Source: Arundinibacter roseus | GTDB lineage: Bacteria; Bacteroidota; Bacteroidia; Cytophagales; Spirosomataceae | Assembly: GCF_004348825.1 (NCBI RefSeq) | Contig: NZ_SMJU01000008.1 | Span: forward strand, 62,001 to 126,000 | Reading direction: 5' to 3' | Length of the DNA stretch: 64,000 bases | In this document: in pieces, positions 1 through 64,000 of the stretch | Layout of the letters: each line of letters begins with the position of its first letter | How positions within the stretch are numbered: position 1 is the first letter of the stretch | Made by a program: the position numbers and the translations under genes | The notes under the pieces: generated by a model | The model's database searches: none | Told to the model about the DNA's origin: nothing | What the model saw: only the letters and a program-made list of their open reading frames with translations

Positions 1-9
1 CATCTAAAA

Positions 10-56
10 TTAAAAATCCCCCGTGGTGCAAATGCTGCATCACGGGGGATTTTTAA
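10..56. terminator. Bidirectional intrinsic terminator hairpin
   Basis: A 16-bp perfect stem (10-25 with 41-56) extends by five further pairs, one of them G-T, to a 5-nt loop at 31-35. A-rich and T-rich ends flank it, so it can end transcription in both directions. It lies just past the stop of the membrane peptidase gene on the minus strand. Confidence 0.85.
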
Positions 57-82
57 TTGTTTATTTAATTTTAACCCAAAGG

Positions 83-763
83 TTAGTCCCTTCTTCCCAT
101 CAAAATACTGACGTAGTAGAGTAGCGTTGCCAAAGAACCAATCGCCGCTACCAGGTACGTCCGGGCGGCCCATTTCAAAGCGTCCTTAGCCATGCCGTGT
201 TCCTGTTGGGTGACAATTCCGTTGTTTTGAATCCAGGCCAATGCCCGGTTGCTCGCATCGTATTCAACGGGTAACGTAACAAAACTAAAAATTGTGGTAG
301 CTGCAAAAAGGGCTACTCCAATAGCCAAAGGAATTGGCGTAGAGTTAAGCAACAAAATGCCGCCCAAAATAACCCACTGCATGTAGCGTGACGAAATGGT
401 CAGGAAAGGAACCATTTGCGACCTGAACCGAAGCCAGGTATAAGCTGTGGCATGTTGCACCGCGTGGCCGCATTCGTGCGCTGCTACCGCTGCTGCCGAT
501 ACACTCCGGCCATGATACACATCGGGGCTGAGGTTTACGGTTTTGTCCTGCGGATTATAGTGATCCGTCAGGCGTCCTTCTACAGAAAGTACCCGCACGT
601 CATAAATCCCGCTTTGGCGGAGCATCTTTTCGGCAATTTCCTTGCCGCTCAGGCCCACACTCAGGCCCACCTGCGAGTATTCTTCAAATTTTCTTTTGAG
701 CCGCCACTGCACATACATGCTGACGGCCATTACCAAAATACCTATTAAATATGCACCTGCCAT
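83..763 (-). CDS. Membrane zinc metallopeptidase, YugP family
   Basis: This is a predicted membrane-bound zinc protease of about 226 residues. It carries the zinc motif HECGH (His96, Glu97, His100 from the chosen start). An N-terminal membrane segment and hydrophobic segments after the motif match the Zn_peptidase_2 (YugP-like) family in size and layout. The reading frame opens at 826, but I prefer the ATG at 763 because the protein then begins directly with the first membrane helix. The physiological substrate of this family is not well defined. It is the last gene of a minus-strand housekeeping run and ends at a strong hairpin terminator. Confidence 0.87.
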   Translation of the reverse strand: MAGAYLIGILVMAVSMYVQWRLKRKFEEYSQVGLSVGLSGKEIAEKMLRQSGIYDVRVLSVEGRLTDHYNPQDKTVNLSPDVYHGRSVSAAAVAAHECGHAVQHATAYTWLRFRSQMVPFLTISSRYMQWVILGGILLLNSTPIPLAIGVALFAATTIFSFVTLPVEYDASNRALAWIQNNGIVTQQEHGMAKDALKWAARTYLVAAIGSLATLLYYVSILMGRRD

Positions 764-844
764 TTTTTTTTCTGGTTTAATTGTTAAAAAAGGGTTTCTT
801 TCAATACTAACGAAAAAAATGTTCAAAAGTAACGAGCCACGCTT

Positions 845-1330
845 TCAATAACTTTGTTTGATTTTTTCGATCAGGGAAGTTGTTGAATAACCTTTTACCA
901 AAGGAATCGTTTTGACCTCACCTCCATTAGCTAATACAAAATCTGCACCAACGATTGTTTCCACAGAATAATCATCGCCTTTGACCAAAATGTCAGGTTT
1001 CAGCGCTTCAATCAGCTCTTTTGGCGTAGGTTCATCGAACAAAATGACAGTATCTACAAAGCTCAGCGCCGCCATCAAACGGGCGCGGGCATACTCATCA
1101 ACCACAGGCCGCAGCGGGCCTTTGAGCCGACCAACCGAAGCATCCGTGTTGAGACCCAACACGAGGCGGTCGCCATGCGCCCGGGCTTTTTCGAGATAAT
1201 CAATATGTCCCAAATGTACCAGGTCAAAACAGCCATTGGTAAATACCACGCGCTGTTGGCTACGTTGCCAGTCGGCTACCTGAAGCACAGCTTCATCGAG
1301 CCGCATAATCTTGCTTTCTGTTGTCAGCAT
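845..1330 (-). CDS. rfaE2: D-glycero-beta-D-manno-heptose 1-phosphate adenylyltransferase-type nucleotidyltransferase
   Basis: A 161-residue protein equivalent to the C-terminal half of HldE (RfaE domain II). It would transfer AMP to heptose 1-phosphate to give ADP-heptose for LPS core. The cytidylyltransferase-like signature NGCFDLVHLGH is intact, with the HxGH active-site motif. Near the C-terminus the protein has KGYSTTSLIEKI, typical of the family. The kinase half is not fused, and no separate kinase is visible in the window. It lies 19 bp downstream of the flippase-like gene, on the same strand, so co-transcription is likely. Related cytidylyltransferases share the signature, but the length and C-terminus favour RfaE2. 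Confidence 0.85.
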   Translation of the reverse strand: MLTTESKIMRLDEAVLQVADWQRSQQRVVFTNGCFDLVHLGHIDYLEKARAHGDRLVLGLNTDASVGRLKGPLRPVVDEYARARLMAALSFVDTVILFDEPTPKELIEALKPDILVKGDDYSVETIVGADFVLANGGEVKTIPLVKGYSTTSLIEKIKQSY

Positions 1331-1349
1331 ATAACCTGAGTAATCAAAT

Positions 1350-2390
1350 TTAGTGAGTAACCTGCTCTTTTACAGCGGATTCCTCAGTTGATTTATTTTT
1401 AAGCAAAACAATCAAAAACGAAATAGCTCCCACCACCAGCATGAAGACCATCTGCGTACCATGCACGAATGTGGCCAGCGTAATGCCATCTTTTTGAGTC
1501 AATCCGTATAAAATCATCACATTGCCCACCAGCAAATGATACGCACCGATGCCGCCCTGCGTGGGGGCCGTCATGCCGATTGCGCCAATTACGAGCAGGG
1601 TAAGCCCGGCCAATAGGCCCAAAGAGGATGTTTCGGGAATACAGAAAAACAGCACGTAGGAAATCAGAAAATAGAAAACCCAAATCATCAACGTACTGAG
1701 AATAAACAGACCAGGGCTCCGAAGCCGCCGAATTGTCAGCAGTCCGTCGGCCATTCCTTTCAGGAAATCGACGATTTTTCCTACCAAAGCATTTTTCAAA
1801 ATCTTCTCCCGAAGCGATTCATTTTTCCATACCCACCAGGCAGCTGCGATCAGTACTAAAAAAACTACGCCAAGGATGATTAAAAGCGTGCTTGTTGACG
1901 ACGTTTCGGCGCCGGGAGTTCCTGAAAGTTTACTTCCAAAAAAATCCAGGAAAAACTGACTTAACCGATCAAATTCAAGAAAGAAATTGAGCATGATGAG
2001 CAAGAGTAACGTCAATACATCAAAGACTCGCTCCGCAACCACAGTTCCAAAACTTTGATTTACAGGCACCTTTTCGAGTCGATACAGCGTCCCGCAGCGT
2101 GTTACCTCACCCATGCGGGGCACAATATAGTTGGCGAAATAGCCCGTTAAAACCGAAAGCAAGGTATTGGCCAGGGTTGGTTTATAGCCCAGAGGTTCCA
2201 TGAGCATTTGCCAGCGCCAGGCCCGGGTTAAATGCGCCAAAAGCACCAGCCCGCACGACAGCGCTACCCAGCTCCAGTCGGCCTGAGCCAGGCGTTCCAT
2301 CATGGCACTCAGGTCAATATCTTTAAATACATACCAGAGCAAAGCCCCGGCTAAACCCAGCGAAATGACATACCGTAATGCATTCTTCAT
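1350..2390 (-). CDS. Flippase-like integral membrane protein (LPG synthase TM / UPF0104 family)
   Basis: A 346-residue polytopic membrane protein with about eight hydrophobic helices spread along the whole length. The motif around APTQGGIGAYH near residue 290 is typical of the lysylphosphatidylglycerol-synthase transmembrane family (PF03706, TIGR00374). The cytoplasmic synthase domain of MprF is absent, so aminoacylation of lipids is not expected. Members are annotated as flippase-like, with function mostly unproven. The gene starts only 28 bp after a strong terminator that follows panD, so it probably has its own promoter or depends on readthrough. Confidence 0.82.
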   Translation of the reverse strand: MKNALRYVISLGLAGALLWYVFKDIDLSAMMERLAQADWSWVALSCGLVLLAHLTRAWRWQMLMEPLGYKPTLANTLLSVLTGYFANYIVPRMGEVTRCGTLYRLEKVPVNQSFGTVVAERVFDVLTLLLLIMLNFFLEFDRLSQFFLDFFGSKLSGTPGAETSSTSTLLIILGVVFLVLIAAAWWVWKNESLREKILKNALVGKIVDFLKGMADGLLTIRRLRSPGLFILSTLMIWVFYFLISYVLFFCIPETSSLGLLAGLTLLVIGAIGMTAPTQGGIGAYHLLVGNVMILYGLTQKDGITLATFVHGTQMVFMLVVGAISFLIVLLKNKSTEESAVKEQVTH

Positions 2391-2417
2391 GAAGTAGTGA
2401 TTTGATCCTGGAAAGAC

Positions 2418-2462
2418 AAAAAAACAGACGAAAGCCTAAATTTGATCCGTGACTTTCGTCTG
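2418..2462 (-). terminator. Intrinsic terminator after panD
   Basis: Perfect 10-bp inverted repeat (2425-2434 with 2453-2462, 18-nt loop). On the minus strand it is followed by a run of seven T, so it fits an intrinsic terminator for panD. Confidence 0.8.
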
Positions 2463-2501
2463 CTGTTGGTGCAAAAACCGGGAGTCTTTGCATCTGATTT
2501 T

Positions 2502-2852
2502 CTAGTGTACGATGCGGTTGGCGTCGTCAGGAAAAACAACTTGCGGCTGAAACGATTTGGATTCTTCCTGTGACATACTTCCGTAAGCAATGATAATGAC
2601 CACATCGCCAACCTGCGCCTTTCGGGCGGCGGCTCCATTCAGGCAGATAATACCCGTCCCTCGTGCACCTTTGATGGCGTATGTGACAAGACGTTCGCCG
2701 TTATTGTTATTTACCACATGTACCTGTTCATTCTCGATGATTCCCACCGCATCCATCAAATCCTCATCAATAGTGATGCTCCCGACATAGTTCAGTTCGG
2801 CCTGCGTCACTTTGACCCGGTGGATCTTTGACTTCATAAGGGTAATTTGCAT
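2502..2852 (-). CDS. panD: Aspartate 1-decarboxylase (pyruvoyl-dependent)
   Basis: Converts L-aspartate to beta-alanine for pantothenate and CoA synthesis. The 116-residue protein has the self-cleavage site YVGS with Gly24-Ser25, the usual numbering of the family when translation starts at the ATG at 2852. An upstream extension to 2915 exists in frame but would add 21 residues not seen in PanD, so I reject it. The serine becomes the pyruvoyl cofactor after autocleavage. Its pathway partner panC lies about 6.8 kb away on the same strand, separated by unrelated carbohydrate genes. A terminator follows the stop. Confidence 0.95.
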
Positions 2853-3073
2853 GATCGTAATTTTTGTAAAAGTCGTAGAATGCAAAGACGCATCCGGCAC
2901 TAAAAAACCCGCCAAATGTACGCCTAATATTTACATCAGTCAAAACAACAGCAAAAACAAGCTGGTTCACAGAAAAATAATACAGGTGGTGACTTCATCT
3001 CAAAATCAGAAATTTATATCTTGTGTAGTTTTATTCCATATCCAGTTTTTCCTTCCAAATCTTTCCCTTTTGT

Positions 3074-4000
3074 ATGGCAAAATACACAATGAATACCCCT
3101 TGGGTTGATTCACCATTTCTGAAAAAAGAACTAGAAACTTCGTCTCTTGATGAAGCCACCAAAGAGCAGGTTCGTCAGTATGCCGAAAAAGGGTATCTGA
3201 TTATTGATACCGGCCTGCCCGAAAGTACCTTCGATCGCATCATTGAACTTCTTCAACCGCACTTCAAAGATCCCCGCATTCAGGATGCCTGGACAATTAC
3301 CCCCTTAGTGAAAGAGGTAGCGGGCTGTACCAAAATCATGGACATTCTGCGCATTTTGTATCGGCGTGAACCTTTTCCTTTTCAGACGCTGAATTTCCAC
3401 GTAGGCTCGCAGCAACGAACGCATAGCGATGCCATTCATTTTTATTCTATTCCGCAGCGCTTTATGTGCGGAGTTTGGGTAGCGCTGGAAGATACCGACG
3501 AAACTAACGGCCCGCTGCACTACTATCCGGGCAGCCATAAGTTGCCGTATTATGACATGGCCGATATTGGGCTGATGGGTTCAAAAGATGTTTCACAGTA
3601 CAACCAATACATTGAATACGAGAACTTTGTGCAGGATTTGATGGAAGCTACCGGACAAAAGAAAGAAGTATTTCGGGTAAAAAAAGGACAGGCGTTGATT
3701 TGGGCCGCCAATTTGTTTCATGGAGGCGAGCCCATTCTAAGAGCCGGAAGTACGCGGCACAGTCAGGTTACGCATTATTTTTTCCAGGATTGTATGTATT
3801 ACTCCCCGCTATGGTCTGACCTGCCCATCGAAAAAATGTACATGCGACGCCCCATGAATATCCTGACCGGGCAGATTATGGAAAACAGCTACCTGAATCA
3901 ACCAGTACAAGGTCGGGTCGGTTTTAGCCCGCTGACGGATTATAAAAATGATCTTGAAAAAACACTTCGTTCATTGAAAAGAAAACTATCGGGCCGATAA
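3074..4000 (+). CDS. Phytanoyl-CoA dioxygenase (PhyH) family Fe(II)/2-oxoglutarate oxygenase
   Basis: A 308-residue non-haem iron oxygenase. The iron-binding triad is visible as His117-x-Asp119 and a distal His216 in the LFHGG context. Arg228, in the sequence STRHSQVTHYF, is the probable 2-oxoglutarate ligand. The segment GPLHYYPGSHKLP is characteristic of the PhyH fold. The true substrate cannot be told. It stands alone ahead of a plus-strand Gfo/Idh/MocA gene, about 100 bp away. No phytanate pathway is nearby, so a role in tailoring or opening a small metabolite is as likely as lipid oxidation. Confidence 0.88.
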   Translation: MAKYTMNTPWVDSPFLKKELETSSLDEATKEQVRQYAEKGYLIIDTGLPESTFDRIIELLQPHFKDPRIQDAWTITPLVKEVAGCTKIMDILRILYRREPFPFQTLNFHVGSQQRTHSDAIHFYSIPQRFMCGVWVALEDTDETNGPLHYYPGSHKLPYYDMADIGLMGSKDVSQYNQYIEYENFVQDLMEATGQKKEVFRVKKGQALIWAANLFHGGEPILRAGSTRHSQVTHYFFQDCMYYSPLWSDLPIEKMYMRRPMNILTGQIMENSYLNQPVQGRVGFSPLTDYKNDLEKTLRSLKRKLSGR

Positions 4001-4020
4001 CCGGAATTTTTCCCAACACT

Positions 4021-4037
4021 CGTTATAAGTAATAACG
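4021..4037. promoter_or_regulatory. Short palindrome upstream of the Gfo/Idh/MocA gene
   Basis: CGTTAT-AAGTA-ATAACG, a perfect 6-bp inverted repeat with a 5-nt centre, lies 61 bp upstream of the oxidoreductase start. It could be an operator or a weak hairpin; nothing else in the sequence decides between these. Confidence 0.3.
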
Positions 4038-4097
4038 GAGAAAAAATATCTTTTCCTGTCATTACATTCATCGAATTAACCATTCAGTACGTATAAC

Positions 4098-5588
4098 ATG
4101 ACCAAAAAAGACCCAAAAGATGCCGTTTCACGGCGGGATTTTCTACAAAAAAGTACAGCTGCGGCCATTGGTGCATCGGCCCTCGGAAGTTTTTTCATCG
4201 TTCCCCGTCATGTATTGGGTAAAGGCTACCGCGCCCCGAGCGACAAACTTAATATTGCCGGAATCGGGATTGGCGGCAAAGGCTCGTCGGATATTCGGAA
4301 TGCCTTCAACAATGGCAACGAAAACATTGTGGCGCTCTGCGACGTAGACTGGAACCGGGGAAAGGAATCGTTTGATAAACACCCCAACGCAAAAAAATAT
4401 ACTGATTTCCGTAAGATGTTTGACGAAATGGGCAACAGCATTGACGCCGTCACCATTTCTACACCGGACCATCAGCACGCCGTTGCCGCTATGGCTGCCA
4501 TGCAGCTTGGCAAGCACGTGTACGGACAAAAACCGCTGACGCACGATATTTATGAGGCTCGTATGCTGACCGAAGCTGCCCGTAAGTATAAGGTCGTTAC
4601 GCAAATGGGAAATCAGGGAGCGTCAAATCCCGGTCAGCGTCAAATGCAGGACTGGTTTAAAAAAGGCCTCATTGGTACAGTAAAAGAAGTGCAGATCTGG
4701 ACAAACCGCCCCGTATGGCCACAGGGAATCCCGGTACCAACCCAAAAATTTCCGGTACCCGACGGAATCGACTGGGACTTGTGGGTAGGAACTGCGCCGT
4801 GGGTCGATTATAGCCCCGCCTGGCATCCGTTCAAATGGCGCGGATGGTGGGAATTTGGCACCGGTGCACTCGGCGATATGGGTTGTCACCTGATTGACCC
4901 TCCTTTCCGGGTGTTGGGCCTTGGGTATCCTACCGAAGTAGAATGCAGCGTGGGTTCGGTTTTTCTGAAAGACTGGACGCCGGAGTATATTCCCGAAGGC
5001 TGCCCGCCTTCATCACGGACGCAGCTCAAATTCCCTGCTACGAAACTCAACAAATCGGAAGTGACCATGATTTGGTACGACGGAGGCCTGCGTCCCGCTC
5101 ACCCCGAACTGATACCCGCAAATGATCCGATTGGCGACAATGACAGCTCAAACGGCGCCATTTTGATTGGCGACAAAGGCGTAATGACCTGCGGAACCTA
5201 CGGATTGGTGCCAAAGCTCTATCTCAAAAATGGGGATAAACTGGAAATGACCAAAGGAGCGTTTGACAATAAATACACCGCAATGCCCGAATACGGACAT
5301 CAGACGTCGTGGACTGATGCCTGCAAAGCAGGTTTCAACAGCAAAGAACACAAGGAACTGACGTCTTCGTTTGACTATGCCGGACCGTTGACCGAAACCG
5401 TCATTATGGGTAACCTTGGCATCCGAAGCTACACGCTGCGTGAAGCTACTGCGGACGGTCGCGGGTTCAACTATCCTGGTCGTAAGAAATTGCTGTGGGA
5501 TGGTAAAAATATGAAGGTTACTAACTTCGACGCTGCCAATCAGTTTGTAAAGCGTGAGTACCGCGGTGACTGGAAATTGGGTGTGTAA
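4098..5588 (+). CDS. Gfo/Idh/MocA family oxidoreductase, Tat-exported
   Basis: A 496-residue NAD(P)-dependent dehydrogenase-like protein. It begins with a twin-arginine signal (SRRDFLQKSTAAAIG), so it is probably exported folded to the periplasm with its cofactor. A Rossmann motif GIGIGGKGSSDIRN follows at about residue 55. The EKP-type motif of the family appears as GQKPLTHD near residue 140. Such Tat-type members are frequent in Bacteroidota and Planctomycetes and act on sugars or sugar derivatives; the substrate here is unknown. A hairpin terminator follows. The Tat-type sugar isomerase-like gene at 5936-6820 and a TonB receptor nearby suggest a carbohydrate-use block. Confidence 0.9.
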   Translation: MTKKDPKDAVSRRDFLQKSTAAAIGASALGSFFIVPRHVLGKGYRAPSDKLNIAGIGIGGKGSSDIRNAFNNGNENIVALCDVDWNRGKESFDKHPNAKKYTDFRKMFDEMGNSIDAVTISTPDHQHAVAAMAAMQLGKHVYGQKPLTHDIYEARMLTEAARKYKVVTQMGNQGASNPGQRQMQDWFKKGLIGTVKEVQIWTNRPVWPQGIPVPTQKFPVPDGIDWDLWVGTAPWVDYSPAWHPFKWRGWWEFGTGALGDMGCHLIDPPFRVLGLGYPTEVECSVGSVFLKDWTPEYIPEGCPPSSRTQLKFPATKLNKSEVTMIWYDGGLRPAHPELIPANDPIGDNDSSNGAILIGDKGVMTCGTYGLVPKLYLKNGDKLEMTKGAFDNKYTAMPEYGHQTSWTDACKAGFNSKEHKELTSSFDYAGPLTETVIMGNLGIRSYTLREATADGRGFNYPGRKKLLWDGKNMKVTNFDAANQFVKREYRGDWKLGV

Positions 5589-5605
5589 ATAATTTAGATA
5601 AATAG

Positions 5606-5648
5606 AAAAAAGGTCTGTGGATGCATCGTGCATCGGCAGACCTTTTTT
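5606..5648. terminator. Bidirectional intrinsic terminator
   Basis: Twelve-bp stem (5606-5617 with 5637-5648) ending in A and T runs, with a second inner palindrome (GATGC/GCATC). It serves the oxidoreductase gene on the plus strand and probably the small membrane protein gene on the minus strand. Confidence 0.85.
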
Positions 5649-5666
5649 TGGGCTTTTGGGATACTT

Positions 5667-5867
5667 TCAGTTCAGCTCCTTCTCGTCCTCAACGGCCTGC
5701 TTTACAACTAACCGAATAACCGTAAAGCCTACTCCGGCAAGAACTATGTAAATAATAAACGGAGGTGTCAGCATTCGCATCGGTTGGTAGTCTGTTTGAT
5801 GGAGAATGACCACGAAAAAAGGAATGAGGTAAAGATACGGGACGATAAAGTTTATTATTTTTTTCAT
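5667..5867 (-). CDS. Small two-helix membrane protein, unknown function
   Basis: A 66-residue protein with two hydrophobic segments (about residues 7-22 and 34-54) and a short charged C-terminus (VEDEKELN). I do not recognise a family, though two-helix proteins of this size resemble subunits accompanying transporters. No sodium/solute symporter is next to it here. It sits between a terminator and the sugar isomerase-like gene on the same strand, 68 bp downstream of it. The clean start codon, basic N-terminus and use of common codons support a real gene. Confidence 0.6.
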   Translation of the reverse strand: MKKIINFIVPYLYLIPFFVVILHQTDYQPMRMLTPPFIIYIVLAGVGFTVIRLVVKQAVEDEKELN

Positions 5868-5935
5868 GAAGAATGTCGTCTAAGTTAGATACACATAACT
5901 TGATATGTTCTAAAAAGTTACGGACATTTTTTCAT

Positions 5936-6820
5936 TTACGAAGAAGACATAGCTAATTGGACCTCTGCCAGAAATCGGGGTACCTGCACCCGCGGGTCGC
6001 CGTCCAGAGTTTCAATTGGAATATATCCCCGATATCCAGATTTTATGATTAGCTCCATGAGCCGTTTCAAATCCGGAACCTCTTCTTTTCCTGTCCGATA
6101 GATTTTCTCTTTAATCTGCCAGGTATAGGCATACGGGGCCAAACGAGCAATTCCCTCGTAAGGATCACCCGCCCGCAGACTTCCAATATCCAGATTAATT
6201 CCCAGCCACTTAGAATCGATTTTTTGACGAATGTACAATACCTGATCCACGGTTTTGAGGAGTTCGTTATGGTTTTGAAGCACAATCATGACACCATGTT
6301 GTTCGCCATAAGCGACGCATTGCTGCAAGCTTTCAACGACCCAATCCAGCACTTCTTTTTCTGAAAAACCTTTCGGCACCCCTTTTCCTGCAAAAACCCG
6401 CAACACGGGAGCATCCAACTTGGCCGCAACCTCTACCCATTGCCGCACAAGCTCCACATCCGCCGCTCGCTTTTGGGCATCGCTCACAGAAAAATCAGTT
6501 CGGATGCCGGTCCCGCTTATATCCAAACCGAGTAAAAAAGCGGTTCTTTTCAGCTCAAAAATATAGGCATCCGAGGGGACTGCCGGATAACCCGGAAAAT
6601 AATAGCCCGTGGGGTCAACGGCTGCAAAACCTACATCTGAACAAAAAGCAAATACCTCTTCCAGGGTCATTTCACCTTTCCGAAGCGGATTGTTGAAGGA
6701 ATACAAATTACAACTAAGTTTGAGTCGCTGAGGAACTTCTTTCTTTTGTTGCAGTGCCCCAGAAAATGCCATAGGCATCAGCGGAGTAGTTTTGAGGAAA
6801 TCTCGTCGACTGAAAGTCAT
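5936..6820 (-). CDS. Sugar phosphate isomerase/epimerase-like TIM-barrel protein, Tat-exported
   Basis: A 294-residue protein of the xylose-isomerase-like TIM-barrel family (AP endonuclease 2 fold). The N-terminus is a twin-arginine signal (FSRRDFLKTTPLMP), so it is likely periplasmic. Barrel motifs include VLQNHNE near residue 180, LGINLDIGS near 206 and IPIETLDGDPR near the end, where metal-binding Glu, Asp and His are expected. It would interconvert or epimerise sugars; the substrate is unknown. It is divergent from the TonB receptor at 7100, and with the Tat-type Gfo/Idh/MocA protein forms a small periplasmic carbohydrate set. Confidence 0.85.
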   Translation of the reverse strand: MTFSRRDFLKTTPLMPMAFSGALQQKKEVPQRLKLSCNLYSFNNPLRKGEMTLEEVFAFCSDVGFAAVDPTGYYFPGYPAVPSDAYIFELKRTAFLLGLDISGTGIRTDFSVSDAQKRAADVELVRQWVEVAAKLDAPVLRVFAGKGVPKGFSEKEVLDWVVESLQQCVAYGEQHGVMIVLQNHNELLKTVDQVLYIRQKIDSKWLGINLDIGSLRAGDPYEGIARLAPYAYTWQIKEKIYRTGKEEVPDLKRLMELIIKSGYRGYIPIETLDGDPRVQVPRFLAEVQLAMSSS

Positions 6821-6951
6821 TCTTTACTTAGTTTAAGAGATGAAAAAAGGATTGAAGTAAAAAGCCCATTGCCCTAGGTTGCTAAAATAGTCAAGTACAT
6901 AATCCAGCTTAAACACCAATATTTCAGGTTTTTACTACTAATTAAAAAATA

Positions 6952-6973
6952 AAATGTTTTCATAGAAACATTT
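6952..6973. promoter_or_regulatory. Palindrome in the divergent isomerase/receptor intergenic region
   Basis: Eight-bp inverted repeat AAATGTTT/AAACATTT around a 6-nt centre, in the AT-rich 279-bp space between the isomerase-like gene and the TonB receptor. It is a candidate operator for one or both divergent genes. I found no convincing TAnnTTTG promoter beside it. Confidence 0.3.
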
Positions 6974-7099
6974 ATATCAATAGTATGTTTACGTAGTAAA
7001 TTAATGGGGGTTTAAGATTTCATTTTCACTTTGTTGAAAAATTTACAAGAAACTTTTCACCCAAAATTTAGCTAAACTTTTTACTACTGAATATTTACC

Positions 7100-9628
7100 A
7101 TGCGGCCACAAACTACGCAAGTACGCAACGTACTTTCTGATTTCACAGGCAAAAGACCCAGGCATTCTCACGGTCGTTTTTTCACTTCCTTTAAAGAACT
7201 TTTTCTATTTATCACGTTGATTACGAGCTTTTTGCCCGGCTGGGCTCAGACAAGCCGTACCGGAACAATTCAAGGTATAATCCGTGATAAAAATACGCAG
7301 GAACTTCTCATCGGTGTCAGTCTTCTGCTTGAAGGCACTACACTTGGCACAACCTCCGACACCGAGGGCCGATACAGTCTGACGGCTCCCGTGGGGAGCT
7401 ATAATTTAAAAGCAACACTTGTTGGCTACGGCGCGGCCACCAAGTTTAACGTAAACCTGACCTCTGGAAATGCGCAGGAAATTAATTTTGAGCTCGAAGA
7501 AGAATCCAAAGCGCTGAGCGAAGTGGTGGTCAAGGCCAATCGCGCGGTAGCAAGCGTAGCATCGGTCGAAACGCCTAACTCGATTCAGCGGCTGAGTACC
7601 GAAGAAATACGAGCGAATCCCGGCGGAAATTTTGACATCAGTCGGGTAATTCAGGCCCTGCCGGGCGTGGGGGGTACTTCCGGCAGCGTGGGTGGTTTCC
7701 GCAACGACATCATCATTCGGGGCGGCGCACCCAACGAAAACGTGTACTATCTGGACGGAATCGAGATTCCGGTAATTAATCATTTCGCTACGCAGGGCTC
7801 AGCCGGAGGGCCAACGGGCATTCTGAATGTCTCGTTCATTGAAGATGTAACGCTCAAATCGAGCAGTTGGGAAGCCCGCTACGACAATGCGCTTGCCTCG
7901 GTATTTCAGTTCAAGCAGCGCGAAGGAAACCCCGAGCGACTGTCAGGAAATGTACGGCTCAGCGGCACCGAACTTGCCGGAACGCTGGAAGGGCCTTTGG
8001 GTCCCAAAACTACGTTTCTGGCTTCTGCCCGCCGGTCCTATTTGCAATTACTATTTTCTTTGATTGATTTACCCATTCGGCCCAGTTACTGGGATTTTCA
8101 GTACAAAACAACGACCAAACTCAACGCCAAAACCACGCTGACGACCCTTGGTGTGGGTGCCATCGATGATTTCAGCTTTGCGGTTCCCAAAGAGTCTACG
8201 CCCGACCGGGAGTATATTCTGAGAGCCAATCCGATTATTCAGCAGTGGAATTATACAGTGGGAGCGTCTATTAAACGACTGATTGACAACGGGTTTGTGA
8301 ACGTTGCGCTCAGCCGAAATATGTTTAACAACTCGCTGACGCGCTACGAAGACAACACCAAACCCGACTCAACGCCTAAGAATCTGGATGTTAGCTCGCA
8401 GGAAATTGAAAATAAGCTACGGGTAGACGTCAACAAATCGGTGGACGGATGGAAATTTAGCTACGGCGGTGTTTTGCAGTATGTCAAGTACAATACGTCT
8501 TTCTTTAACCAATTTCGCCCTGAAATCCGCAACGAGCAAGGGCAGGTTATTCAGCTGCCCGTGGAGGTTCGGTTTGCCAGTGATGTTGATTTCTTTCGCT
8601 ACGGACTCTTTGGACAGGTAGCCAAAACTTTCGGACGACTGGGCCTTTCAGGCGGTTTGCGCACGGATATGAATAGTTTTACCAACGACGGAAATAACCC
8701 CCTGCGTACGCTATCGCCGCGCCTTGCGGCAAGTTACGCCCTCAGCGACCAATGGAATGTAAACGCTTCGTGGGGCCAATACTACAAGCTCCCGATTTAC
8801 ACCGTTCTTGGTTTTAGAAATGAGGCCGGACAATTTGTCAATCAGGACAACCGCTACATTGGCAGCACGCATTGGGTGGCAGGACTGGAATTTATTCCGA
8901 AACCCAGCGTGCGATTTACGGTCGAAGGTTTTTACAAGAATTATTCCAACTACCCTGTTTCGGTGCGGGACGGAATTTCCCTGGCCAATCAGGGCGGAGA
9001 TTTTGGTTCCATCGGAAACGAGCGTACGCAGTCGATTGGGGAAGGACGAGCCTACGGAATGGAAGTATTCTTTCAGCAAAAACTCACAAAGAACATTTTT
9101 GCGACTGCCAGTTATACACTTGTTTGGAGTCAATTTTCGGGCGTTAATGGTCGTTTGGTTCCTTCGGCCTGGGATAGCCGGCATCTTTTTTCAGGGATTT
9201 TGGGAAGAAAATTCAAAAAGGGCTGGGAAATGGGCTTACGCTACCGGTACGCAAGTGGCGCTCCCTACACGCCTTTCGACCTGGAAGCTTCGCAACGTAA
9301 TTACGCAAGCGTCGGCACAGGAGTACTTAACTTTGGAAACTTAAACACCCTGCGTTTACGCGCCTTCAATCAGTTTGATTTCAGAATTGATAAAAAATGG
9401 AACTACAAACGAACCACATTGGACGTCTTTTTTGATGTAACGAATGCATTTCTTGCCCGCAATCCATCCTTGCCGCAGTACACCTTTCAGCGCACTGCTG
9501 ATGGCCCAGATTGGCTCACATCCGACGGGCTGCCGCTTGCCTCCGATGGAAGCAACGCACAACCCGTGATCCTGCGCAATGAAGATGCGTCGGTCATTCC
9601 GACGATTGGATTTATTGTAGAATTCTAA
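7100..9628 (+). CDS. TonB-dependent outer-membrane receptor with carboxypeptidase-like N-terminal domain
   Basis: An 842-residue outer-membrane transporter. After an N-terminal signal (hydrophobic LFLFITLITSFLPGWAQ, residues about 34-50) comes a carboxypeptidase-regulatory-like beta domain (GTIQGIIRDKNTQELLIGVS, about 54-140). The plug follows at about 155-270, with the motif IIIRGGAPNENVYYLDGIEIP, and then the beta-barrel to the C-terminal residue Phe. No SusD partner is adjacent, so it is not a standard SusCD pair. It probably imports a carbohydrate or siderophore-like ligand. Its stop overlaps the panC stop on the other strand by three to four bases, leaving no room for a terminator. Confidence 0.93.
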   Translation: MRPQTTQVRNVLSDFTGKRPRHSHGRFFTSFKELFLFITLITSFLPGWAQTSRTGTIQGIIRDKNTQELLIGVSLLLEGTTLGTTSDTEGRYSLTAPVGSYNLKATLVGYGAATKFNVNLTSGNAQEINFELEEESKALSEVVVKANRAVASVASVETPNSIQRLSTEEIRANPGGNFDISRVIQALPGVGGTSGSVGGFRNDIIIRGGAPNENVYYLDGIEIPVINHFATQGSAGGPTGILNVSFIEDVTLKSSSWEARYDNALASVFQFKQREGNPERLSGNVRLSGTELAGTLEGPLGPKTTFLASARRSYLQLLFSLIDLPIRPSYWDFQYKTTTKLNAKTTLTTLGVGAIDDFSFAVPKESTPDREYILRANPIIQQWNYTVGASIKRLIDNGFVNVALSRNMFNNSLTRYEDNTKPDSTPKNLDVSSQEIENKLRVDVNKSVDGWKFSYGGVLQYVKYNTSFFNQFRPEIRNEQGQVIQLPVEVRFASDVDFFRYGLFGQVAKTFGRLGLSGGLRTDMNSFTNDGNNPLRTLSPRLAASYALSDQWNVNASWGQYYKLPIYTVLGFRNEAGQFVNQDNRYIGSTHWVAGLEFIPKPSVRFTVEGFYKNYSNYPVSVRDGISLANQGGDFGSIGNERTQSIGEGRAYGMEVFFQQKLTKNIFATASYTLVWSQFSGVNGRLVPSAWDSRHLFSGILGRKFKKGWEMGLRYRYASGAPYTPFDLEASQRNYASVGTGVLNFGNLNTLRLRAFNQFDFRIDKKWNYKRTTLDVFFDVTNAFLARNPSLPQYTFQRTADGPDWLTSDGLPLASDGSNAQPVILRNEDASVIPTIGFIVEF

Positions 9629-10467
9629 AAAACCAGATTATCAATCAGGCGCACTCCACCCAAATTGGCAGCTACGCACAGCGCAGTTTGTCCATCAGGT
9701 TGGAGTGCCTCTATGGGTTGAAGCGTGGTGGCATGAGCCACTTCAAAATACTCCAATAAAAACTCAGGGTGCGTTAAAAATTCTTCCTTGACAAAAGCCC
9801 GCACGTCATCAATCGACGCTCCTGATTGGAGTTTTGCCTTGGCTTCATTCAGCATCTGAAAAATAAAGGGCGCCATTGCCCGATATTCCAGGCTCAGTCG
9901 ACGATTGCGTGACGAAAGCGCCAATCCATCCAACTCCCGAATCGTAGGGCAGGAAACAAGCTCTATGGGAAAACCCAAATCCTGAATCAGGCGCCGCACC
10001 ACGGCTACCTGCTGCAAATCCTTTTGCCCAAAATACGCCCGCTGCGGCTGAACCAAATTAAAAAGTCTGCCTACAACTAGCCCAACGCCATTGAAATGCC
10101 CCGGACGGAAAGCCCCTTCCATGACCCGCTCCAAATCGCCAAAATCCAGCTTCAAAACCGGCGTTGCGGCATACATTTCCTCGGCAGAAGGCGCAAACAC
10201 ACAATCGCAGCCGGCGGCTTCCAGCATAGCACAATCGGCTTCCAGCGTGCGGGGATAGCGTTGCAGATCGTCCGGGTTATTAAATTGAATTGGATTTACA
10301 AAAATACTGCAAACCGTATAGGTATTTTCGTCCACCGATTGCCGTACGAGCGCCAGATGTCCCTCGTGCAAAGCTCCCATTGTGGGAACAAACCCAAGGT
10401 GCAGGTCGGCAGTGGCAAGTGAACGAAGGTGGTTGTAAAGAGACTCAGGAGATGTAAAAATGTGCAT
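9625..10467 (-). CDS. panC: Pantoate--beta-alanine ligase (pantothenate synthetase)
   Basis: Joins pantoate and beta-alanine with ATP to make pantothenate. The 280-residue protein shows the class-I nucleotidyl motif VPTMGALHEGHLALV with HxGH, the GQKDLQQ segment and the ALSSRNRRLS motif corresponding to KMSKS. The frame opens at 10518, but the ATG at 10467 gives the normal family N-terminus (MHIFTSPESL), so I use it. It is divergent from the GT5-like gene at 10683. Its usual partner panD is 6.8 kb downstream on the same strand. Confidence 0.95.
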   Translation of the reverse strand: MHIFTSPESLYNHLRSLATADLHLGFVPTMGALHEGHLALVRQSVDENTYTVCSIFVNPIQFNNPDDLQRYPRTLEADCAMLEAAGCDCVFAPSAEEMYAATPVLKLDFGDLERVMEGAFRPGHFNGVGLVVGRLFNLVQPQRAYFGQKDLQQVAVVRRLIQDLGFPIELVSCPTIRELDGLALSSRNRRLSLEYRAMAPFIFQMLNEAKAKLQSGASIDDVRAFVKEEFLTHPEFLLEYFEVAHATTLQPIEALQPDGQTALCVAANLGGVRLIDNLVF

Positions 10468-10617
10468 ACGAAGAAGGCGGAAAACGGGCAAACGAATACG
10501 AAGGATGTAGGGAATCAATCAAAAAACCGGAATTGCCTGCGAATTGAAAAACTGCAAATTTATAGGCATAGAATGACCCAAACTGCACGCAATATGACAA
10601 TTAGTTTCAAATAATTA

Positions 10618-10648
10618 TTGAAAATCGGTTTTTTTTTGTATAATTTTG
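10618..10648 (+). promoter_or_regulatory. Bacteroidota-type promoter for the GT5-like gene
   Basis: TTG (10618-10620), a 20-bp spacer, then TAATTTTG (10641-10648), matching the TTG/TAnnTTTG consensus of primary sigma promoters in Bacteroidota. The start codon follows 34 bp downstream. Confidence 0.7.
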
Positions 10649-10682
10649 CAAATCTTTTTTTCACAAAAGCCCAACTATCTGT

Positions 10683-11489
10683 ATGGACAAACTACGAATT
10701 CTGTATGTATCCAGTGAAATTAATCCCTTTCTCCAAACCACCGATGTAGCAGATTATGTAAGGCAGCTACCACAGGCTATGCAGGAACGCGGCGCCGAAA
10801 TCAGAATCCTCGTCCCTCGCTTTGGGCTCATCAATGAACGCAAAAACCGACTTCACGAAGTTGTACGCCTCTCCGGCATTAATATTACGGTTGGCGAAGA
10901 AGAAAAACCGCTGATAATCAAGGTTGCTTCTATTCCCAACGCCAAATTGCAAGTATATTTCATCGACAACGAAGACTATTTTCACCGCAAATCCGTTTTC
11001 TTTGACAAAAAGAATAACTTTTTTGACGACAATGACGAGCGTGCCATTTTCTTTTGCAAAGGCGTACTCGAAACCGTTAAAAAATTGGGCTGGGCGCCTG
11101 ATATCGTGCACTGTAACGACTGGATGACCGCCCTGATTCCGATGTATCTTAAAACTACCTATCGGAACGATCCGATGTTTAAAGACACAAAAAGCGTATT
11201 TACTGTGTATAATAACGCTTTCAGTTATAAATTTGATGCCGATTTGTTGAATAAAGCCAAGGCCATGGACGTCAGTGACGAAGCTTTGGCCCATTTACGG
11301 TCAGCAGATTTTGAAGGTTTTATTAAACTCGGATGCGCTTACGCTGATGCAGTGGTTAAGGTAGACGAATCGTACAGCGAAGAATTAAACAAAATACTTG
11401 ATGAATTACCCAAGCGTGTTGACCTCGTCGATGAAGACGATAATTTCTCAGAAGCGTACTACAATTTGTATCACGGCCTGGTTAACTAA
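10683..11489 (+). CDS. Isolated starch/glycogen synthase N-terminal (GT5) domain, probably non-catalytic
   Basis: A 268-residue protein matching only the N-terminal Rossmann domain of GT5 glycogen synthase (ILYVSSEINPF, then DIVHCNDWMTALIPMYLK). Full synthases have about 480 residues, so the ADP-glucose-binding C-terminal domain is missing. The substrate-binding KTGGLAD motif is replaced by LQTTDVAD (residues 17-24). I infer that it cannot make glycogen alone. It is usual in Bacteroidota to find such a short GT5 domain next to panC, as here. The next gene, a DUF4270 lipoprotein, overlaps its 3' end in another frame. Confidence 0.83.
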   Translation: MDKLRILYVSSEINPFLQTTDVADYVRQLPQAMQERGAEIRILVPRFGLINERKNRLHEVVRLSGINITVGEEEKPLIIKVASIPNAKLQVYFIDNEDYFHRKSVFFDKKNNFFDDNDERAIFFCKGVLETVKKLGWAPDIVHCNDWMTALIPMYLKTTYRNDPMFKDTKSVFTVYNNAFSYKFDADLLNKAKAMDVSDEALAHLRSADFEGFIKLGCAYADAVVKVDESYSEELNKILDELPKRVDLVDEDDNFSEAYYNLYHGLVN

Positions 11490-12831
11490 ACTTAGCTCTT
11501 TCGGGGTGGTCGTTCTGACCACCCTGCTCTTTGCCTGCGATCCTCCCGGAAATATTGGCGTAACTCCCCTAACTCCCGTTGGAACTATCTATACCGATAC
11601 GCTTACCGTACGTACATCTACCGTGCTGGCAGATTCTGTGCGGACGAGCCTGCCCGATATTTATTTGGCTGGTCGGTATTCTGATCCGCTTTTTGGGAAA
11701 ATTGAAGCTTCGGCTTTTATGCGCATGGCGCTTGAATTTCAATTGAATTTGGGTGAAGAAGCAATCTATGATTCGCTCGTTTTGTATACGCCTTATAACT
11801 ATACGTATGGCGATACGCTTTCGACGCAGACGCTTTCGGTACATCGCCTGAATGAAGATCTGGACGCTGCCAAAAACTATTACAACAATAGTAGCATTGG
11901 ATACGACGCCACTCCCCTTGCCACGCAATCGTTTCAGCCCAAGCCTCAAAGCAACGGATTGCTTCAATTTAAGTTACCGGACGATTTGGGACGCGAATTA
12001 TTTGCCCTTTCAGGAAAAACGGCCGGACAAACCAATACGGAATTTTATAAAGTTCTGAAAGGCTTTGCGCTTATTCCCGGTTCGGAAAACACAGCCGTAG
12101 TGGGTTTCCCAATTTCAAACAGAACCCTGAACCTGCGCATTTGGTACCACAAAACCACAGATGCCACAGCGGTGAGCTTCCCGATTTATGCCAATTTGGG
12201 AACGGATGCAGGGACTTCTGTCCGGGCTGGATTTAACCGCGTAACCGCCGACCGCTCCGGTACAGCACTCGAAAATCTGCAACCACTTGTGCCTGTGCCG
12301 GCAAGCAGTACCGGCAACCGCACCTTTGTGCAGGACGCGCTCGGAATCAGAACTAAAATTGAAATTCCGTATCTGAAATCGCTTGCTAACAATGGTCCGA
12401 TTGCCATCAATCGCGCTGAGTTGAGCCTGAAACCCGAACTTTCAGCTATTGAACCAGGACTCAATATGCCGCCCTATCTTGTGCTATTAGAGACTGACGC
12501 TACCAATAGAATTTATTACGGAGCTTTGGGCTATGAGGCAATTGTCAATAACGATGCCTCCGCATACAGTCAGGTACCAGACCCACAAGTTGCACTTTAC
12601 GATACTAAGTTCAAGAACTTTACCTGGTTTTTAACCACGCAGTTGAATGCGATGATAACTGACTACAAAAAGACAAACAGTTTTCTGGTTGCGCCTGTTT
12701 ATACAAATGCCCTCGGACAGGGTGGAACTCGTTTTCAATCGCAGATGAACAATCGTGTGAGTCGTTTGGTGATGAGTGGAAAGCCCGAAGACATCAAATT
12801 GATCGTATTTTATACAGTGGCCAGAGAATGA
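11431..12831 (+). CDS. DUF4270 family lipoprotein
   Basis: A predicted lipoprotein of about 466 residues, with a hydrophobic signal and lipobox LLFAC, lipidated at Cys36 from the chosen start. Its sequence pattern, including LAGRYSDPLFGKIEAS near the N-terminus and many beta-rich repeats, matches the DUF4270 family of Bacteroidota; function is unknown. The start is uncertain. The frame opens at a TTG at 11398 and an ATG at 11401, but I prefer the ATG at 11431, which gives a more typical signal length. Either choice overlaps the end of the GT5-like gene (by 59-92 bp), suggesting translational coupling. A hairpin terminator follows. Confidence 0.82.
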   Translation: MKTIISQKRTTICITAWLTKLSSFGVVVLTTLLFACDPPGNIGVTPLTPVGTIYTDTLTVRTSTVLADSVRTSLPDIYLAGRYSDPLFGKIEASAFMRMALEFQLNLGEEAIYDSLVLYTPYNYTYGDTLSTQTLSVHRLNEDLDAAKNYYNNSSIGYDATPLATQSFQPKPQSNGLLQFKLPDDLGRELFALSGKTAGQTNTEFYKVLKGFALIPGSENTAVVGFPISNRTLNLRIWYHKTTDATAVSFPIYANLGTDAGTSVRAGFNRVTADRSGTALENLQPLVPVPASSTGNRTFVQDALGIRTKIEIPYLKSLANNGPIAINRAELSLKPELSAIEPGLNMPPYLVLLETDATNRIYYGALGYEAIVNNDASAYSQVPDPQVALYDTKFKNFTWFLTTQLNAMITDYKKTNSFLVAPVYTNALGQGGTRFQSQMNNRVSRLVMSGKPEDIKLIVFYTVARE

Positions 12832-12864
12832 TCTGATTCCTGCCTTTTTCAGAATCTTGAAAAG

Positions 12865-12894
12865 ACCGACAACGAACCCGTGTCGGTTTTTTTT
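12865..12894 (+). terminator. Intrinsic terminator after the DUF4270 gene
   Basis: Stem ACCGACA/TGTCGGT (12865-12871 with 12881-12887, 9-nt loop) is followed by a run of eight or nine T. It separates the DUF4270 gene from glmS. Confidence 0.8.
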
Positions 12895-12966
12895 GTGCAG
12901 GTCAAACTATTTTAGTAATTTGTACTTTTCTTATTTATTAATTTTTCTTACTAAATAGAACATGCT

Positions 12967-14805
12967 ATGTGTGGAATCGTTGCATACGTTGGAAACAAGG
13001 AGGCTTACCCACTGATTATAAAAGGCTTAAAACGCCTGGAATACCGAGGCTACGACAGCTCGGGCGTTGCGCTTATGAACGAAAACGGGTTGGCGATATA
13101 TAAGAAAAAAGGTAAAGTAGCTGCGCTCGAAGCCGAACTTTCAACAAAAGATACGCAAGCCACCATCGGTATGGGACATACCCGTTGGGCTACTCACGGC
13201 GAACCAAACGATACGAATGCTCACCCACATTTTTCTAACGACCGCAGGCTGGCAATCATTCATAATGGTATCATTGAAAACTATTCGGCCATCAAGCAAA
13301 AATTACAGCAAAAAGGCCACACCTTTCGCAGCGAAACCGACTCTGAGGTACTGATTCATTTCATTGAAGATATCCGTACCGAAACCGGCAAACCCCTCGA
13401 AGAAGTGGTACGCCTGGCGTTGCAGGAAGTTGTGGGTGCCTACGCAATCGTCATCATGTCTGACGAGCATCCCGGACAGCTCATTGCGGCCCGAAAAGGC
13501 AGCCCGTTGGTGATTGGGATAGGGCAGGATGAATTTTTCTTTGCTTCCGACGCCACGCCTATTATTGAGTATACAAAAGATGTAGTGTATTTAGACGACT
13601 TTGAAATTGCAGTTGTAAAGAATAATGAGTTGCAGATTCTGAATCTCGACAACGTACAACAAGTACCTTACATTCAGACGCTTGAAATGGAACTCGAAAC
13701 CATAGAAAAAGGTGGATATGACCATTTTATGCTAAAAGAAATTTTTGAACAGCCCCGCTCCATCGCTGACAGTATGCGCGGTCGTCTGCGGGCGGATGAT
13801 GCGCATTTGCAGTTGGGTGGCTTGCGAAACTACCTGGACAAACTCGCTGATTCCAAGCGGATTGTGATTGTGGGTTGCGGTACATCCTGGCATGCCGGAC
13901 TTGTAGCTGAGTACCTGTTTGAAGAGCTCGCCCGCATCAACGTAGAAGTAGAATACGCTTCTGAGTTCCGATACCGCAATCCGGTTATTAAAGAAAAAGA
14001 CATTGTCATTGCCATTTCTCAATCCGGCGAAACGGCTGATACCCTGGCGGCTATCGAATTGGCCAAGTCCAAAGGGGCCCTCATTTTTGGGGTTTGTAAT
14101 GTGGTCGGTTCGTCTATTGCCCGCGCCACGGATGCCGGAGCCTACACGCATGCCGGACCGGAAATCGGTGTAGCAAGTACAAAGGCATTTACTGCGCAGG
14201 TGACCGTACTGACGCTCATGGCAATTGAAGCAGCTCAGCGCAAAGGAACGATTTCGGAAGAGCTCTACCGTCAGCTTTTAATCGAACTTGAAACGATTCC
14301 GGCCAAGGTGGAGCGAGTTCTGCAAACAGCGGAAAAAATCAAAGAAATTGCGTTTATTTTTACCTACGCCCGCAATTTTATCTATTTGGGCCGGGGACTC
14401 AATTTTCCGGTAGCTTTGGAAGGCGCGCTCAAACTAAAAGAGATTTCGTACATCCACGCTGAAGGCTACCCTGCAGCCGAAATGAAGCACGGACCGATTG
14501 CCTTGATTGACGAAGACATGCCGGTGGTTTTCCTGGCAACCAAAGATAGCTCCTACGAAAAAATCGTGTCGAATATTCAGGAAGTAAAGGCGCGCAAAGG
14601 GCGGGTTATTGCCATCATCACCGAAGGCGATACGCTCATTCCGACGATGGTTGATTTTGTGATAGAAATACCAAAAACGCACGAAATGCTCACGCCGCTT
14701 GTTTCGGTGATCCCCTTGCAACTCCTCTCCTACTACATTGCCGTGATGCGGGGAAGAAACGTGGATCAGCCCCGAAATCTGGCCAAATCTGTAACCGTAG
14801 AATAG
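12967..14805 (+). CDS. glmS: Glutamine--fructose-6-phosphate aminotransferase (isomerizing)
   Basis: Makes glucosamine 6-phosphate from fructose 6-phosphate and glutamine, the first step to UDP-GlcNAc for peptidoglycan and LPS. The 612-residue protein is full length. It has the N-terminal nucleophile Cys2 (MCGIVAY), glutaminase motifs GHTRWATHG and HNGIIEN, and two SIS domains (ISQSGETADT and GVASTKAFT). The C-terminus QPRNLAKSVTVE is canonical. No glmS ribozyme-like structure is evident in the 5' region. It is flanked by a terminator upstream and a hairpin before gldD. Confidence 0.97.
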   Translation: MCGIVAYVGNKEAYPLIIKGLKRLEYRGYDSSGVALMNENGLAIYKKKGKVAALEAELSTKDTQATIGMGHTRWATHGEPNDTNAHPHFSNDRRLAIIHNGIIENYSAIKQKLQQKGHTFRSETDSEVLIHFIEDIRTETGKPLEEVVRLALQEVVGAYAIVIMSDEHPGQLIAARKGSPLVIGIGQDEFFFASDATPIIEYTKDVVYLDDFEIAVVKNNELQILNLDNVQQVPYIQTLEMELETIEKGGYDHFMLKEIFEQPRSIADSMRGRLRADDAHLQLGGLRNYLDKLADSKRIVIVGCGTSWHAGLVAEYLFEELARINVEVEYASEFRYRNPVIKEKDIVIAISQSGETADTLAAIELAKSKGALIFGVCNVVGSSIARATDAGAYTHAGPEIGVASTKAFTAQVTVLTLMAIEAAQRKGTISEELYRQLLIELETIPAKVERVLQTAEKIKEIAFIFTYARNFIYLGRGLNFPVALEGALKLKEISYIHAEGYPAAEMKHGPIALIDEDMPVVFLATKDSSYEKIVSNIQEVKARKGRVIAIITEGDTLIPTMVDFVIEIPKTHEMLTPLVSVIPLQLLSYYIAVMRGRNVDQPRNLAKSVTVE

Positions 14806-14855
14806 TTCGCAATACTACCGAAAGATTCTCAAAAACTATTGCCGAAATACTAGTA

Positions 14856-14889
14856 AAACGGGCTATTCGTTTAGAACAATAGCCCGTTT
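14856..14889 (+). terminator. Hairpin between glmS and gldD
   Basis: Perfect 12-bp stem (14856-14867 with 14878-14889) with a 10-nt loop and only three T after it. It ends 11 bp before the gldD ATG, so gldD has no room for its own promoter downstream of it. It may be a partial terminator or attenuator, or may protect the glmS message. Confidence 0.6.
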
Positions 14890-14900
14890 AAATTAACCCT

Positions 14901-15512
14901 ATGAATCGTTCTATTTGCTCTGTTTTATTTGCCTTGTGTATCGCCAGCACCCTGGCTGTCCTGACTATAGGCTGCGGCTCTAAAGAAGAGCCTGCGTATT
15001 TTCCCAAACCCAAAGGCTTTAACCGCATCAACCTTCCCGCTCAAACGTATCAATCGCTACCAGCGGAGTACCCCTATTCCTTTGAATTTTCCACGGCAGC
15101 GGTGATTTTGCCCGATACGTTTGCGATGGCCGAAAAATACTGGATATTTCTTTACTACCCCCGCTTCAACGCCAACATTCAGCTTACCTACAAGCCCGTC
15201 ATGAACAGCACACAGCGGCTTGGCGGGTACATTGAAGATGCCTACAAGTTGGCAGTAAAGCATCAGATTCGGGCGAGTGCTTTGCAGGAACAACGACTGA
15301 CGACCAAAACCGGAAAGACGGTTACTCTATTTAAGATCGAGGGCGAAGTGCCAAGTCCGTTTCAATTTTACGTGACAGACAGCACCACGCACTATCTTCG
15401 GGGCGCCATTTATTTCCCGACTGCTACCAAAAACGATTCCCTTGCGCCTATCATTGAGTTTATGCAGCGCGACGCCCTGCATTTGCTTAACACCCTGCAA
15501 TGGCGTAACTAA
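14901..15512 (+). CDS. gldD: Gliding motility lipoprotein GldD
   Basis: A 203-residue lipoprotein, with lipobox LTIGC ending at Cys25. The segment PKPKGFNRINLPAQTYQSL after the lipid anchor is the recognisable GldD signature, and the total length fits. GldD is one of the lipoproteins needed for gliding in Flavobacterium and is genetically linked to the type IX secretion machinery. No other gld or spr gene is in the window. The gene lies 95 bp after glmS across a hairpin. Confidence 0.88.
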   Translation: MNRSICSVLFALCIASTLAVLTIGCGSKEEPAYFPKPKGFNRINLPAQTYQSLPAEYPYSFEFSTAAVILPDTFAMAEKYWIFLYYPRFNANIQLTYKPVMNSTQRLGGYIEDAYKLAVKHQIRASALQEQRLTTKTGKTVTLFKIEGEVPSPFQFYVTDSTTHYLRGAIYFPTATKNDSLAPIIEFMQRDALHLLNTLQWRN

Positions 15513-15555
15513 GGCACTTGGTCAACCCATAAAAAAACCGGAAGTAACAAAACTA

Positions 15556-15586
15556 TTGATCGGAATTGTATAAGCGTGTATCTTTG
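15556..15586 (+). promoter_or_regulatory. Bacteroidota-type promoter
   Basis: TTG (15556-15558), 20-bp spacer, TATCTTTG (15579-15586), an exact match to the TTG/TAnnTTTG pattern. The start codon of the following gene is 32 bp downstream. Confidence 0.75.
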
Positions 15587-15617
15587 AGGGTCAGTCACTT
15601 ATCAAATAAATTTTCTC

Positions 15618-16331
15618 ATGGCGAAGAGACTACCTAAAAATCAGTTACCGCTCGACTTCTCCGTTCGTGGCGACCGCATGATTCTGGCACTTGGGCAGGT
15701 CGAAAGTCAGCGGGCAGCTCATGGGATTTTTGAAGAACTGCTGGCGGGCAATTGGCTGATCGAACCCGCCGGAGAAATGGCCGACGTGTCGTCAGCGCAG
15801 GACATTATTCGTCAGTTAGGTGCCAAATTACCTTTTCCAGAGGTTGTCAAAGTGGCTCAACTGCACTCGGCTCCGGCAGATTTTCTTGGATTTGCTGCGT
15901 TGTTTCGTCAAAAAGGGTGGGTTTTTGTCAATGCCCTCGCCGATGCCAATGAACGCTACTATCATACCTACCTGCTCACGAGCGCTCTTGGGCTTTATCC
16001 TTCCTATCCTGCGCCCGAATCCATGGCGCAACGTGCCGAACAACTCGTTTTTCAAAGCTTGCTACCTGTGCAGGATGTGCGTAGTTTTTTTCATGAGGGC
16101 ATCACCCGCCTGCCCGGCTACCTCGCCGCCGACATCGCCGATTTTTTTAAAGTACCCTTTGCTATTGTACTCAAACGAGCCCTCCAAACGAACATTATTA
16201 CCGACGAACAATTTCGCCATTTTATGACCGTCAGGCCGGTACATACGCACAAACCCAGCGAGCTTTTTCTTGCACCCGAAGGCGGTATTGATGATCTTGA
16301 AGCTCAACTTTTTGGTGCTGCTGACGAATAA
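15618..16331 (+). CDS. Unknown protein with possible inactive ImmA/IrrE-like fold
   Basis: A 237-residue soluble protein without a family I can name firmly. The central and C-terminal parts look like an ImmA/IrrE metallopeptidase. A segment NERYYHTYLLTSALG sits where the active-site helix would be. AEQLVFQSLLP sits where FAxxLLMP would be, and a helical stretch ending KVPFAIVLKRALQTNIITDEQF matches the C-terminal helices of that family. The zinc motif HExxH is absent (LTSAL in its place), so it would not be a protease. The gene has a strong promoter and is followed by a repeat element. Function is unassigned. Confidence 0.7.
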   Translation: MAKRLPKNQLPLDFSVRGDRMILALGQVESQRAAHGIFEELLAGNWLIEPAGEMADVSSAQDIIRQLGAKLPFPEVVKVAQLHSAPADFLGFAALFRQKGWVFVNALADANERYYHTYLLTSALGLYPSYPAPESMAQRAEQLVFQSLLPVQDVRSFFHEGITRLPGYLAADIADFFKVPFAIVLKRALQTNIITDEQFRHFMTVRPVHTHKPSELFLAPEGGIDDLEAQLFGAADE

Positions 16332-16376
16332 CCGACATCCGTCGTAAACCGCACATGTCCCCCTTTATCAATACAT

Positions 16377-16593
16377 ATTCCAAACACAGGGCGGAACCCA
16401 TCGGAAACATCACAAACGTCGAAATAAAAACCGTCAATAACACCGCATACAATTCAATTTCGCATTCCAGACACAGGGCGTAACCCTGTGCTGATGGATT
16501 TACGCCCTTTCAGGGTTGATGTATAGCCAGCCCTGAAAAGGCAATAGATACCAGCGATGGGTGCAGCCCATCAGAAATATGGAAAACGTCGAA
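16377..16593. repeat. Palindromic REP-like repeat: one full and one deleted copy
   Basis: Two related units. The full one (16465-16593) contains three small hairpins: CACAGGG/CCCTGTG near 16472-16490, CCCT/AGGG around 16505-16515, and GATGGG/CCCATC near 16556-16571. It ends in AAACGTCGAA. The short one (16377-16423) has the same beginning (ATTCCA-ACACAGGGCG-AACCC) joined straight to the same end (CCCATC-GAAA...AAACGTCGAA), as if the middle had been lost. Protein-coding potential is absent. It resembles the small palindromic repeats scattered in Cytophagales genomes. Confidence 0.7.
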
Positions 16594-16616
16594 TACGTTT
16601 TTACAAAGACGTAAAC

Positions 16617-17786
16617 CTATTTATACAAAATCGTCAGAATCGTAATGTCATCGAACTGATCTTCAGCTCCGATAAATTCCTTTATGTCCTCTAAAAATGT
16701 ATCATTAATTTCCTTGGGGGTTTCAGTGCCCGACAGGGCCAGCAGGTGCTCTTGCAGGCGGGGCAGGCCGTAGCGCTTTTTCTCATAGTTGTATGCATCC
16801 GTTGCACCATCGGTATAGAGAAAGAACGTATCTCCCGAAGACAGTGTCATAAATTGAGACGTATATTCAAAGGAAGCATCAATCGCAAGCGCCAGGCCGC
16901 CATGTTTTTTGAGCACGTCTACCGTTCCGTCTTTCCGACGAATCAGCGGGGGTTCGTGGCCCGCATCAACGTATTCGACGACTCCGGTTTTCAGATCAAT
17001 AATGCCCAAAAACGCCGTAACAAACATGAAGGAAGTATTGTCAGCGCATAAAAAAGAATTTACCTGCCGCACTTCGTCCATGAGCGTGCCGCAGTTGGGA
17101 TTTAAAAAATGACTCTTAAAAATGGCTTTTGTAATTGCCATGAACAAGGCCGCCGGAATACCCTTGTCCGACACATCGCCGATGATAAAGAACAGCCGAT
17201 TTTCGTCCATCAAAAAATAGTCAAACAAATCGCCGCCAACGACCTTGGCCGGTTCCAGAAAAGCGTGCAGATCCAGGTCGGTGCGGTTAGGAAACGGGGG
17301 CGATTCTTTGGGCAGCATCGACTGCTGAATTTCCTTGGCAATGCTCAGATCATTTTTAATGGAAATAAGCTGATCGCGCTCTTTTTGATACAATTTGAGC
17401 ATCATTACATGCTCAATTGTTTTATTGATGGTTATTTCAAGATCCTCAAAATTGATCGGCTTGGTTATAAAATCAAATGCGCCGCGGTTCATAGCGGTGC
17501 GGATGTTTTCCATATCTCCATAGGCCGACACCATCACGGCTTTCAGCGAAGGATTTTTACGCTCATTGAGCACGCCCAAAAACGTAAGTCCATCCATTTC
17601 GGGCATATTAATATCCGACAGGATGAGCGCTATGTCGTCGTGCTCGTCCAATTTTTCGAGCGCTTCAAGGCCATTATGTGCAAACACAAACTCAAACTTT
17701 TTTTCACGAATCTGCTTGCGAAAACGCTGTGTTATCAGCATTTCCATATCGAATTCATCATCAACGTTAAGTATTTTCATTCCCAT
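16617..17786 (-). CDS. Response regulator with PP2C/SpoIIE phosphatase output (RsbU-like)
   Basis: A 389-residue cytoplasmic protein. Residues 1-125 are a receiver with the acidic pair Asp9-Asp10, phosphoacceptor Asp58 (LILSDINMPEMDG) and Lys in FITKPINF. A short coiled linker leads to a PP2C-type Ser/Thr phosphatase with the metal-binding Asp residues in VVGGDLFDYF, IGDVSDKGIPAA, DAGHEPPL and LYTDGATDA. It should dephosphorylate a STAS-domain anti-anti-sigma factor when activated. Two STAS proteins and an RsbW-type kinase occur at 32-35.5 kb. It is the last gene of a four-gene operon, 18 bp after a histidine kinase that likely phosphorylates it. Confidence 0.93.
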   Translation of the reverse strand: MGMKILNVDDEFDMEMLITQRFRKQIREKKFEFVFAHNGLEALEKLDEHDDIALILSDINMPEMDGLTFLGVLNERKNPSLKAVMVSAYGDMENIRTAMNRGAFDFITKPINFEDLEITINKTIEHVMMLKLYQKERDQLISIKNDLSIAKEIQQSMLPKESPPFPNRTDLDLHAFLEPAKVVGGDLFDYFLMDENRLFFIIGDVSDKGIPAALFMAITKAIFKSHFLNPNCGTLMDEVRQVNSFLCADNTSFMFVTAFLGIIDLKTGVVEYVDAGHEPPLIRRKDGTVDVLKKHGGLALAIDASFEYTSQFMTLSSGDTFFLYTDGATDAYNYEKKRYGLPRLQEHLLALSGTETPKEINDTFLEDIKEFIGAEDQFDDITILTILYK

Positions 17787-17804
17787 GATAGTTGTTTTTC
17801 AGGA

Positions 17805-18725
17805 TTAATTTCGGACAATGTTCCAGGTTGACAGGTGATCGGGCAGCCAAATCATAAATTCAGTAAATACATTCGGCTCCGACTCTACCGTTAGTTTGCC
17901 ATGATGCAAATCGTTGATCGTGGTCATGCTCAGCGACAGCCCCAGGCCGGTGCCTTCGCCGGGTGGTTTGGTGGTAAAAAAAGCATTAAACACCTTTTGG
18001 ACAATTTCCTCCGGAATTCCGATGCCATTGTCCCGAATCCGGACCGTTACGTATTCGTTGCCCGCCCGTTCCGTCCGAATCGTGATGCGAGGCACATAAT
18101 CAGGCTCATTACCCGCTTTTCTTTTTACATTGACGGCGTAGCAGGCATTATTTACCAGGTTAATTATAACCCGCGTAAACTCATTGGCCATCAGGTCAAC
18201 CATGCCCACAGCCGGATCCAGCTCAAACGTAAACGACACATTAAACTCCCGATCCTGCCCGCGTACCGCCTGATAGGCCAATTTAGCGAATTCCTCCACC
18301 AATTGGTTCAAATCTGTCGGAACAAACTTTTGTTCATCCGCTCGGGTCTGTCCGAGCATCCGCTGCGTGATCCGTTCGGCACGCCCTCCGTTTTCATATA
18401 TCCGGTTGATATTCACCTCCACCATGCCAATCAGTTCGGCCAATTCTTCAAAATCTGCACGCTCTGAATTCTCCTCCATTTTTGCCAGAATTTCCTTTAT
18501 TTCTTCCAGCAAATCGAGCGTTAGTTTTGAAAAATTAGTGACGAAATTTAGTGGATTTCTGATTTCGTGCAGAATACCCGCCATCAGTTGGCCCATCGCA
18601 GCCAGCTTGCTTTGCTGCTCAAAGCGCCGTTGCGCATCTTTCATTTCCTGACTTAATCTCTCCACATCGTCTGAAAGCAATGCATTGGTTTGCTGCAGGT
18701 TTTCTAATTGGTTGGAATCATCCAT
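17805..18725 (-). CDS. Soluble sensor histidine kinase
   Basis: A 306-residue histidine kinase without membrane segments. It begins with a coiled coil (about residues 1-42), then the dimerisation helix with His53 in GILHEIRNPLNF. The ATPase domain has an N-box (INLVNNACYAV) and G-boxes (IRDNGIGIPEEIV and GEGTGLGLSL). It likely transfers phosphate to the PP2C response regulator encoded immediately downstream. Its catalytic core is clearly related to that of the large Reg_prop protein upstream in the operon, which lacks the corresponding His. The two proteins might therefore form hetero-oligomers; that is inference. Confidence 0.92.
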   Translation of the reverse strand: MDDSNQLENLQQTNALLSDDVERLSQEMKDAQRRFEQQSKLAAMGQLMAGILHEIRNPLNFVTNFSKLTLDLLEEIKEILAKMEENSERADFEELAELIGMVEVNINRIYENGGRAERITQRMLGQTRADEQKFVPTDLNQLVEEFAKLAYQAVRGQDREFNVSFTFELDPAVGMVDLMANEFTRVIINLVNNACYAVNVKRKAGNEPDYVPRITIRTERAGNEYVTVRIRDNGIGIPEEIVQKVFNAFFTTKPPGEGTGLGLSLSMTTINDLHHGKLTVESEPNVFTEFMIWLPDHLSTWNIVRN

Positions 18726-18782
18726 ACGGTAAATCGTTATGCGGTCGTGTACTCAAAACATGTATCTGACAGGACGTCCTGC

Positions 18783-21700
18783 TCAGGCAATCGGCAGCCG
18801 GATTGTCAATAAAACATACTCCCCTTCTTTGGATTCAATGTCAATTTCTCCCTTGTGAGTTTCTACAATGTCCTTACTCATATAAAGCCCAAGTCCGGTA
18901 CCTTTGGACGTAGGTTTGGTGGTAAAAAATGGACTGAAAAGTTGCTCCATTTCTTTTTTCGGAATTCCCTTGCCATTATCTTTAAAGCGTAGCCATACCT
19001 TTTTCCCGACGATTTGGGTAGAAATAACCAGCTGAGATTCAAGGTTTTTCTGTATCTTCTTCTTTTCCTGCATCGAATAAAAAGCATTATTGACGATATT
19101 CGCAATCACGCTGCTCATTTCGTAAGGGAGCAGTTTTACCTTCGGCGACTGAGCGTCAAATTCAAAGGTTACGTTCAGGTCAAGTTCTTTATCTTTTTGC
19201 TCTTTTTTGAGCTCCTGCGTGGCCACCTGCACTTTATTTTCGACAAAACTGTTTAGATCTGTTTCAATAAAATCAACGGATTTTTCTTTCAGCAACCGCT
19301 GCATATCTTTCACGATTCGCGTGGTACTATTGCCGTGTTCTTTGATCTTTAACAAATTGACTTTCAGCATGTCAAGATCACCAAAATAATCATCGGCGAT
19401 TTCTTCCGGAAACTGCACGTTATGCTCCTCTATAAGCTCCGTAAGCTCGTCAATCAGATCGTACGACGACTCTGAGAAGTTGTTGATATAATTGAGCGGA
19501 TTCAAAATCCGGTCAACTATTCCGCGCGTCAGCTGCCCAACGGAGGCAAGGCGCTCCTGCCGGATCAGTTCTTCCTGCGCAACTTTCAGGTTGTTTAGTG
19601 TTTTTTCAAGATTTTCCAGAATCCGGGTTTTGATAAATGCCGCAATCAGGTGCTCTTTCAGATTTCGGATCATGTCAAAGTCGCGCTGATCAAAGGCATG
19701 CGTACGCGAGGCATTTTCCAGCGTAATAAATCCTTCCACATTACCCTCAACGTTGATCACAATCGTAATGAGCGACTTTGGCACAGCCAACCCATCAAGC
19801 GCATTGCCCAGCTCCGGAAAAGGCACTTCGGTTTTGAAATAGACATCTTCGGCCATTTCAGCGGCATTGGTCAGGTAGCGTTCCTCAGCTTCCTGAAGCG
19901 TCAGCGCCAATCCGTCGAGCTGCGAAAGCTCGATTTCTCCAAAGGCCGCCTTAAATTTGAAACTGTTGGATTCCTTGTCATAAATCAGCGCCGTTGCGTT
20001 TTCCATGTTTCGGATAATATTGAGCTTGGCCAATACGGTTTCAAACAGGCTCGTAAACTCAATTTCTGAATTGATGGATTGAACAATGAGGTCAATTTTT
20101 TCCAGCTGATCATTCTTGGAAGCCAGCTCAACCGATTGCTTTTCAAGCTCTTCTTTTTGGCTCGAAATTTCTTCGGTTCGTTCGGTAATCATATTTTCCA
20201 ATTGATCTTTTTCCTTGACCAAAGCCCGCAAACGCCAGCGAATCAGGTAGGAAAGTACAGCCACAAACACTAGAAAGTAGAGAACAAAAGCCCACCACAT
20301 GCGGTACCAGGGCCGTTCGATCACGAATTGAAAGACGGCTTCTTCGCTTTCTGAGTTATAAATATTCCGTGATTTTACCCGAAACACATAACGCCCGGGA
20401 CTCAGGTTGGTATATTCTTTTTGATTTTGGGTGGTCCAATCCGACCAGGTTTCATCGTAGTTTTCGAGGTAAAACCGAAACATCAACTCTTCTCCTACAT
20501 TATAACTTGGCGCCGAAAACACAAAACTAATGTCATTTTCAGCATAGCTGATGCGAGTGCCGGTGGGGTTCACCACCGTATTTTTTACCGTAGTTCCGGG
20601 TTGAAAAAATCCATTAAACAGCGTATCGGTCTTATTATTTATTTTCCTGATAATGGCCGGAAACGTTTTCAGAAAGTCGTCAGATTGCCGCAAATCGAAC
20701 CGAATCGCTCCTTCCGGCCCACCAAACCACACAATGCTGTCGGCATCGGGATAGATCACTTTGAAGGTCCGGTCAGAAAACGCCCGGAAAGGCTTGACGA
20801 TTTCTTCATACTGTCCGGCTGATTGTTTTTTGTAAAGCGTCACAAACTTTTCATCCCCGCGCGTAGTCCAGAAATTCCCGCTGCGATCTTCCACCAATTC
20901 GCCTTTCCAATACGCCGCTGCGGTAGAATCCGTTTTAAAAAGATTGAAGGATTCAAAACTGTCTTTTTCTACGTTATATCTGAAAATCCCGTTCTTGTTC
21001 CACGCCAGCAGCCCCTGCGAACTTTGGTACACCTGATTGTACAGCAGGGTTTTGAGGCCTTTGTCTATACCGTACAAAGACAAAGATCTAAACTGAGGAT
21101 CCGTTCGATACAATCCTTTGGAAAGCGTTTCCAGCCAGACATTTCCGTTGGTATCTTCGGCAACACCCACAATCTGATCGTCAAGACCCGGCACGAGTTT
21201 ATACGATTTTCGGGACAAATCCAGAATTGCGAGGCCGTTTTCGAGTCCTACCAGTACAAAACCCGGGCGGCTCCGCAAGGGGTACAGATAAACCGCAAAA
21301 TCATTGGTGAGAGGTTGCGCCCGCCCGCCGCTGATCCGGTATACCCCTTTGCTCGTGGCTGCCAGCAAACCTCCCGACGCTTCGGCCAGGTAAAAGCAAC
21401 TCGCGTTTAAGCCGCTAATCTGTTGCGCCCGAAAACCATTGACCACAAAAAGTCCATTGAGCGTACCCAAATACATTTCTCCCTGATACCGCAGCAAGTG
21501 ATTTACGGCTCCTTTCACATTGGCCGCGTCATCAAAAACTGACATCGGCGAGGGAATATCTACCTGCGCGAGACCATTGTTGAGGGCCATCCACAAAATT
21601 CCGCCCTGTGCTTCAAAAAGGCTATTGACCTGCGCTTCTTCAAACATATCGCCCCGAATAATCTGCCGGATTATGCCCAGCGAATCCATCAGCACTATAC

Positions 21701-22613
21701 CTCCCTGTAAAGTTGCCAGGGCTACCAAATTGCTGCTCAAACGAGCGCCGGCGCTTATTTGATTGGTGATCAGGTACGCATTTGCCGGTGTCTTGAATTG
21801 ATCAATGTAGTTGTTTTTTACCTGAAAAAGTCCCTGATTACTCGTAACAATTAACGTCGACTGAGCATCAAGCGGCAGCATGCTCGTTACGTCCAAAAAG
21901 GCATTCAGTCGGGGATTGACCGGAATTTTTGTGATCGACTTACCATTAAAACGGGTGATTCCTTTATTTTTCTGGTAAAAAAACATTTGTCCGCTTACTT
22001 CAAAAGCAGACAAAATCGGGTCATCGGTGTACCACTCCTTCACAACCCGGTTGTTTTTCCAGAGGTACACATTTTTTTTAGATACAAAATAAATTCCTTC
22101 GGGCTTTCCGACGATCGTCAAAATTTCTCCAAAGGCTGTTTTCAGGCTATCGCTGATACTTTTGAAGAAAAGCGTGCCTTTAGCATCGGGTTGCAGATAG
22201 CCAAACTCGCCGTTGGCCCCCACAAAAATACGCCCGGATGGATCGAGATAGAGCGCCGAAACCTTGGCATAATTCTTCGTCGTGATGGTGCGCCACGTCA
22301 TGCCGTCGTATTCTAGTATACCCGCAAAATTTCCGAAATACATCAATCCCCGCTTGTCCTGCACCATCGCAAAATTCTGTCCGTGCGCGTTGTATTCACG
22401 GGCGGTGTGTAGTTCAGCAATCGGATTGCCCATTTCTCCCACAAATGCCTGCGCGTACAGCGTGTGCATTGGCCAGAACACGCCGCAGCCCAGCAGGCAC
22501 AACCAAAGCGCCAATTGTCGGAAAAATCCGGCAGCGGTTCGTTCAGGGTAAATTTCCATATGCAGTACACAACGTATCATAGCATTGAGCGTTCGGGGAG
22601 CAATTAAATTCAT
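18783..22613 (-). CDS. Reg_prop/Y_Y_Y sensor with GAF and degenerate histidine kinase domain
   Basis: A 1276-residue membrane sensor. After a signal-like hydrophobic segment (about 30-55) come the two-component regulator propeller repeats of a periplasmic beta-propeller (about 60-720). Then follow a Y_Y_Y immunoglobulin-like domain, one membrane helix near residue 820, a coiled coil, a GAF-like domain (about 890-1010) and a kinase core (1022-1276). The ATPase boxes are intact (IVNNAFYSM, FKDNGKGIP, GTGLGLYM). In the dimerisation helix the usual HExxNP is DRILNP, with Asp1034 in the place of the phospho-His. Its ATG overlaps the stop of the upstream MFS-HEAT gene as ATGA, so translation is coupled. 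Confidence 0.93.
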   Translation of the reverse strand: MNLIAPRTLNAMIRCVLHMEIYPERTAAGFFRQLALWLCLLGCGVFWPMHTLYAQAFVGEMGNPIAELHTAREYNAHGQNFAMVQDKRGLMYFGNFAGILEYDGMTWRTITTKNYAKVSALYLDPSGRIFVGANGEFGYLQPDAKGTLFFKSISDSLKTAFGEILTIVGKPEGIYFVSKKNVYLWKNNRVVKEWYTDDPILSAFEVSGQMFFYQKNKGITRFNGKSITKIPVNPRLNAFLDVTSMLPLDAQSTLIVTSNQGLFQVKNNYIDQFKTPANAYLITNQISAGARLSSNLVALATLQGGIVLMDSLGIIRQIIRGDMFEEAQVNSLFEAQGGILWMALNNGLAQVDIPSPMSVFDDAANVKGAVNHLLRYQGEMYLGTLNGLFVVNGFRAQQISGLNASCFYLAEASGGLLAATSKGVYRISGGRAQPLTNDFAVYLYPLRSRPGFVLVGLENGLAILDLSRKSYKLVPGLDDQIVGVAEDTNGNVWLETLSKGLYRTDPQFRSLSLYGIDKGLKTLLYNQVYQSSQGLLAWNKNGIFRYNVEKDSFESFNLFKTDSTAAAYWKGELVEDRSGNFWTTRGDEKFVTLYKKQSAGQYEEIVKPFRAFSDRTFKVIYPDADSIVWFGGPEGAIRFDLRQSDDFLKTFPAIIRKINNKTDTLFNGFFQPGTTVKNTVVNPTGTRISYAENDISFVFSAPSYNVGEELMFRFYLENYDETWSDWTTQNQKEYTNLSPGRYVFRVKSRNIYNSESEEAVFQFVIERPWYRMWWAFVLYFLVFVAVLSYLIRWRLRALVKEKDQLENMITERTEEISSQKEELEKQSVELASKNDQLEKIDLIVQSINSEIEFTSLFETVLAKLNIIRNMENATALIYDKESNSFKFKAAFGEIELSQLDGLALTLQEAEERYLTNAAEMAEDVYFKTEVPFPELGNALDGLAVPKSLITIVINVEGNVEGFITLENASRTHAFDQRDFDMIRNLKEHLIAAFIKTRILENLEKTLNNLKVAQEELIRQERLASVGQLTRGIVDRILNPLNYINNFSESSYDLIDELTELIEEHNVQFPEEIADDYFGDLDMLKVNLLKIKEHGNSTTRIVKDMQRLLKEKSVDFIETDLNSFVENKVQVATQELKKEQKDKELDLNVTFEFDAQSPKVKLLPYEMSSVIANIVNNAFYSMQEKKKIQKNLESQLVISTQIVGKKVWLRFKDNGKGIPKKEMEQLFSPFFTTKPTSKGTGLGLYMSKDIVETHKGEIDIESKEGEYVLLTIRLPIA

Positions 22614-25534
22614 AGGACTTCTTCTGACGAAACTTCGCCCACGGCCTGCCGTTGGTCTTCTTCAATAAATGATTCGGGTAAAACGGCGTTTATCTTTTGT
22701 CCATCGATGCAATAAATTTCTGAGGTTTCGCGCAACCAGATTCGGACCTGATCGAGCTGTTCACGCGACAATTCAAGGGTGTCGAATGTTTCCAGAATCT
22801 GCTCGCGCCCATCGGGCCAGGAAACCACCATGCTGCCGGCGGCCATCACCATCACAAAATTTTCGTGCTGCCCGCGCAGGGCAAAATCAGGCAGCGGTCC
22901 TTCTTCGGTTTTGTAAGTAAAAAGCGAACAGGCAACCGGCAGGAGTTCGTCTTCGTGGAGCGCAGCCATGAGCTCCGTTTGCCGTAGTACCCACACCTTA
23001 TGAATCATCAGGTCATGATTTCCCGGAGAGCTTTCTACCTTAAAAATGATGCGGCTATGAAAACTATCCTTTTGCTGCTGAATGACGGCCTGCAATTCAT
23101 CGAACCGAACTCGGTTGGTGCGATGCAGCGTGTAGAGGGAAGTTTCGGCCATAATTTCATCGGGAGAAATGGCATGTGCAGCCAAAATCAGCGTATGATC
23201 GCCCGGAATCCGGGTTAGCTCGTCCAGAGCCATGACCTTTAACCAGCAGGAAATTCGGGAAAAATGGCGGTTAATGATATTTTTCAATCGTTCCTCAGGA
23301 CTCAGGTTGGCATGCGGGTAAAAAGGCTCACACTGCCGAAGACGCTCAGACAGGGGTTTATCCTCAAACAGCATAATCAAATTATTTTTCCATTCCTCCG
23401 GTAAGGTCATATTCATTACTTCCAGCAAATAGCCGTAAGTTTCTTCGTCGTCGCTCAATAATTTTTCACTTATAAAATCAAACGACTGCACGCCCGGAAG
23501 CAGCGAAAGCAAGGTAAATAGTTTCGGAATCAGGCGCCGTTTTTCGCGGTCAAGTGCCACATGAATCGGAGACCAGGGCGGGTATTTTTCCAGGTCGCGC
23601 TGTGAGGCCATAATCCAGACAAGCAGGGCGATTCGATCTTCGATTTCGGAAGCGATGAAACTGCGCTCCGTAGAATTGACATGGTAGCTCAAACATTTAA
23701 GCGATTCAAATACTTCATCCCGAATCAGCACGTCGGGATAATTCATCACCGAGCGCAAAAATTTGAGCACCGAAGGTCCACCAATTTGGCGGAGAATGCG
23801 CAGCAGGCGCAGCTGTACGGTGGTATTGCCCCCCGAACGTGTGAAGGCCCGGCTCAATTCACGCACCACCGGCTCGCCCACGCTGATCAGGGCGTAAGCC
23901 GCTGATTGATGGAAGCGATCCGTGGCCAAATGGTTGATAAGCAAAGGCCATAGTTCTGGTTTACGGATTTCGCCCGCTGCCAGTAGAGCCGCTTTTTTGA
24001 CGTCGCAGTCCGGATCATTGATCAGGGCGATCAGGTGGCGGTAAGCAAAATAACGACCCGATTCGCGCAGCAACTCAGCGGCCAAAATGCGGTCGGGTAC
24101 GCGACTGGATGCGGCCAGTTTTACAATAAAATCAAAATTACTTCCTTCATAATTCAGGATCGGGGCTTTTTTGTCACGGACGATTCTACGGCCAATCTGC
24201 GCGTACAAATCTCGGCCCTGCTGAAAAGTCTCCTGAGATTTTTCAAGCAATGTTCCCAACACATTGCGGTATTCAACCTGAATTTTTAAGGATAAATAGT
24301 ACCAAACGATCAGAATCAGGAGAAAAAATGCGGCGATTTCGACCATCCCCACAAAACTGAAACTTGTAAGCAACAGCAATAGTAAACCGGGAACAATGTT
24401 GCCGATTGCCTTGGGTCCTCCCTCAATTCGGCTTTGCAGCACGGCCCGCTCGTAGCCCATAATGGGTTGTAAAAGAAGCTGAAAGGAAGGTTCGTGTATG
24501 GATTTTCGGACGGAGCTCATGAAAAAACGACTCAGCACGATAAAGGCAAAAAAGAGCGCCGTGGTGCCATTGAACATCCCGTACCCAACGGCAAGGGTCA
24601 CACTGAAAAGCAGCGTGAGGGGTAGCAATGAAATGGCAAGTTTGAGTCCAAAACGACGAATGAGTTTTCCGTAAAGCGCCGTTTTTATACTGATTTCAAC
24701 CAACGCACAAAAGCCAAAAAATACACCTAGAAAGCTCGCCAGTAATTCGTTGTCGGGAAAGACATTCTTGGATTCAATTGCGAACATAAAATCAACAAAA
24801 AACAACCCAACCACGGGCATCATCGCTACCAGAAAAAGCAACACATAGTAGGGATTTTGGAGGAAATCTTTCCAGGTTCTCGTGTCTTTGCCTTCGGCAA
24901 AAGTTACCTCACTGCCCACTCCGCTCAACTCATTTTTATAACGGGCAACGATGGTACTCATCAGAAAAATACAGGCAACTACCGCCCCGGCGGCCAGGTA
25001 AAGCAGCTGATCGGTGGCCAGGAATCGGAGCAGCAAGGGTACCGAAAAATAACTCAGAATAGACGAAATAACCTCCCCGGCACTAATGAGCCCGAAGAGT
25101 CGCTTGCCCTGTTGCAGGTTAAAAATGCGGGAAGCCGTTGACCAAAACGTGATGCCATTGACAAAAACAAAGATGCGGTTCCAGATAAACAAAAAGAAAA
25201 TAAACCATTTGATATCGCTGAACTGATAGCACAGCAGCAGCCCGGTGACGGATATCATCAGGAAGTAAATCAAGCCGCTTACCAGGGACGAAAACCGGAC
25301 TTTTTTCTGAATATAGCTCGTAAACCAACCCAGCACATAGACCATCAGCCCGCCTACAATGTACGCTTTGGGCAGCATCGTTTTTTCAAAAGAATGCAAA
25401 AACAAAGAGGTAGTGGCGGTGTAAAAAATGGCCACAGCGACGCCCATAAAGAAGGAATAGCCGATAAATAGCCCTACGGCCTTCTCTTCGCCTTCTTTCA
25501 GGTCAACTAGTCGATATAGCGTTTCTTTGGTCAA
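22610..25534 (-). CDS. MFS/nucleotide-transporter-like membrane protein with HEAT repeats and cNMP-binding-like C-terminus
   Basis: A 974-residue multidomain protein. Residues 1-430 form about twelve membrane helices, like MFS or the Npt1/Npt2 nucleotide-transporter family. Residues about 450-820 are helical HEAT-type repeats (for example DPDCDVKKAALLAAGEI). The last 130 residues resemble a cyclic-nucleotide-binding beta-roll (LRQTELMAALHEDELLPVA and following), though binding residues are not clear. The only in-frame start is a TTG at 25534; no upstream ATG is available before a stop. It is the first gene of the signalling operon and overlaps the sensor gene by four bases, so I suspect a sensory rather than a purely transport role. 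Confidence 0.85.
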   Translation of the reverse strand: MTKETLYRLVDLKEGEEKAVGLFIGYSFFMGVAVAIFYTATTSLFLHSFEKTMLPKAYIVGGLMVYVLGWFTSYIQKKVRFSSLVSGLIYFLMISVTGLLLCYQFSDIKWFIFFLFIWNRIFVFVNGITFWSTASRIFNLQQGKRLFGLISAGEVISSILSYFSVPLLLRFLATDQLLYLAAGAVVACIFLMSTIVARYKNELSGVGSEVTFAEGKDTRTWKDFLQNPYYVLLFLVAMMPVVGLFFVDFMFAIESKNVFPDNELLASFLGVFFGFCALVEISIKTALYGKLIRRFGLKLAISLLPLTLLFSVTLAVGYGMFNGTTALFFAFIVLSRFFMSSVRKSIHEPSFQLLLQPIMGYERAVLQSRIEGGPKAIGNIVPGLLLLLLTSFSFVGMVEIAAFFLLILIVWYYLSLKIQVEYRNVLGTLLEKSQETFQQGRDLYAQIGRRIVRDKKAPILNYEGSNFDFIVKLAASSRVPDRILAAELLRESGRYFAYRHLIALINDPDCDVKKAALLAAGEIRKPELWPLLINHLATDRFHQSAAYALISVGEPVVRELSRAFTRSGGNTTVQLRLLRILRQIGGPSVLKFLRSVMNYPDVLIRDEVFESLKCLSYHVNSTERSFIASEIEDRIALLVWIMASQRDLEKYPPWSPIHVALDREKRRLIPKLFTLLSLLPGVQSFDFISEKLLSDDEETYGYLLEVMNMTLPEEWKNNLIMLFEDKPLSERLRQCEPFYPHANLSPEERLKNIINRHFSRISCWLKVMALDELTRIPGDHTLILAAHAISPDEIMAETSLYTLHRTNRVRFDELQAVIQQQKDSFHSRIIFKVESSPGNHDLMIHKVWVLRQTELMAALHEDELLPVACSLFTYKTEEGPLPDFALRGQHENFVMVMAAGSMVVSWPDGREQILETFDTLELSREQLDQVRIWLRETSEIYCIDGQKINAVLPESFIEEDQRQAVGEVSSEEVL

Positions 25535-25594
25535 GCTTTTGTTGGGTTGAGTGTAATTATATCCGGTCCCGGCTATTAGTTTATGAATATGTAT

Positions 25595-26146
25595 TTATAA
25601 ATTCTTTATCATCAAAAAGAAGGGTCGTTCGGGCATTTCCGGAATATTTTCCAGTTGATCAATTAGTATAAACCCCTTTTTTTTGAGCGGTTCCAGCCGT
25701 ACCAATTGCGGAAAAGCAATGATGACTTCCGCTTTTTGCGCTACTGCCCGGTCAATGCGGACCTGATCCAACAGGCCTGAGAGCCCAATTCCCCGGTAAT
25801 CCGGGGCCACCACGAGGCGATTGATGGATGCAATCCGACGGTTTTCGACCAGTCGTTTGTGTTCATCTTTCATAAAATCGGCATAAGGCACATCGTGCAG
25901 CGAATCATGAAAACTCAGCCGCGAGGCCGCCACAATCTGTTGGTTTTTGGTAATTACCCAATGATTGGCGCGCTGATCCAGCGAATCAATCCAGGTATCT
26001 TTTGAAAAAAATGCCGGATCTACCCCTTTTTCCATTTTCCAGCCTTTGATTCTGAAACGACCGATTTCCTTGATCTTTTCCGGATAATCGACTTCCAGAA
26101 GTTCCAGGCCTGCTTGTTGTGGCGAACGTGTTAGAGGGTGTGTCAT
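25595..26146 (-). CDS. GNAT family N-acetyltransferase
   Basis: A 183-residue acyltransferase of the GNAT fold. The acetyl-CoA-binding motif A is seen as VAPDYRGIGLSGLLDQVRI, followed by an alpha-beta unit (AEVIIAFPQL). The frame starts at 26182, but the ATG at 26146 gives a compact N-terminus, so the first 12 codons are doubtful. The substrate is unknown. It lies 60 bp upstream of the MFS-HEAT gene on the same strand, so it may be the true first gene of that operon. Confidence 0.83.
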   Translation of the reverse strand: MTHPLTRSPQQAGLELLEVDYPEKIKEIGRFRIKGWKMEKGVDPAFFSKDTWIDSLDQRANHWVITKNQQIVAASRLSFHDSLHDVPYADFMKDEHKRLVENRRIASINRLVVAPDYRGIGLSGLLDQVRIDRAVAQKAEVIIAFPQLVRLEPLKKKGFILIDQLENIPEMPERPFFLMIKNL

Positions 26147-26231
26147 GCCGAATTTTGTTAACGTTGAGTGTTGTGCAAGCATGGTTAAATACTTAATAAT
26201 GAATTATTTGTAAAAGTGTGGTCTTGACTCA

Positions 26232-28883
26232 TTATCTCAAATGAACCAACATACCGACCGAAATGGCGCGGCGCTCCTGCGGCAACTGCGAGGCAAAGGT
26301 TCGGTTGTCTGCTTCCCGAATGCCGGGGAAAAAATATTCGGTATTGAATAGGTTGTTTACTGTAAGTTGCAGCGAAAGCCCCTGCAAAATATTTTGATAC
26401 GTAAGGGCTGCATCCATAATCAGGTAGGGATCAAAGCGGGTGATGGGATTGCGACTCCCGGACGTACCAGCTCCCGTTTTGCGGGCCCCCACGTAGTTGC
26501 CGCTCAGGTTAACATTTAGTTTGGGAGTTACTTCGTAGTTAGCTCCTACATTACACATAAAATCAGCTATATCACTGATTCTCAAATCATTTTCCTGATC
26601 CTTCGGATTCGTGACCGTAAAATTTCCCCAGGCATTGAAGCGGTCGACTCGGTAGGATGCTTCGCCCTGCACGCCCCAAATGCTCTGCTTTCCGATAGGT
26701 TGAAACTGATTGGTAAACGTACCGTTGGGGAGCTGCACCTGCGCCGTACCAATCACGTTGCTATACTCAGCATTGTACGCAACCGCACTGATCGAGAACT
26801 CTTTGGAGAGGCGCATGTTGACACTCACTTCGGTATTTTGCACGCGCTCAGGCAGCAAAGTTGGGTTGTTGAGGCGGCGGTCAGGCGCGGTGCCGTATTT
26901 TTGAAGGTTTGATGCGTCCTTAAATGCCGTTGCGTAAATCCCTTTGAAGATAAATTTCCCTTTGGTATAAATCGCCGCCAAACGTGGATTCAGCACCGTG
27001 CCGTAGCCTCCATTGTTCCGAATCCGGTTATCGTCGAGCCGTAGCCCGGCCACCAGTTTCAGATAGCTCAGGGGCTGATACGTCAGCTGTGAGTACAAAC
27101 CAATGTCGTAGCTTCGGTAGTTATTACCCCCAACGATTGAATCGACGATGTAGCCGGTTTCGTCAGGAAACGGTAGCGCCGACCGAATGTAATCACCCTG
27201 AATATAACTCGCCCGAACTTCCAGACCACTACTGATGTCGAGCTTTGGCGTAGGTGTCCAAAAGACCCGAAGCTCGTTTCGAATCTGATTGGAATACCGG
27301 TAATTGTACTGCGTGGTAGTTGTTGGCAGGCGGCCATTGGCCAAATCCAGGAGCGTATACCGGGCATTGTAGTACCCCGAATAGGACGCAAGGTTTGTGC
27401 CGCCGTCGATCTCATGGATTTTGAAAGAAGAAATATTCAATACCTGTAATTTTTCACTAAATATTTTGGTGTAAATAGATGAGAATGCAGTATTTGTTGT
27501 GATCCAGCGGGAAAAATTCGGTGCCGAAAGCCGGGACTTGTTGGTATACCAGGGCGTTGCGCCTTCATCGGTGCGCCAGCTGTAAAAGGAAAGTGTAAGT
27601 TCTTTAAATTCGAGCTTGGCACGCATGAACCAATCGCGGCTATCGTTATTAAAACCAATGGGTTCGCCATTGATTTTTCCTTCAAACACTTGCTGATTAT
27701 CCAGCAAAGCGGCTTTCTGCACGCCTTCCGGCGAAAGTTTTATTTCAGATGCCTGCGCGCCTGAATACGTTATATCAAACAGATTACTTCCGGGATGTTT
27801 GGTCAATAATCCACTGCTATTCAGGTAGTTTTGGGCCAGGAAGTTACCGTTGGCATCTTTGCCCGAAATCGCAAGTACGCCTTCATAATCAGCCGGTGTT
27901 CGCGCGTCGTAGTTCCAGGTAGGATACATTTGGGATAGATTCATCTCATCGGATCGGAAATACCGTCCCGTCACAGAGAACGCCAAATCTTTGGTTTTTC
28001 CGGTTATGATGCCGTCTACAAAACTCGAATTCCAGGTGCCGTGCCGGGCCTGCCCTTTTACTTCCAGCTTTTTGGTCAGTCCGATTATGCTTTTATGACT
28101 TTTAGTAATTACGTTAATAACCCCGGCAAAAGCATTGGCTCCATACAGCGTAGACGCCGGGCCGTAAATAACCTCCACCCGTTCAATATCTGAAATGGGG
28201 TATTGGCGGGAAATCGGAATATTATTGGAAACCAGATCATTTTCCTCGACTCCATCGATCAGCAGCAGGGTGCGGTCGTTGGCTACGGCCCGGTAGCCTC
28301 GCTGATAAAAATAGGAGTAACCGGGGCCGTTGCCCTTGGCAATATCAAATCCGGGCAAATCGTGGAGCATTTGTTCGAGACTTTGGTAGCCCCGTTGTTC
28401 GATATCTTTTTCCGTAATTACCATTACAGTAGCAGGAACCTGCAACAAATTCTCCGCTTTTTTGGATACCGACGTAATTTGAATAATCTGTTCCTGCAAA
28501 TCTTTCATTTCCTGCACAAGAACTTTAAACTGCTCCGAAGCGGAAAAATCGGGCTCAAAAGCAGGGTTGATTTCCAGAATCCGGAGAATACTGGTTCGTG
28601 CCTGCTGAACGGAATCAATGGCCAGGTAGGTTTTGATTATGGTTTTGTAGGCCTGCACTTTCCCATCCTCGTTGAAGCCCGATTCGATGCACGGCAGCAG
28701 CTGACTCAGCACTTCGTCGAAGTTGCCGGTTGCGTACCTTTTTTCAGCTTCCGGAATCAGGATTGTCTGATCGCAGACGCCCGGCTGCTGAGCATGCGTG
28801 TGCGGCAATGCGGCCAGCATACAGCATGCAAGCAGCAAAGGCAGGCTTTTCATTTTTTTTAGAAGTTTTTTCAACACGTTCAT
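26232..28883 (-). CDS. TonB-dependent receptor with N-terminal TPR-like domain
   Basis: An outer-membrane receptor of about 883 residues. The chosen ATG at 28883 gives a clear signal peptide (KSLPLLLACCMLAALPHTHAQ). Residues about 35-135 form a helical region with TPR character (EAEKRYATGNFDEVLSQLLPC). The plug follows, with the TonB-box-proximal motif VPATVMVITEKDIEQRGYQ and IERVEVIYGPASTLYGANAFAGVINV. The barrel ends in VGMLVHLR. It starts 29 bp after the nSTAND1-WD40 gene, so the two are probably co-transcribed. The TPR-like front end suggests an extra periplasmic partner. The ligand is unknown. Confidence 0.92.
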   Translation of the reverse strand: MNVLKKLLKKMKSLPLLLACCMLAALPHTHAQQPGVCDQTILIPEAEKRYATGNFDEVLSQLLPCIESGFNEDGKVQAYKTIIKTYLAIDSVQQARTSILRILEINPAFEPDFSASEQFKVLVQEMKDLQEQIIQITSVSKKAENLLQVPATVMVITEKDIEQRGYQSLEQMLHDLPGFDIAKGNGPGYSYFYQRGYRAVANDRTLLLIDGVEENDLVSNNIPISRQYPISDIERVEVIYGPASTLYGANAFAGVINVITKSHKSIIGLTKKLEVKGQARHGTWNSSFVDGIITGKTKDLAFSVTGRYFRSDEMNLSQMYPTWNYDARTPADYEGVLAISGKDANGNFLAQNYLNSSGLLTKHPGSNLFDITYSGAQASEIKLSPEGVQKAALLDNQQVFEGKINGEPIGFNNDSRDWFMRAKLEFKELTLSFYSWRTDEGATPWYTNKSRLSAPNFSRWITTNTAFSSIYTKIFSEKLQVLNISSFKIHEIDGGTNLASYSGYYNARYTLLDLANGRLPTTTTQYNYRYSNQIRNELRVFWTPTPKLDISSGLEVRASYIQGDYIRSALPFPDETGYIVDSIVGGNNYRSYDIGLYSQLTYQPLSYLKLVAGLRLDDNRIRNNGGYGTVLNPRLAAIYTKGKFIFKGIYATAFKDASNLQKYGTAPDRRLNNPTLLPERVQNTEVSVNMRLSKEFSISAVAYNAEYSNVIGTAQVQLPNGTFTNQFQPIGKQSIWGVQGEASYRVDRFNAWGNFTVTNPKDQENDLRISDIADFMCNVGANYEVTPKLNVNLSGNYVGARKTGAGTSGSRNPITRFDPYLIMDAALTYQNILQGLSLQLTVNNLFNTEYFFPGIREADNRTFASQLPQERRAISVGMLVHLR

Positions 28884-28912
28884 TTTCAAATTCGGCACTT
28901 TATTCAGGCTTC

Positions 28913-31900
28913 TTACTGCGTCGTACTCTGTACTATTTTTTCGTAAGGAATATCCTTCCCGATAAACCGGTTCCACTCATCAACCGTCATGTCGCGATCC
29001 GCTTTTTTCACCACCTGTTCGTACAAATCTCTTGGGTCAATATTCCAGGCTCGGATGGTACGGTCGGCTCCACAGGCAACCAACTGCTTGCTATCGGGTG
29101 AAAAAGCAAGCCCAAGCACCCACGTATCGTAATCGTCAATCACGATGGGCTGGATTTGTCGGTTGGAAATATTTTCATAGTTCCACAAATGAACCGTCCA
29201 ATCGTAGCTACACGTAGCCATGAATGCTCCGTTGGGAGAAAACACGATGTCGTTGACCGACGACGTATGCCGCCCCGAAAGCGGCAGGCCAATGCGATCT
29301 ATTTTATTTTTTGTAAAATTCCATTGGTACAGCGCGCCCGAAGAATTAGCCGTGATGAGGTTTGTTCCGCTGGGTGAAAAAGCGAGAGCCGTTACCCTGG
29401 TACCAAAACCGTAGTAATTGTAGGTTTCGGGTTCTTTGTCCAAATTGGCCAAATCAAAAATCACTACCCGGCCTTTGCTCGACCCGCAGGCGAGTCGTTT
29501 GCCATCGGGTGTAAGCCGGGCGCAGAAAATATCAATCCCCGATTTCAAATTTTGCAGCGAATCCAGGCCGTTAGCTGATAGTTTCCAGGTACGAATGGTT
29601 CCGTCGCCACCTACGGTAATAACCTGAGAAGATTTTTTTGGGACAATGATGCTCGTAACTACGCCGGCATGCGCTTTCACCACTTTGGGCAAAGCTGCCG
29701 GATCCGCCGTTGACCAATGATACAGCATACCCCTGGAACTGCCCGCAAGCAGCGAGGCGCCATCTGCCGCGATACCAATTGCCCGTAACGAGGGCGCTAC
29801 CTTTTCGGCAGTTGCAAACGTCTGAACCGTCGGCTGCTGATCCAGGTTTGTGCTCCACAGCTTAACCGTACCATCGTCGCCGGTAGAGGCATACTGATCG
29901 GCTTTGCCGGTGGGCACAAGCGTGCGCACAATGTCGCGGTGCCAGCGCAAAATCGTTTTGGAATCCGTAGCTTTGGAAAGTGCCCTGAAAATATCCGGAT
30001 TGTCGGCCTGTCCTTTGTTTCTGACGTTGAAGCGGTATGCCTGAATCGCCAGCAGACCGGGCAGAGCGTCCTGCGCGTTGTCGGCCATTTGATACGACTG
30101 AATAGCCACGGAGCGAGCAATGGCTTTTCCGCGTTGCTCTTCGGCATCTTTTTGTGAAAGAATCGCCACACGCCGCGCCGAGTCAGCCTGAAAGCGCATC
30201 AGGTCAGCTTCGGCTTTGGCCAGTACGGCAAGGTCTTTTTGTTTGACCGCAATCCGTTGGGCCGTATCGGCCTTCATACGTTCCAGTACGGCCACCTGCT
30301 TGGCCACTTCGGCTTCCAGGCGTTTTACCTGAGCAAGTTGCTGTTCACGTACCGCAATAGAGCGCTGCTCTTCGGTGAGGCGGCGCTGCTGCTCCGCAAT
30401 CATCTCCTGCTGCTCCGCAATTCTTTTTTGTGAAATAGATTCTTTGGTTTGCTCTTCTGCCCGCGAGCGCTCCGACATAGCGAGCTTTTCCTTTTCCAGC
30501 GACTGCTTTCGGCTCTGCTCCGCGTCGTAGCGAAGCACCAGCGAGATGACCAGAAACAACAGCGACATCAGCGAGCCAATGCCCATCACAATCGCAAAGT
30601 ATCGGGCTCGTTTCAGCTCTCTTTTCTGCTTGTCTTCGTTACTCTTAATGGTGTTTTCGTACTCGATCCTACTGTGATCCAGGTAGTTAATTACCCGTTC
30701 AAAGTAAGGATCATGTTTTTCGGCCCACTCTTTGGACGGTTGCTTTTCTTTGAGCCATTTCAGGGCCGTTTGTAGTTCGGGATTGATGAGCAAACCCGTT
30801 TTTCCGGCCTGATTCAGCTGTGCCGAAACCCCTAGTTTTTTGTACAGCTTTGCCGACTCCGTTTCTTCCTGAATCCACTCCCGGAGACGCTCCCAAAGCA
30901 GCATTATTTTTTCAAGAGAAATATCGACAAACGATTCACGGTCTATTTTTTGGGTATAAGAAGGCGTCAAAATGGACGTTCCCTGCTGCCTGAACCGGTT
31001 GATCACATCCATCAAAACGTCTTCGGGCATGCCCGTTACACGAACGATCGTACGTAGCCGCGCCGGGCGCATGATGCCAATATCGCCGGGTGCCAGCACA
31101 ATAAGCGCCTTGAAGAGCCGCTCCGTAGCCACCCGGCTTTGGGAGTCGGGCAGGGCGTGGTAGATTTCTTCTGCATGGCGCGAAATTGCTTCTTTCATAG
31201 TACCAATCGCCTCATAATGAACTTCGTCCAGCGGGTGCGTTGGGTCGTGCTTTTCCCAATAATCCCAGGTACGCATCAGCGCATGTTGCAAAATTGGCAG
31301 CGGATCGTAGCTCGTATGCACCTCCGTAAGCAGGCGCTCGGTCAGCCCCGGCGCAATAACCGCCCCTTTCAGAACCACGGGTTGCGTAATTGCCTGCCTG
31401 ATTTCTTCCGGGTTCATTTTGGGCAGCAGGTAGTATCCTTCGTTGATAACTTCTGTAAAACCCGGATAATTGGTGCATTCATCCAGATAATCCGACCGCA
31501 TCGTAAGTACTACATAAACCTGGCATTCCTGCTGCACAATCAACCGCAGGATGAGCGCAATCAGGCGCGTAGTTTGGGTCACGTTGGAGTCGTCGGGTTC
31601 TGACTCTGCGTAGCGAAATGCTTCCTCAAACTGATCAATAACCAACAGGATGTTCTTATCGGCCATTTTTTTCAGGTAAGGAAAAACCGCCTGCGGGTCA
31701 TGTTTGAGCTCCTCTTCAAAAGCCTCATAGCCTGCTGAGCTGCCGTAAAGCGCCCGATAGATGGCTTTGCAAAAGGCCGTAAGCGGTTTGGCACCGGGTT
31801 TAAACAGGATTATTTCCCAGGCGTCGGCCACCGCTCCCTGCAATTTTTCCCGCCTCAACGAAGGAATTAAGCCCGCCTTAATTAACGAAGACTTTCCACT

Positions 31901-32056
31901 TCCTGACGACGCCACGATGGCCAGAAAACGAGTAAGCGAAAGCTTATTCCGTAATACTTTGATATGACTTTCCCGGCCAAAGAAAAGGTCCGAATCCTGC
32001 GATTCAAAACTTCTGAGGCCGGGAAATGGATTCGTATATCGACTGTTAACAGACAT
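28913..32056 (-). CDS. Membrane-anchored nSTAND1 ATPase with WD40 propeller
   Basis: A 1047-residue STAND-type protein. The nSTAND1 NTPase is at residues 10-400, with Walker A GSGKSS (52-57) and Walker B LLVIDQFEE (137-145). A winged-helix-like region follows. One membrane helix at about 485-505 leads into a long charged coiled coil (about 510-640) rich in EQQ/AEQ heptads. Seven or so WD40 repeats (about 680-1025) end the protein, with typical ends such as STGDDGTVKLW, GGDGTIRTW and CSYDWTVHLW. STAND ATPases act as ligand-gated switches in signalling, defence or cell death. The helix would place ATPase and propeller on opposite membrane sides unless both are cytoplasmic. Confidence 0.92.
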   Translation of the reverse strand: MSVNSRYTNPFPGLRSFESQDSDLFFGRESHIKVLRNKLSLTRFLAIVASSGSGKSSLIKAGLIPSLRREKLQGAVADAWEIILFKPGAKPLTAFCKAIYRALYGSSAGYEAFEEELKHDPQAVFPYLKKMADKNILLVIDQFEEAFRYAESEPDDSNVTQTTRLIALILRLIVQQECQVYVVLTMRSDYLDECTNYPGFTEVINEGYYLLPKMNPEEIRQAITQPVVLKGAVIAPGLTERLLTEVHTSYDPLPILQHALMRTWDYWEKHDPTHPLDEVHYEAIGTMKEAISRHAEEIYHALPDSQSRVATERLFKALIVLAPGDIGIMRPARLRTIVRVTGMPEDVLMDVINRFRQQGTSILTPSYTQKIDRESFVDISLEKIMLLWERLREWIQEETESAKLYKKLGVSAQLNQAGKTGLLINPELQTALKWLKEKQPSKEWAEKHDPYFERVINYLDHSRIEYENTIKSNEDKQKRELKRARYFAIVMGIGSLMSLLFLVISLVLRYDAEQSRKQSLEKEKLAMSERSRAEEQTKESISQKRIAEQQEMIAEQQRRLTEEQRSIAVREQQLAQVKRLEAEVAKQVAVLERMKADTAQRIAVKQKDLAVLAKAEADLMRFQADSARRVAILSQKDAEEQRGKAIARSVAIQSYQMADNAQDALPGLLAIQAYRFNVRNKGQADNPDIFRALSKATDSKTILRWHRDIVRTLVPTGKADQYASTGDDGTVKLWSTNLDQQPTVQTFATAEKVAPSLRAIGIAADGASLLAGSSRGMLYHWSTADPAALPKVVKAHAGVVTSIIVPKKSSQVITVGGDGTIRTWKLSANGLDSLQNLKSGIDIFCARLTPDGKRLACGSSKGRVVIFDLANLDKEPETYNYYGFGTRVTALAFSPSGTNLITANSSGALYQWNFTKNKIDRIGLPLSGRHTSSVNDIVFSPNGAFMATCSYDWTVHLWNYENISNRQIQPIVIDDYDTWVLGLAFSPDSKQLVACGADRTIRAWNIDPRDLYEQVVKKADRDMTVDEWNRFIGKDIPYEKIVQSTTQ

Positions 32057-32183
32057 ATATCTTGTACTAATGCAGAAACCTGAAAAAACACATCCTGTGT
32101 ATCCGGAACTGATAAATTAGGTAATGTCAAAAGGCCCGAAGGCTATGTTTTTCAGCAAAGTTTGTATGCAATTTACATACATA

Positions 32184-32612
32184 TTATTCCGAAGATACTA
32201 CATACATTTTGAAAATATTGCGGTTTCGATTTTCTACATATTCATACGAAAATTCATCAACTCCCTGCACCGTCAAAAATATTCCCAATCCGCCAATAGA
32301 CCGCTCTTCGAGGGGCTTTGTGAGGTCCTCTTCGTCGGGCAGTTCGCGTTGAAGCGGGTCAAACGGAGTGGCCGTATCTTCAAAAATCACCGTAAGCTCC
32401 GTGTCCGTCAGGCTATGGATCACGTCGATATCTCCTTCCTGATTTGCTTCCTGATAGCCGTACAGAATAATGTTGGTGGCTATTTCGTCGGCAGCCAACA
32501 TGAGGTTGTAGGTCGGCTTTTTGCCTAAGCCCGCCGCCTGAGATATTTCCATGATATAGTGCCGGATTTGATCAATGGAATCGACCGTACCCGGAAATGT
32601 TCTTGATTCCAT
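32184..32612 (-). CDS. RsbW-type anti-sigma factor/serine kinase ATPase
   Basis: A 142-residue HATPase_c_2 protein. The N-box (LMLAADEIATNIILYGY), the G1 region (IFEDTATPFDP) and G2 (GGLGIFLTVQGVDEFSY) are visible. Proteins of this type bind and inhibit a sigma factor, or another target, and phosphorylate a STAS antagonist. It lies 11 bp after a STAS gene on the same strand, the standard RsbV-RsbW order. No sigma factor gene is adjacent, so its target is not known. The PP2C response regulator at 16.6-17.8 kb could reverse the phosphorylation. Confidence 0.9.
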   Translation of the reverse strand: MESRTFPGTVDSIDQIRHYIMEISQAAGLGKKPTYNLMLAADEIATNIILYGYQEANQEGDIDVIHSLTDTELTVIFEDTATPFDPLQRELPDEEDLTKPLEERSIGGLGIFLTVQGVDEFSYEYVENRNRNIFKMYVVSSE

Positions 32613-32623
32613 CAGACAAAAGA

Positions 32624-32959
32624 TTAGCTGGGATATTTATCAACAATTGTAACGCTATGCAAAAGCCCGGTTTTGTCGAGCGTATCTACGATAGGCTCCT
32701 GAGGTTTAACGATATAGATACTCAATGCCGGCCCGATTTTCTGTTTGGAAAAAATCAAAACCCGCAAACCTGCCGATGCCATGAAGGATAGTTGCTCCAT
32801 GTCGAGCACCAAATCTTTGGGAGATTCCAGCGCAACTTTTTCTATTTCTTTTTGAAAAAGACGTGCCGATAAAGAATCAAGTTCGCCCGTAAGCGTGATC
32901 AGGGCCACCTTGGCGCCTTCGGCATTTTCTGATACAGTTGAATTTATTGAAAAGCTCAT
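32624..32959 (-). CDS. STAS-domain anti-sigma factor antagonist (RsbV-like)
   Basis: A 111-residue single STAS domain. The phosphorylatable serine is in MASAGLRVLIF. The core strands (VALITLTGELDSLSARLF) fit the family. It should bind the RsbW-type protein encoded directly downstream when unphosphorylated, freeing that protein's target. The gene lies 60 bp downstream of glgX in the same direction. Confidence 0.9.
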   Translation of the reverse strand: MSFSINSTVSENAEGAKVALITLTGELDSLSARLFQKEIEKVALESPKDLVLDMEQLSFMASAGLRVLIFSKQKIGPALSIYIVKPQEPIVDTLDKTGLLHSVTIVDKYPS

Positions 32960-33019
32960 TGTTGATTGTTTTTTAGGTTTGAGTGATTTGGAATTAGCTA
33001 AAAAGCGGGGTTCTCTTAC

Positions 33020-35155
33020 TTATTTCCCTACCAGAATAATGATGGAGCGGGCGCCCGCAATAATATGATCCTGATGCTGTACGAGGGGCTCTTTACCCAA
33101 AGTACTTACCTGCTCCGCTGCGGGCATATCGGTGTTGGCGTACACGTGCCACTTCCGGTCCCGGCTCAGTGCCGGCAACTCAAACGAAAGCGCTTCCCAG
33201 TACATATTCATGGCTACATAAATCATATCATCTTTGATGGCTCCCTGCTTGGCATGTTCGCCACAAAGCATGAACGCAAACGAACGATTGTTGGCTGACC
33301 AATCCATTTGCCAGGCACGGGTGCCGTGAAAACTAATGTCGGGATAGCCACTGCCTACGTAATCAGAATGTGTAAAATGCGTAGAGCTTCGCAAAACCGG
33401 ATGCGCCTTGCGGAATTTGATCATGCTTTGGGCAAAATCAAACAGGTGTTTATTCTTTTTGAGCAGCGACCAGTCAAGCCAGTTCAGCTCGTTGTCGTGG
33501 CAGTAGGTATTGTTGTTGCCGAGCTTGGTACGCCCCATTTCGTCACCCATCAGCAGCATGGGTACACCCTGACTTACGAACAAAATCGACAGCGCATTTT
33601 TGATTTGCTTATGCCGCAGAAAGTTAATTTCGATGTCGTCGGTTTCGCCTTCCCAGCCGCAGTTCCAGGAGTGATTGTCGTTGCCGCCGTCGTTGTTGTT
33701 TTCGCCGTTTGCCTCGTTGTGCTTTTCGTTATATGAAAACAAATCATAGAGCGTAAATCCATCGTGACAGGCAATGAAATTGATGCTTGCGGTGGGCCCA
33801 CGGTAGTAGTACAAATCCGGTGAACCCTGAATCCGTTGGGCCATTTCGCCTACCAGTCCTTCGTCGCCTTTCAGAAATTTCCGTACCGAATCGCGGTACT
33901 TGCCGTTCCACTCGGCCCAGCGGCCATAGGCCGGAAATGTACCCACCTGATACAATCCGCCCGCATCCCATGCTTCGGCAATCAGCTTGCATTTGGCCAG
34001 GATCGGATCGTACGCCAGCGATTCGAGCAGCGGCGGGTTACTAAGCGGGCTGCCGTCCTGCGCCCGGCCCAAAATAGCAGCAAGGTCAAAGCGGAATCCG
34101 TCGATGTGGTAGTCGGCGGCCCAGTAACGCAGGCAGTCAAGCACCATGTTGCGCACCACGGGGTTGTTACAGTTCAGCGTATTACCCGTTCCTGAAAAGT
34201 TAAAATAGTAGCCCTCGGGCGTGAGCATGTAGTACGTTTTGTTGTCAATTCCGCGAAACGAAATCGTGTGCCCGCGGTGGTCGCCTTCGGCGGTATGGTT
34301 AAAAACCACGTCCAGAATAACCTCAATGCCATTTTTGTGAAGTTCTTTAATGACCGTTTTGAGTTCATCGACCTGCATCCCAAACTTTCCGGTAGCGGCA
34401 TAGCCCGCTTTGGGCGAGAAAAAATTAACCGTACTATATCCCCAGAAATTGACGAGCATTTCGCCCGTTACCGGATTCGGTTTGCTGTTTTCCCATTCAT
34501 CGTACTCATAAATCGGCATCAACTCAATACAATTGACGCCCAGTTCTTTTAGGTATTTTATCTTGCTCTTAATCGCGCTGAACGTACCCGAATTTTTGAC
34601 TTTGGCTGTAGGGTGCTGCGTAAAAGCCCGTACGTGCATTTCGTAAATCACCAGATCTTCGATGGGATATTCGAGCGGGTGATCATTTTCCCAGTCAAAA
34701 TCCTCAAACGCCAACCGGGAGCGGTAGGGATAAATATCATCCCAGTTTGGCTGAGCCAGCCAGGTGTCCCGGCCGCCAAGCGAGCGGGCGTAAGGGTCAC
34801 TCAGGATTATATTTTTATTGAACCGATGACCCAGTTCGGGGGCAAAGGGTCCATCCATGCGGTAGCCATATTCGAGCCGCTCCACGTCGAGGTCAAAGAC
34901 CGTCATGCAGTACACATCGCCGACCCGAAACTCGTCCGGAAACGGAATTTCGGCAAAAGGCTGCGCAGCTCCCCGATCAAACAGCACCAGCGTACACGAC
35001 GTTGCCGCACTGGAACTGATGCTGAAATTGACACCGTTAGGAACCGTAGTAGCTCCAAACGGCAGCGCATGTCCCCGCCGAAACTTGATGCCCTCGTGCT
35101 CGTGCGTGGGGTAATAATCGATGCGTATATCGTTTGTTCCTGAGGTTGTTGCCAT
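33020..35155 (-). CDS. glgX: Glycogen debranching enzyme, GlgX/isoamylase type (GH13)
   Basis: A 711-residue alpha-1,6-glucosidase that cleaves branches of glycogen or limit dextrin. An N-terminal CBM48-like domain (about 20-130) precedes the GH13 barrel. Catalytic motifs are DVVFNHTAEG, the nucleophile region GFRFDLAAILG, the acid/base region LIAEAWDAGG and the transition-state region CHDGFTLYDL. The length is typical of GlgX. I use the ATG at 35155, which follows the upstream STAS gene stop by one base, so the two are translationally linked. No other glycogen enzyme with a complete active site is in the window. Confidence 0.92.
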   Translation of the reverse strand: MATTSGTNDIRIDYYPTHEHEGIKFRRGHALPFGATTVPNGVNFSISSSAATSCTLVLFDRGAAQPFAEIPFPDEFRVGDVYCMTVFDLDVERLEYGYRMDGPFAPELGHRFNKNIILSDPYARSLGGRDTWLAQPNWDDIYPYRSRLAFEDFDWENDHPLEYPIEDLVIYEMHVRAFTQHPTAKVKNSGTFSAIKSKIKYLKELGVNCIELMPIYEYDEWENSKPNPVTGEMLVNFWGYSTVNFFSPKAGYAATGKFGMQVDELKTVIKELHKNGIEVILDVVFNHTAEGDHRGHTISFRGIDNKTYYMLTPEGYYFNFSGTGNTLNCNNPVVRNMVLDCLRYWAADYHIDGFRFDLAAILGRAQDGSPLSNPPLLESLAYDPILAKCKLIAEAWDAGGLYQVGTFPAYGRWAEWNGKYRDSVRKFLKGDEGLVGEMAQRIQGSPDLYYYRGPTASINFIACHDGFTLYDLFSYNEKHNEANGENNNDGGNDNHSWNCGWEGETDDIEINFLRHKQIKNALSILFVSQGVPMLLMGDEMGRTKLGNNNTYCHDNELNWLDWSLLKKNKHLFDFAQSMIKFRKAHPVLRSSTHFTHSDYVGSGYPDISFHGTRAWQMDWSANNRSFAFMLCGEHAKQGAIKDDMIYVAMNMYWEALSFELPALSRDRKWHVYANTDMPAAEQVSTLGKEPLVQHQDHIIAGARSIIILVGK

Positions 35156-35156
35156 A

Positions 35157-35489
35157 TCAGCTGAGTGCATTTACGCCGTCTTCGAGGAGTTCGGCCAGAA
35201 TGAAAAAATTAATAAATCCCGTGTTTTCCATCACATCCTGAATCTCTTCCGAAACCCCCACAAGTACAATCTTGCCATTACGGGCTTTGACCTGCCGGTA
35301 AAGCATGAGCAATACCCGAAGCCCGGCACTCGAAAGAAACTCAACTTTGGTGAGGTCAATAATCACCTTGTCCTCCTCCTGCGTAGCCTCTACGGTGTTT
35401 TTCTCAAACTCACTGGCAGTCCGGCTGTCGATACTCCCTTCGGCCTCAATGACCGTGATATCTTTAACTGTCTTAATTGTAACGTTCAT
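35157..35489 (-). CDS. Second STAS-domain anti-sigma factor antagonist
   Basis: A 110-residue STAS domain with the acceptor Ser in FLSSAGLRVLLMLYR. A TTG at 35513 could extend it by eight codons, but the ATG at 35489 gives the usual beginning (MNVTIKTVKDITVIEAEG). It sits between the AGE-family epimerase gene (24 bp upstream) and glgX (1 bp downstream), an unexpected place for a partner-switch protein. It may respond to the RsbW protein at 32.2-32.6 kb. Confidence 0.9.
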   Translation of the reverse strand: MNVTIKTVKDITVIEAEGSIDSRTASEFEKNTVEATQEEDKVIIDLTKVEFLSSAGLRVLLMLYRQVKARNGKIVLVGVSEEIQDVMENTGFINFFILAELLEDGVNALS

Positions 35490-35513
35490 AATCGTACTGG
35501 TTTTGGAGGTCAA

Positions 35514-37340
35514 CTACTGGACCGGTGAGATCAGAACTTTCACACGCACCTGCTGATCGGTGTCGGGCAGGGTCACGCTGAGTGCCTTTCCGTCATAATT
35601 TGTGTAAGGCTCATCGTTGATGAAGCATTCGCTGATATAAATACTTCCTTCGGGCAAAATATCCGGCGAAACAAACAATGTATTGTTTTTGAATGACCTT
35701 GGATAGGGCTTAAAGTAGAAGTACGTTGGTTTTTTAGTAATCAGCAAATTGGTATATACCGCCGACAGAAAGCAAAGCTCCGTGCTGTGGTAGGCACTCA
35801 TGGAGTGGCTGCCTTTGAAGCGCTCGGTTCCTAACAAATACGGCATACCGTTGCTGAACACGTTGAAGTAAACCCCGCCATCGTCCGTATCCAAAAAGAA
35901 CGCATTGTAAAACGCTGCTGATTCGCGGGCATATTTCAGGTATTCGTCTTTGCCCAAAACTCCGTACAAAATCATGTAGGCCAAAATCGCCTGCTCCTGC
36001 TGCCACCACGCCTTGCGGTCGTGCCACACAAACTGATGATGACCGTTCACTTTCAGCTCGCGTTCTACTACATCATACCAGCCTCCGCGCTGTTGGTCTG
36101 AGCCTGCGGCGGGCATCAGGGCGGCAATTTTCTCGGCAAATTCCTGATACGACTCCTTGGATTTGAGCGATTGCATGCGCATCAGGTTCCAGGCGATTTT
36201 CAGGTTGTGGCCTACCACGGCACGATTTTGTTGCCAGCCCCAGGTTTGGTCTTTGCTCCAATCTTCAAAAAACTTCTCCTGCACAAACGGACTGTTTTCG
36301 TAGTCCGGGAAATACTGAGTGATGGTATCGAAGGTATATTCCAGGAAGTCAGCGTATTTTTTTTCTCCCGTGGCCAAATACAGGTTGATCAGGTATGCGG
36401 GAGCGTGGTCACCGACAGAGTTCCAGTTTTTGCGTGCCCGGTTGTGCGCCAGCGAGTCTTCCCGCGGATCAAGGCTGATGGGGTGAATGTGGGAAAAATA
36501 GCCTTCCTGTTCGTTGTCTTTGTAGTATTTTTCAAAAAGATCAATTGTCTTTTCAATATCAAACATAATGCGCGGATCGCCCGTGATGCGGTAGGTTTGG
36601 GTAGGTCCGGCGAGCGCATAAATCTGCTCATACATCGGAATGGAGTCGTAGTCGTCACCAAATTCAGACGTAAGCAGTTTGGTTTCTTTCTGTCCTTCTA
36701 CTTTCAGGCCGTGGTACCAGTACACAAGGTCGTCGTCCTGATCAAAAAACCGCATGTGGTCGCGCAGGTACTCAGTACCAAGCTCGGCACCTTCCAGAAA
36801 TTCATCCTGACCGGTAAGCATATAGGCCGAAGCAAAACCATAAATCATTCGGGAAATGGTGTCGGTTTCCTGCAAATAATCTCCTTTTTTGGACCCTGCC
36901 AGATTAATCGACGTTCGGTAATTTTTGTAGTTTATGGGTTCCAGCGGATAGTTAAACTGCCATTTGAGGTAACTAGTCGCAATAGATTTAATCTGCTCAA
37001 TCCACCAATCCTGTTCTTCCTGCCGATACACACCCGCCTCAGCTGCCGGGAAAATCATCCACTGCGCTTCAAAAACTGTTTGCGCGGAATCTTCATTTGG
37101 ATAAAAAGTACCGTATACATACACAAACTGACCTTCATTGGCCAGCAAATGCTCCATCTGCCCGGAAGCGTCCTGATAGGGCTCCGTCAGGTTGCGAAGC
37201 GTGCGAGCGTAGGTAGAAGCTATGAGGTTTACTTTGAATTGACGTTTATCCGAGGTTTCCAGCAAAAACCACCGTTCCTGCGGCTGAAACTCCAAAACAT
37301 ACCCGGCGATAGTATCCGAAAAGGTGAAATCAAGATTCAT
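35514..37340 (-). CDS. AGE family epimerase/isomerase-like protein with N-terminal extension
   Basis: A 608-residue protein. Residues about 110-530 are an (alpha/alpha)6-barrel of the N-acylglucosamine 2-epimerase type, with His-rich active-site motifs (VGHNLKIAWNL, WHDRKAWWQQEQA, HSMSAYHSTELCF). About 105 N-terminal residues form a beta-rich domain, and a C-terminal beta domain follows the barrel, so it is longer than simple AGE enzymes of about 400 residues. It could epimerise or hydrolyse a disaccharide or aminosugar. It precedes STAS and glgX. The long open frame on the opposite strand (36171-37388) is a shadow. Confidence 0.82.
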   Translation of the reverse strand: MNLDFTFSDTIAGYVLEFQPQERWFLLETSDKRQFKVNLIASTYARTLRNLTEPYQDASGQMEHLLANEGQFVYVYGTFYPNEDSAQTVFEAQWMIFPAAEAGVYRQEEQDWWIEQIKSIATSYLKWQFNYPLEPINYKNYRTSINLAGSKKGDYLQETDTISRMIYGFASAYMLTGQDEFLEGAELGTEYLRDHMRFFDQDDDLVYWYHGLKVEGQKETKLLTSEFGDDYDSIPMYEQIYALAGPTQTYRITGDPRIMFDIEKTIDLFEKYYKDNEQEGYFSHIHPISLDPREDSLAHNRARKNWNSVGDHAPAYLINLYLATGEKKYADFLEYTFDTITQYFPDYENSPFVQEKFFEDWSKDQTWGWQQNRAVVGHNLKIAWNLMRMQSLKSKESYQEFAEKIAALMPAAGSDQQRGGWYDVVERELKVNGHHQFVWHDRKAWWQQEQAILAYMILYGVLGKDEYLKYARESAAFYNAFFLDTDDGGVYFNVFSNGMPYLLGTERFKGSHSMSAYHSTELCFLSAVYTNLLITKKPTYFYFKPYPRSFKNNTLFVSPDILPEGSIYISECFINDEPYTNYDGKALSVTLPDTDQQVRVKVLISPVQ

Positions 37341-37427
37341 AAATCAATAATTTTAAGAGTGAATAGAAGTTTTCATAACGTTAAGTAAATCAGATATTTT
37401 GAGGGAATTCAAGTTGTAAAAAACGCC

Positions 37428-37850
37428 TTACTCCAACCCTTCCTGATCTTTATATCCCTGGGTAATTTCGACGATATTGCCTTCTGGATCTTTAAGCCAA
37501 ACGGTTTTCCAACCGCTGATAAAATCATCAAACCGAAGCGGCCCGAGCGTAATCTGTGCATCTTCCCCCATTTCTTCGAGCTTGGAATCTACGTCGTCCA
37601 CCTGAAAAGCGATGTGCCGCAGGCCGGGATAATGTGACCCGTCGGCGGCGGCCATGGGATACGGGCGCTCTTCTTCGGGCGGAAAAACCTCGAAGTAAAA
37701 TCCGTCGTCGTTTTTCAGAAAAACCAATTCTGCATCATCGCCCAGGTCAATGACACGGGCGCGACGAAATCCGAAATATTTGGCATAAAATGCTTCAAAT
37801 TTGGCCAAATCCCTGACGGTTACAGCCAGGTGAAAAAAGGTAGTTTTCAT
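37428..37850 (-). CDS. VOC (glyoxalase/extradiol dioxygenase-like) protein
   Basis: A 140-residue single-chain VOC domain made of two beta-alpha-beta-beta-beta modules. Metal-site candidates are His6 (FFHLAVTVRDL), His in LRHIAFQVDDVD and Glu in DPEGNIVEITQ. It might be a glyoxalase, an isomerase or a resistance protein; the substrate is unknown. It is the last gene of the SnoaL/ThDP cluster, 14 bp after a DJ-1/PfpI gene. Confidence 0.87.
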   Translation of the reverse strand: MKTTFFHLAVTVRDLAKFEAFYAKYFGFRRARVIDLGDDAELVFLKNDDGFYFEVFPPEEERPYPMAAADGSHYPGLRHIAFQVDDVDSKLEEMGEDAQITLGPLRFDDFISGWKTVWLKDPEGNIVEITQGYKDQEGLE

Positions 37851-37864
37851 GCGTCAGCCAGCGG

Positions 37865-38440
37865 TTATTGGGTGGGTTCAGATAAAATTTCAATGATTTT
37901 TTTAGCAAATAAATGTGCGTGCCCTCCCGAACGGCCCGTAACAAGATCGCCATCAACCACCACATCCTGATTGGTATAAATGGCGCCGTACGCTTTGGCA
38001 TCGCCAATGAGGTTGTTGTGACAGACGAGCGGTCGGCCTTTAACGAGCTCAGTGGCCGGGGCGACGAGCCATAAGCCGTGGCAGATGATGCCTTTCAGGA
38101 TCGACTTTTCGGCAAAAGCCCGTTTCAGAAACTCCGTTGCTGGTGGAATCTTCTCGACGTCTTCGGTGTAGCGGAGGCGGTCCGACACCATGCCCGACGG
38201 CACGATGATGGCGTCGTAGCTTCGGAGTTCTTCGTCCGACATATTTTCAAAACTTTCCCAGCATTCCATGGGGGCACGATACTCGTGCCCAAGAAACGTG
38301 AGGCGAGGCTGTCCCCACAACCGGCTCAGGAAATGGATTTCGGCTCCCTCTTCCGGAAATCTGAATTTGTAGTAGAAAATTTCGTTTTCGAAAAAATCCG
38401 CTTCAAACAGTATCCCAATTTTTTTACCTGTCAATTTCAT
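37865..38440 (-). CDS. DJ-1/PfpI family protein
   Basis: A 191-residue flavodoxin-like protein with the nucleophile-elbow cysteine Cys120 followed by His121 (GIICHGLWLVAP). A nearby acidic residue in the EADFFENE segment near residue 18 would pair with it. Members act as glyoxalases, protein deglycases, chaperones or amidases. A second, larger DJ-1 protein is encoded at 43.5-44.4 kb in the same cluster, so aldehyde or 2-oxo-aldehyde detoxification is a reasonable guess. It precedes the VOC gene by 14 bp. Confidence 0.88.
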   Translation of the reverse strand: MKLTGKKIGILFEADFFENEIFYYKFRFPEEGAEIHFLSRLWGQPRLTFLGHEYRAPMECWESFENMSDEELRSYDAIIVPSGMVSDRLRYTEDVEKIPPATEFLKRAFAEKSILKGIICHGLWLVAPATELVKGRPLVCHNNLIGDAKAYGAIYTNQDVVVDGDLVTGRSGGHAHLFAKKIIEILSEPTQ

Positions 38441-38478
38441 ATCTGATGCAGTTTTTTTTGAATGGTTCAGGAGAATAT

Positions 38479-39261
38479 TTACAGGGTCAGAACGGCCCTT
38501 TTTATCAAGGTTTTTGCAAGGTTAAACAAATGGCTTCCAATGGTTATGGACGGATTATACAGCATCAGCCGCTCTTCTCCCAATTTCCGCGTGGCAGCTT
38601 CGATCTGCTCCGTCGAGCATTCTTTGCCACACAGCGACGCACTCACCCGTCGAAGCGGAATGGGCACAGGTGTACAGCCCGACAGCACAATACGAACCTG
38701 TTCCAGAACATCATTCTGACGACTTGCCCAGGTCGCAACGCCACAGAGCGGCTGCCCGGTCCGGAGGTAGTCAACCGACTGATAAACACTACTTTGACGA
38801 GCTTCCCCAGACACAAAAAAATGACGGACCGTTTCGCCTGGTGTGAGCGGAGTATTTTCCAGCGTCAGATAATCAATCAAACTGATGACCCGCTCGCCCC
38901 TGGGCCCAAGCACAAAAAGCGTAGCATCAAAAGCCATGAGCGCCGCTGCCAGCCCCTGCGCTTCCCGATCCTGATACAGCACACGGCCCAGCGTTTTATC
39001 GCGCCGACACACGGGCGAGGTACTGGTTTTGAGTGCCATGTATAAAGCCGTATACTCGCGCACCAACGGATTTTTGAACAGCGTCTCAAACGTAGTAGAA
39101 GCGCCAATCAACAATCCTCCGTCTTTCTCGATGACAGCATCGAAACCAGACAGTGGGTAGGAGTGAAAATTTTGGGGCGGCTCCATAGCAAGTGGCGGCA
39201 AAAGATGAAACGCAGGCATTCCTGCCGATTCGTACGGATTAAATGAAGTACTTGTGCTCAT
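38479..39261 (-). CDS. Orphan FAD-binding subunit of the molybdopterin dehydrogenase type (CoxM/XdhB-like)
   Basis: A 260-residue protein resembling the medium FAD subunit of xanthine or CO dehydrogenases. GLLIGASTTFETLFKNPLV matches the first FAD motif, and RDKTLGRVLY occupies the second (usually TIGGN), but in degenerate form. A C-terminal CO-dehydrogenase-flavoprotein-like domain follows. Neither the Fe-S nor the molybdenum subunit is encoded in the window, so it may act with distant partners or alone. It belongs to the SnoaL/ThDP cluster by strand and spacing (36-38 bp gaps). Confidence 0.75.
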   Translation of the reverse strand: MSTSTSFNPYESAGMPAFHLLPPLAMEPPQNFHSYPLSGFDAVIEKDGGLLIGASTTFETLFKNPLVREYTALYMALKTSTSPVCRRDKTLGRVLYQDREAQGLAAALMAFDATLFVLGPRGERVISLIDYLTLENTPLTPGETVRHFFVSGEARQSSVYQSVDYLRTGQPLCGVATWASRQNDVLEQVRIVLSGCTPVPIPLRRVSASLCGKECSTEQIEAATRKLGEERLMLYNPSITIGSHLFNLAKTLIKRAVLTL

Positions 39262-39297
39262 AAACGGGTAGTCGTTGAGTAGTAAATCAATGGGGGA

Positions 39298-39690
39298 TTA
39301 AGCCAGGGTGCCGTCGGGATGTTGGACCATGCCGGCAAAGTGTATGGCGATTTTTCCATCTTTCAGCACCCAGCTATCGGCAAATCGCATCTCGCTTTTT
39401 TGGCCGTCAACGGTCATCGTTATCTGCTCGGTAATCATCAGCGTTTCGGGTTCTTCGGTTTCAGCCCAAAACACAATGTCCGTTTCGAGGCCATCGATGC
39501 CCAAAATTCCCTGCATGTGCTCGTTGACCTGCTCGCGACCTTTATAAATTACCGGGCTTTTGGAAAAGCTGCTGATGAGCAAGGCGTCGTCGGTATATTG
39601 GTCCAGGAGTGCTTCAATATTTTTATCCAGAATATGCTGAATGTGCTCCTTGTACATTCGGCCCAGTTTGGTATCGGGTACGTTTTTCAT
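39298..39690 (-). CDS. SnoaL/NTF2-like protein
   Basis: A 130-residue alpha+beta cone protein of the NTF2/SnoaL-like type. The pattern HIQHILDKNIEALLDQYTDDALLIS is the usual N-terminal helix and first strand, and KSEMRFADSWVLKDGKIAIHFAG is the C-terminal sheet. I chose the ATG at 39690; an earlier in-frame start at 39777 would add 29 residues with no match to the fold. It is more distant from the five upstream cluster members, because it lacks their common C-terminal QLG motif. The function cannot be told from sequence. Confidence 0.82.
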   Translation of the reverse strand: MKNVPDTKLGRMYKEHIQHILDKNIEALLDQYTDDALLISSFSKSPVIYKGREQVNEHMQGILGIDGLETDIVFWAETEEPETLMITEQITMTVDGQKSEMRFADSWVLKDGKIAIHFAGMVQHPDGTLA

Positions 39691-39739
39691 TCGTTGAGAA
39701 AATTTGGTTTTTAAGAATGGGTTTAAGAATAGTTCAGGA

Positions 39740-40165
39740 TTAGAGCTCGGCAGAACCTTCGTGGTATTTGAGCTCATCTACCGTGTAGCGCGTAATCTGC
39801 GGCTTGCCATCCGGGCCGGTCTTTATGCCCCAGGTTTGATAGGCGTCCAGCTTGATGCGCTTGCTGTATGCTTCGGGTGCATTCCAGACGCTTGCCTCCC
39901 ACTGCACCACTACTTTCGACACGGCGGTGTCGCCGCTGATTTCAGATTCAACACTTTTTACGGTGTGTACTTCATCAAAAAAGATGCGGATTACGCGCTG
40001 AAACCATCCTTCAAATCCTGCGTAGCCGTAGACGGTCGCTTCCGGGAAAACCATTTCAAGGCCTTCATCAATCAGCATAGGTAGTACTTCTACCATGGGT
40101 GCATGTACGTCGAGTTTCTTGTACCAGTCTTCGGCAAATGTTTGTATTGTTTCCTGAGTAAGCAT
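39740..40165 (-). CDS. SnoaL/NTF2-like protein
   Basis: A 141-residue protein of the NTF2 fold. DEGLEMVFPEATVYGYAGFEGWFQRVIRIF carries the first strand-helix pattern, and TWGIKTGPDGKPQITRYTVDELKYH the last strands. It lies 49 bp upstream of another NTF2-like gene and 106 bp after the GMC oxidoreductase gene. A cyclase, hydratase or dehydratase role is possible; the catalytic residues are not evident to me. Confidence 0.8.
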   Translation of the reverse strand: MLTQETIQTFAEDWYKKLDVHAPMVEVLPMLIDEGLEMVFPEATVYGYAGFEGWFQRVIRIFFDEVHTVKSVESEISGDTAVSKVVVQWEASVWNAPEAYSKRIKLDAYQTWGIKTGPDGKPQITRYTVDELKYHEGSAEL

Positions 40166-40271
40166 AGCGTTATTAGTAAGTTTATTGGTTAAAATAATTT
40201 GGTGTGTGTAATGCCGGATAACGTATTTTTTTGTAATTAACTAGTAATCAATTTATTATAAAAAGAAAATT

Positions 40272-41804
40272 TTATTCACTTAAAATCATGTCTGCTAGTT
40301 TTTCGCCAATCATAAAACATGCAGCCACGGTATTTCCCGACGTAACGGTAGGCATTACCGAAGCATCCGCCACTCGTAATCCCTCCACGCCATACACCCT
40401 CAGCTGAGGATCTACCACGGCGAGTTCGTCGGTAGCAGCGCCAATCTTACAGGTTCCTGCCGGGTGCCAAAGCGTCGACGCCTGCGAACGGATAAAGCCG
40501 GGCAGGTCGGCGCCTTCACCGGGCATGAGTTCGCCACCGCTTAACTTCTGAAAAGTTGGCGTAGCGGCCAGGGAACGCACCAGTTCAACGGCTTTGACGA
40601 GGGTTTGTACATCCGCTTCTTCCTGCAAATAATTAGGATTAATCAGCGGTGCATCTGCCGGATTAGCTGAGGCCAGTTTCACCTCTCCTTTGCTTTCGGG
40701 CTGCACCAGAATCGGCAGAAAAATGCAGGCCGGACCGCCCAAATCTGGTAAAACCGGGGCGAGCGGGGCCGGAATGGACGGCGTAAAATTGAGTTGCAGA
40801 TCAGGCACGCCTTCACCAGAGCGAGTCCGGGTAAAAAGTACGTTTCCTGTCAGCAGCGTTGTCATGTCCATCGGGATTTTTGACCGGAAAATCATGGGTA
40901 ATTGCAGGTGATCCTGTAAATTTTTCCCCACGCCGGGTCGGTCGGCTACGACCGAAATACCAAGGCTCGTCAGATCCTGAGCCGGGCCAATGCCCGAAAG
41001 CAGAAGCAGTTTGGGAGAAGCGAGCGCTCCTGCCGATACAATTACCTCCTTTTCAGCCAGAAAAGTCTGCGTTTCTCCGGCTGCATCTGTGCAAACTACA
41101 CCAGTGGCACGGCCATTTTCGACATTGATTTTAGTTACCTGCACACCCAATTGCACAGACAGATTGGGACGGCTGGCAATTGGATGCAGAAATGCAGTAG
41201 CTGCGCTGGCGCGTTCGCCGTTTGCATCAATGTGAAATTGAAGTAACCCGGAGCCATTTTCCTGTCGGGCACCGTTGTAGTCCCAGTTTGGACCATCGTA
41301 GCCCAATTCGGTGGCACCTTTAAGAAAATGTTCCGAGCGCATGACGTCATCCGGGCAATCCCGAATGCTCAGCTCTCCGTCGGTTCCATGTAAATCTGAG
41401 GCACCTCCTTCGTAGTTTTCCAGTTTTTTAAAATAGGGCAATACTTCTTCGTAACTCCATCCTTCGGCACCCAAAGCGGCCCATTCGTCAAAATTTCCAG
41501 GATTGCCCCGCACGTACATCATCGCATTGATGGATGTACTGCCCCCCACAACTTTGCCCTGATTGATGGTAACAACACGCCCACCCATGCTTTCCTGCGG
41601 AGTGGTAGGCAAAACCCAGTCTTTGGCAGAGCCCCACAGGCTCACAAAACCGCCAGGCTGATGCACCGCCGGATCGTTGTCAGACGCCCCGGCTTCCAGC
41701 ACAAGCACCCGCAGCGAACCTTGTGCGCTCAGGCGATTGGCCAGTACACAACCGGAGGCTCCGGCGCCGATGATGATGTAGTCAAAAGTAGATTGAGAAT
41801 TCAT
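40272..41804 (-). CDS. GMC family FAD-dependent oxidoreductase
   Basis: A 510-residue flavoenzyme of the glucose-methanol-choline family. The ADP-binding motif DYIIIGAGASGCVLANRL is at the N-terminus. The first GMC signature is GGSTSINAMMYVRGN, and the second is SAGALASPKLLLLSGIGP. The catalytic pair is His447 (LWHPAGTCKIG) with Asn491 (TVTSGNTVAAC), the His-Asn type. It would oxidise an alcohol to an aldehyde or ketone. It follows the ThDP enzyme gene by 24 bp. That neighbour fits a path in which an alcohol or carbonyl carbon is processed along with a 2-oxo acid, but the substrate is unknown. Confidence 0.93.
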   Translation of the reverse strand: MNSQSTFDYIIIGAGASGCVLANRLSAQGSLRVLVLEAGASDNDPAVHQPGGFVSLWGSAKDWVLPTTPQESMGGRVVTINQGKVVGGSTSINAMMYVRGNPGNFDEWAALGAEGWSYEEVLPYFKKLENYEGGASDLHGTDGELSIRDCPDDVMRSEHFLKGATELGYDGPNWDYNGARQENGSGLLQFHIDANGERASAATAFLHPIASRPNLSVQLGVQVTKINVENGRATGVVCTDAAGETQTFLAEKEVIVSAGALASPKLLLLSGIGPAQDLTSLGISVVADRPGVGKNLQDHLQLPMIFRSKIPMDMTTLLTGNVLFTRTRSGEGVPDLQLNFTPSIPAPLAPVLPDLGGPACIFLPILVQPESKGEVKLASANPADAPLINPNYLQEEADVQTLVKAVELVRSLAATPTFQKLSGGELMPGEGADLPGFIRSQASTLWHPAGTCKIGAATDELAVVDPQLRVYGVEGLRVADASVMPTVTSGNTVAACFMIGEKLADMILSE

Positions 41805-41828
41805 AACGTTGAGTAAATGGGAAGGTCT

Positions 41829-43535
41829 TTATTGAGAACAATTGATCTGCACCCAGTCTGATTTATGGTCGCCTTCAAGGACCAGGTCAATCAGGAAGGG
41901 TTTGTCGTCGGCAAGCATTCGTTCAATCGCCGGGGCTATTTCTTCCTCCTTCTCTACCCGTACCGCCTCTACTCCCATGGACTGAGCCAGAAGATCAAAG
42001 CGAATGGCGGGGTATGATAAATCGAAAGGAAGCGGATGATCGTGTTTGGGAATATCCCGCTCTTGCCAGTAAACATCAATATTTAGTTGCAGCAGTTTGT
42101 ATGAGCCGTTGTTACAGACAATAAATTTAGCGCCTGTATTGTGCCGCACCGCTGACCATAACGCCTGAATCGTGTACATGCTGCCGCCATCGCCCGAGAA
42201 GCCAATGACGGTTTTTTGAGGATGCGCCAATTTGGCACCAATTGCTCCCGGAAAGCCAACTCCCAGCGACCCGCCACGTGTGACGAAGTAATGACCGGGT
42301 AAGCGTGGAGGTAAGTATCGGGAAACAGCCGGTGAGCTTGTGAGGGCTTCGTCAAAAATGATCACATCATCGGGCACTTTGGTGGCCAAAACCTGAGCAA
42401 ATTGAGCCATTTGCAGCGGATGTCCACCCGCCAACGCGACGTCTTTATCAAGTTCTGCTTTGATTTTTGGAGCCTTAGCATCGGTAATTTCACAGGTACG
42501 GCGCTCAGCGGCAGCCTTAAATTCGGGCGTCATCAGTTCTTCCAGCATATCAGCCAGAGCTTCGAGCGACAACCGAGGATCAGAAACTACACCTAAATCT
42601 ACCCGGTGATTCTTGGCAATTTCGTAGGCGTTCAAATCAAAATGAATGACTTTGGCATCTGGGGCGTAAATATCGTCCAGCGTAGGAAAAACCTCAGGAA
42701 CCATGTACGTACCTACGATCAGGTTGGCATCTCCTTTGGTCGTTATTGGCAAACTAAAACTGCCGAACATATGACCCGTCGTTCCCTGATACAAAGGATG
42801 CGTATTGTCCATTACCAAATCACCAAATTCAACCCCGTACACTTCCGCACCGAGCAACTCGGCCACACGCGTGAGGGCCGGCACTGCACCAGAATAAGCC
42901 ACGCCGTCGCCCACAAAAATCATGGGCTTTTGAGATGCCAGTAGTATTTCGGCTGACTGACGTACAAGGTCGGGCGCGGGCAATACCTGAGTGGAAGGAA
43001 TAGCCGTCGGAAAAACCGGTTCATCGTTCAGTTCATCCAGCACATCCATGGGCAAACACACATACACAGGGCCCATCGGTGGCGTAGCGGCGATCTTGAT
43101 GGCGCGACGCAACGTACGTAACACCGATTTGGACGACATTGCCATGGTCGAATACTTGGTCACGGGAGCCATCATTGCCACGAGATCGTTGGCCATTTGG
43201 GCGTCCATGTTCATGTATTTTACTCCTGCGTCTGAGCCAATAATCACCAGCGGCGCATGTCCACGCTTGGCCTGATACACCGCGCCCACGGCATTGCCTA
43301 TGCCGGGCGAGCTGTGCAGCTGTACCAGCGTAGGTTTTTGGGTGGCGCGGGCATAGCCGTCGCCCGCCATCACGGCCACACTTTCCTGAAGCGTCAGGAT
43401 GTACTTCATGTCAGGGTACTCGGCCAGGGCGTCAAGGAAGCCTTGTTCTACCGTGCCGGGATTGCCAAACATGTGGTCCATGCCATCGGCCAGAAACTGC
43501 TCGATGATCTTTTGATTTCCGGTTTTACCAGCCAT
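41829..43535 (-). CDS. ThDP-dependent enzyme, benzoylformate-decarboxylase-like
   Basis: A 568-residue thiamine-diphosphate enzyme with three domains. Glu51 (LTLQESVAVMAGDG) is the cofactor-activating glutamate. His74 in VQLHSSPGIGNAVG corresponds to the active-site His70 of benzoylformate decarboxylase. The cofactor motif is GDGGSMYTIQ...VCNN. FGNPGTVEQGFLDAL near the N-terminus is also BFD-like rather than acetolactate-synthase-like. It would decarboxylate an aryl or alkyl 2-oxo acid or perform carboligation. Its start overlaps the stop of the upstream DJ-1 gene by 11 bp, so the two are coupled. Confidence 0.9.
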   Translation of the reverse strand: MAGKTGNQKIIEQFLADGMDHMFGNPGTVEQGFLDALAEYPDMKYILTLQESVAVMAGDGYARATQKPTLVQLHSSPGIGNAVGAVYQAKRGHAPLVIIGSDAGVKYMNMDAQMANDLVAMMAPVTKYSTMAMSSKSVLRTLRRAIKIAATPPMGPVYVCLPMDVLDELNDEPVFPTAIPSTQVLPAPDLVRQSAEILLASQKPMIFVGDGVAYSGAVPALTRVAELLGAEVYGVEFGDLVMDNTHPLYQGTTGHMFGSFSLPITTKGDANLIVGTYMVPEVFPTLDDIYAPDAKVIHFDLNAYEIAKNHRVDLGVVSDPRLSLEALADMLEELMTPEFKAAAERRTCEITDAKAPKIKAELDKDVALAGGHPLQMAQFAQVLATKVPDDVIIFDEALTSSPAVSRYLPPRLPGHYFVTRGGSLGVGFPGAIGAKLAHPQKTVIGFSGDGGSMYTIQALWSAVRHNTGAKFIVCNNGSYKLLQLNIDVYWQERDIPKHDHPLPFDLSYPAIRFDLLAQSMGVEAVRVEKEEEIAPAIERMLADDKPFLIDLVLEGDHKSDWVQINCSQ

Positions 43536-44352
43536 AGCGCTTCAATCCACTATCCAACACATTGACAAACTGTTCTCCAAACTCAAACGAACACTGCAAC
43601 GAGCGCGCGGTGATGAAGGGGTAGTCTACTATTACGGAGGTTTCTTTTCCAAAATTCCCGTGGTATTGTCCTTCCGGCCCAACGGCGTCTGCCAGTACAT
43701 ATTCGAGTACGTAGGGCGGTGGTCCCATGTTCAGATCGGTATGCAGGAAGCCCGTGCCGTCGTGGTAGTCGTATTCAATGCAGTGGCCGGTTACGTGCTT
43801 GCCCCGGATAATTGACTTGCGCTCGTTGAAATCACGGGCAAAAGCCAGTGGCGCCACACCGTAGCAGATTCCCGCAACGGGCATATTTTTGTTGTAAAAT
43901 GCCAGGATAATATCGTGCACGCGCTGATTGTTGACCATGTCAATAATGGGCCCGCTGCCGCCTACCAGAAATACCGCAGCGTACTCGCTCGTGAGCTTAT
44001 CCTGTGCTACTTTCAGATCTGCGTAGTATTTTTCAAATTGCCGTAAAAAATCAGGCGTTGAAAAATATGGCCGCTCCGGAATCATCTCCGACATATTCAT
44101 GCAGTCGGCCAGGCGGTCAGTAGCTTCAAATGCTTTTACTTTTTCGGCGGCTTCGGGCGTGGTGACGCACATTCCGAGCGGAGGATCTACGTAGGTAGTA
44201 TCATAACTTGGCGGCAGCGCTTCTGCTTTTTTACCATGCTTGGTCATGAACTCTACGGTATAGCCGGCTTCTTCCAGCTTTTCCAGTGGTCCCACCAACT
44301 CTACGCCCCAGTAGCCGTATTCAGATAGAATGGCTAATATTTTCTTTGACAT
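43525..44352 (-). CDS. DJ-1/PfpI family protein (Hsp31/type 1 amidotransferase-like)
   Basis: A 275-residue flavodoxin-like protein with nucleophile Cys163 (VAGICYGVAPLAF) and the oxyanion-loop region LVGGSGPIIDM. It is larger than the DJ-1 protein at 37.9 kb and has a long insertion, about residues 60-115, as in Hsp31-type glyoxalases. Its stop overlaps the ThDP-enzyme start. Together with two-carbon carbonyl chemistry by the ThDP enzyme, aldehyde handling is plausible. Confidence 0.88.
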   Translation of the reverse strand: MSKKILAILSEYGYWGVELVGPLEKLEEAGYTVEFMTKHGKKAEALPPSYDTTYVDPPLGMCVTTPEAAEKVKAFEATDRLADCMNMSEMIPERPYFSTPDFLRQFEKYYADLKVAQDKLTSEYAAVFLVGGSGPIIDMVNNQRVHDIILAFYNKNMPVAGICYGVAPLAFARDFNERKSIIRGKHVTGHCIEYDYHDGTGFLHTDLNMGPPPYVLEYVLADAVGPEGQYHGNFGKETSVIVDYPFITARSLQCSFEFGEQFVNVLDSGLKRYGW

Positions 44353-44405
44353 AACTTCGCTTTTTTTGGTTACGTTGTAGTTTAAATCTCGTTGAGTAAA
44401 AGTTC

Positions 44406-44813
44406 TTATTTAAGCTGTTCAATCAGCCCCCAGTCGTCCCAATTGGCCCAGGCTTCCTTGATCTTTCCATCTACTACGTGGTACATAACCAAGCCTTTCC
44501 AGGTTGCCACGCGACCGGTAGGTTCTATCCCGGCAAAATTACCTTTGTGAGTACCCGGCGCCGCAAAACGCACGACTACCATATCATCCTCAGCCACTAC
44601 ATTCACTACTTTTAAATCTAAATCCGGAAAAGCCGAGTAGAGCATATCCATTTGTGTATGCAGGCCATCTTCACCCTGAATAGCTTCTGGAACTGCCGAG
44701 CGATCGATGTAAAAATCGTCGGCGGTAAAGTCCCTGAACTTGCTGAAATCACGGTTGATCAGAATGGCATCCACATAGCCAAGCACGATTTCCTTATTTT
44801 TTTGAATTGACAT
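44406..44813 (-). CDS. SnoaL-like (ester cyclase family) protein
   Basis: A 135-residue SnoaL-like domain. It has VLGYVDAILINRDFSKFRDFTADDFYID at the N-terminal helix, then MDMLYSAFPDLDLKVVNVVAEDDMVVVRF and GTHKGNFAGIEPTGR. The last part has the family C-terminal signature in shortened form (DWGLIEQLK). SnoaL cyclases catalyse intramolecular aldol closure of polyketides, but this superfamily has many other activities. It belongs to the cluster of tandem paralogues. Confidence 0.87.
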   Translation of the reverse strand: MSIQKNKEIVLGYVDAILINRDFSKFRDFTADDFYIDRSAVPEAIQGEDGLHTQMDMLYSAFPDLDLKVVNVVAEDDMVVVRFAAPGTHKGNFAGIEPTGRVATWKGLVMYHVVDGKIKEAWANWDDWGLIEQLK

Positions 44814-44852
44814 GATTTACGAGAGATTAGATTTCTTAAAAGTTTTTTTGAA

Positions 44853-45296
44853 TCAGGATGCATACACTAGCTCGATACCACCGATTTGCTGCATCAGTCC
44901 CATGACATCATTATGAACCCGGACTTCGGTAATCAGGCCTTCCGGGGAAAATTTGAAATAGCTGAGCCCCGTGATTTCAACTTCTTTGTTGCTACCCGGT
45001 ATGTTCCGCCACATACCTACATGTTTGGAGGTCATGCGCCAGAACCCGGCCCCTTTTGTTTCGTCTGCCACTACATCCCCTTCTTCATCATCAACGTGAT
45101 ACGTCAGTTTCTCAAAAGCCTGATGGTTAAATTGAACAAGCTTTTTGAACGATTCGCGGTCTTTTATATGAGCAAAAGACAGGATAAAATTGAAATCGGG
45201 ATCCAGTAACTGATCCACTACATCCAGATTCGCTTCACTCCATATATCCCGGAAGAAGGAGAGTATTTTCTTTTCATTCTCCTGTGCAGTTGCCAT
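44853..45296 (-). CDS. SnoaL-like (ester cyclase family) protein
   Basis: A 147-residue SnoaL-like domain, more diverged than its neighbours. The fold pattern is visible in WSEANLDVVDQLLDPDFNF and EVEITGLSYFKFSPEGLITEVRVHND. The usual C-terminal QLG motif reads MGLMQQIGG. It lies between two paralogues in the same direction (gaps of 39 and 93 bp). Confidence 0.85.
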   Translation of the reverse strand: MATAQENEKKILSFFRDIWSEANLDVVDQLLDPDFNFILSFAHIKDRESFKKLVQFNHQAFEKLTYHVDDEEGDVVADETKGAGFWRMTSKHVGMWRNIPGSNKEVEITGLSYFKFSPEGLITEVRVHNDVMGLMQQIGGIELVYAS

Positions 45297-45389
45297 TGAC
45301 TTATTTAAAATTTAGTAAAATTGATGGAAGAGTTTTGTGAAAATCAAGGGATTCCATAGCTCGAAATGAGCTATGGAAAAGAGGAAATC

Positions 45390-45827
45390 TTAGGCTCCGG
45401 GAGGTGGAGGCACTACGCCCAATTGCTGAAGCAGACCCAGCTCATCCACATTCGCCCAGCGTTCCGCAATTTTTCCATCCTGCATGCGCACGGTAGTCGT
45501 ACCCGACATCGTGATCGCTTTGCCGGAAGGCGGCATACCCATGACACCGCCCGTATCGGTGCCGTTGAGGCGCCACCGGTGAACCACCTTGTCGGCTGTG
45601 TAAATTTCGTCTTCAATCGTCAGCTTTACGTCGGGCATTGCGCCACGAAACATGCCAACAATGTGCTTGAAAGAACCGGAACCCGGCTCGGTTTTTTGCT
45701 TGCCGCCTACTTGTGAGTGATCCAGGGCATCAGACGCCAAAAGGTCTTCGCGTACTTCGCCGGTATTCCAGGCGGCTTCAAAAAATTCTACGCAGATTGC
45801 GTTGTTTTGTTCAGGAGTAAATGACAT
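45390..45827 (-). CDS. SnoaL-like (ester cyclase family) protein
   Basis: A 145-residue paralogue. Identifiable parts are FFEAAWNTGEVREDLLASDALDH, the middle FPDVKLT-type strand (here MPDVKLTIEDE), the motif NGTDTGGVMGMPPSGKAITMSG and the C-terminal LGLLQQLGVV followed by a proline tail. The GTHTG-type loop (NGTDTGG) corresponds to a conserved loop of the family. Confidence 0.88.
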   Translation of the reverse strand: MSFTPEQNNAICVEFFEAAWNTGEVREDLLASDALDHSQVGGKQKTEPGSGSFKHIVGMFRGAMPDVKLTIEDEIYTADKVVHRWRLNGTDTGGVMGMPPSGKAITMSGTTTVRMQDGKIAERWANVDELGLLQQLGVVPPPPGA

Positions 45828-45921
45828 AACGTTTTGTAAATTAAATAGTTAACAGTAAATTAATTATTGTATAAAATCAAAAATCCATGGTGGGATTTAA
45901 AAATAGCGAATGGTTCAGAAG

Positions 45922-46341
45922 CTACTCGGGCAGTACACCCAGCTGCTGAAGCAAGCCCAGACTATCCTGCGCCACCCACATTTCTACAATTTTTCCGTCT
46001 TCCAGCCTAAAAATATCAATGCCCTGATCGGTAACTTTTAGCTGAGTGGCCGGTCGGCCTAAAAACTCGCCCGTGTTGGTAGCCACATATGACCATCTGC
46101 TTACGACTTTATCACCTTCGGCCAGCTCTTCGTGCAGCTGAAAGTGCACATCGGGAAACGCAATAAGGGCGGTTTCAAACCATTTGTGAAGCGTAGGTGG
46201 CTGATGCGCCTGTCCGCCCGGAAAGTGAAATGTTACAGGATCGAGCGCAATTTCGTCCAGCACCTCTCCTTTTTTTTCATTCCAAAGCTCAAACCAATAC
46301 CGGCGGACGACTTCCTTATTTTTTTCTTGAAGTGTCGACAT
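45922..46341 (-). CDS. SnoaL-like (ester cyclase family) protein
   Basis: A 139-residue paralogue. It has RYWFELWNEKKGEVLDEIALDPVTFHFPG at the start, ALIAFPDVHFQLHEELAEGDKVVSRW in the middle, and VTDQGIDIFRLEDGKIVEMWVAQDSLGLLQQLGVLPE at the end. The last segment is nearly the same motif as in the neighbours, so the cluster arose by duplication. Its chemical role is unknown. Confidence 0.88.
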   Translation of the reverse strand: MSTLQEKNKEVVRRYWFELWNEKKGEVLDEIALDPVTFHFPGGQAHQPPTLHKWFETALIAFPDVHFQLHEELAEGDKVVSRWSYVATNTGEFLGRPATQLKVTDQGIDIFRLEDGKIVEMWVAQDSLGLLQQLGVLPE

Positions 46342-46408
46342 AATCTTCTCTTTTTGGGAATTGTGCGTGCGTAATTCGCGTCAGTAAAAAAATGTGCGTG
46401 AGGTTTGT

Positions 46409-47272
46409 TTAGGCCGGGATTACCCCCAACTGCTGCATCAAACCAAAATCATTTTCATTGACGTGTACGGAGACGATTTTGCCATGGCGAATCGTGAAGA
46501 TGTCGATACCAAAATCCTTGATGCGATTGCCAGTAGGCGCTGCACCCAAAAACTCGCCGTTGTGAGTCCCTTCAATCGACCAGCGCGAAGCCACTTTATT
46601 GCCTTCTGAGGTTTGGCGAAGTACGGAAAACTTGATGTCCGGGAAGGCATTGCGCAGATACATCACAAATCCACGGAAAGCTTCATAGCCCGCGATGGGC
46701 TCGGGTTGCGTAGGAATAATAAAGGCAAAGGAAGGATCGAGAATTTCTTCAATGACTTCCAGCTTGCCCTGACTCATGATTTCTTCAAAATAGCGATACG
46801 CCAGTTGTTCGTTTTGTTCGGCGGTCGTTTCGGGCGTGGGAGTTTCAGACGGAATTACCCCGAGCTGCATCATCAGGCCAAGGGTATCTTCATGACCAAT
46901 AGATTCGGTAATTTTTCCATTTTTGATCGTATGCCACGTCATGCCGTCAATCTCAAAGGAACGACCGTTGGCTTCAATATCGCCTTTGACCGTAACCAAC
47001 GGGCCGCCGGTGTGCGTACCGCCGCCAATCCAGCGGGTTACAACCCAGTCATCGCCAGCCACCATATCCTGAGGATTGATGTAAAAATCAGGAAAAGCGC
47101 CGTGGAGCATCTGCACCAAACCCAGAAAGCCGTCCGGCCCGCGGAAGGGTTCAGGGTGCGTAGGAAGAGTAAATACAAATTCAGGATCCAGAATTTCGTA
47201 CGCGGCTTCGGAGTTCATGCCGTTCATAATCTGGTAAAAATACCGTCGTGAAATTGCCTTGTTTGCGTTCAT
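46409..47272 (-). CDS. Tandem double SnoaL-like protein
   Basis: A 287-residue protein made of two complete SnoaL-like domains (about residues 1-139 and 153-287), joined by a short Thr/Pro/Glu linker. Both end in the same motif (LGLMMQLGVIP and FGLMQQLGVIP), and both contain the GTHTGG/GTHNGE loop (GGTHTGG and EGTHNGE). Domain 2 is closer to the single-domain paralogue at 45.9-46.3 kb in its GIDIF segment. SnoaL proteins usually dimerise through the open end of the cone, so a covalent pair could be one functional unit. It is the first gene of the cluster. Confidence 0.88.
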   Translation of the reverse strand: MNANKAISRRYFYQIMNGMNSEAAYEILDPEFVFTLPTHPEPFRGPDGFLGLVQMLHGAFPDFYINPQDMVAGDDWVVTRWIGGGTHTGGPLVTVKGDIEANGRSFEIDGMTWHTIKNGKITESIGHEDTLGLMMQLGVIPSETPTPETTAEQNEQLAYRYFEEIMSQGKLEVIEEILDPSFAFIIPTQPEPIAGYEAFRGFVMYLRNAFPDIKFSVLRQTSEGNKVASRWSIEGTHNGEFLGAAPTGNRIKDFGIDIFTIRHGKIVSVHVNENDFGLMQQLGVIPA

Positions 47273-47937
47273 CGTTGAGTAATTGTTTAGGAAAAAACAG
47301 GGTTTGCATCACCTTCGGCTTGTAGCAGTCCACCAAATAGTTTTTGCCTCGTGCCTCGGTTTGACAGCTTGAATTTCACATCTTGAAAGCAAAATGCAGG
47401 AGAAAAAATAAGTGAAACTGAAAAATTCAGGGCTGAACCTGTTCAGATCGCCCCTCAACTTTTCGCTCAGCCAGCCCATTTTTATTCACAGCTTCCTTTG
47501 ATAGCTAATCAAAGGAAGCAGAACAGTAAATGAAATACCTATTTTGGTGAATTATATAACTATTCTTTTTTGTAACAGGATATTACTATTTTTTGTCTAT
47601 AAAAAATGCAGGTTTTTTAATTAAAAATAATAGTAGTATAATTACTCAAAAAATACCTATACTACATATTTCCATCACTTTCCCTCCATTTTCTGGCCTG
47701 CCCGGATGGCAATTCCAATCTACCTGGCCTAAGATCCTGCACCATACTGAACACGTGCCTACCACCAAACTCCACCCATTGAACTACATATTTCAGACGT
47801 TGGCATGTATTTCCTAACTTTTGAGTCAAACTATCCGCACATTTGACTGTTATCACCTCCGAAGCTTCATACATACTGGTAGAGTCCCTTTTCATTATTT
47901 ATCCTGATTTGAAACTGCTAAAAATGAAAAACTCATT
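47273..47937. other. 665-bp divergent intergenic region
   Basis: Non-coding, AT-rich space between the SnoaL cluster (minus) and the LytS/LytTR operon (plus). It holds the hairpin at 47491-47519. Short open frames here (for example 47593-47817) have no sign of coding. I found no exact TAnnTTTG promoter on either strand; a near match (GATTTG with a TATCC before it) occurs around 47900-47913. No tRNA or other RNA gene was seen. Confidence 0.7.
47491..47519. promoter_or_regulatory. Perfect palindrome in the cluster leader
   Basis: Twelve-bp arms (47491-47502 with 47508-47519) around a 5-nt loop, about 220-250 bp upstream of the first SnoaL gene. No T run follows in either direction, so it is not a normal terminator. 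It could be an operator or a leader structure of the cluster transcript. Confidence 0.45.
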
Positions 47938-48750
47938 ATGGAATCTTTACAACTTCTTTTGGTGTCAATTCGTGAGGAATGGCAAAATTGTCTCATTCAA
48001 ACCCTTCAATCTTCGGGTTACGAGGTTAAAATAAAAGTAGTAAGTAGCAAAAAACAGGCATTGCTTGCCTGCTACCAATCAAAGTTCGAACTCTTAGTTA
48101 CAAACGAATCGCTTGCCGACGGTGCGTGCGGTGATTTGGTACATGTGCTGGGCTATTCTATGCCATGCCTTATTGTTCAGGAAGAAGGCACGGTTGCAGG
48201 TCACATCACTGAGCACTCCTGTTCACACGCATTGTCTTTACCCGCGCAACAACCGGACTTATGGGAGGGAATTCTTAAAGAAGTGATTCGAGGTTGGGAA
48301 AACAGGGTGGCCACAAAAATCGCTCAGGGAGAGCAGAATCAACGTTCGTTGTATCATAAAGTAGCCGCCCGCTGTGCTTCTGAACTCTATCACTCCACCG
48401 AAAACCGGATTGAAAACGCGTTGAAGGTACTTCTGGATATTATGGAACTTAGCCGGGTTTACATTCGCGAAGCGGCATCTTCCACTCAGGCATCGGCTGC
48501 CATTTTACACGAAATTGTAGCGCCCGGACAAAAAAACCTAAACACTCCGTTTGGCTCGACCTACGAAGTGCTCATTCCCAGGCCCAATGGCGAACGGACT
48601 TACCTCGGTGTGGAAGATTCAATTAAGGAAAGAAATTGGCAGAATGCCGAAATAGATCTTTTGAAAGCGGTGGCGTCTTTGCTAAAAGAAACCCGCGGGG
48701 GAATTCGCCGCAAAATAAATATGTACAGCGAACTAAGTATGAGTGCCTGA
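47938..48750 (+). CDS. Protein with pseudo-receiver N-terminus and GAF-like middle, signalling-related
   Basis: A 270-residue soluble protein I cannot assign to a named family. The first 110 residues have the alternation of a receiver (LQLLLVSIREEWQNCLIQTL) but lack the acidic pocket, with Asn56 where the phosphoacceptor would be (ELLVTNESL). From residue 135 a GAF-like pattern begins (ELYHSTENRIENALKVLLDIMELSRVYIRE), which seems shortened. It is 65 bp upstream of a LytS-type kinase gene, so it likely feeds that two-component system or is a remnant sensor. Confidence 0.72.
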   Translation: MESLQLLLVSIREEWQNCLIQTLQSSGYEVKIKVVSSKKQALLACYQSKFELLVTNESLADGACGDLVHVLGYSMPCLIVQEEGTVAGHITEHSCSHALSLPAQQPDLWEGILKEVIRGWENRVATKIAQGEQNQRSLYHKVAARCASELYHSTENRIENALKVLLDIMELSRVYIREAASSTQASAAILHEIVAPGQKNLNTPFGSTYEVLIPRPNGERTYLGVEDSIKERNWQNAEIDLLKAVASLLKETRGGIRRKINMYSELSMSA

Positions 48751-48815
48751 TTTTCTGACATTTGTGTTGTGTTCTGCCTTTGTGCAGGAAAAATCCAAAT
48801 AAAATCCTGAATATT

Positions 48816-49859
48816 ATGGCAACGCAGCGCTATTTTGGTACCGCACATCTGTGGCGTTTTTGCATAGTTATATGCCTGATCGTCAATTTACCCCGCTTTC
48901 TGACCTTTTTCTGGAACCCGCATTACTTCGAATCGCTCGGTGGGTTCAGTTTTTATGCACTCCTGTTGCAGTTTTCCACGAGTCTGTTGTTCGGCATTAC
49001 GTTTGCATTCGTAGAAATTGATTCGCACCATCCGCTTGCGCTTTGGTATCATCGGCAGTTGTCTGCCATAAAAATAACGGTGCAGGCTATACTTTTCCTT
49101 TTGCTCACCGAGCTCCTGTTTCAGATTGAGGTGGCAATAGCCGAACCTGTTACGGAAATTAGCTTTTACCATTTTTCTTACTTCGTAAGACATCTCGTTA
49201 TTTTAGGCGCCATTCGTGGATTTTGGTACTTCATTAGTGTTGTGCACGAGAGCAATCAGGTAACGATTGAAAATGAGCAACTTAAACGATTAAAAGTCAA
49301 GAATCAGCTGGAAGCGTTGAGCAATCAGCTTAATCCGCATTTTTTATTCAATGCGCTCAACATTCTGAATGTCTCCATCACTACTGACCCCGAAGGTGCC
49401 CAGAATATCGTGCATAATCTGTCGGATATTTTACGCTATAATCTAAAAATCCAGAATCAGAATCTCGTGCGGCTTTCCGAAGAACTCGATGTGGCCCAAT
49501 CGTATCTGGGACTTTACAAAGCGCGTTTTGGTGAGAAACTTTTGTTTAGTTTTGAAAATACAGATACTCGCAAGGTGTGGTACATTGTGCCACTTTCACT
49601 CCAAATATTGATTGAAAATGCCATCAAGCACAACGTCATTACGTCCAACAGTGTATTGCATATCAAAGTTTGGGTTAATGAAGCCAAAAGCCAACTCATT
49701 ATTACAAACTCAATAAACAAGAAAACCCAGGCCGAAAGTCTCGGCATTGGATTAAGTAACTTAGGTAAACGAAATCAGCTGATTTTGGGTAAAACGACCT
49801 CGTCCTCAGAAGATGCCCAACAGTTTACCGTAAGCGTGCCCCTTATTGAATCTCCATGA
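48816..49859 (+). CDS. LytS/YehU-type membrane sensor histidine kinase
   Basis: A 347-residue kinase. Four hydrophobic segments fill residues about 12-150. A linker precedes the His_kinase domain with phospho-His in LSNQLNPHFLFNALNILN. The ATPase region includes PLSLQILIENAIKHN and GIGLSNLGKRNQLI. The ATG at 48816 is chosen over an earlier one at 48762, which would add 18 residues without hydrophobic character. The stop overlaps the next start as ATGA, so kinase and regulator are translated together. Confidence 0.9.
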   Translation: MATQRYFGTAHLWRFCIVICLIVNLPRFLTFFWNPHYFESLGGFSFYALLLQFSTSLLFGITFAFVEIDSHHPLALWYHRQLSAIKITVQAILFLLLTELLFQIEVAIAEPVTEISFYHFSYFVRHLVILGAIRGFWYFISVVHESNQVTIENEQLKRLKVKNQLEALSNQLNPHFLFNALNILNVSITTDPEGAQNIVHNLSDILRYNLKIQNQNLVRLSEELDVAQSYLGLYKARFGEKLLFSFENTDTRKVWYIVPLSLQILIENAIKHNVITSNSVLHIKVWVNEAKSQLIITNSINKKTQAESLGIGLSNLGKRNQLILGKTTSSSEDAQQFTVSVPLIESP

Positions 49860-50626
49860 CTCGTATATTAATTATTGAAGATGAATCTCCGGCAGGCGTA
49901 TACCTGCAAAATCTTATTCTGCAAATTGATCCGTCAGCTCAGGTTTTGGCTATTCTGGAAAGTGTGGAACTGTCGGTCGAATGGCTCAGCAGTCACCCTT
50001 CTCCCGATCTGATTTTTCTGGACGTACAACTCGGCGACGGCACCTGCTTTGAAATTTTTGAACAGGTATCAGTGCGCTGTCCGGTGATTTTTACCACGGC
50101 TCACGACGAATACGCCATTGATGCGTTCCGGCTCAACAGCGTGGATTATTTGTTAAAACCGATCAAATCTTCGGCCCTGCACAGCAGTCTCGACAAGTTT
50201 CATCAGTCCAACAGCGAACTGTTAAAAATGAAGGTGCATTCGCTGGAAGAAATTATTCATCATCAACTTTTGGCCCGGAAAAATACCCGTCGCAATTTTC
50301 TGGTCCCCTACCGCGACAAGTTGATTCCGGTGAAAGATGAGGAATTTGCCTGGTTCACGATTCAAAACGGAATAGTAGTGGGTACGCTCAACGACGAACG
50401 TACGTACCCCATCGAAAAATCGCTGGAAGAACTGGAAAATCTGCTGGATTCTGATCGGTTTTTTCGGGCCAACCGACAGTTTATTGTGGCGCGGGGGTGT
50501 ATTCGCGAAATTGAATTTTACTTCAACGGCCGCTTATTGATACGCGTTCATCCTATTTCCAATCAACTGATTCTCATTAGTAAAGAACGAGTACCTATTT
50601 TCAAAAAATGGTTTGAAGAAAGTTAG
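49856..50626 (+). CDS. LytTR family response regulator
   Basis: A 256-residue regulator. The receiver (1-120) has the acidic pair in IIEDE, phosphoacceptor Asp56 (LIFLDVQLGDG) and Lys in LLKPIKSSAL. The LytTR DNA-binding domain is at about 140-255, with AWFTIQNGIVVGTLNDERTYPIEKSLEELENLL and FFRANRQFIVARGCI. It pairs with the LytS-type kinase encoded just upstream (4-bp overlap). Target genes are unknown. Confidence 0.93.
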   Translation: MTRILIIEDESPAGVYLQNLILQIDPSAQVLAILESVELSVEWLSSHPSPDLIFLDVQLGDGTCFEIFEQVSVRCPVIFTTAHDEYAIDAFRLNSVDYLLKPIKSSALHSSLDKFHQSNSELLKMKVHSLEEIIHHQLLARKNTRRNFLVPYRDKLIPVKDEEFAWFTIQNGIVVGTLNDERTYPIEKSLEELENLLDSDRFFRANRQFIVARGCIREIEFYFNGRLLIRVHPISNQLILISKERVPIFKKWFEES

Positions 50627-50631
50627 ACAAC

Positions 50632-51423
50632 TTACTTTTTATCCATATTGCTCAGGTCAGGCAAGGGGCTTACGGAAGTCCAGCCACCATCTACCACGAG
50701 GCTTTGGCCGGTAATGTGCCCCGAAAAAGGAGAGAGCAAAAACAAAGCTGCGTTCGCAATGTCCTCCCGGGTAGCAGGCCGGCCCATAGGCGTAATGGCA
50801 GACCACACATCCGAATAGGTCGGGTCTTCCTGTTGCGTACGTTCGGTGAGCGTGGCCCCCGGTGCCACGGCATTAATCGTAATTCCGAAGGGCGAAAGTT
50901 CTACCACCAGATTTTTGGCCAGCATTTCGAGCCCTGCTTTGGTCATGGCATACGCAGCTAATTGCTGATGTGCCTGATGCCCAACTACCGAAGACATAAG
51001 CAGGATACGGCCACCTGATTTTTGCGTCCGCATCTGCCGGGAAGCTGCCTGAGTGAGTAAAAACGAACCGACCAAATTGACATCAAGAACCCGGCGCAAA
51101 TCAGCGGAAGGATAATCAAAGAAATCACCAAAAAGCGTAATGCCCGCATTGGCTACAGCAATGGTCAACTTTCCGAAGCGTTCCACAGCCATCTGCACAA
51201 GGGCCTGAATGAAAGGCTCATCGGCAGCGTCGCCGGGCATTGCCAGGCAAGTGCCACCTTCCTGCTGAATTGCCTCGGCGGCCTGATGCGCAAGCGTGGC
51301 GTCACGGTCGTTGAGCACAACGGCAGCTCCCCGGAGAGAAAGCTGCCGTGCGATTTCAAAGCCGATTCCTTGTCCTGCACCCGTTACGAGTGCTACCTGA
51401 TTGGCAAAAAGTGAATCGTTCAT
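50632..51423 (-). CDS. Short-chain dehydrogenase/reductase (SDR)
   Basis: A 263-residue classical SDR. The cofactor motif is VTGAGQGIGFEIA. The NAG motif is VANAGI, the catalytic Ser lies in LLMSSVVG and the Tyr-x-x-x-Lys in YAMTKAG. It would oxidise or reduce a sugar or sugar acid. It lies 62 bp downstream of the IlvD/Edd-type dehydratase in the same direction. The pair resembles the dehydrogenase plus dehydratase steps of non-phosphorylating sugar oxidation (L-arabinose, L-fucose or similar); the substrate is not certain. Confidence 0.9.
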   Translation of the reverse strand: MNDSLFANQVALVTGAGQGIGFEIARQLSLRGAAVVLNDRDATLAHQAAEAIQQEGGTCLAMPGDAADEPFIQALVQMAVERFGKLTIAVANAGITLFGDFFDYPSADLRRVLDVNLVGSFLLTQAASRQMRTQKSGGRILLMSSVVGHQAHQQLAAYAMTKAGLEMLAKNLVVELSPFGITINAVAPGATLTERTQQEDPTYSDVWSAITPMGRPATREDIANAALFLLSPFSGHITGQSLVVDGGWTSVSPLPDLSNMDKK

Positions 51424-51485
51424 CTGGTTTTTATACGTTGCCCAAAGGCGCCAAACATTATTTTGGGAAAACTAAAATTTAAAAA

Positions 51486-53204
51486 TCAGTGAGAATCACG
51501 CGTCACCACATCACCCGAGCCTCCCCGCAGAAAATCCATATCGGCTCCTTCGTGCGCCTGCATCACGTGGTTGATATGCAGATTGACATACCCGCGAGCG
51601 TAGCCCAGTTCGAGAGGCTTCCAGTTGGCCCGGCGGCGGGCAAGTTCTTCATCCGACACATCCAGATGCAATCGGCGGTTTTCAACGTCGAGTTCAATCA
51701 TGTCACCATCCTGCACCAGTGCCAGCACGCCACCGATTGCGGCCTCGGGCGAAACGTGCAGTACCACAGTACCAAAGCCCGTACCGCTCATGCGGCCATC
51801 CGAAATACGTACCATATCCATGACCCCTTTTTCCAGGAGTTTTTTTGGTAAAGACATATTGCCCACTTCCGGCATGCCGGGGTATCCTTTTGGACCAACA
51901 TTTTTGAGAACCATCACCGTATTTTCATCAACATCCAGATCCGGATCTTCGAGGCGCAATTTATAATGATCAATATCTTCAAAGACAAGCGCGCGTCCGC
52001 GGTGTTGAAGCAGTTCCGGTTTGAGTGAGGCCGAAGGTTTGAGGACGGCACCATTTTCCGCCAGGTTTCCCTTTACAACTACCAGACCGGTTAATTCTTT
52101 CACCGGCTTTTCGAGTGTACCAATAACTTCGGGATCAAAGCATTCGGCAGCTACGCAGTTTTCCTCAACGGTTTTACCGTTTGCCGTAATGATGCCGCCA
52201 TGCAACCTTGAAAGCAGTTCTTTGATTACTACCGGCAAGCCGCCAGCATAGTAAAAGTCTTCCATAAAATACCCGCCGGAAGGCTGCAAATTAGCCAATA
52301 ACGGAATTTCGGCAGAAAGATGGTCAAAATCTTCGAGCGTGAGATCTACGCCAATGCGCCCGGCAATAGCCAACAGGTGAATCACGAAATTGGTAGAACC
52401 TCCAATAGCAGCGTTGATTTTTATAGCGTTTTCAAAGGCCTCTCTTGTCAGAATCTGTGAAAGCCGGAGATCTTCTTTGACCATACTCACAATGCGCCGA
52501 CCCGACAAGTGGGCATTTACTTTACGCCGCGAATCAGCCGCGGGAATTGCTGCATTTTCGGGGAGTGTCAACCCCAGCGATTCAACCATACAAGCCATCG
52601 TAGAGGCCGTGCCCATGACGGCACAATGTCCCTGACTGCGGCACATGCAGGCTTCGGCGGTGGTTAGCTCGTCCTGCGAAATCTGACCCTGCCGGTAGGC
52701 TTCACTAAACCGCCAAATGTCGCTCGTTCCGATGCTTTTGCCCCGGTAGCGACCGGTGAGCATTGGTCCACCCGACACAACGATCGTAGGAATATCCACA
52801 CTACACGCGCCCATTACCAGCGAAGGCGTGGTTTTGTCGCAGCCACAAAGCAGCACGACACCGTCAATTGGATTGGCCCGGATCGACTCCTCGACGTCCA
52901 TACTTGCCAGGTTTCGGTAAAGCATTGCCGTTGGCTTGATGAGCGTTTCGCCCAGCGACATGACCGGAAATTCGAGCGGGAAACCGCCCGCTTCCCAAAC
53001 CCCACGCTTGACGGACTCGGCCAATTCGCGGAAATGCCCGTTGCAGGGCGTGAGTTCCGAAAAAGTATTACAAATCCCAATGACAGGACGTCCCTCAAAT
53101 TCATCGGCCGGAAATCCCTGATTTTTCATCCAGGCCCGATATATAAATCCATCTTTTCCTTTTTTTCCAAACCAGCCTCGGCTGCGCAATTCTTTCTTAT
53201 CCAT
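51486..53204 (-). CDS. IlvD/Edd family dehydratase, probably sugar-acid dehydratase
   Basis: A 572-residue Fe-S dehydratase. Candidate cluster ligands are Cys in ELTPCNGHF, Cys in LLCGCDKTTP and Cys in GHCAVMGTASTM. The beginning LRSRGWFGKKGKDGFIYRAWMKNQG is characteristic of L-arabinonate/D-xylonate-type sugar-acid dehydratases rather than of branched-chain IlvD, because no other ilv gene is near. The ATG at 53204 is chosen over 53222. It would turn an aldonate to a 2-keto-3-deoxyaldonate, acting before or after the SDR encoded next. Confidence 0.87.
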   Translation of the reverse strand: MDKKELRSRGWFGKKGKDGFIYRAWMKNQGFPADEFEGRPVIGICNTFSELTPCNGHFRELAESVKRGVWEAGGFPLEFPVMSLGETLIKPTAMLYRNLASMDVEESIRANPIDGVVLLCGCDKTTPSLVMGACSVDIPTIVVSGGPMLTGRYRGKSIGTSDIWRFSEAYRQGQISQDELTTAEACMCRSQGHCAVMGTASTMACMVESLGLTLPENAAIPAADSRRKVNAHLSGRRIVSMVKEDLRLSQILTREAFENAIKINAAIGGSTNFVIHLLAIAGRIGVDLTLEDFDHLSAEIPLLANLQPSGGYFMEDFYYAGGLPVVIKELLSRLHGGIITANGKTVEENCVAAECFDPEVIGTLEKPVKELTGLVVVKGNLAENGAVLKPSASLKPELLQHRGRALVFEDIDHYKLRLEDPDLDVDENTVMVLKNVGPKGYPGMPEVGNMSLPKKLLEKGVMDMVRISDGRMSGTGFGTVVLHVSPEAAIGGVLALVQDGDMIELDVENRRLHLDVSDEELARRRANWKPLELGYARGYVNLHINHVMQAHEGADMDFLRGGSGDVVTRDSH

Positions 53205-53411
53205 AATAGAGTTAAGGTTCAATCGTGATCGATACTAACCAGGTAAAGGCAATTTGCCTACAATTATAATCACTGATTTCTGATGTTCAAGGTAAATGGA
53301 AGGAATGCGTTGTACCTTTCCTTACCCATATTTCAAATCAAGATTGCAAAGAAGTTGATCCGATATTTTGTCCTTAGGACTAAAAAGCAGAAATTAGAAA
53401 GCAGAATATTC

Positions 53412-54704
53412 ATGATCTTACGTCAACCTATGTCCGGCTTCTTTTTACCAATCCAAACCAAACACGTTGGTTTTCTATTCATTGCGCTGTTTTTCTCTAT
53501 GATTTCCTCTTTTGCACAGCCTGCCACCGATCCGTTTTTACAAAAACTTCTTGAAAAAAATCCTGAGTGGTTTGATTCCATTCTCAAAAATCCCAAAAAT
53601 TATGGGGTACAGATACTTTACACCAAAATTGACCGGAATCGTAAAAATGAGCCTAAATTTACAACCTACCGCTATAATGTAGATCGTAACGCCTATTTCT
53701 ATCCGGCCAGTACGGTCAAACTGCCTGCTGTGCTTCTGGCATTGGAAAAACTGAATCAATTAAAAATTCCAGGAGTAGATAAAGAAACACCGATGATTAC
53801 GGAGGCAGCACGACCGGAACAAACGGCAGCTTTGACCGACACTACCGCTGAAAACGGCCTGCCGTCCGTTGCGCATTATGCCCGCAAAATCCTGTTGGCG
53901 AGTGATAATGATGCGTTTAATCGTTTGTATGAATTTATTGGTCAGGAAGATTTTAACGAACGGCTGCGAGCCAAAGGCTATCAGGATGTGCGGATGCGCC
54001 ACCGGCTCGAACAGCCCATGAGTGTTGAAAATAACCGCTATACGAATCCGGTACGATTTGAAAAAGACGGAAAGGTACTTTATCAGCAGCCGATGGCTTA
54101 TGCCCAAAAAACCTACGCCCCCGAAAACCCGATTCGGCAGGGGAAAGGCTACATGAAGGGCAATACGTTAGTGGAAGAGCCTTTTGATTTTACAGATAAA
54201 AATTTCTTTGGCCTCGAAAATCAGCATAACATGCTGAGAGCCATTTTTTTTCCTGAAACCCTCGAACCTTCCCAACGCTTTGATTTATTACCCGACGATT
54301 ATACTTTTTTGTATCGCTATATGTCGCAGCTGCCGATGGAAACAAGCTATCCGGAACATTATTCAGAAGATTTACACGATAGTTATGTAAAATTCCTGAT
54401 GTTTGGGGATAGCAAAAAGCGCATGCCGAGGCATATTCGGATGTTTAATAAAGTAGGGGATGCGTATGGGTACCTGCTGGACAATGCTTACATCGTAGAC
54501 TTTGAGCGCGGAATTGAGTTTTTTCTCACGGCGGTTATCTATTGCAATCAGAATCAGATATTTAATGATGACACCTATGACTACGAAACGGTAGGCTTTC
54601 CGTTCATGGCGCATCTTGGAAAAGCAGTTTTTGAATACGAGGTTAGCCGCAAGCGACGCACCCGCCCTGACCTGAGCCGATTTGAAGTTGAATACGATAA
54701 GTAA
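53412..54704 (+). CDS. Exported serine hydrolase, class A beta-lactamase-like
   Basis: A protein of about 431 residues with an N-terminal signal (VGFLFIALFFSMISSFAQ). Penicillin-recognising-enzyme motifs are present: SxxK as ASTVKLP, SDN as LLASDNDAF, and KVG (KVGDAYGY) in the KTG position. No clear general-base Glu166 context is seen, and the long C-terminal half is unlike secreted beta-lactamases. So it is probably a muropeptide or ester hydrolase rather than a resistance enzyme. Starts at 53412 or 53430 are both possible; the ATG at 53283 would precede the signal by more than 40 residues and is unlikely. Confidence 0.82.
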   Translation: MILRQPMSGFFLPIQTKHVGFLFIALFFSMISSFAQPATDPFLQKLLEKNPEWFDSILKNPKNYGVQILYTKIDRNRKNEPKFTTYRYNVDRNAYFYPASTVKLPAVLLALEKLNQLKIPGVDKETPMITEAARPEQTAALTDTTAENGLPSVAHYARKILLASDNDAFNRLYEFIGQEDFNERLRAKGYQDVRMRHRLEQPMSVENNRYTNPVRFEKDGKVLYQQPMAYAQKTYAPENPIRQGKGYMKGNTLVEEPFDFTDKNFFGLENQHNMLRAIFFPETLEPSQRFDLLPDDYTFLYRYMSQLPMETSYPEHYSEDLHDSYVKFLMFGDSKKRMPRHIRMFNKVGDAYGYLLDNAYIVDFERGIEFFLTAVIYCNQNQIFNDDTYDYETVGFPFMAHLGKAVFEYEVSRKRRTRPDLSRFEVEYDK

Positions 54705-54731
54705 GCCCCTGGAATTTTAGATGCTCTAAAT

Positions 54732-55145
54732 TCAGGAAGTTCGTTTACCAAACAACCACGGACGGCAGTAGAACAAATTGTACATGTGTCCGCCAATGAG
54801 CAGAAAAGAACCTACATAACCCAGAATTTCGAACAGAACGTGCTTGTTTTCCAAAAGAATCGACACCGAAAACAAGGCAAAGGCTCCCCACATAAACGCG
54901 CGAAGTGCCGGAAGCTGATGGTCACGTGAGGCATAATATACCGCCAAACCGTTGATGAGAATGAAGAAATAGTCAAAACTAATACCACCCGCAGCATGTT
55001 GATGATCCATTGAATAGGAAGAACCAATAGCTAAGGCGGGAGTTATAAGGCAGTGAATCAGACACATGACTGAGCCGGCAATACCGACATAATCAGCCTT
55101 TCCGTGGGTGTGTTCTTTGGTATGTATGGTTGAATTCGTCTTCAT
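54732..55145 (-). CDS. MerC domain-containing membrane protein
   Basis: A 137-residue protein with four hydrophobic segments. The first contains the CxxxC pair GSVMCLIHCLITPAL typical of MerC-type proteins. The N-terminal stretch is His-rich. MerC is a mercuric-ion transporter in resistance operons, but Bacteroidota members beside a Fur-family gene are more likely involved in metal (zinc) handling. The promoter carries a copy of the TGCAAC-N3-GTTGCA operator. The ATG at 55145 is preferred to the longer frame from 55196. Confidence 0.82.
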   Translation of the reverse strand: MKTNSTIHTKEHTHGKADYVGIAGSVMCLIHCLITPALAIGSSYSMDHQHAAGGISFDYFFILINGLAVYYASRDHQLPALRAFMWGAFALFSVSILLENKHVLFEILGYVGSFLLIGGHMYNLFYCRPWLFGKRTS

Positions 55146-55165
55146 GAGTTTATGCAATACTGATG

Positions 55166-55196
55166 CAAAAGTAACAGGAAACTTTATGTTTTGCAA
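55166..55196 (-). promoter_or_regulatory. Promoter of the MerC-like gene
   Basis: On the minus strand: TTG (55196-55194), 20-bp spacer, TACTTTTG (55173-55166), agreeing with the TTG/TAnnTTTG consensus. The TTG lies inside the operator palindrome at 55192-55206. The start codon is 20 bp downstream. Confidence 0.65.
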
Positions 55197-55206
55197 CGCT
55201 GTTGCA
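55192..55206. promoter_or_regulatory. Operator palindrome TGCAAC-GCT-GTTGCA
   Basis: Perfect 6-3-6 inverted repeat covering the -33 element of the MerC-like gene promoter. The same repeat occurs in the TonB receptor promoter at 58783-58797. It is probably the site for the Fur-family regulator encoded at 55361. Confidence 0.7.
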
Positions 55207-55360
55207 GGATAAAAGATTCAATTTACTGCTTCACCTCACGAACTTTTAGAAATCAAAAGCTGAATTGTACCTTTACAGAATCAACCAATGAGTTTACAAA
55301 GGGACGATTATTTCGGGAAAGTAGATTATATTTAAAGTAACCAAAATCAAGTAATGAGCT

Positions 55361-55780
55361 ATGAATCAATTTGTTAAAAATACGTTGAAAGATCATAGCC
55401 TGCGCAACACGCTTTGCCGGGAAGATATTCTGGAAACATTTTTGTCCAGGGAAGTTGCCCTTTCACATGGTGATTTGGAACACTCACTGGGTGAAAAATT
55501 TGACCGGGTAACGATTTACCGGACTTTGAAGACTTTTCTTGAAAAAGGAATTATCCACAAAGTACTTGATGAAGAAGGCATGCGCTATGCGCTGTGCAAA
55601 GAGCGCTGCACGGAACATAATCATCACCACGATCACGTACATTTTAAGTGCAGCGAATGCGGGCAAACCAATTGCCTGGAAAGCCTGCATATACCGTCCA
55701 TTCAGCTTCCGGCGGGCTACCACGCACAGGAAATGAACCTACTGATTCAAGGCCTGTGCGCGGCATGCTCGGAGAATTAA
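55361..55780 (+). CDS. Fur family transcriptional regulator (likely Zur-type)
   Basis: A 139-residue winged-helix metalloregulator. The recognition region is VTIYRTLKTFLEKGIIHKV. A His cluster (HNHHHDHVHF) follows the DNA-binding domain, and two Cys pairs (KCSECG and LCAACS) form the structural zinc site. I lean to zinc rather than iron sensing because of the MerC-like, lipoprotein and receptor neighbours, but the sequence does not prove it. It is divergent from the MerC gene, with the operator in the shared region. Confidence 0.9.
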   Translation: MNQFVKNTLKDHSLRNTLCREDILETFLSREVALSHGDLEHSLGEKFDRVTIYRTLKTFLEKGIIHKVLDEEGMRYALCKERCTEHNHHHDHVHFKCSECGQTNCLESLHIPSIQLPAGYHAQEMNLLIQGLCAACSEN

Positions 55781-55789
55781 AACTCTGAA

Positions 55790-56356
55790 TTAGTTGACTT
55801 CCAGATCAAAATCCAGATTTACATCATCACTTCCCGGACCGGGTGTTCCATTCTTGACGGGAACGCCGTTTACAGGAGTCTGATGCCGTAGCTGTACTTT
55901 CAATTTCCCTGTTCCGGCAGCTCCGGTGGTAGCAGTTCCTGTAAGGCCAATCGGGAAATTATTTGCATCTTTATCACCGTAGACATAGGTCAGCAACGAT
56001 GCAGGCGTGGCCGTAAATATTACAAGATGTTCATCGGCTTCTTCTTCTACTTCTTCCGTTATGTCTTCGGCAGGAGTTTTGCTCTCGTCCAGAAATTCAA
56101 CTGTAAGCGTATAACTTGTATTTGCTTTGAGCGCTATCTTATCAAAAGTAGTTGGGGCGTTTCCACCATCACCATCTGTGTCCCGGAAAGTAAACTGTAA
56201 AGGAGTAGTGCTTCCAGACTCTGTAAATTTCAGTACAACGGTTGTTATCAACTCATTTTCTTCTTCAGGCTCTACATCCTCTGCTTTCTTACACTGTGTA
56301 AGAAATAAGGTCAAACCTATCATTACCAACGACATCCATTGCTTTTTTCTGTTCAT
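55790..56356 (-). CDS. Lipoprotein associated with a TonB receptor
   Basis: A 188-residue lipoprotein with lipobox LFLTQC. The mature part is acidic, with FTFRDTDGDGGNAPTTF and DITEEVEEEADEHLVIF. These are features I recall from a family in Bacteroidota annotated as periplasmic-binding-fold-like proteins next to metal-related receptors. It follows the TonB receptor by 46 bp, so the two form an operon. It may bind the receptor ligand at the cell surface. No enzymatic motif is seen. Confidence 0.82.
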   Translation of the reverse strand: MNRKKQWMSLVMIGLTLFLTQCKKAEDVEPEEENELITTVVLKFTESGSTTPLQFTFRDTDGDGGNAPTTFDKIALKANTSYTLTVEFLDESKTPAEDITEEVEEEADEHLVIFTATPASLLTYVYGDKDANNFPIGLTGTATTGAAGTGKLKVQLRHQTPVNGVPVKNGTPGPGSDDVNLDFDLEVN

Positions 56357-56402
56357 CTTATTTTAGTTTATTAGTTATAAAAAATAGTAAAAATTCAGAT
56401 TT

Positions 56403-58760
56403 TCACCCTCCAAAACTCCACTGAGCTCTGAGAGAAATCATTCGTCCGATTTCATCGGAGAAATAGCGGAAGCGGTTCAGATAATCCCGGTAAACGGTAT
56501 CGAAAAGATTATCAACGGTTATAGTCAGTTCAAGTTGATTTTTAGGACTAACTTCCCATTTACCCCCGGCCTGAACAGCCCACAACGAATACGCCGCCGG
56601 AGGCGGAGCAAAATCACTTGCCGGTGGCACCCGCCGCTGTTCGGCCACCCAACGATTAGTAACCGAAGCATACAGATTGCTCCATTGTCCAGCTTCTTTC
56701 CATTGGTACTTCAAGGCATTGTCCCAGCGATTTGCCGGAATCATCACGAGGTAACTATCATTGCGTACGTCTGTAACCCGCAAATAGGAAAACTTACTAG
56801 TCCAGGCGAGTTCTTTGGTTAGGTTCAGTTCCGCGTTTACATCCAATCCGGCAAAAGTGGCGTTGGTTTGGGTATATTTGAAATAGGGAAAAGCACCACG
56901 AATGGTCAGAATAGGCTCGGGCTGCGGTTTCAGATAGATATAATCCCGGATATAATTATAGTAAGCACCTACTTCTACCCTAAGTCGGGAATGTTCATAT
57001 TGCGCACTCAGAACAGAATTCAGTGCTTTTTCGGGTTGCAGATTTTCATTTCCTTCCTCAAAAGCGGCTGCTCCGTGGTGTACGCCATCACTAAATAACT
57101 CGCTAACATTTGGCGCACGCCAGGCCGAGCCCATATTGAACCGTACCGACCAGGCATCCGAAAGATTTCGTCCGGCACCGATGGTTCCGGAAGCATTATG
57201 AAACCGGAAAATGTTCGTTACTTTTTCGCGGCTCACAATTCTGTACGTCGAAAGAAAGCGATAATCGTAGCGAAATCCTGCTTCCAGTTCCCAGCCGTTT
57301 TGCACGAGACGCTCAATGGCAAAAAGCCCGATATTCCATTGGTCAAAATTTGGAATCAACGGTCTTCCACTCATCAAATTGTACTGATAAAGCGTACTGA
57401 GCCCTAGCTGTCCGGCAAATTTCCGGGCCAAAGGCTTATGGTCCCAAATCAGATCGTTGGTCAGTGTATTGAGTTTAAAATTAAGTTCGGGGCGATTGAG
57501 GGCTGCCAGCGAATCATTGCGGGGGCGATGCAGGTCATACTCGGCCCGTTGGTTTAGCTGTCGGGCCACTACCCACTGAATGCGGTTTCCATCCGGAAAA
57601 TGGTAGTGTGTTTCGACTTTCAACAAATCATGCTCGACATCCTGAAACGGACGATTGATCGAGTAGCTAAAATCTGACTTGATGAGCGGTTCCCCATTTT
57701 CCAGTACAGCCAGCAAATCGGTAACACTGCCAATATGTGCGCCGGAAAAAATACCGATTTGGGTGGTGAAATGACTGTAAAAAGCTTCAATACCAAAGCC
57801 ACCTTTGCGATAACCGGCAGCAAGCGAAAAATTTTGTTCGGAAATACCGGTATTATCCAGGAAATAGTTTGGGGTTCGGATATTTCCACCCCGCTTGCCT
57901 GTGGCCTGAGCGCGCCAGCCAAAGCCTTCCAGCCCCTTAATGCCTCCCTGAAGCGTAGCCGAAGCAACGCCTTGTCGGCCATTGGAAAAGTATACGGTAT
58001 TTACCTCACCACTAATCGGTTTATCAATCGGTAATTCTTTGGGCTCTACCAAAATTACCCCTCCAATAGCATCCGAGCCATACCGCACCCCGGCGGCTCC
58101 TTTTACTACTGCAAGCCGGGTGGCAATAAATGGATCAATTTCGGGCGCATGCTCAGAGCCCCATTGCTGCCCTTCCTGCCTGATGCCATTATTCATGATC
58201 AGAATTCGGTTGCTGTGCATGCCATGAATGACAGGCTTGGCAATAGATGCCCCGGTTTGTAAGGTAGTAAGGCCGGTAATTGATTTCAGGCTTTCGCCCA
58301 GAGACTGTCCGCGGGTTTGGGCTAAGGCCGAACCGGACAATATGCTCAACGGCTGCGTACTTGGGGCATCGGTCCGTTGAGTCGTTATATCAATATCATT
58401 CAGGTGGATTTCCGTTTCAGCCAACGAAAAATCTTCTTCGTGGCCTTCGGTGAGATCAATTCGGTGGCGGCTCGACTGATAACCCACGATCCTGCACTCT
58501 ACATCATATACCCCGGGACAAAGTCCCGCAAACTGATAGCGTCCTTCGGCATCCGTAAACGTTCCGGTGTTTTTTCCGATCAGCAAAACCGTGGCACCTA
58601 CCACGGGCAGGCCGGTGTGCTCATCTTTTACCACGCCTTTAACAAAGCAATGGCAATCCTTTTCCACCGACTGTGCGAGTCCGGGAAGCAGGTTCAAGAG
58701 TCCCAGAAGAATCAGAATCCCTTGTTTGAATAATATGAATGAATTCCTATACTTTGCCAC
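56403..58760 (-). CDS. TonB-dependent receptor, probable metal (zinc) uptake
   Basis: An outer-membrane receptor of about 785 residues with a carboxypeptidase-like beta domain (GVVKDEHTGLPVVGATVLLIGKN), a plug (VIHGMHSNRILIMNNGIRQEGQQWGSEHAPEIDP) and a barrel ending in LRAQWSFGG. The signal is FKQGILILLGLLNLLPGLAQ. The frame opens with an ATG at 58787, but that codon lies inside the operator palindrome and upstream of the predicted transcription start. I therefore prefer the in-frame GTG at 58760, which would be nearly leaderless. Its promoter carries the TGCAAC-N3-GTTGCA operator. HGMHSNRI and the partner lipoprotein are reminiscent of ZnuD-like receptors. Confidence 0.85.
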   Translation of the reverse strand: MAKYRNSFILFKQGILILLGLLNLLPGLAQSVEKDCHCFVKGVVKDEHTGLPVVGATVLLIGKNTGTFTDAEGRYQFAGLCPGVYDVECRIVGYQSSRHRIDLTEGHEEDFSLAETEIHLNDIDITTQRTDAPSTQPLSILSGSALAQTRGQSLGESLKSITGLTTLQTGASIAKPVIHGMHSNRILIMNNGIRQEGQQWGSEHAPEIDPFIATRLAVVKGAAGVRYGSDAIGGVILVEPKELPIDKPISGEVNTVYFSNGRQGVASATLQGGIKGLEGFGWRAQATGKRGGNIRTPNYFLDNTGISEQNFSLAAGYRKGGFGIEAFYSHFTTQIGIFSGAHIGSVTDLLAVLENGEPLIKSDFSYSINRPFQDVEHDLLKVETHYHFPDGNRIQWVVARQLNQRAEYDLHRPRNDSLAALNRPELNFKLNTLTNDLIWDHKPLARKFAGQLGLSTLYQYNLMSGRPLIPNFDQWNIGLFAIERLVQNGWELEAGFRYDYRFLSTYRIVSREKVTNIFRFHNASGTIGAGRNLSDAWSVRFNMGSAWRAPNVSELFSDGVHHGAAAFEEGNENLQPEKALNSVLSAQYEHSRLRVEVGAYYNYIRDYIYLKPQPEPILTIRGAFPYFKYTQTNATFAGLDVNAELNLTKELAWTSKFSYLRVTDVRNDSYLVMIPANRWDNALKYQWKEAGQWSNLYASVTNRWVAEQRRVPPASDFAPPPAAYSLWAVQAGGKWEVSPKNQLELTITVDNLFDTVYRDYLNRFRYFSDEIGRMISLRAQWSFGG

Positions 58761-58767
58761 AATGTTG

Positions 58768-58798
58768 CAAATATATGCTTTGTGCAACCTTGTTGCAA
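58768..58798 (-). promoter_or_regulatory. Promoter of the TonB receptor operon
   Basis: On the minus strand: TTG (58798-58796), 20-bp spacer, TATATTTG (58775-58768). The operator palindrome (58783-58797) occupies the spacer and touches the TTG. A further half-site GTTGCAA is at 58764-58770. Confidence 0.65.
58783..58797. promoter_or_regulatory. Operator palindrome TGCAAC-CTT-GTTGCA
   Basis: Perfect 6-3-6 inverted repeat, the second copy of the motif at 55192-55206. It overlaps the promoter of the TonB receptor operon and lies upstream of the promoter of the divergent membrane protein. Confidence 0.7.
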
Positions 58799-58822
58799 AG
58801 TTTTTTAAAACTTCTTTTGAAG

Positions 58823-58852
58823 TTGATAGACTTTCGTTGTTTAGTACCTTTG
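58823..58852 (+). promoter_or_regulatory. Promoter of the membrane protein gene at 58880
   Basis: TTG (58823-58825), 19-bp spacer, TACCTTTG (58845-58852), an exact match to TTG/TAnnTTTG. The start codon is 27 bp downstream. Confidence 0.65.
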
Positions 58853-58879
58853 CGCCCTCAAAACTCCAATTCCAGTTTA

Positions 58880-59638
58880 ATGAATTATATTTTTATATTA
58901 AAACTACTGATGATGCCCTTACTCATGGCCGGGGTCACGCTCAGCGTTCGGCGGTGGGGGGCTGCCATCGGTGGCTGGATCGGCGGTTTTCCGTGGGTTG
59001 CAGGACCAATATCTTTTTTTATGGCCTGGGAGCAGGGCGCTCCCTTCGTAGCCAATACCATACCAGGTGCCTTGATGGGCTCTGCCGGAACCATCCTTTT
59101 CGCCTATTCCTATGCCCGGCTTTCGACCCGTTGGTCGTGGTTGCCTACGGTTTTGGTGAGTTATGGAGTTTTTTTTACAATTGCATTTCTGTCGCTTCAA
59201 TGGACACCCAGCCTGTGGCAGGCTCTCGGGTTGAATCTTGCAACGCTTACGCTCATTTTGTATCTTTTTCCGAAACCTGAATTTAAAGCAGTCGTTTCAA
59301 AACAACGCCGCTACGACATACCGCTGCGGATGGTAGTTGCCACGCTTTTTGTTCTGGCATTGACGCAGGCAGCCGAACGCCTCGGCCCCACGTGGAGTGG
59401 TCTGCTGACTCCCTTCCCCATTATGACTTCTATTCTTGCGGTTTTTACGCATGTTCAGCAGGGTTCAGCCGCTACCGCCCGAATCATGTATGGTTTGTTA
59501 CTGGCCGGCTATGGATTTACTACATTTCTTACCGGGGTATACTTCCTGGTTCCGATGCTTCCTATTGGCTGGGCCTATTTTATCCTGACGCTCGGAACGC
59601 TTGTGCTGAATGGAATTGCTTTTAAGCTCATTCGATAA
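58880..59638 (+). CDS. Polytopic membrane protein, unknown function
   Basis: A 252-residue protein with about eight membrane helices and few charged residues. I know no specific family for it; GWIGGFPWVAGPISFFMAWEQG and ERLGPTWSGLLTPFPIMTSILAVF look like paired repeats of one motif, about residues 30-50 and 160-190. The frame opens at 58739, but the ATG at 58880 is preferred since it follows a strong promoter. The operator upstream suggests that it could belong to the metal regulon, though the operator is better placed for the divergent receptor. Confidence 0.75.
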   Translation: MNYIFILKLLMMPLLMAGVTLSVRRWGAAIGGWIGGFPWVAGPISFFMAWEQGAPFVANTIPGALMGSAGTILFAYSYARLSTRWSWLPTVLVSYGVFFTIAFLSLQWTPSLWQALGLNLATLTLILYLFPKPEFKAVVSKQRRYDIPLRMVVATLFVLALTQAAERLGPTWSGLLTPFPIMTSILAVFTHVQQGSAATARIMYGLLLAGYGFTTFLTGVYFLVPMLPIGWAYFILTLGTLVLNGIAFKLIR

Positions 59639-59669
59639 ATCAATAAGTCCAAGTGTATACATACAAAAA

Positions 59670-59690
59670 CTCCCGTCCAAGGAACGGGAG
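59670..59690. terminator. Bidirectional terminator
   Basis: Stem CTCCCGT/ACGGGAG (59670-59676 with 59684-59690, 7-nt loop). On the minus strand a GTTTTTG run follows, so it fits termination of the acyltransferase gene. On the plus strand the T run is short. Confidence 0.65.
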
Positions 59691-59747
59691 CTTTGCCATA
59701 CTATACACACACTAAAACTTTTTTTGTCTTTGCTCGCTACTTGCGAT

Positions 59748-60863
59748 TTAGATCAGGATATTTCGGGTGAGCAATTCACCAAATATGCCTTCTCCCAATA
59801 TCTTTATCGGATTTTTTACCACCGGAGCTGAAAGGTACTTTTTCATGTCTGCCGTAATCTCGAAGGTTTCATAGGCCGTTCGATCAAAGAGTAGATAGTT
59901 ACTTTCCAGCTCGAAAATCCGGTACCTACTCTGATTGAAACGGTAGGTAGTTTTTTTTCTGCTTACATCATAGGTTACGTTAGTAGTAAAGGTCTGGGGC
60001 GGAATAACCATCGAATTATGTACGTAACTCCATCCTTCCCATTGATCAGGATACTTCTCGACATACTGTCCAAAGTACTTATAAATTGCGGAGAGTGAAC
60101 GATCACAAAACTCCTCGCGGTTCTCATTTTTTCTGCAAACAATCGGCTTACCAATTCTCAGAACGTTTTGCAGATTGCTCTTGCGAAACTGAACAATAGG
60201 CAGAATCGGGACACCCGAAAGAAAGCTTGCGTATGGTACACCTTTGCGGACTTTCAGTTTCTGATTCAGGAAACTTACAGTAGTCTTATGTTCTTCACCT
60301 GAACCTGTGTCACCGTCGATATAGACCAAAATCGAGCGGCCTGCCTGCAATTCCCGGGTCATTTGAAGTAATACCCGGGGGTCTTCAGCATTCAAAATAT
60401 TTACCTTACTGGGTGTGCCAAAGGTATCGTGCATGTTGCGGCAATACTCTTTAAACTCGGCCTGCTGCGTTTCAAATACCTCCTGACGTACTAGGGTAGA
60501 AAACTGGTATCCTTTGCGCAATAGTAAATTGGCGATCAAACGATACGACCCAATGTGGAACGTGCAGAAAATAAATGGCTTCTTAGCACTACTTATCAGT
60601 GACAAATCTCCTTCAATAGCTGCCACATCGCTAAGGTGCATCAGTTCACGATCAAATTTTTCGAGCGTAAGGTTACGAATAAGATTCACATACAACTGCT
60701 CATGACCTGACTCAGAAATAGTGGGAAGAAAGTTTGTAAGATTGGCCGAAAACAGCCCGGACCGTACACAGTAACCTTCTTCCCGGCGCATATCAACCCG
60801 ATCAAATGCGGTAATACATTCCTGGGCTACCTCCCGATAAGCTGCTAGTGATTTCGTTTTCAT
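59748..60863 (-). CDS. LpxL-like acyltransferase with possible RRE-like C-terminal domain
   Basis: A 371-residue protein. Residues about 80-295 match the LpxL/HtrB lysophospholipid-acyltransferase fold, seen in IFCTFHIGSYRLIANLLL, VYIDGDTGSGEEH, GVPILPIVQF and YPDQWEGWSYVH. The catalytic HX4(D/E) pair reads HIGSYR, so His103 is kept but the acidic residue is Arg108. The last 68 residues (304-371) are not part of the acyltransferase. Their RYRIFELESNYLLFDRTAYE and ITADMKKYLSA look like the start of PqqD/RRE-type domains that bind RiPP leader peptides. A 59-codon peptide gene lies 36 bp upstream in the same operon. No lipid A genes are near. Substrate unknown. Confidence 0.8.
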   Translation of the reverse strand: MKTKSLAAYREVAQECITAFDRVDMRREEGYCVRSGLFSANLTNFLPTISESGHEQLYVNLIRNLTLEKFDRELMHLSDVAAIEGDLSLISSAKKPFIFCTFHIGSYRLIANLLLRKGYQFSTLVRQEVFETQQAEFKEYCRNMHDTFGTPSKVNILNAEDPRVLLQMTRELQAGRSILVYIDGDTGSGEEHKTTVSFLNQKLKVRKGVPYASFLSGVPILPIVQFRKSNLQNVLRIGKPIVCRKNENREEFCDRSLSAIYKYFGQYVEKYPDQWEGWSYVHNSMVIPPQTFTTNVTYDVSRKKTTYRFNQSRYRIFELESNYLLFDRTAYETFEITADMKKYLSAPVVKNPIKILGEGIFGELLTRNILI

Positions 60864-60899
60864 TGTAACCGGATTTAGGAGTTGGGCAAGTGCAATTAC

Positions 60900-61079
60900 T
60901 TAGAGAGAAACAGACAGTCCTTTCGATGTTTTTGGGACTACTATACCAAAGCAGGACTCGCCACGTAAACCACCTTCGCTTGCAAATAATGAGCTTTTAA
61001 TTTCACCTTTTGCCTTAATTGCGTTATCTTTCAAGTACTGAGACAACGTTCCTTTTGACTTAATTTCGAAGTTTTTCAT
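60900..61079 (-). CDS. Small peptide gene, possible RiPP precursor
   Basis: A 59-codon open frame, ATG at 61079, stop TAA at 60902-60900. The peptide begins MKNFEIKSKGTLSQYL, is rich in Lys and Ser, contains SEGG (residues 34-37), and after it has one Cys (Cys43) and ends in LSVSL. The layout, a charged N-terminal half followed by Gly-Gly and a 22-residue tail, fits a leader plus core. I cannot match it to a known family. It is 36 bp upstream of the acyltransferase with the RRE-like domain. A -7-like TACCTTTG is about 100 bp upstream (61186-61179) with a poorly spaced TTG (16 bp). Confidence 0.62.
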   Translation of the reverse strand: MKNFEIKSKGTLSQYLKDNAIKAKGEIKSSLFASEGGLRGESCFGIVVPKTSKGLSVSL

Positions 61080-61178
61080 GATTTTGAATTGTTTAGAATG
61101 AACGGTTAGGACTATTATCTGGAATTAATTAACTTTTGGTTGAAAGCAAGCGTTTGTGATGTGCTTAACTTTCGATTA

Positions 61179-61205
61179 CAAAGGTATACCACAGGGGGCC
61201 TCCAA
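61179..61205 (-). promoter_or_regulatory. Possible promoter of the peptide/acyltransferase operon
   Basis: On the minus strand TACCTTTG at 61186-61179 matches the -7 consensus. A TTG at 61205-61203 is only 16 bp upstream, shorter than the usual 19-20. It would give a leader of about 95 nt. Confidence 0.4.
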
Positions 61206-61322
61206 ATAATCCGTGTTTTTTTCTATATTCAATTCAAAAAATAGTCATTAATTACTAGTTTCTTTGTACTCGGAATTCAGCATGAAGCCGCCCTTTTGTA
61301 GCCATTGAAAACTTAACAACAA

Positions 61323-62327
61323 ATGCATCAGCCTGTGAAAACCCTTGAGTTAAACCGTTCTTTCTTACGAAAACCGTTAAGCGGTATAGCCATCCTGTTT
61401 ATAATCGTCGTACTCTATGAACTGCTAAGCTGGGCTATAACTCCCGAAACAAGGCTTTCCTTTTATAATAATTCAGAAAGCTTTACATCTTATCTGTTCA
61501 ATTGGCTTTTTGGATTTTACCTTCCAGAACTCGTTACCTTATACATTCTTGTAATTCTTGTAAATAAATTCCATACTCTATTCAAAATCAACGAATTAAC
61601 TTTATCAACTAAGTCTATTCTCCAATATCAGGCAAGTTTTTTACCTCTTTTCCTAACCGCCTACTTCTTTTTTATTCCGATTACACTTCACCTACGTTTT
61701 TTCCTGAGGGAATTTCCGGAGTATGATATGCTTCGCTACCAACAACGCTATTTGGTATACTTCTATACCGTTGAGGGATACATCAGCTACACACCTTTTG
61801 TCATTCTCCTGGGCTATATCCTATTGAATACCTCTCTGATTTTGGATTTTTTACAAAACCTGAGAAAAGTTGCCGATCCATCAGACTCTGTATTTAGTGC
61901 GTTTGCCTCCTTTGCCACTGGCACTCCAAGAACCTACACCCAATTAATTGAGGCTAAGATGAGTACAGGTGACACCCTGCTCAGTGTGGAGGATTGCTAC
62001 TTGTTTGAAACTGTTTCCGGAGAATATTTTGTGGAGCATCGTACGGGTCGTTTTACGGTTTCCAAGTCACTTGCCGAACTCGAAAACGAATTGGATCCGC
62101 AGCGATTTTTCAGGGGGAACCGAAATTATATTCTAAATCTGGATTTTTTCGACAGTTATTCTTATTGGGAAAAAGGCAAGTATATTTTATATAGTCGTAA
62201 GTTACCAGGCAAACAGCTGATTATGCCTCGTGCCCGCATGCAAAGTTTCAAAGAGGCCCTCGAAAGCAACCGTTCCGCGGCTCCCGGACCAAAAGTTACG
62301 CTCGCGGATCCCCAAGGAAACTCCTGA
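61323..62327 (+). CDS. Membrane-bound LytTR-domain regulator
   Basis: A 334-residue protein with four membrane helices in residues 20-190 and a LytTR DNA-binding domain at about 225-320 (DTLLSVEDCYLFETVSGEYFVEHRTG, then ELENELDPQRFFRGNRNYILNL). No receiver domain is present, so it is a one-component sensor that would bind DNA from the membrane. Its 3' end overlaps the LuxR gene on the other strand by 32 bp. A 16-bp direct repeat with a 21-bp period at 63064-63100, upstream of luxR, has the geometry of LytTR sites. Confidence 0.88.
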   Translation: MHQPVKTLELNRSFLRKPLSGIAILFIIVVLYELLSWAITPETRLSFYNNSESFTSYLFNWLFGFYLPELVTLYILVILVNKFHTLFKINELTLSTKSILQYQASFLPLFLTAYFFFIPITLHLRFFLREFPEYDMLRYQQRYLVYFYTVEGYISYTPFVILLGYILLNTSLILDFLQNLRKVADPSDSVFSAFASFATGTPRTYTQLIEAKMSTGDTLLSVEDCYLFETVSGEYFVEHRTGRFTVSKSLAELENELDPQRFFRGNRNYILNLDFFDSYSYWEKGKYILYSRKLPGKQLIMPRARMQSFKEALESNRSAAPGPKVTLADPQGNS

Positions 62328-62988
62328 TCCGCAATCCGTGGCGCAACAATTGCCTTCCGCTATCCAAAGAAAACTTTTGGGTAATATTTTGTTTATGATT
62401 GGCCAACGTCCGGTAGCTCATGTTGAGCTGCTCGGCTACCTCGTGCCCGGTCAGGCCTTTGGTCAAATAGTATAGTACCTGCCGCTCGCGCTTGGTGAGC
62501 GACTTGATGATCGCCAATGTCTCGCTATCTGCTTCATTAATTCCCAATTCCCGGATCAACTCCCGAAAGCAGGAGCTAAAATAAGTTGTGTCTCTACTCG
62601 TCGATTGCAGGCAGCGATACAACTCTTCGAGCTGATCTTCGGCATGCAGGTAAGCACTAAACTTTGCTTCCAGCACTTTTGATATATCCTGTGTATCGTG
62701 GGTATTCACATACAACACAACCTTCGGTACTTTTTTGAGTTCTCCCAAAGCGCTGATCAAACGTGATGCATCACCGATCAGTCCAACCTCAGTAATGACG
62801 CAGGCTGGTTTTTTTGTCTGTATTTTACTTATCAAATCGTCGAGCTGAGAGGCACGCCCGACAACATCAAATCCTTCACTTTTCAGAAGGCTTCCCAATA
62901 CTTCACAGGTAAATGGTTCTGACTTTGCAACAAGCACGGTGGCATCCGTTTTTCTTAATGACCACTTAGATTCCATTTCTTTTTTCAT
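62296..62988 (-). CDS. LuxR-type regulator with degenerate receiver
   Basis: A 230-residue response-regulator-like protein. The C-terminal LuxR/GerE HTH is normal (LTKRERQVLYYLTKGLTGHEVAEQLNMSYRTLANHKQNI). The N-terminal receiver is abnormal: the acidic pocket reads AKSEPF and the phosphoacceptor position is Glu67 (ACVITEVGLIG) instead of Asp. It therefore may be constitutively active or controlled without phosphate. No histidine kinase is next to it. It converges on the LytTR gene, overlapping by 32 bp, so the two may affect each other. Confidence 0.88.
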   Translation of the reverse strand: MKKEMESKWSLRKTDATVLVAKSEPFTCEVLGSLLKSEGFDVVGRASQLDDLISKIQTKKPACVITEVGLIGDASRLISALGELKKVPKVVLYVNTHDTQDISKVLEAKFSAYLHAEDQLEELYRCLQSTSRDTTYFSSCFRELIRELGINEADSETLAIIKSLTKRERQVLYYLTKGLTGHEVAEQLNMSYRTLANHKQNITQKFSLDSGRQLLRHGLRIRSFLGDPRA

Positions 62989-63063
62989 GATACAGACAGC
63001 AGTTAGTGCGCGAATTCTGGATCGAAAATAGAATGAGAATTTATACCATTATAATGATTTCCG

Positions 63064-63100
63064 GTGAAATCAACACTTTTGGCCGTGAAATCAACACTTT
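63064..63100. repeat. 16-bp direct repeat, 21-bp period
   Basis: GTGAAATCAACACTTT is repeated at 63064-63079 and 63085-63100. The 21-bp period equals two helical turns. On the minus strand each copy contains GTTGAT, close to the GTTNRK core of LytTR sites. It is 76-112 bp upstream of the LuxR-type gene. Confidence 0.75.
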
Positions 63101-63137
63101 AATTTCGGCCCTAACTGCTTGTAAAGGCCATAATTAC

Positions 63138-63167
63138 AAAAACCCGAAGGAAATGTCCTCCGGGTTT
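63138..63167 (-). terminator. Terminator of the NHL-repeat gene
   Basis: Stem of AAACCCG and AGGA pairing with TCCT and CGGGTTT with one mismatch; on the minus strand it is followed by five T. It ends the gene that stops at 63191. Confidence 0.7.
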
Positions 63168-63190
63168 CTCAAAATGCACCTTGGTTTGGA

Positions 63191-64000
63191 TCAAGAAATC
63201 CGTTCCAGTTTCAATGGATAGGTTTTGCGGGCATTCCACTGACAGATGTAAATATTTTTGTCTGCATCAATGCACACATCATGGCAATGCATAAGGTCGT
63301 GATACTCCTGAACCATTACTTGCAGCTGACCGTTTCTGTACTCGGGTTTGGTACCACCGGGGTTCGAAATGACCTTATCATTTTTATCTAAAATCGTTAC
63401 GAAGCCAGAGTTTGGCGTTTGGTTGAGATACTTCAAACGAGACCAGCAAACTCCCGCATAAATATTTTCTCCATCCAATACGGGACGACACACAAAGGCT
63501 CCCGGCAAAAAAATTGAAGACAAATATTTTCCGTCCAGGCTAAAACGTTTGAAAGAATTATGAACCCTTGAGGTAACTAAAACCGTCGGATTTGATTTAT
63601 TTCTACTGTCAATTGCTACCCCGTGCGCGGTTGCAAACTGATGCTCTTCATCGCCGGGTCCACCAAATTTATCAATATATTCGCCCTCCTTGGTATACCG
63701 CAACACCCACTGCGAGCCATAGCCATCGGCAACGTAAATTGTACCATCCGGACCGATTGCGGTTTCAGTTGGTTTGAAATTCATTTCGGGTTTATAGGCA
63801 CCTACCTTCGATGGATGTTCGATGGTAAGCAGTACTTTACCTTTCATATCTGTTTTGAAAACTTTCCCCAGATTAGGATCGCAAATAAAGAGGAACTCTT
63901 CACCATTAGCATTCCAGAGCGTAAGGCCATGTCCCCCGGGATATTCGTGCCCCCAGCTTTCGAGCAATTTACCGGAACGATCATAGACCAGTATATTATT
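63191..64000 (-). CDS. NHL-repeat beta-propeller protein, partial (5' end outside the window)
   Basis: At least 269 residues of a six-bladed propeller with NHL repeats, for example ETAIGPDGTIYVADGYGSQWVLRYTKEGEYIDKFG, HGVAIDSRNKSNPTV and HDVCIDADKNIYICQW. The frame runs open to the window end, where the sequence continues as NILVYDRSGKLLESWG, so the start lies beyond. Similar proteins are exported and bind ligands or act as lactonase or amidating-lyase-like enzymes; which applies here is not evident. His and Cys residues in LMHCHDVCID could be metal ligands. A terminator follows. Confidence 0.85.
   Translation of the reverse strand, partial: NNILVYDRSGKLLESWGHEYPGGHGLTLWNANGEEFLFICDPNLGKVFKTDMKGKVLLTIEHPSKVGAYKPEMNFKPTETAIGPDGTIYVADGYGSQWVLRYTKEGEYIDKFGGPGDEEHQFATAHGVAIDSRNKSNPTVLVTSRVHNSFKRFSLDGKYLSSIFLPGAFVCRPVLDGENIYAGVCWSRLKYLNQTPNSGFVTILDKNDKVISNPGGTKPEYRNGQLQVMVQEYHDLMHCHDVCIDADKNIYICQWNARKTYPLKLERIS

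Follow-up and report, generated by a model that had tools for sequence, protein, structure and literature searches.

The peptide-acyltransferase locus

The window, that is, the whole stretch of 64,000 nucleotides analysed here, comes from a host placed near the Spirosomataceae (Cytophagales). The closest named relative found is Persicitalea jodogahamensis, whose enzyme is 80% identical to the one described below; a search of genome contigs gave this Persicitalea locus as its single match. The locus comprises the following features, each given with the evidence for the call.

59748..60863, minus strand: LpxL/PatA-fold acyltransferase with a predicted C-terminal RRE, 371 aa (fold search, Pfam in some members, motifs)
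59751..59981, minus strand: predicted C-terminal RRE (PqqD-like winged helix), enzyme residues 295-371 (tail-only AF2 model)
60900..61079, minus strand: precursor-like peptide gene, 59 aa (ORF; upstream of 50/50 close enzyme homologues; alignment; dN/dS)
61179..61186, minus strand: TACCTTTG, a -7 promoter element of Bacteroidota type that belongs to the peptide-acyltransferase operon (TAnnTTTG pattern)
61242..61257, no strand assigned: 16-bp near-palindrome TAGTCATTAATTACTA, a candidate operator (lies 71 bp upstream of the promoter element that precedes the peptide)
61323..62327, plus strand: LytTR regulator embedded in the membrane, 334 aa, its gene divergent from that of the peptide (Pfam LytTR 6.3e-15; same place in 50/50 loci)
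62296..62988, minus strand: LuxR-type regulator with a pseudo-receiver (Pfam GerE 1.7e-14, Response_reg 3.5e-7)

ORF calls agree with the initial annotation in that the peptide ORF (61079-60900) and the acyltransferase ORF (60863-59748) both lie on the minus strand, separated by a 36-bp gap. The peptide, MKNFEIKSKGTLSQYLKDNAIKAKGEIKSSLFASEGGLRGESCFGIVVPKTSKGLSVSL, is Lys-rich, as had been described, with nine Lys residues, and its single Cys (C43) is located inside a 22-residue tail; no Pfam or NCBIfam family matched it. The cassette also holds the two regulators, LuxR-type and LytTR, which had been absent from that annotation.

Elsewhere in the window (54732-58787), a Fur-family-like regulator, a small membrane protein, a 188-aa lipoprotein and a TonB-dependent receptor stand in a row. 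Judged by eye, this is probably an ordinary metal-uptake set.

The small peptide gene is conserved together with the enzyme

A sample of 297 related genomes was searched both with the enzyme and with a profile of the peptide, a bit score >200 defining a close enzyme homologue. The peptide profile matched exactly the same 54 genomes as the close enzyme and none of the 243 others; one match outside the enzyme set (genome G209, E 0.006) contains internal stops and was discarded. In all 50 extracted close-enzyme loci, the gene immediately upstream and in the same orientation encodes a peptide relative of 50-67 aa, which is present once or in up to three tandem copies. Pairwise dN/dS of the peptides had a median of 0.18 (range 0.03-0.42, all <0.5; 45 pairs). 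Taken together, the upstream conservation, the co-occurrence across genomes and the low dN/dS clearly indicate that the small ORF is a real gene under purifying selection. The initial annotation had allowed that homologues of the enzyme might usually lack the small gene or that the peptide might be poorly conserved; instead, the gene is kept in 50/50 loci and 54/54 genomes, and the peptide holds invariant residues.

The alignment of 49 peptides revealed four of these, M1, F4, E26 and C43, within the consensus MKKQFxIKxxx...AKxESxNxLxF...CC...KxVxSL; in the clade of the window peptide, Ser-Cys replaces the consensus Cys-Cys. The N-terminus is conserved and the C-terminus variable, such that residues 1-30 behave in a leader-like manner and C43 is the sole invariant residue within the variable part. 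The gene thus has the features by which RiPP precursors are recognized, namely a short peptide beside a modifying enzyme, a conserved leader, a variable core and one to three tandem copies. The Gly-Gly pair that had been pointed out is indeed present at residues 36-37 of the window peptide, but it occurs in only 6 of the 49 peptides and at varying places. Because of this lack of conservation, we no longer interpret it as a site of C39-type cleavage.

Across the phylum, 395 sampled genomes yielded only three additional members of the enzyme family, all of them distant, so that in this sample the close form is restricted to the Spirosomataceae. No relatives were found in plasmid records.

The enzyme combines an LpxL/PatA-type fold with a predicted RRE

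A structure model built from 43 sequences supports the LpxL fold originally proposed for the enzyme: the modelled protein matched LpxM (5kn7; Z 23.2, rmsd 3.0, 246 aligned residues) and PatA (Z ~22). A profile search found no sequence relatives among solved structures. The window enzyme itself matches the lipid A acyltransferase families of Pfam and NCBIfam weakly, and Pfam Lip_A_acyltrans is matched by 29 of the 55 family members at E<=1 (best 1.9e-9). His103, D183, Arg206-Lys207-Gly208 (RKG) and a QWEGW block show no or almost no variation among 67 sequences. As to the LpxL catalytic motif HX4(D/E), none of the 67 family members has the acid at H+5, and 56 of them have Arg.

Elsewhere in the genome, there are two canonical LpxL-type genes that carry HX4E (HLGNWE and HRGNWE) and can cover the lipid A work. 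As had been noted before, no lipid A gene lies in the vicinity of the acyltransferase gene; its neighbours are the peptide and the two regulators in 50/50 loci. The missing H+5 acid and the canonical paralogues allow us to conclude that the family enzyme does not serve as the lipid A enzyme and that its catalysis differs from that of LpxL, perhaps because a thiol can be activated more readily than a hydroxyl. Catalysis would need another acid, possibly the invariant D183, or else the domain may be something other than a classical acyltransferase.

The C-terminal extension had been described as an RRE-like tail of 68 residues; the tail is present, but its length is rather ~60-77 residues. RRE domains bind RiPP leader peptides. 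Because the comparison of the full fusion with the PDB mainly probed the catalytic domain, the tail was modelled alone, with 30 sequences. The tail-only AF2 model (pLDDT 89) has a winged-helix fold, as the PqqD/RRE assignment had predicted, with three strands followed by three helices (E20-24, E29-33, E38-42, H44-50, H58-62, H64-72). Its best structural matches were, in order, TbiB1 with leader (5v1v, Z 5.9), TigE (5.9), lasso B1 with leader (5.8), NisB (5.6), MadB, MibB (5.5), PqqD (5sxy, 5.3), ThcOx (5.1) and McbB (5.1), with MccB (4.6), GodF and the PbtF RRE (4.4) lower on the list; the other group among the matches, winged helices of ribosomal oxygenases, scored lower. Such scores are middling (Z <6, Foldseek E-values >0.1), as expected for ~60 residues, yet they carry weight because nearly all of the top matches belong to one functional class, that of RiPP leader binding. 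On the basis of this model, we assign the tail to the RRE domains.

A single reading frame runs through the window peptide, its TAA stop, the 12-codon gap and the enzyme, and the read-through chain was folded as a probe for leader docking. In the resulting model, peptide residues 1-30 were predicted with block pLDDT values of 86, 83 and 75 and formed a strand across residues 6-11, with a 13-residue linker that forces proximity, and residues 32-69 were mostly below pLDDT 50. ThcOx, which carries RREs, aligned over residues 3..443 of this model, i.e., over leader and tail together, a proximity that the linker imposes. Judged by model confidence, the pattern resembles a docked leader with a free core.

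Regulators and a candidate operator form a fixed module with the operon

The order of genes is the same in 50/50 close loci: the LuxR-type regulator, the LytTR membrane protein on the opposite strand, the peptide(s) and the acyltransferase. Outside this four-gene module, the genes vary between genera, and in a few Spirosoma-type loci, extra genes separate the LuxR part from the LytTR part. The LuxR protein was found in the same 54 genomes and additionally in genome G118, where the enzyme is missing because the contig ends inside the LytTR gene. Neither a protease nor an exporter gene was found within the Spirosomataceae module.

The divergent intergenic region (window 61080-61322) holds the 16-bp near-palindrome. 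The TAnnTTTG element was detected upstream of the first peptide copy in 48 of the 50 loci, and in each of these 48 loci the near-palindrome lies 70-71 bp upstream of it, a spacing that is rigid across genera. At least 10 of 12 positions of the near-palindrome are matched in 40/50 loci, as compared to 2/50 shuffles. The fixed regulators and the operator spacing indicate that the peptide-acyltransferase operon is under dedicated control.

In the alignment of 48 LuxR orthologues, the receiver domain has Glu at the phospho-Asp position and no acidic pocket. This pseudo-receiver regulator may sense a ligand or a product. It is also an attractive reading that a lipopeptide would be sensed by the membrane-embedded LytTR protein.

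Many distant relatives of the enzyme occur in clusters with RiPP parts

Remote RRE-acyltransferases (~23-33% identity) lack the window-type peptide, and many of them are located in clusters with RiPP parts. In one locus (L104), three tandem peptides and the acyltransferase are accompanied by a radical SAM maturase and an M50 protease; another (L105) has a radical SAM protein, a peptide, the acyltransferase and M50. In L089 and L091, LanC-like proteins adjoin the RRE-acyltransferase, and further distant members have type II fatty-acid/polyketide genes as neighbours. The radical SAM protein examined is nearest to TIGR04463 RiPP maturases, and the M50 protein examined is nearest to the daptide and epipeptide maturation proteases. 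Small ORFs in these clusters carry the motif VELEER(L/F)E (VELEERFE...RC type) and a downstream Cys. Such precursor-like peptides, 1-7 each, are present in 13 of the 20 distant loci, and the strict precursor motif gave 0 matches in 838 kb of control loci; no precursor array was found in the remaining seven (L093-L098 and L106). For four clusters with fatty-acid/polyketide genes, arrays were predicted beforehand, none lying within the first stretch, and were then sought in the flanking DNA; arrays of 2, 4, 5 and 7 peptides were found in the adjoining DNA.

These RiPP contexts provide independent support for the RiPP reading of the window locus. A single Cys is the only core residue common to both precursor types, and Cys is favoured as the acceptor for this reason.

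The acyltransferase relatives encoded in L093-L098 are of RRE type but form another family (430-470 aa); their neighbours are a lipoprotein-like protein of ~280 aa and a protein of ~800 aa. At L082:4171-9125, four tandem peptides (MEKQFEIVSQTEELNNSLTIVELEERLEMAAAERCSNRCNGNDVEV) stand together with an M50 protease, an RRE-acyltransferase and an arginase-family protein that has gained an N-terminal domain, a set in which Arg-to-ornithine conversion could possibly be combined with acylation. In L085-L088, L090 and L092 (continuations L109-L111, L113 and L114), the RRE-acyltransferase stands beside arrays of 2-7 peptides of the LTIVELEERFETTVAALDSARCSGN type, and these clusters contain ketosynthases, a dehydratase, FabG, an AMP-ligase, a phosphopantetheinyl transferase and a thioesterase. 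We regard them as candidate fatty-acid/polyketide-RiPP hybrid lipopeptide clusters in Spirosomataceae.

Proposed mechanism and alternative explanations

With a probability of roughly three in four, in our estimate, the RRE-guided acyltransferase modifies this peptide, the two being a RiPP-type precursor and its dedicated enzyme. The idea of an acyltransferase recruited to a ribosomal peptide had been put forward in the initial annotation and is now supported by the gene pairing, the RRE fold, the conserved peptide and the distant RiPP clusters; acylation as the reaction, and its site, we infer. It is probable that a lipid-tagged ribosomal peptide is produced in these bacteria, along a previously undescribed route.

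In the proposed mechanism, the C-terminal RRE would grip the N-terminal part of the peptide (MKxFxIK...), which would add a beta-strand to the RRE sheet, while the flexible C-terminal part would be presented to the LpxL/PatA-type active site. An acyl group would then be transferred, with the invariant cysteine as its most likely acceptor (S-acyl) and perhaps a later shift to an amine once the leader has been removed, and the finished lipopeptide would reside in the membrane. The membrane LytTR protein and the pseudo-receiver LuxR, together with the conserved operator, would control the operon, and the regulators may sense the product. Against this reading speak the lack of the HX4(D/E) acid in the whole family, the middling scores of the RRE matches, the proximity that the linker forces on the fusion model, the absence of protease and exporter genes from the Spirosomataceae module and the seven distant loci in which no precursor was found.

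Other readings of the locus have to be weighed against acylation of the peptide. The acyltransferase-fold domain might not work as a normal enzyme, binding instead an acyl chain or acyl-ACP while the RRE holds the peptide, so that the protein would serve as a sensor or carry out a different reaction on the peptide. The family-wide absence of the HX4(D/E) acid, which both canonical LpxL paralogues possess, is consistent with this, as is the tight linkage to two regulators. Nevertheless, the near-invariance of His103, D183, RKG and QWEGW in the 67 sequences points to an active site under selection, and several distant members adjoin fatty-acid/polyketide genes that could supply an acyl donor, making this explanation rather unlikely. 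We consider it improbable that the peptide serves the enzyme as a small partner or a regulator (activator, chaperone or inhibitor) instead of being its substrate, the true acceptor being a lipid or a sugar: the small number of invariant peptide residues and a module without protease or exporter would speak for such a role, but the conserved N-terminus, variable C-terminus and tandem copies follow the precursor pattern, leader peptides are what RRE domains bind, and relatives of the enzyme reside in RiPP clusters with precursor arrays.

There is very little chance that the protein is an ordinary acyltransferase for lipid A or another envelope lipid, with the upstream small ORF being incidental. 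Its fold is that of LpxM and PatA, and about half of the family (29/55) matches Lip_A_acyltrans at E<=1; however, the genome has two canonical LpxL genes elsewhere, the enzyme bears the RRE tail and lacks HX4(D/E), and the peptide co-occurs with it in 54/54 genomes at a dN/dS of 0.18.

Comparison with known systems

To our knowledge, the attachment of fatty acids to ribosomal peptides has so far been credited to GNAT enzymes or to the lipoprotein pathway, and that of prenyl groups to prenyltransferases. No RiPP enzyme with an LpxL or lysophospholipid-acyltransferase fold was found in the literature, where the sparse coverage of subscription papers makes this absence weak evidence. If our main reading is true, an enzyme of the LpxL/PatA fold that brings along a leader-binding domain of its own would be a new route to lipopeptides, and one that is easily mined, as the substrate gene can be traced through the fused domain. 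With the catalytic acid missing, the question of acyl transfer to a thiol arises.

The known fatty-acylated RiPPs use GNAT enzymes, and selidamide-type acylation targets side chains of the core (PMC13060382). The GNAT-lipidated RiPPs (lipolanthines/microvionin, goadvionins, lipoavitides, selidamides, nostolysamides) resemble the present system in that a ribosomal precursor is accompanied by an adjacent dedicated acyltransferase. They are mostly lanthipeptides, whereas the present module has no lanthionine enzymes and Cys is the likely acceptor; in place of the GNAT fold of the selidamide/lipolanthine type, the enzyme has the LpxL/PatA fold with a C-terminal RRE predicted to be fused to it. Other known lipidated RiPPs depend on the lipoprotein pathway (PMC12636315). 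These DAG-RiPPs (chryseobasin-like, DybA) are likewise lipidated, have a conserved Cys and occur in Bacteroidota, including Cytophagales, but they are modified by the normal lipoprotein pathway via a lipobox Cys and a signal peptide (PMC12636315). The present peptide has neither, and inspection of the 49 aligned peptides revealed no hydrophobic signal segment before the Cys.

With LpxL/LpxM and mycobacterial PatA, the enzyme shares the catalytic fold (Z ~22-23), the conserved His and several block motifs; it differs by the absent HX4(D/E) acid, the additional RRE, the peptide partner gene and the absence of a lipid A context. The tail, as modelled, resembles PqqD and the RREs of TbiB1, NisB, TigE, ThcOx, MccB and PbtF in fold and in strand-helix order, and may also share with them the leader strand predicted here. 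Its fusion partner is an acyltransferase-fold enzyme in place of a cyclase, dehydratase, radical SAM enzyme, oxidase or ThiF-like enzyme.

In ComQX/ComPA and Agr-type circuits, one locus encodes a peptide, the enzyme that modifies it and regulators of the LuxR or LytTR type. Peptide, enzyme and LuxR/LytTR regulators likewise stand together here; should the linked regulators sense the product, it would be an unusual peptide signal for Bacteroidota, and a self-contained one. Only tentatively, and with the odds against it, we extend this to a new lipidated-RiPP class defined by a fused-RRE LpxL-fold enzyme S-acylating a conserved Cys, which in Spirosomataceae would form a self-contained lipopeptide signalling circuit read by the membrane LytTR protein and a phosphorylation-independent LuxR, and in other Cytophagales/Bacteroidota would belong to larger RiPP clusters, some with type II fatty-acid/polyketide synthesis. 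Where the ComQX/ComPA and Agr circuits differ from the present locus is in the histidine kinase, in place of which we find a pseudo-receiver and a membrane LytTR protein.
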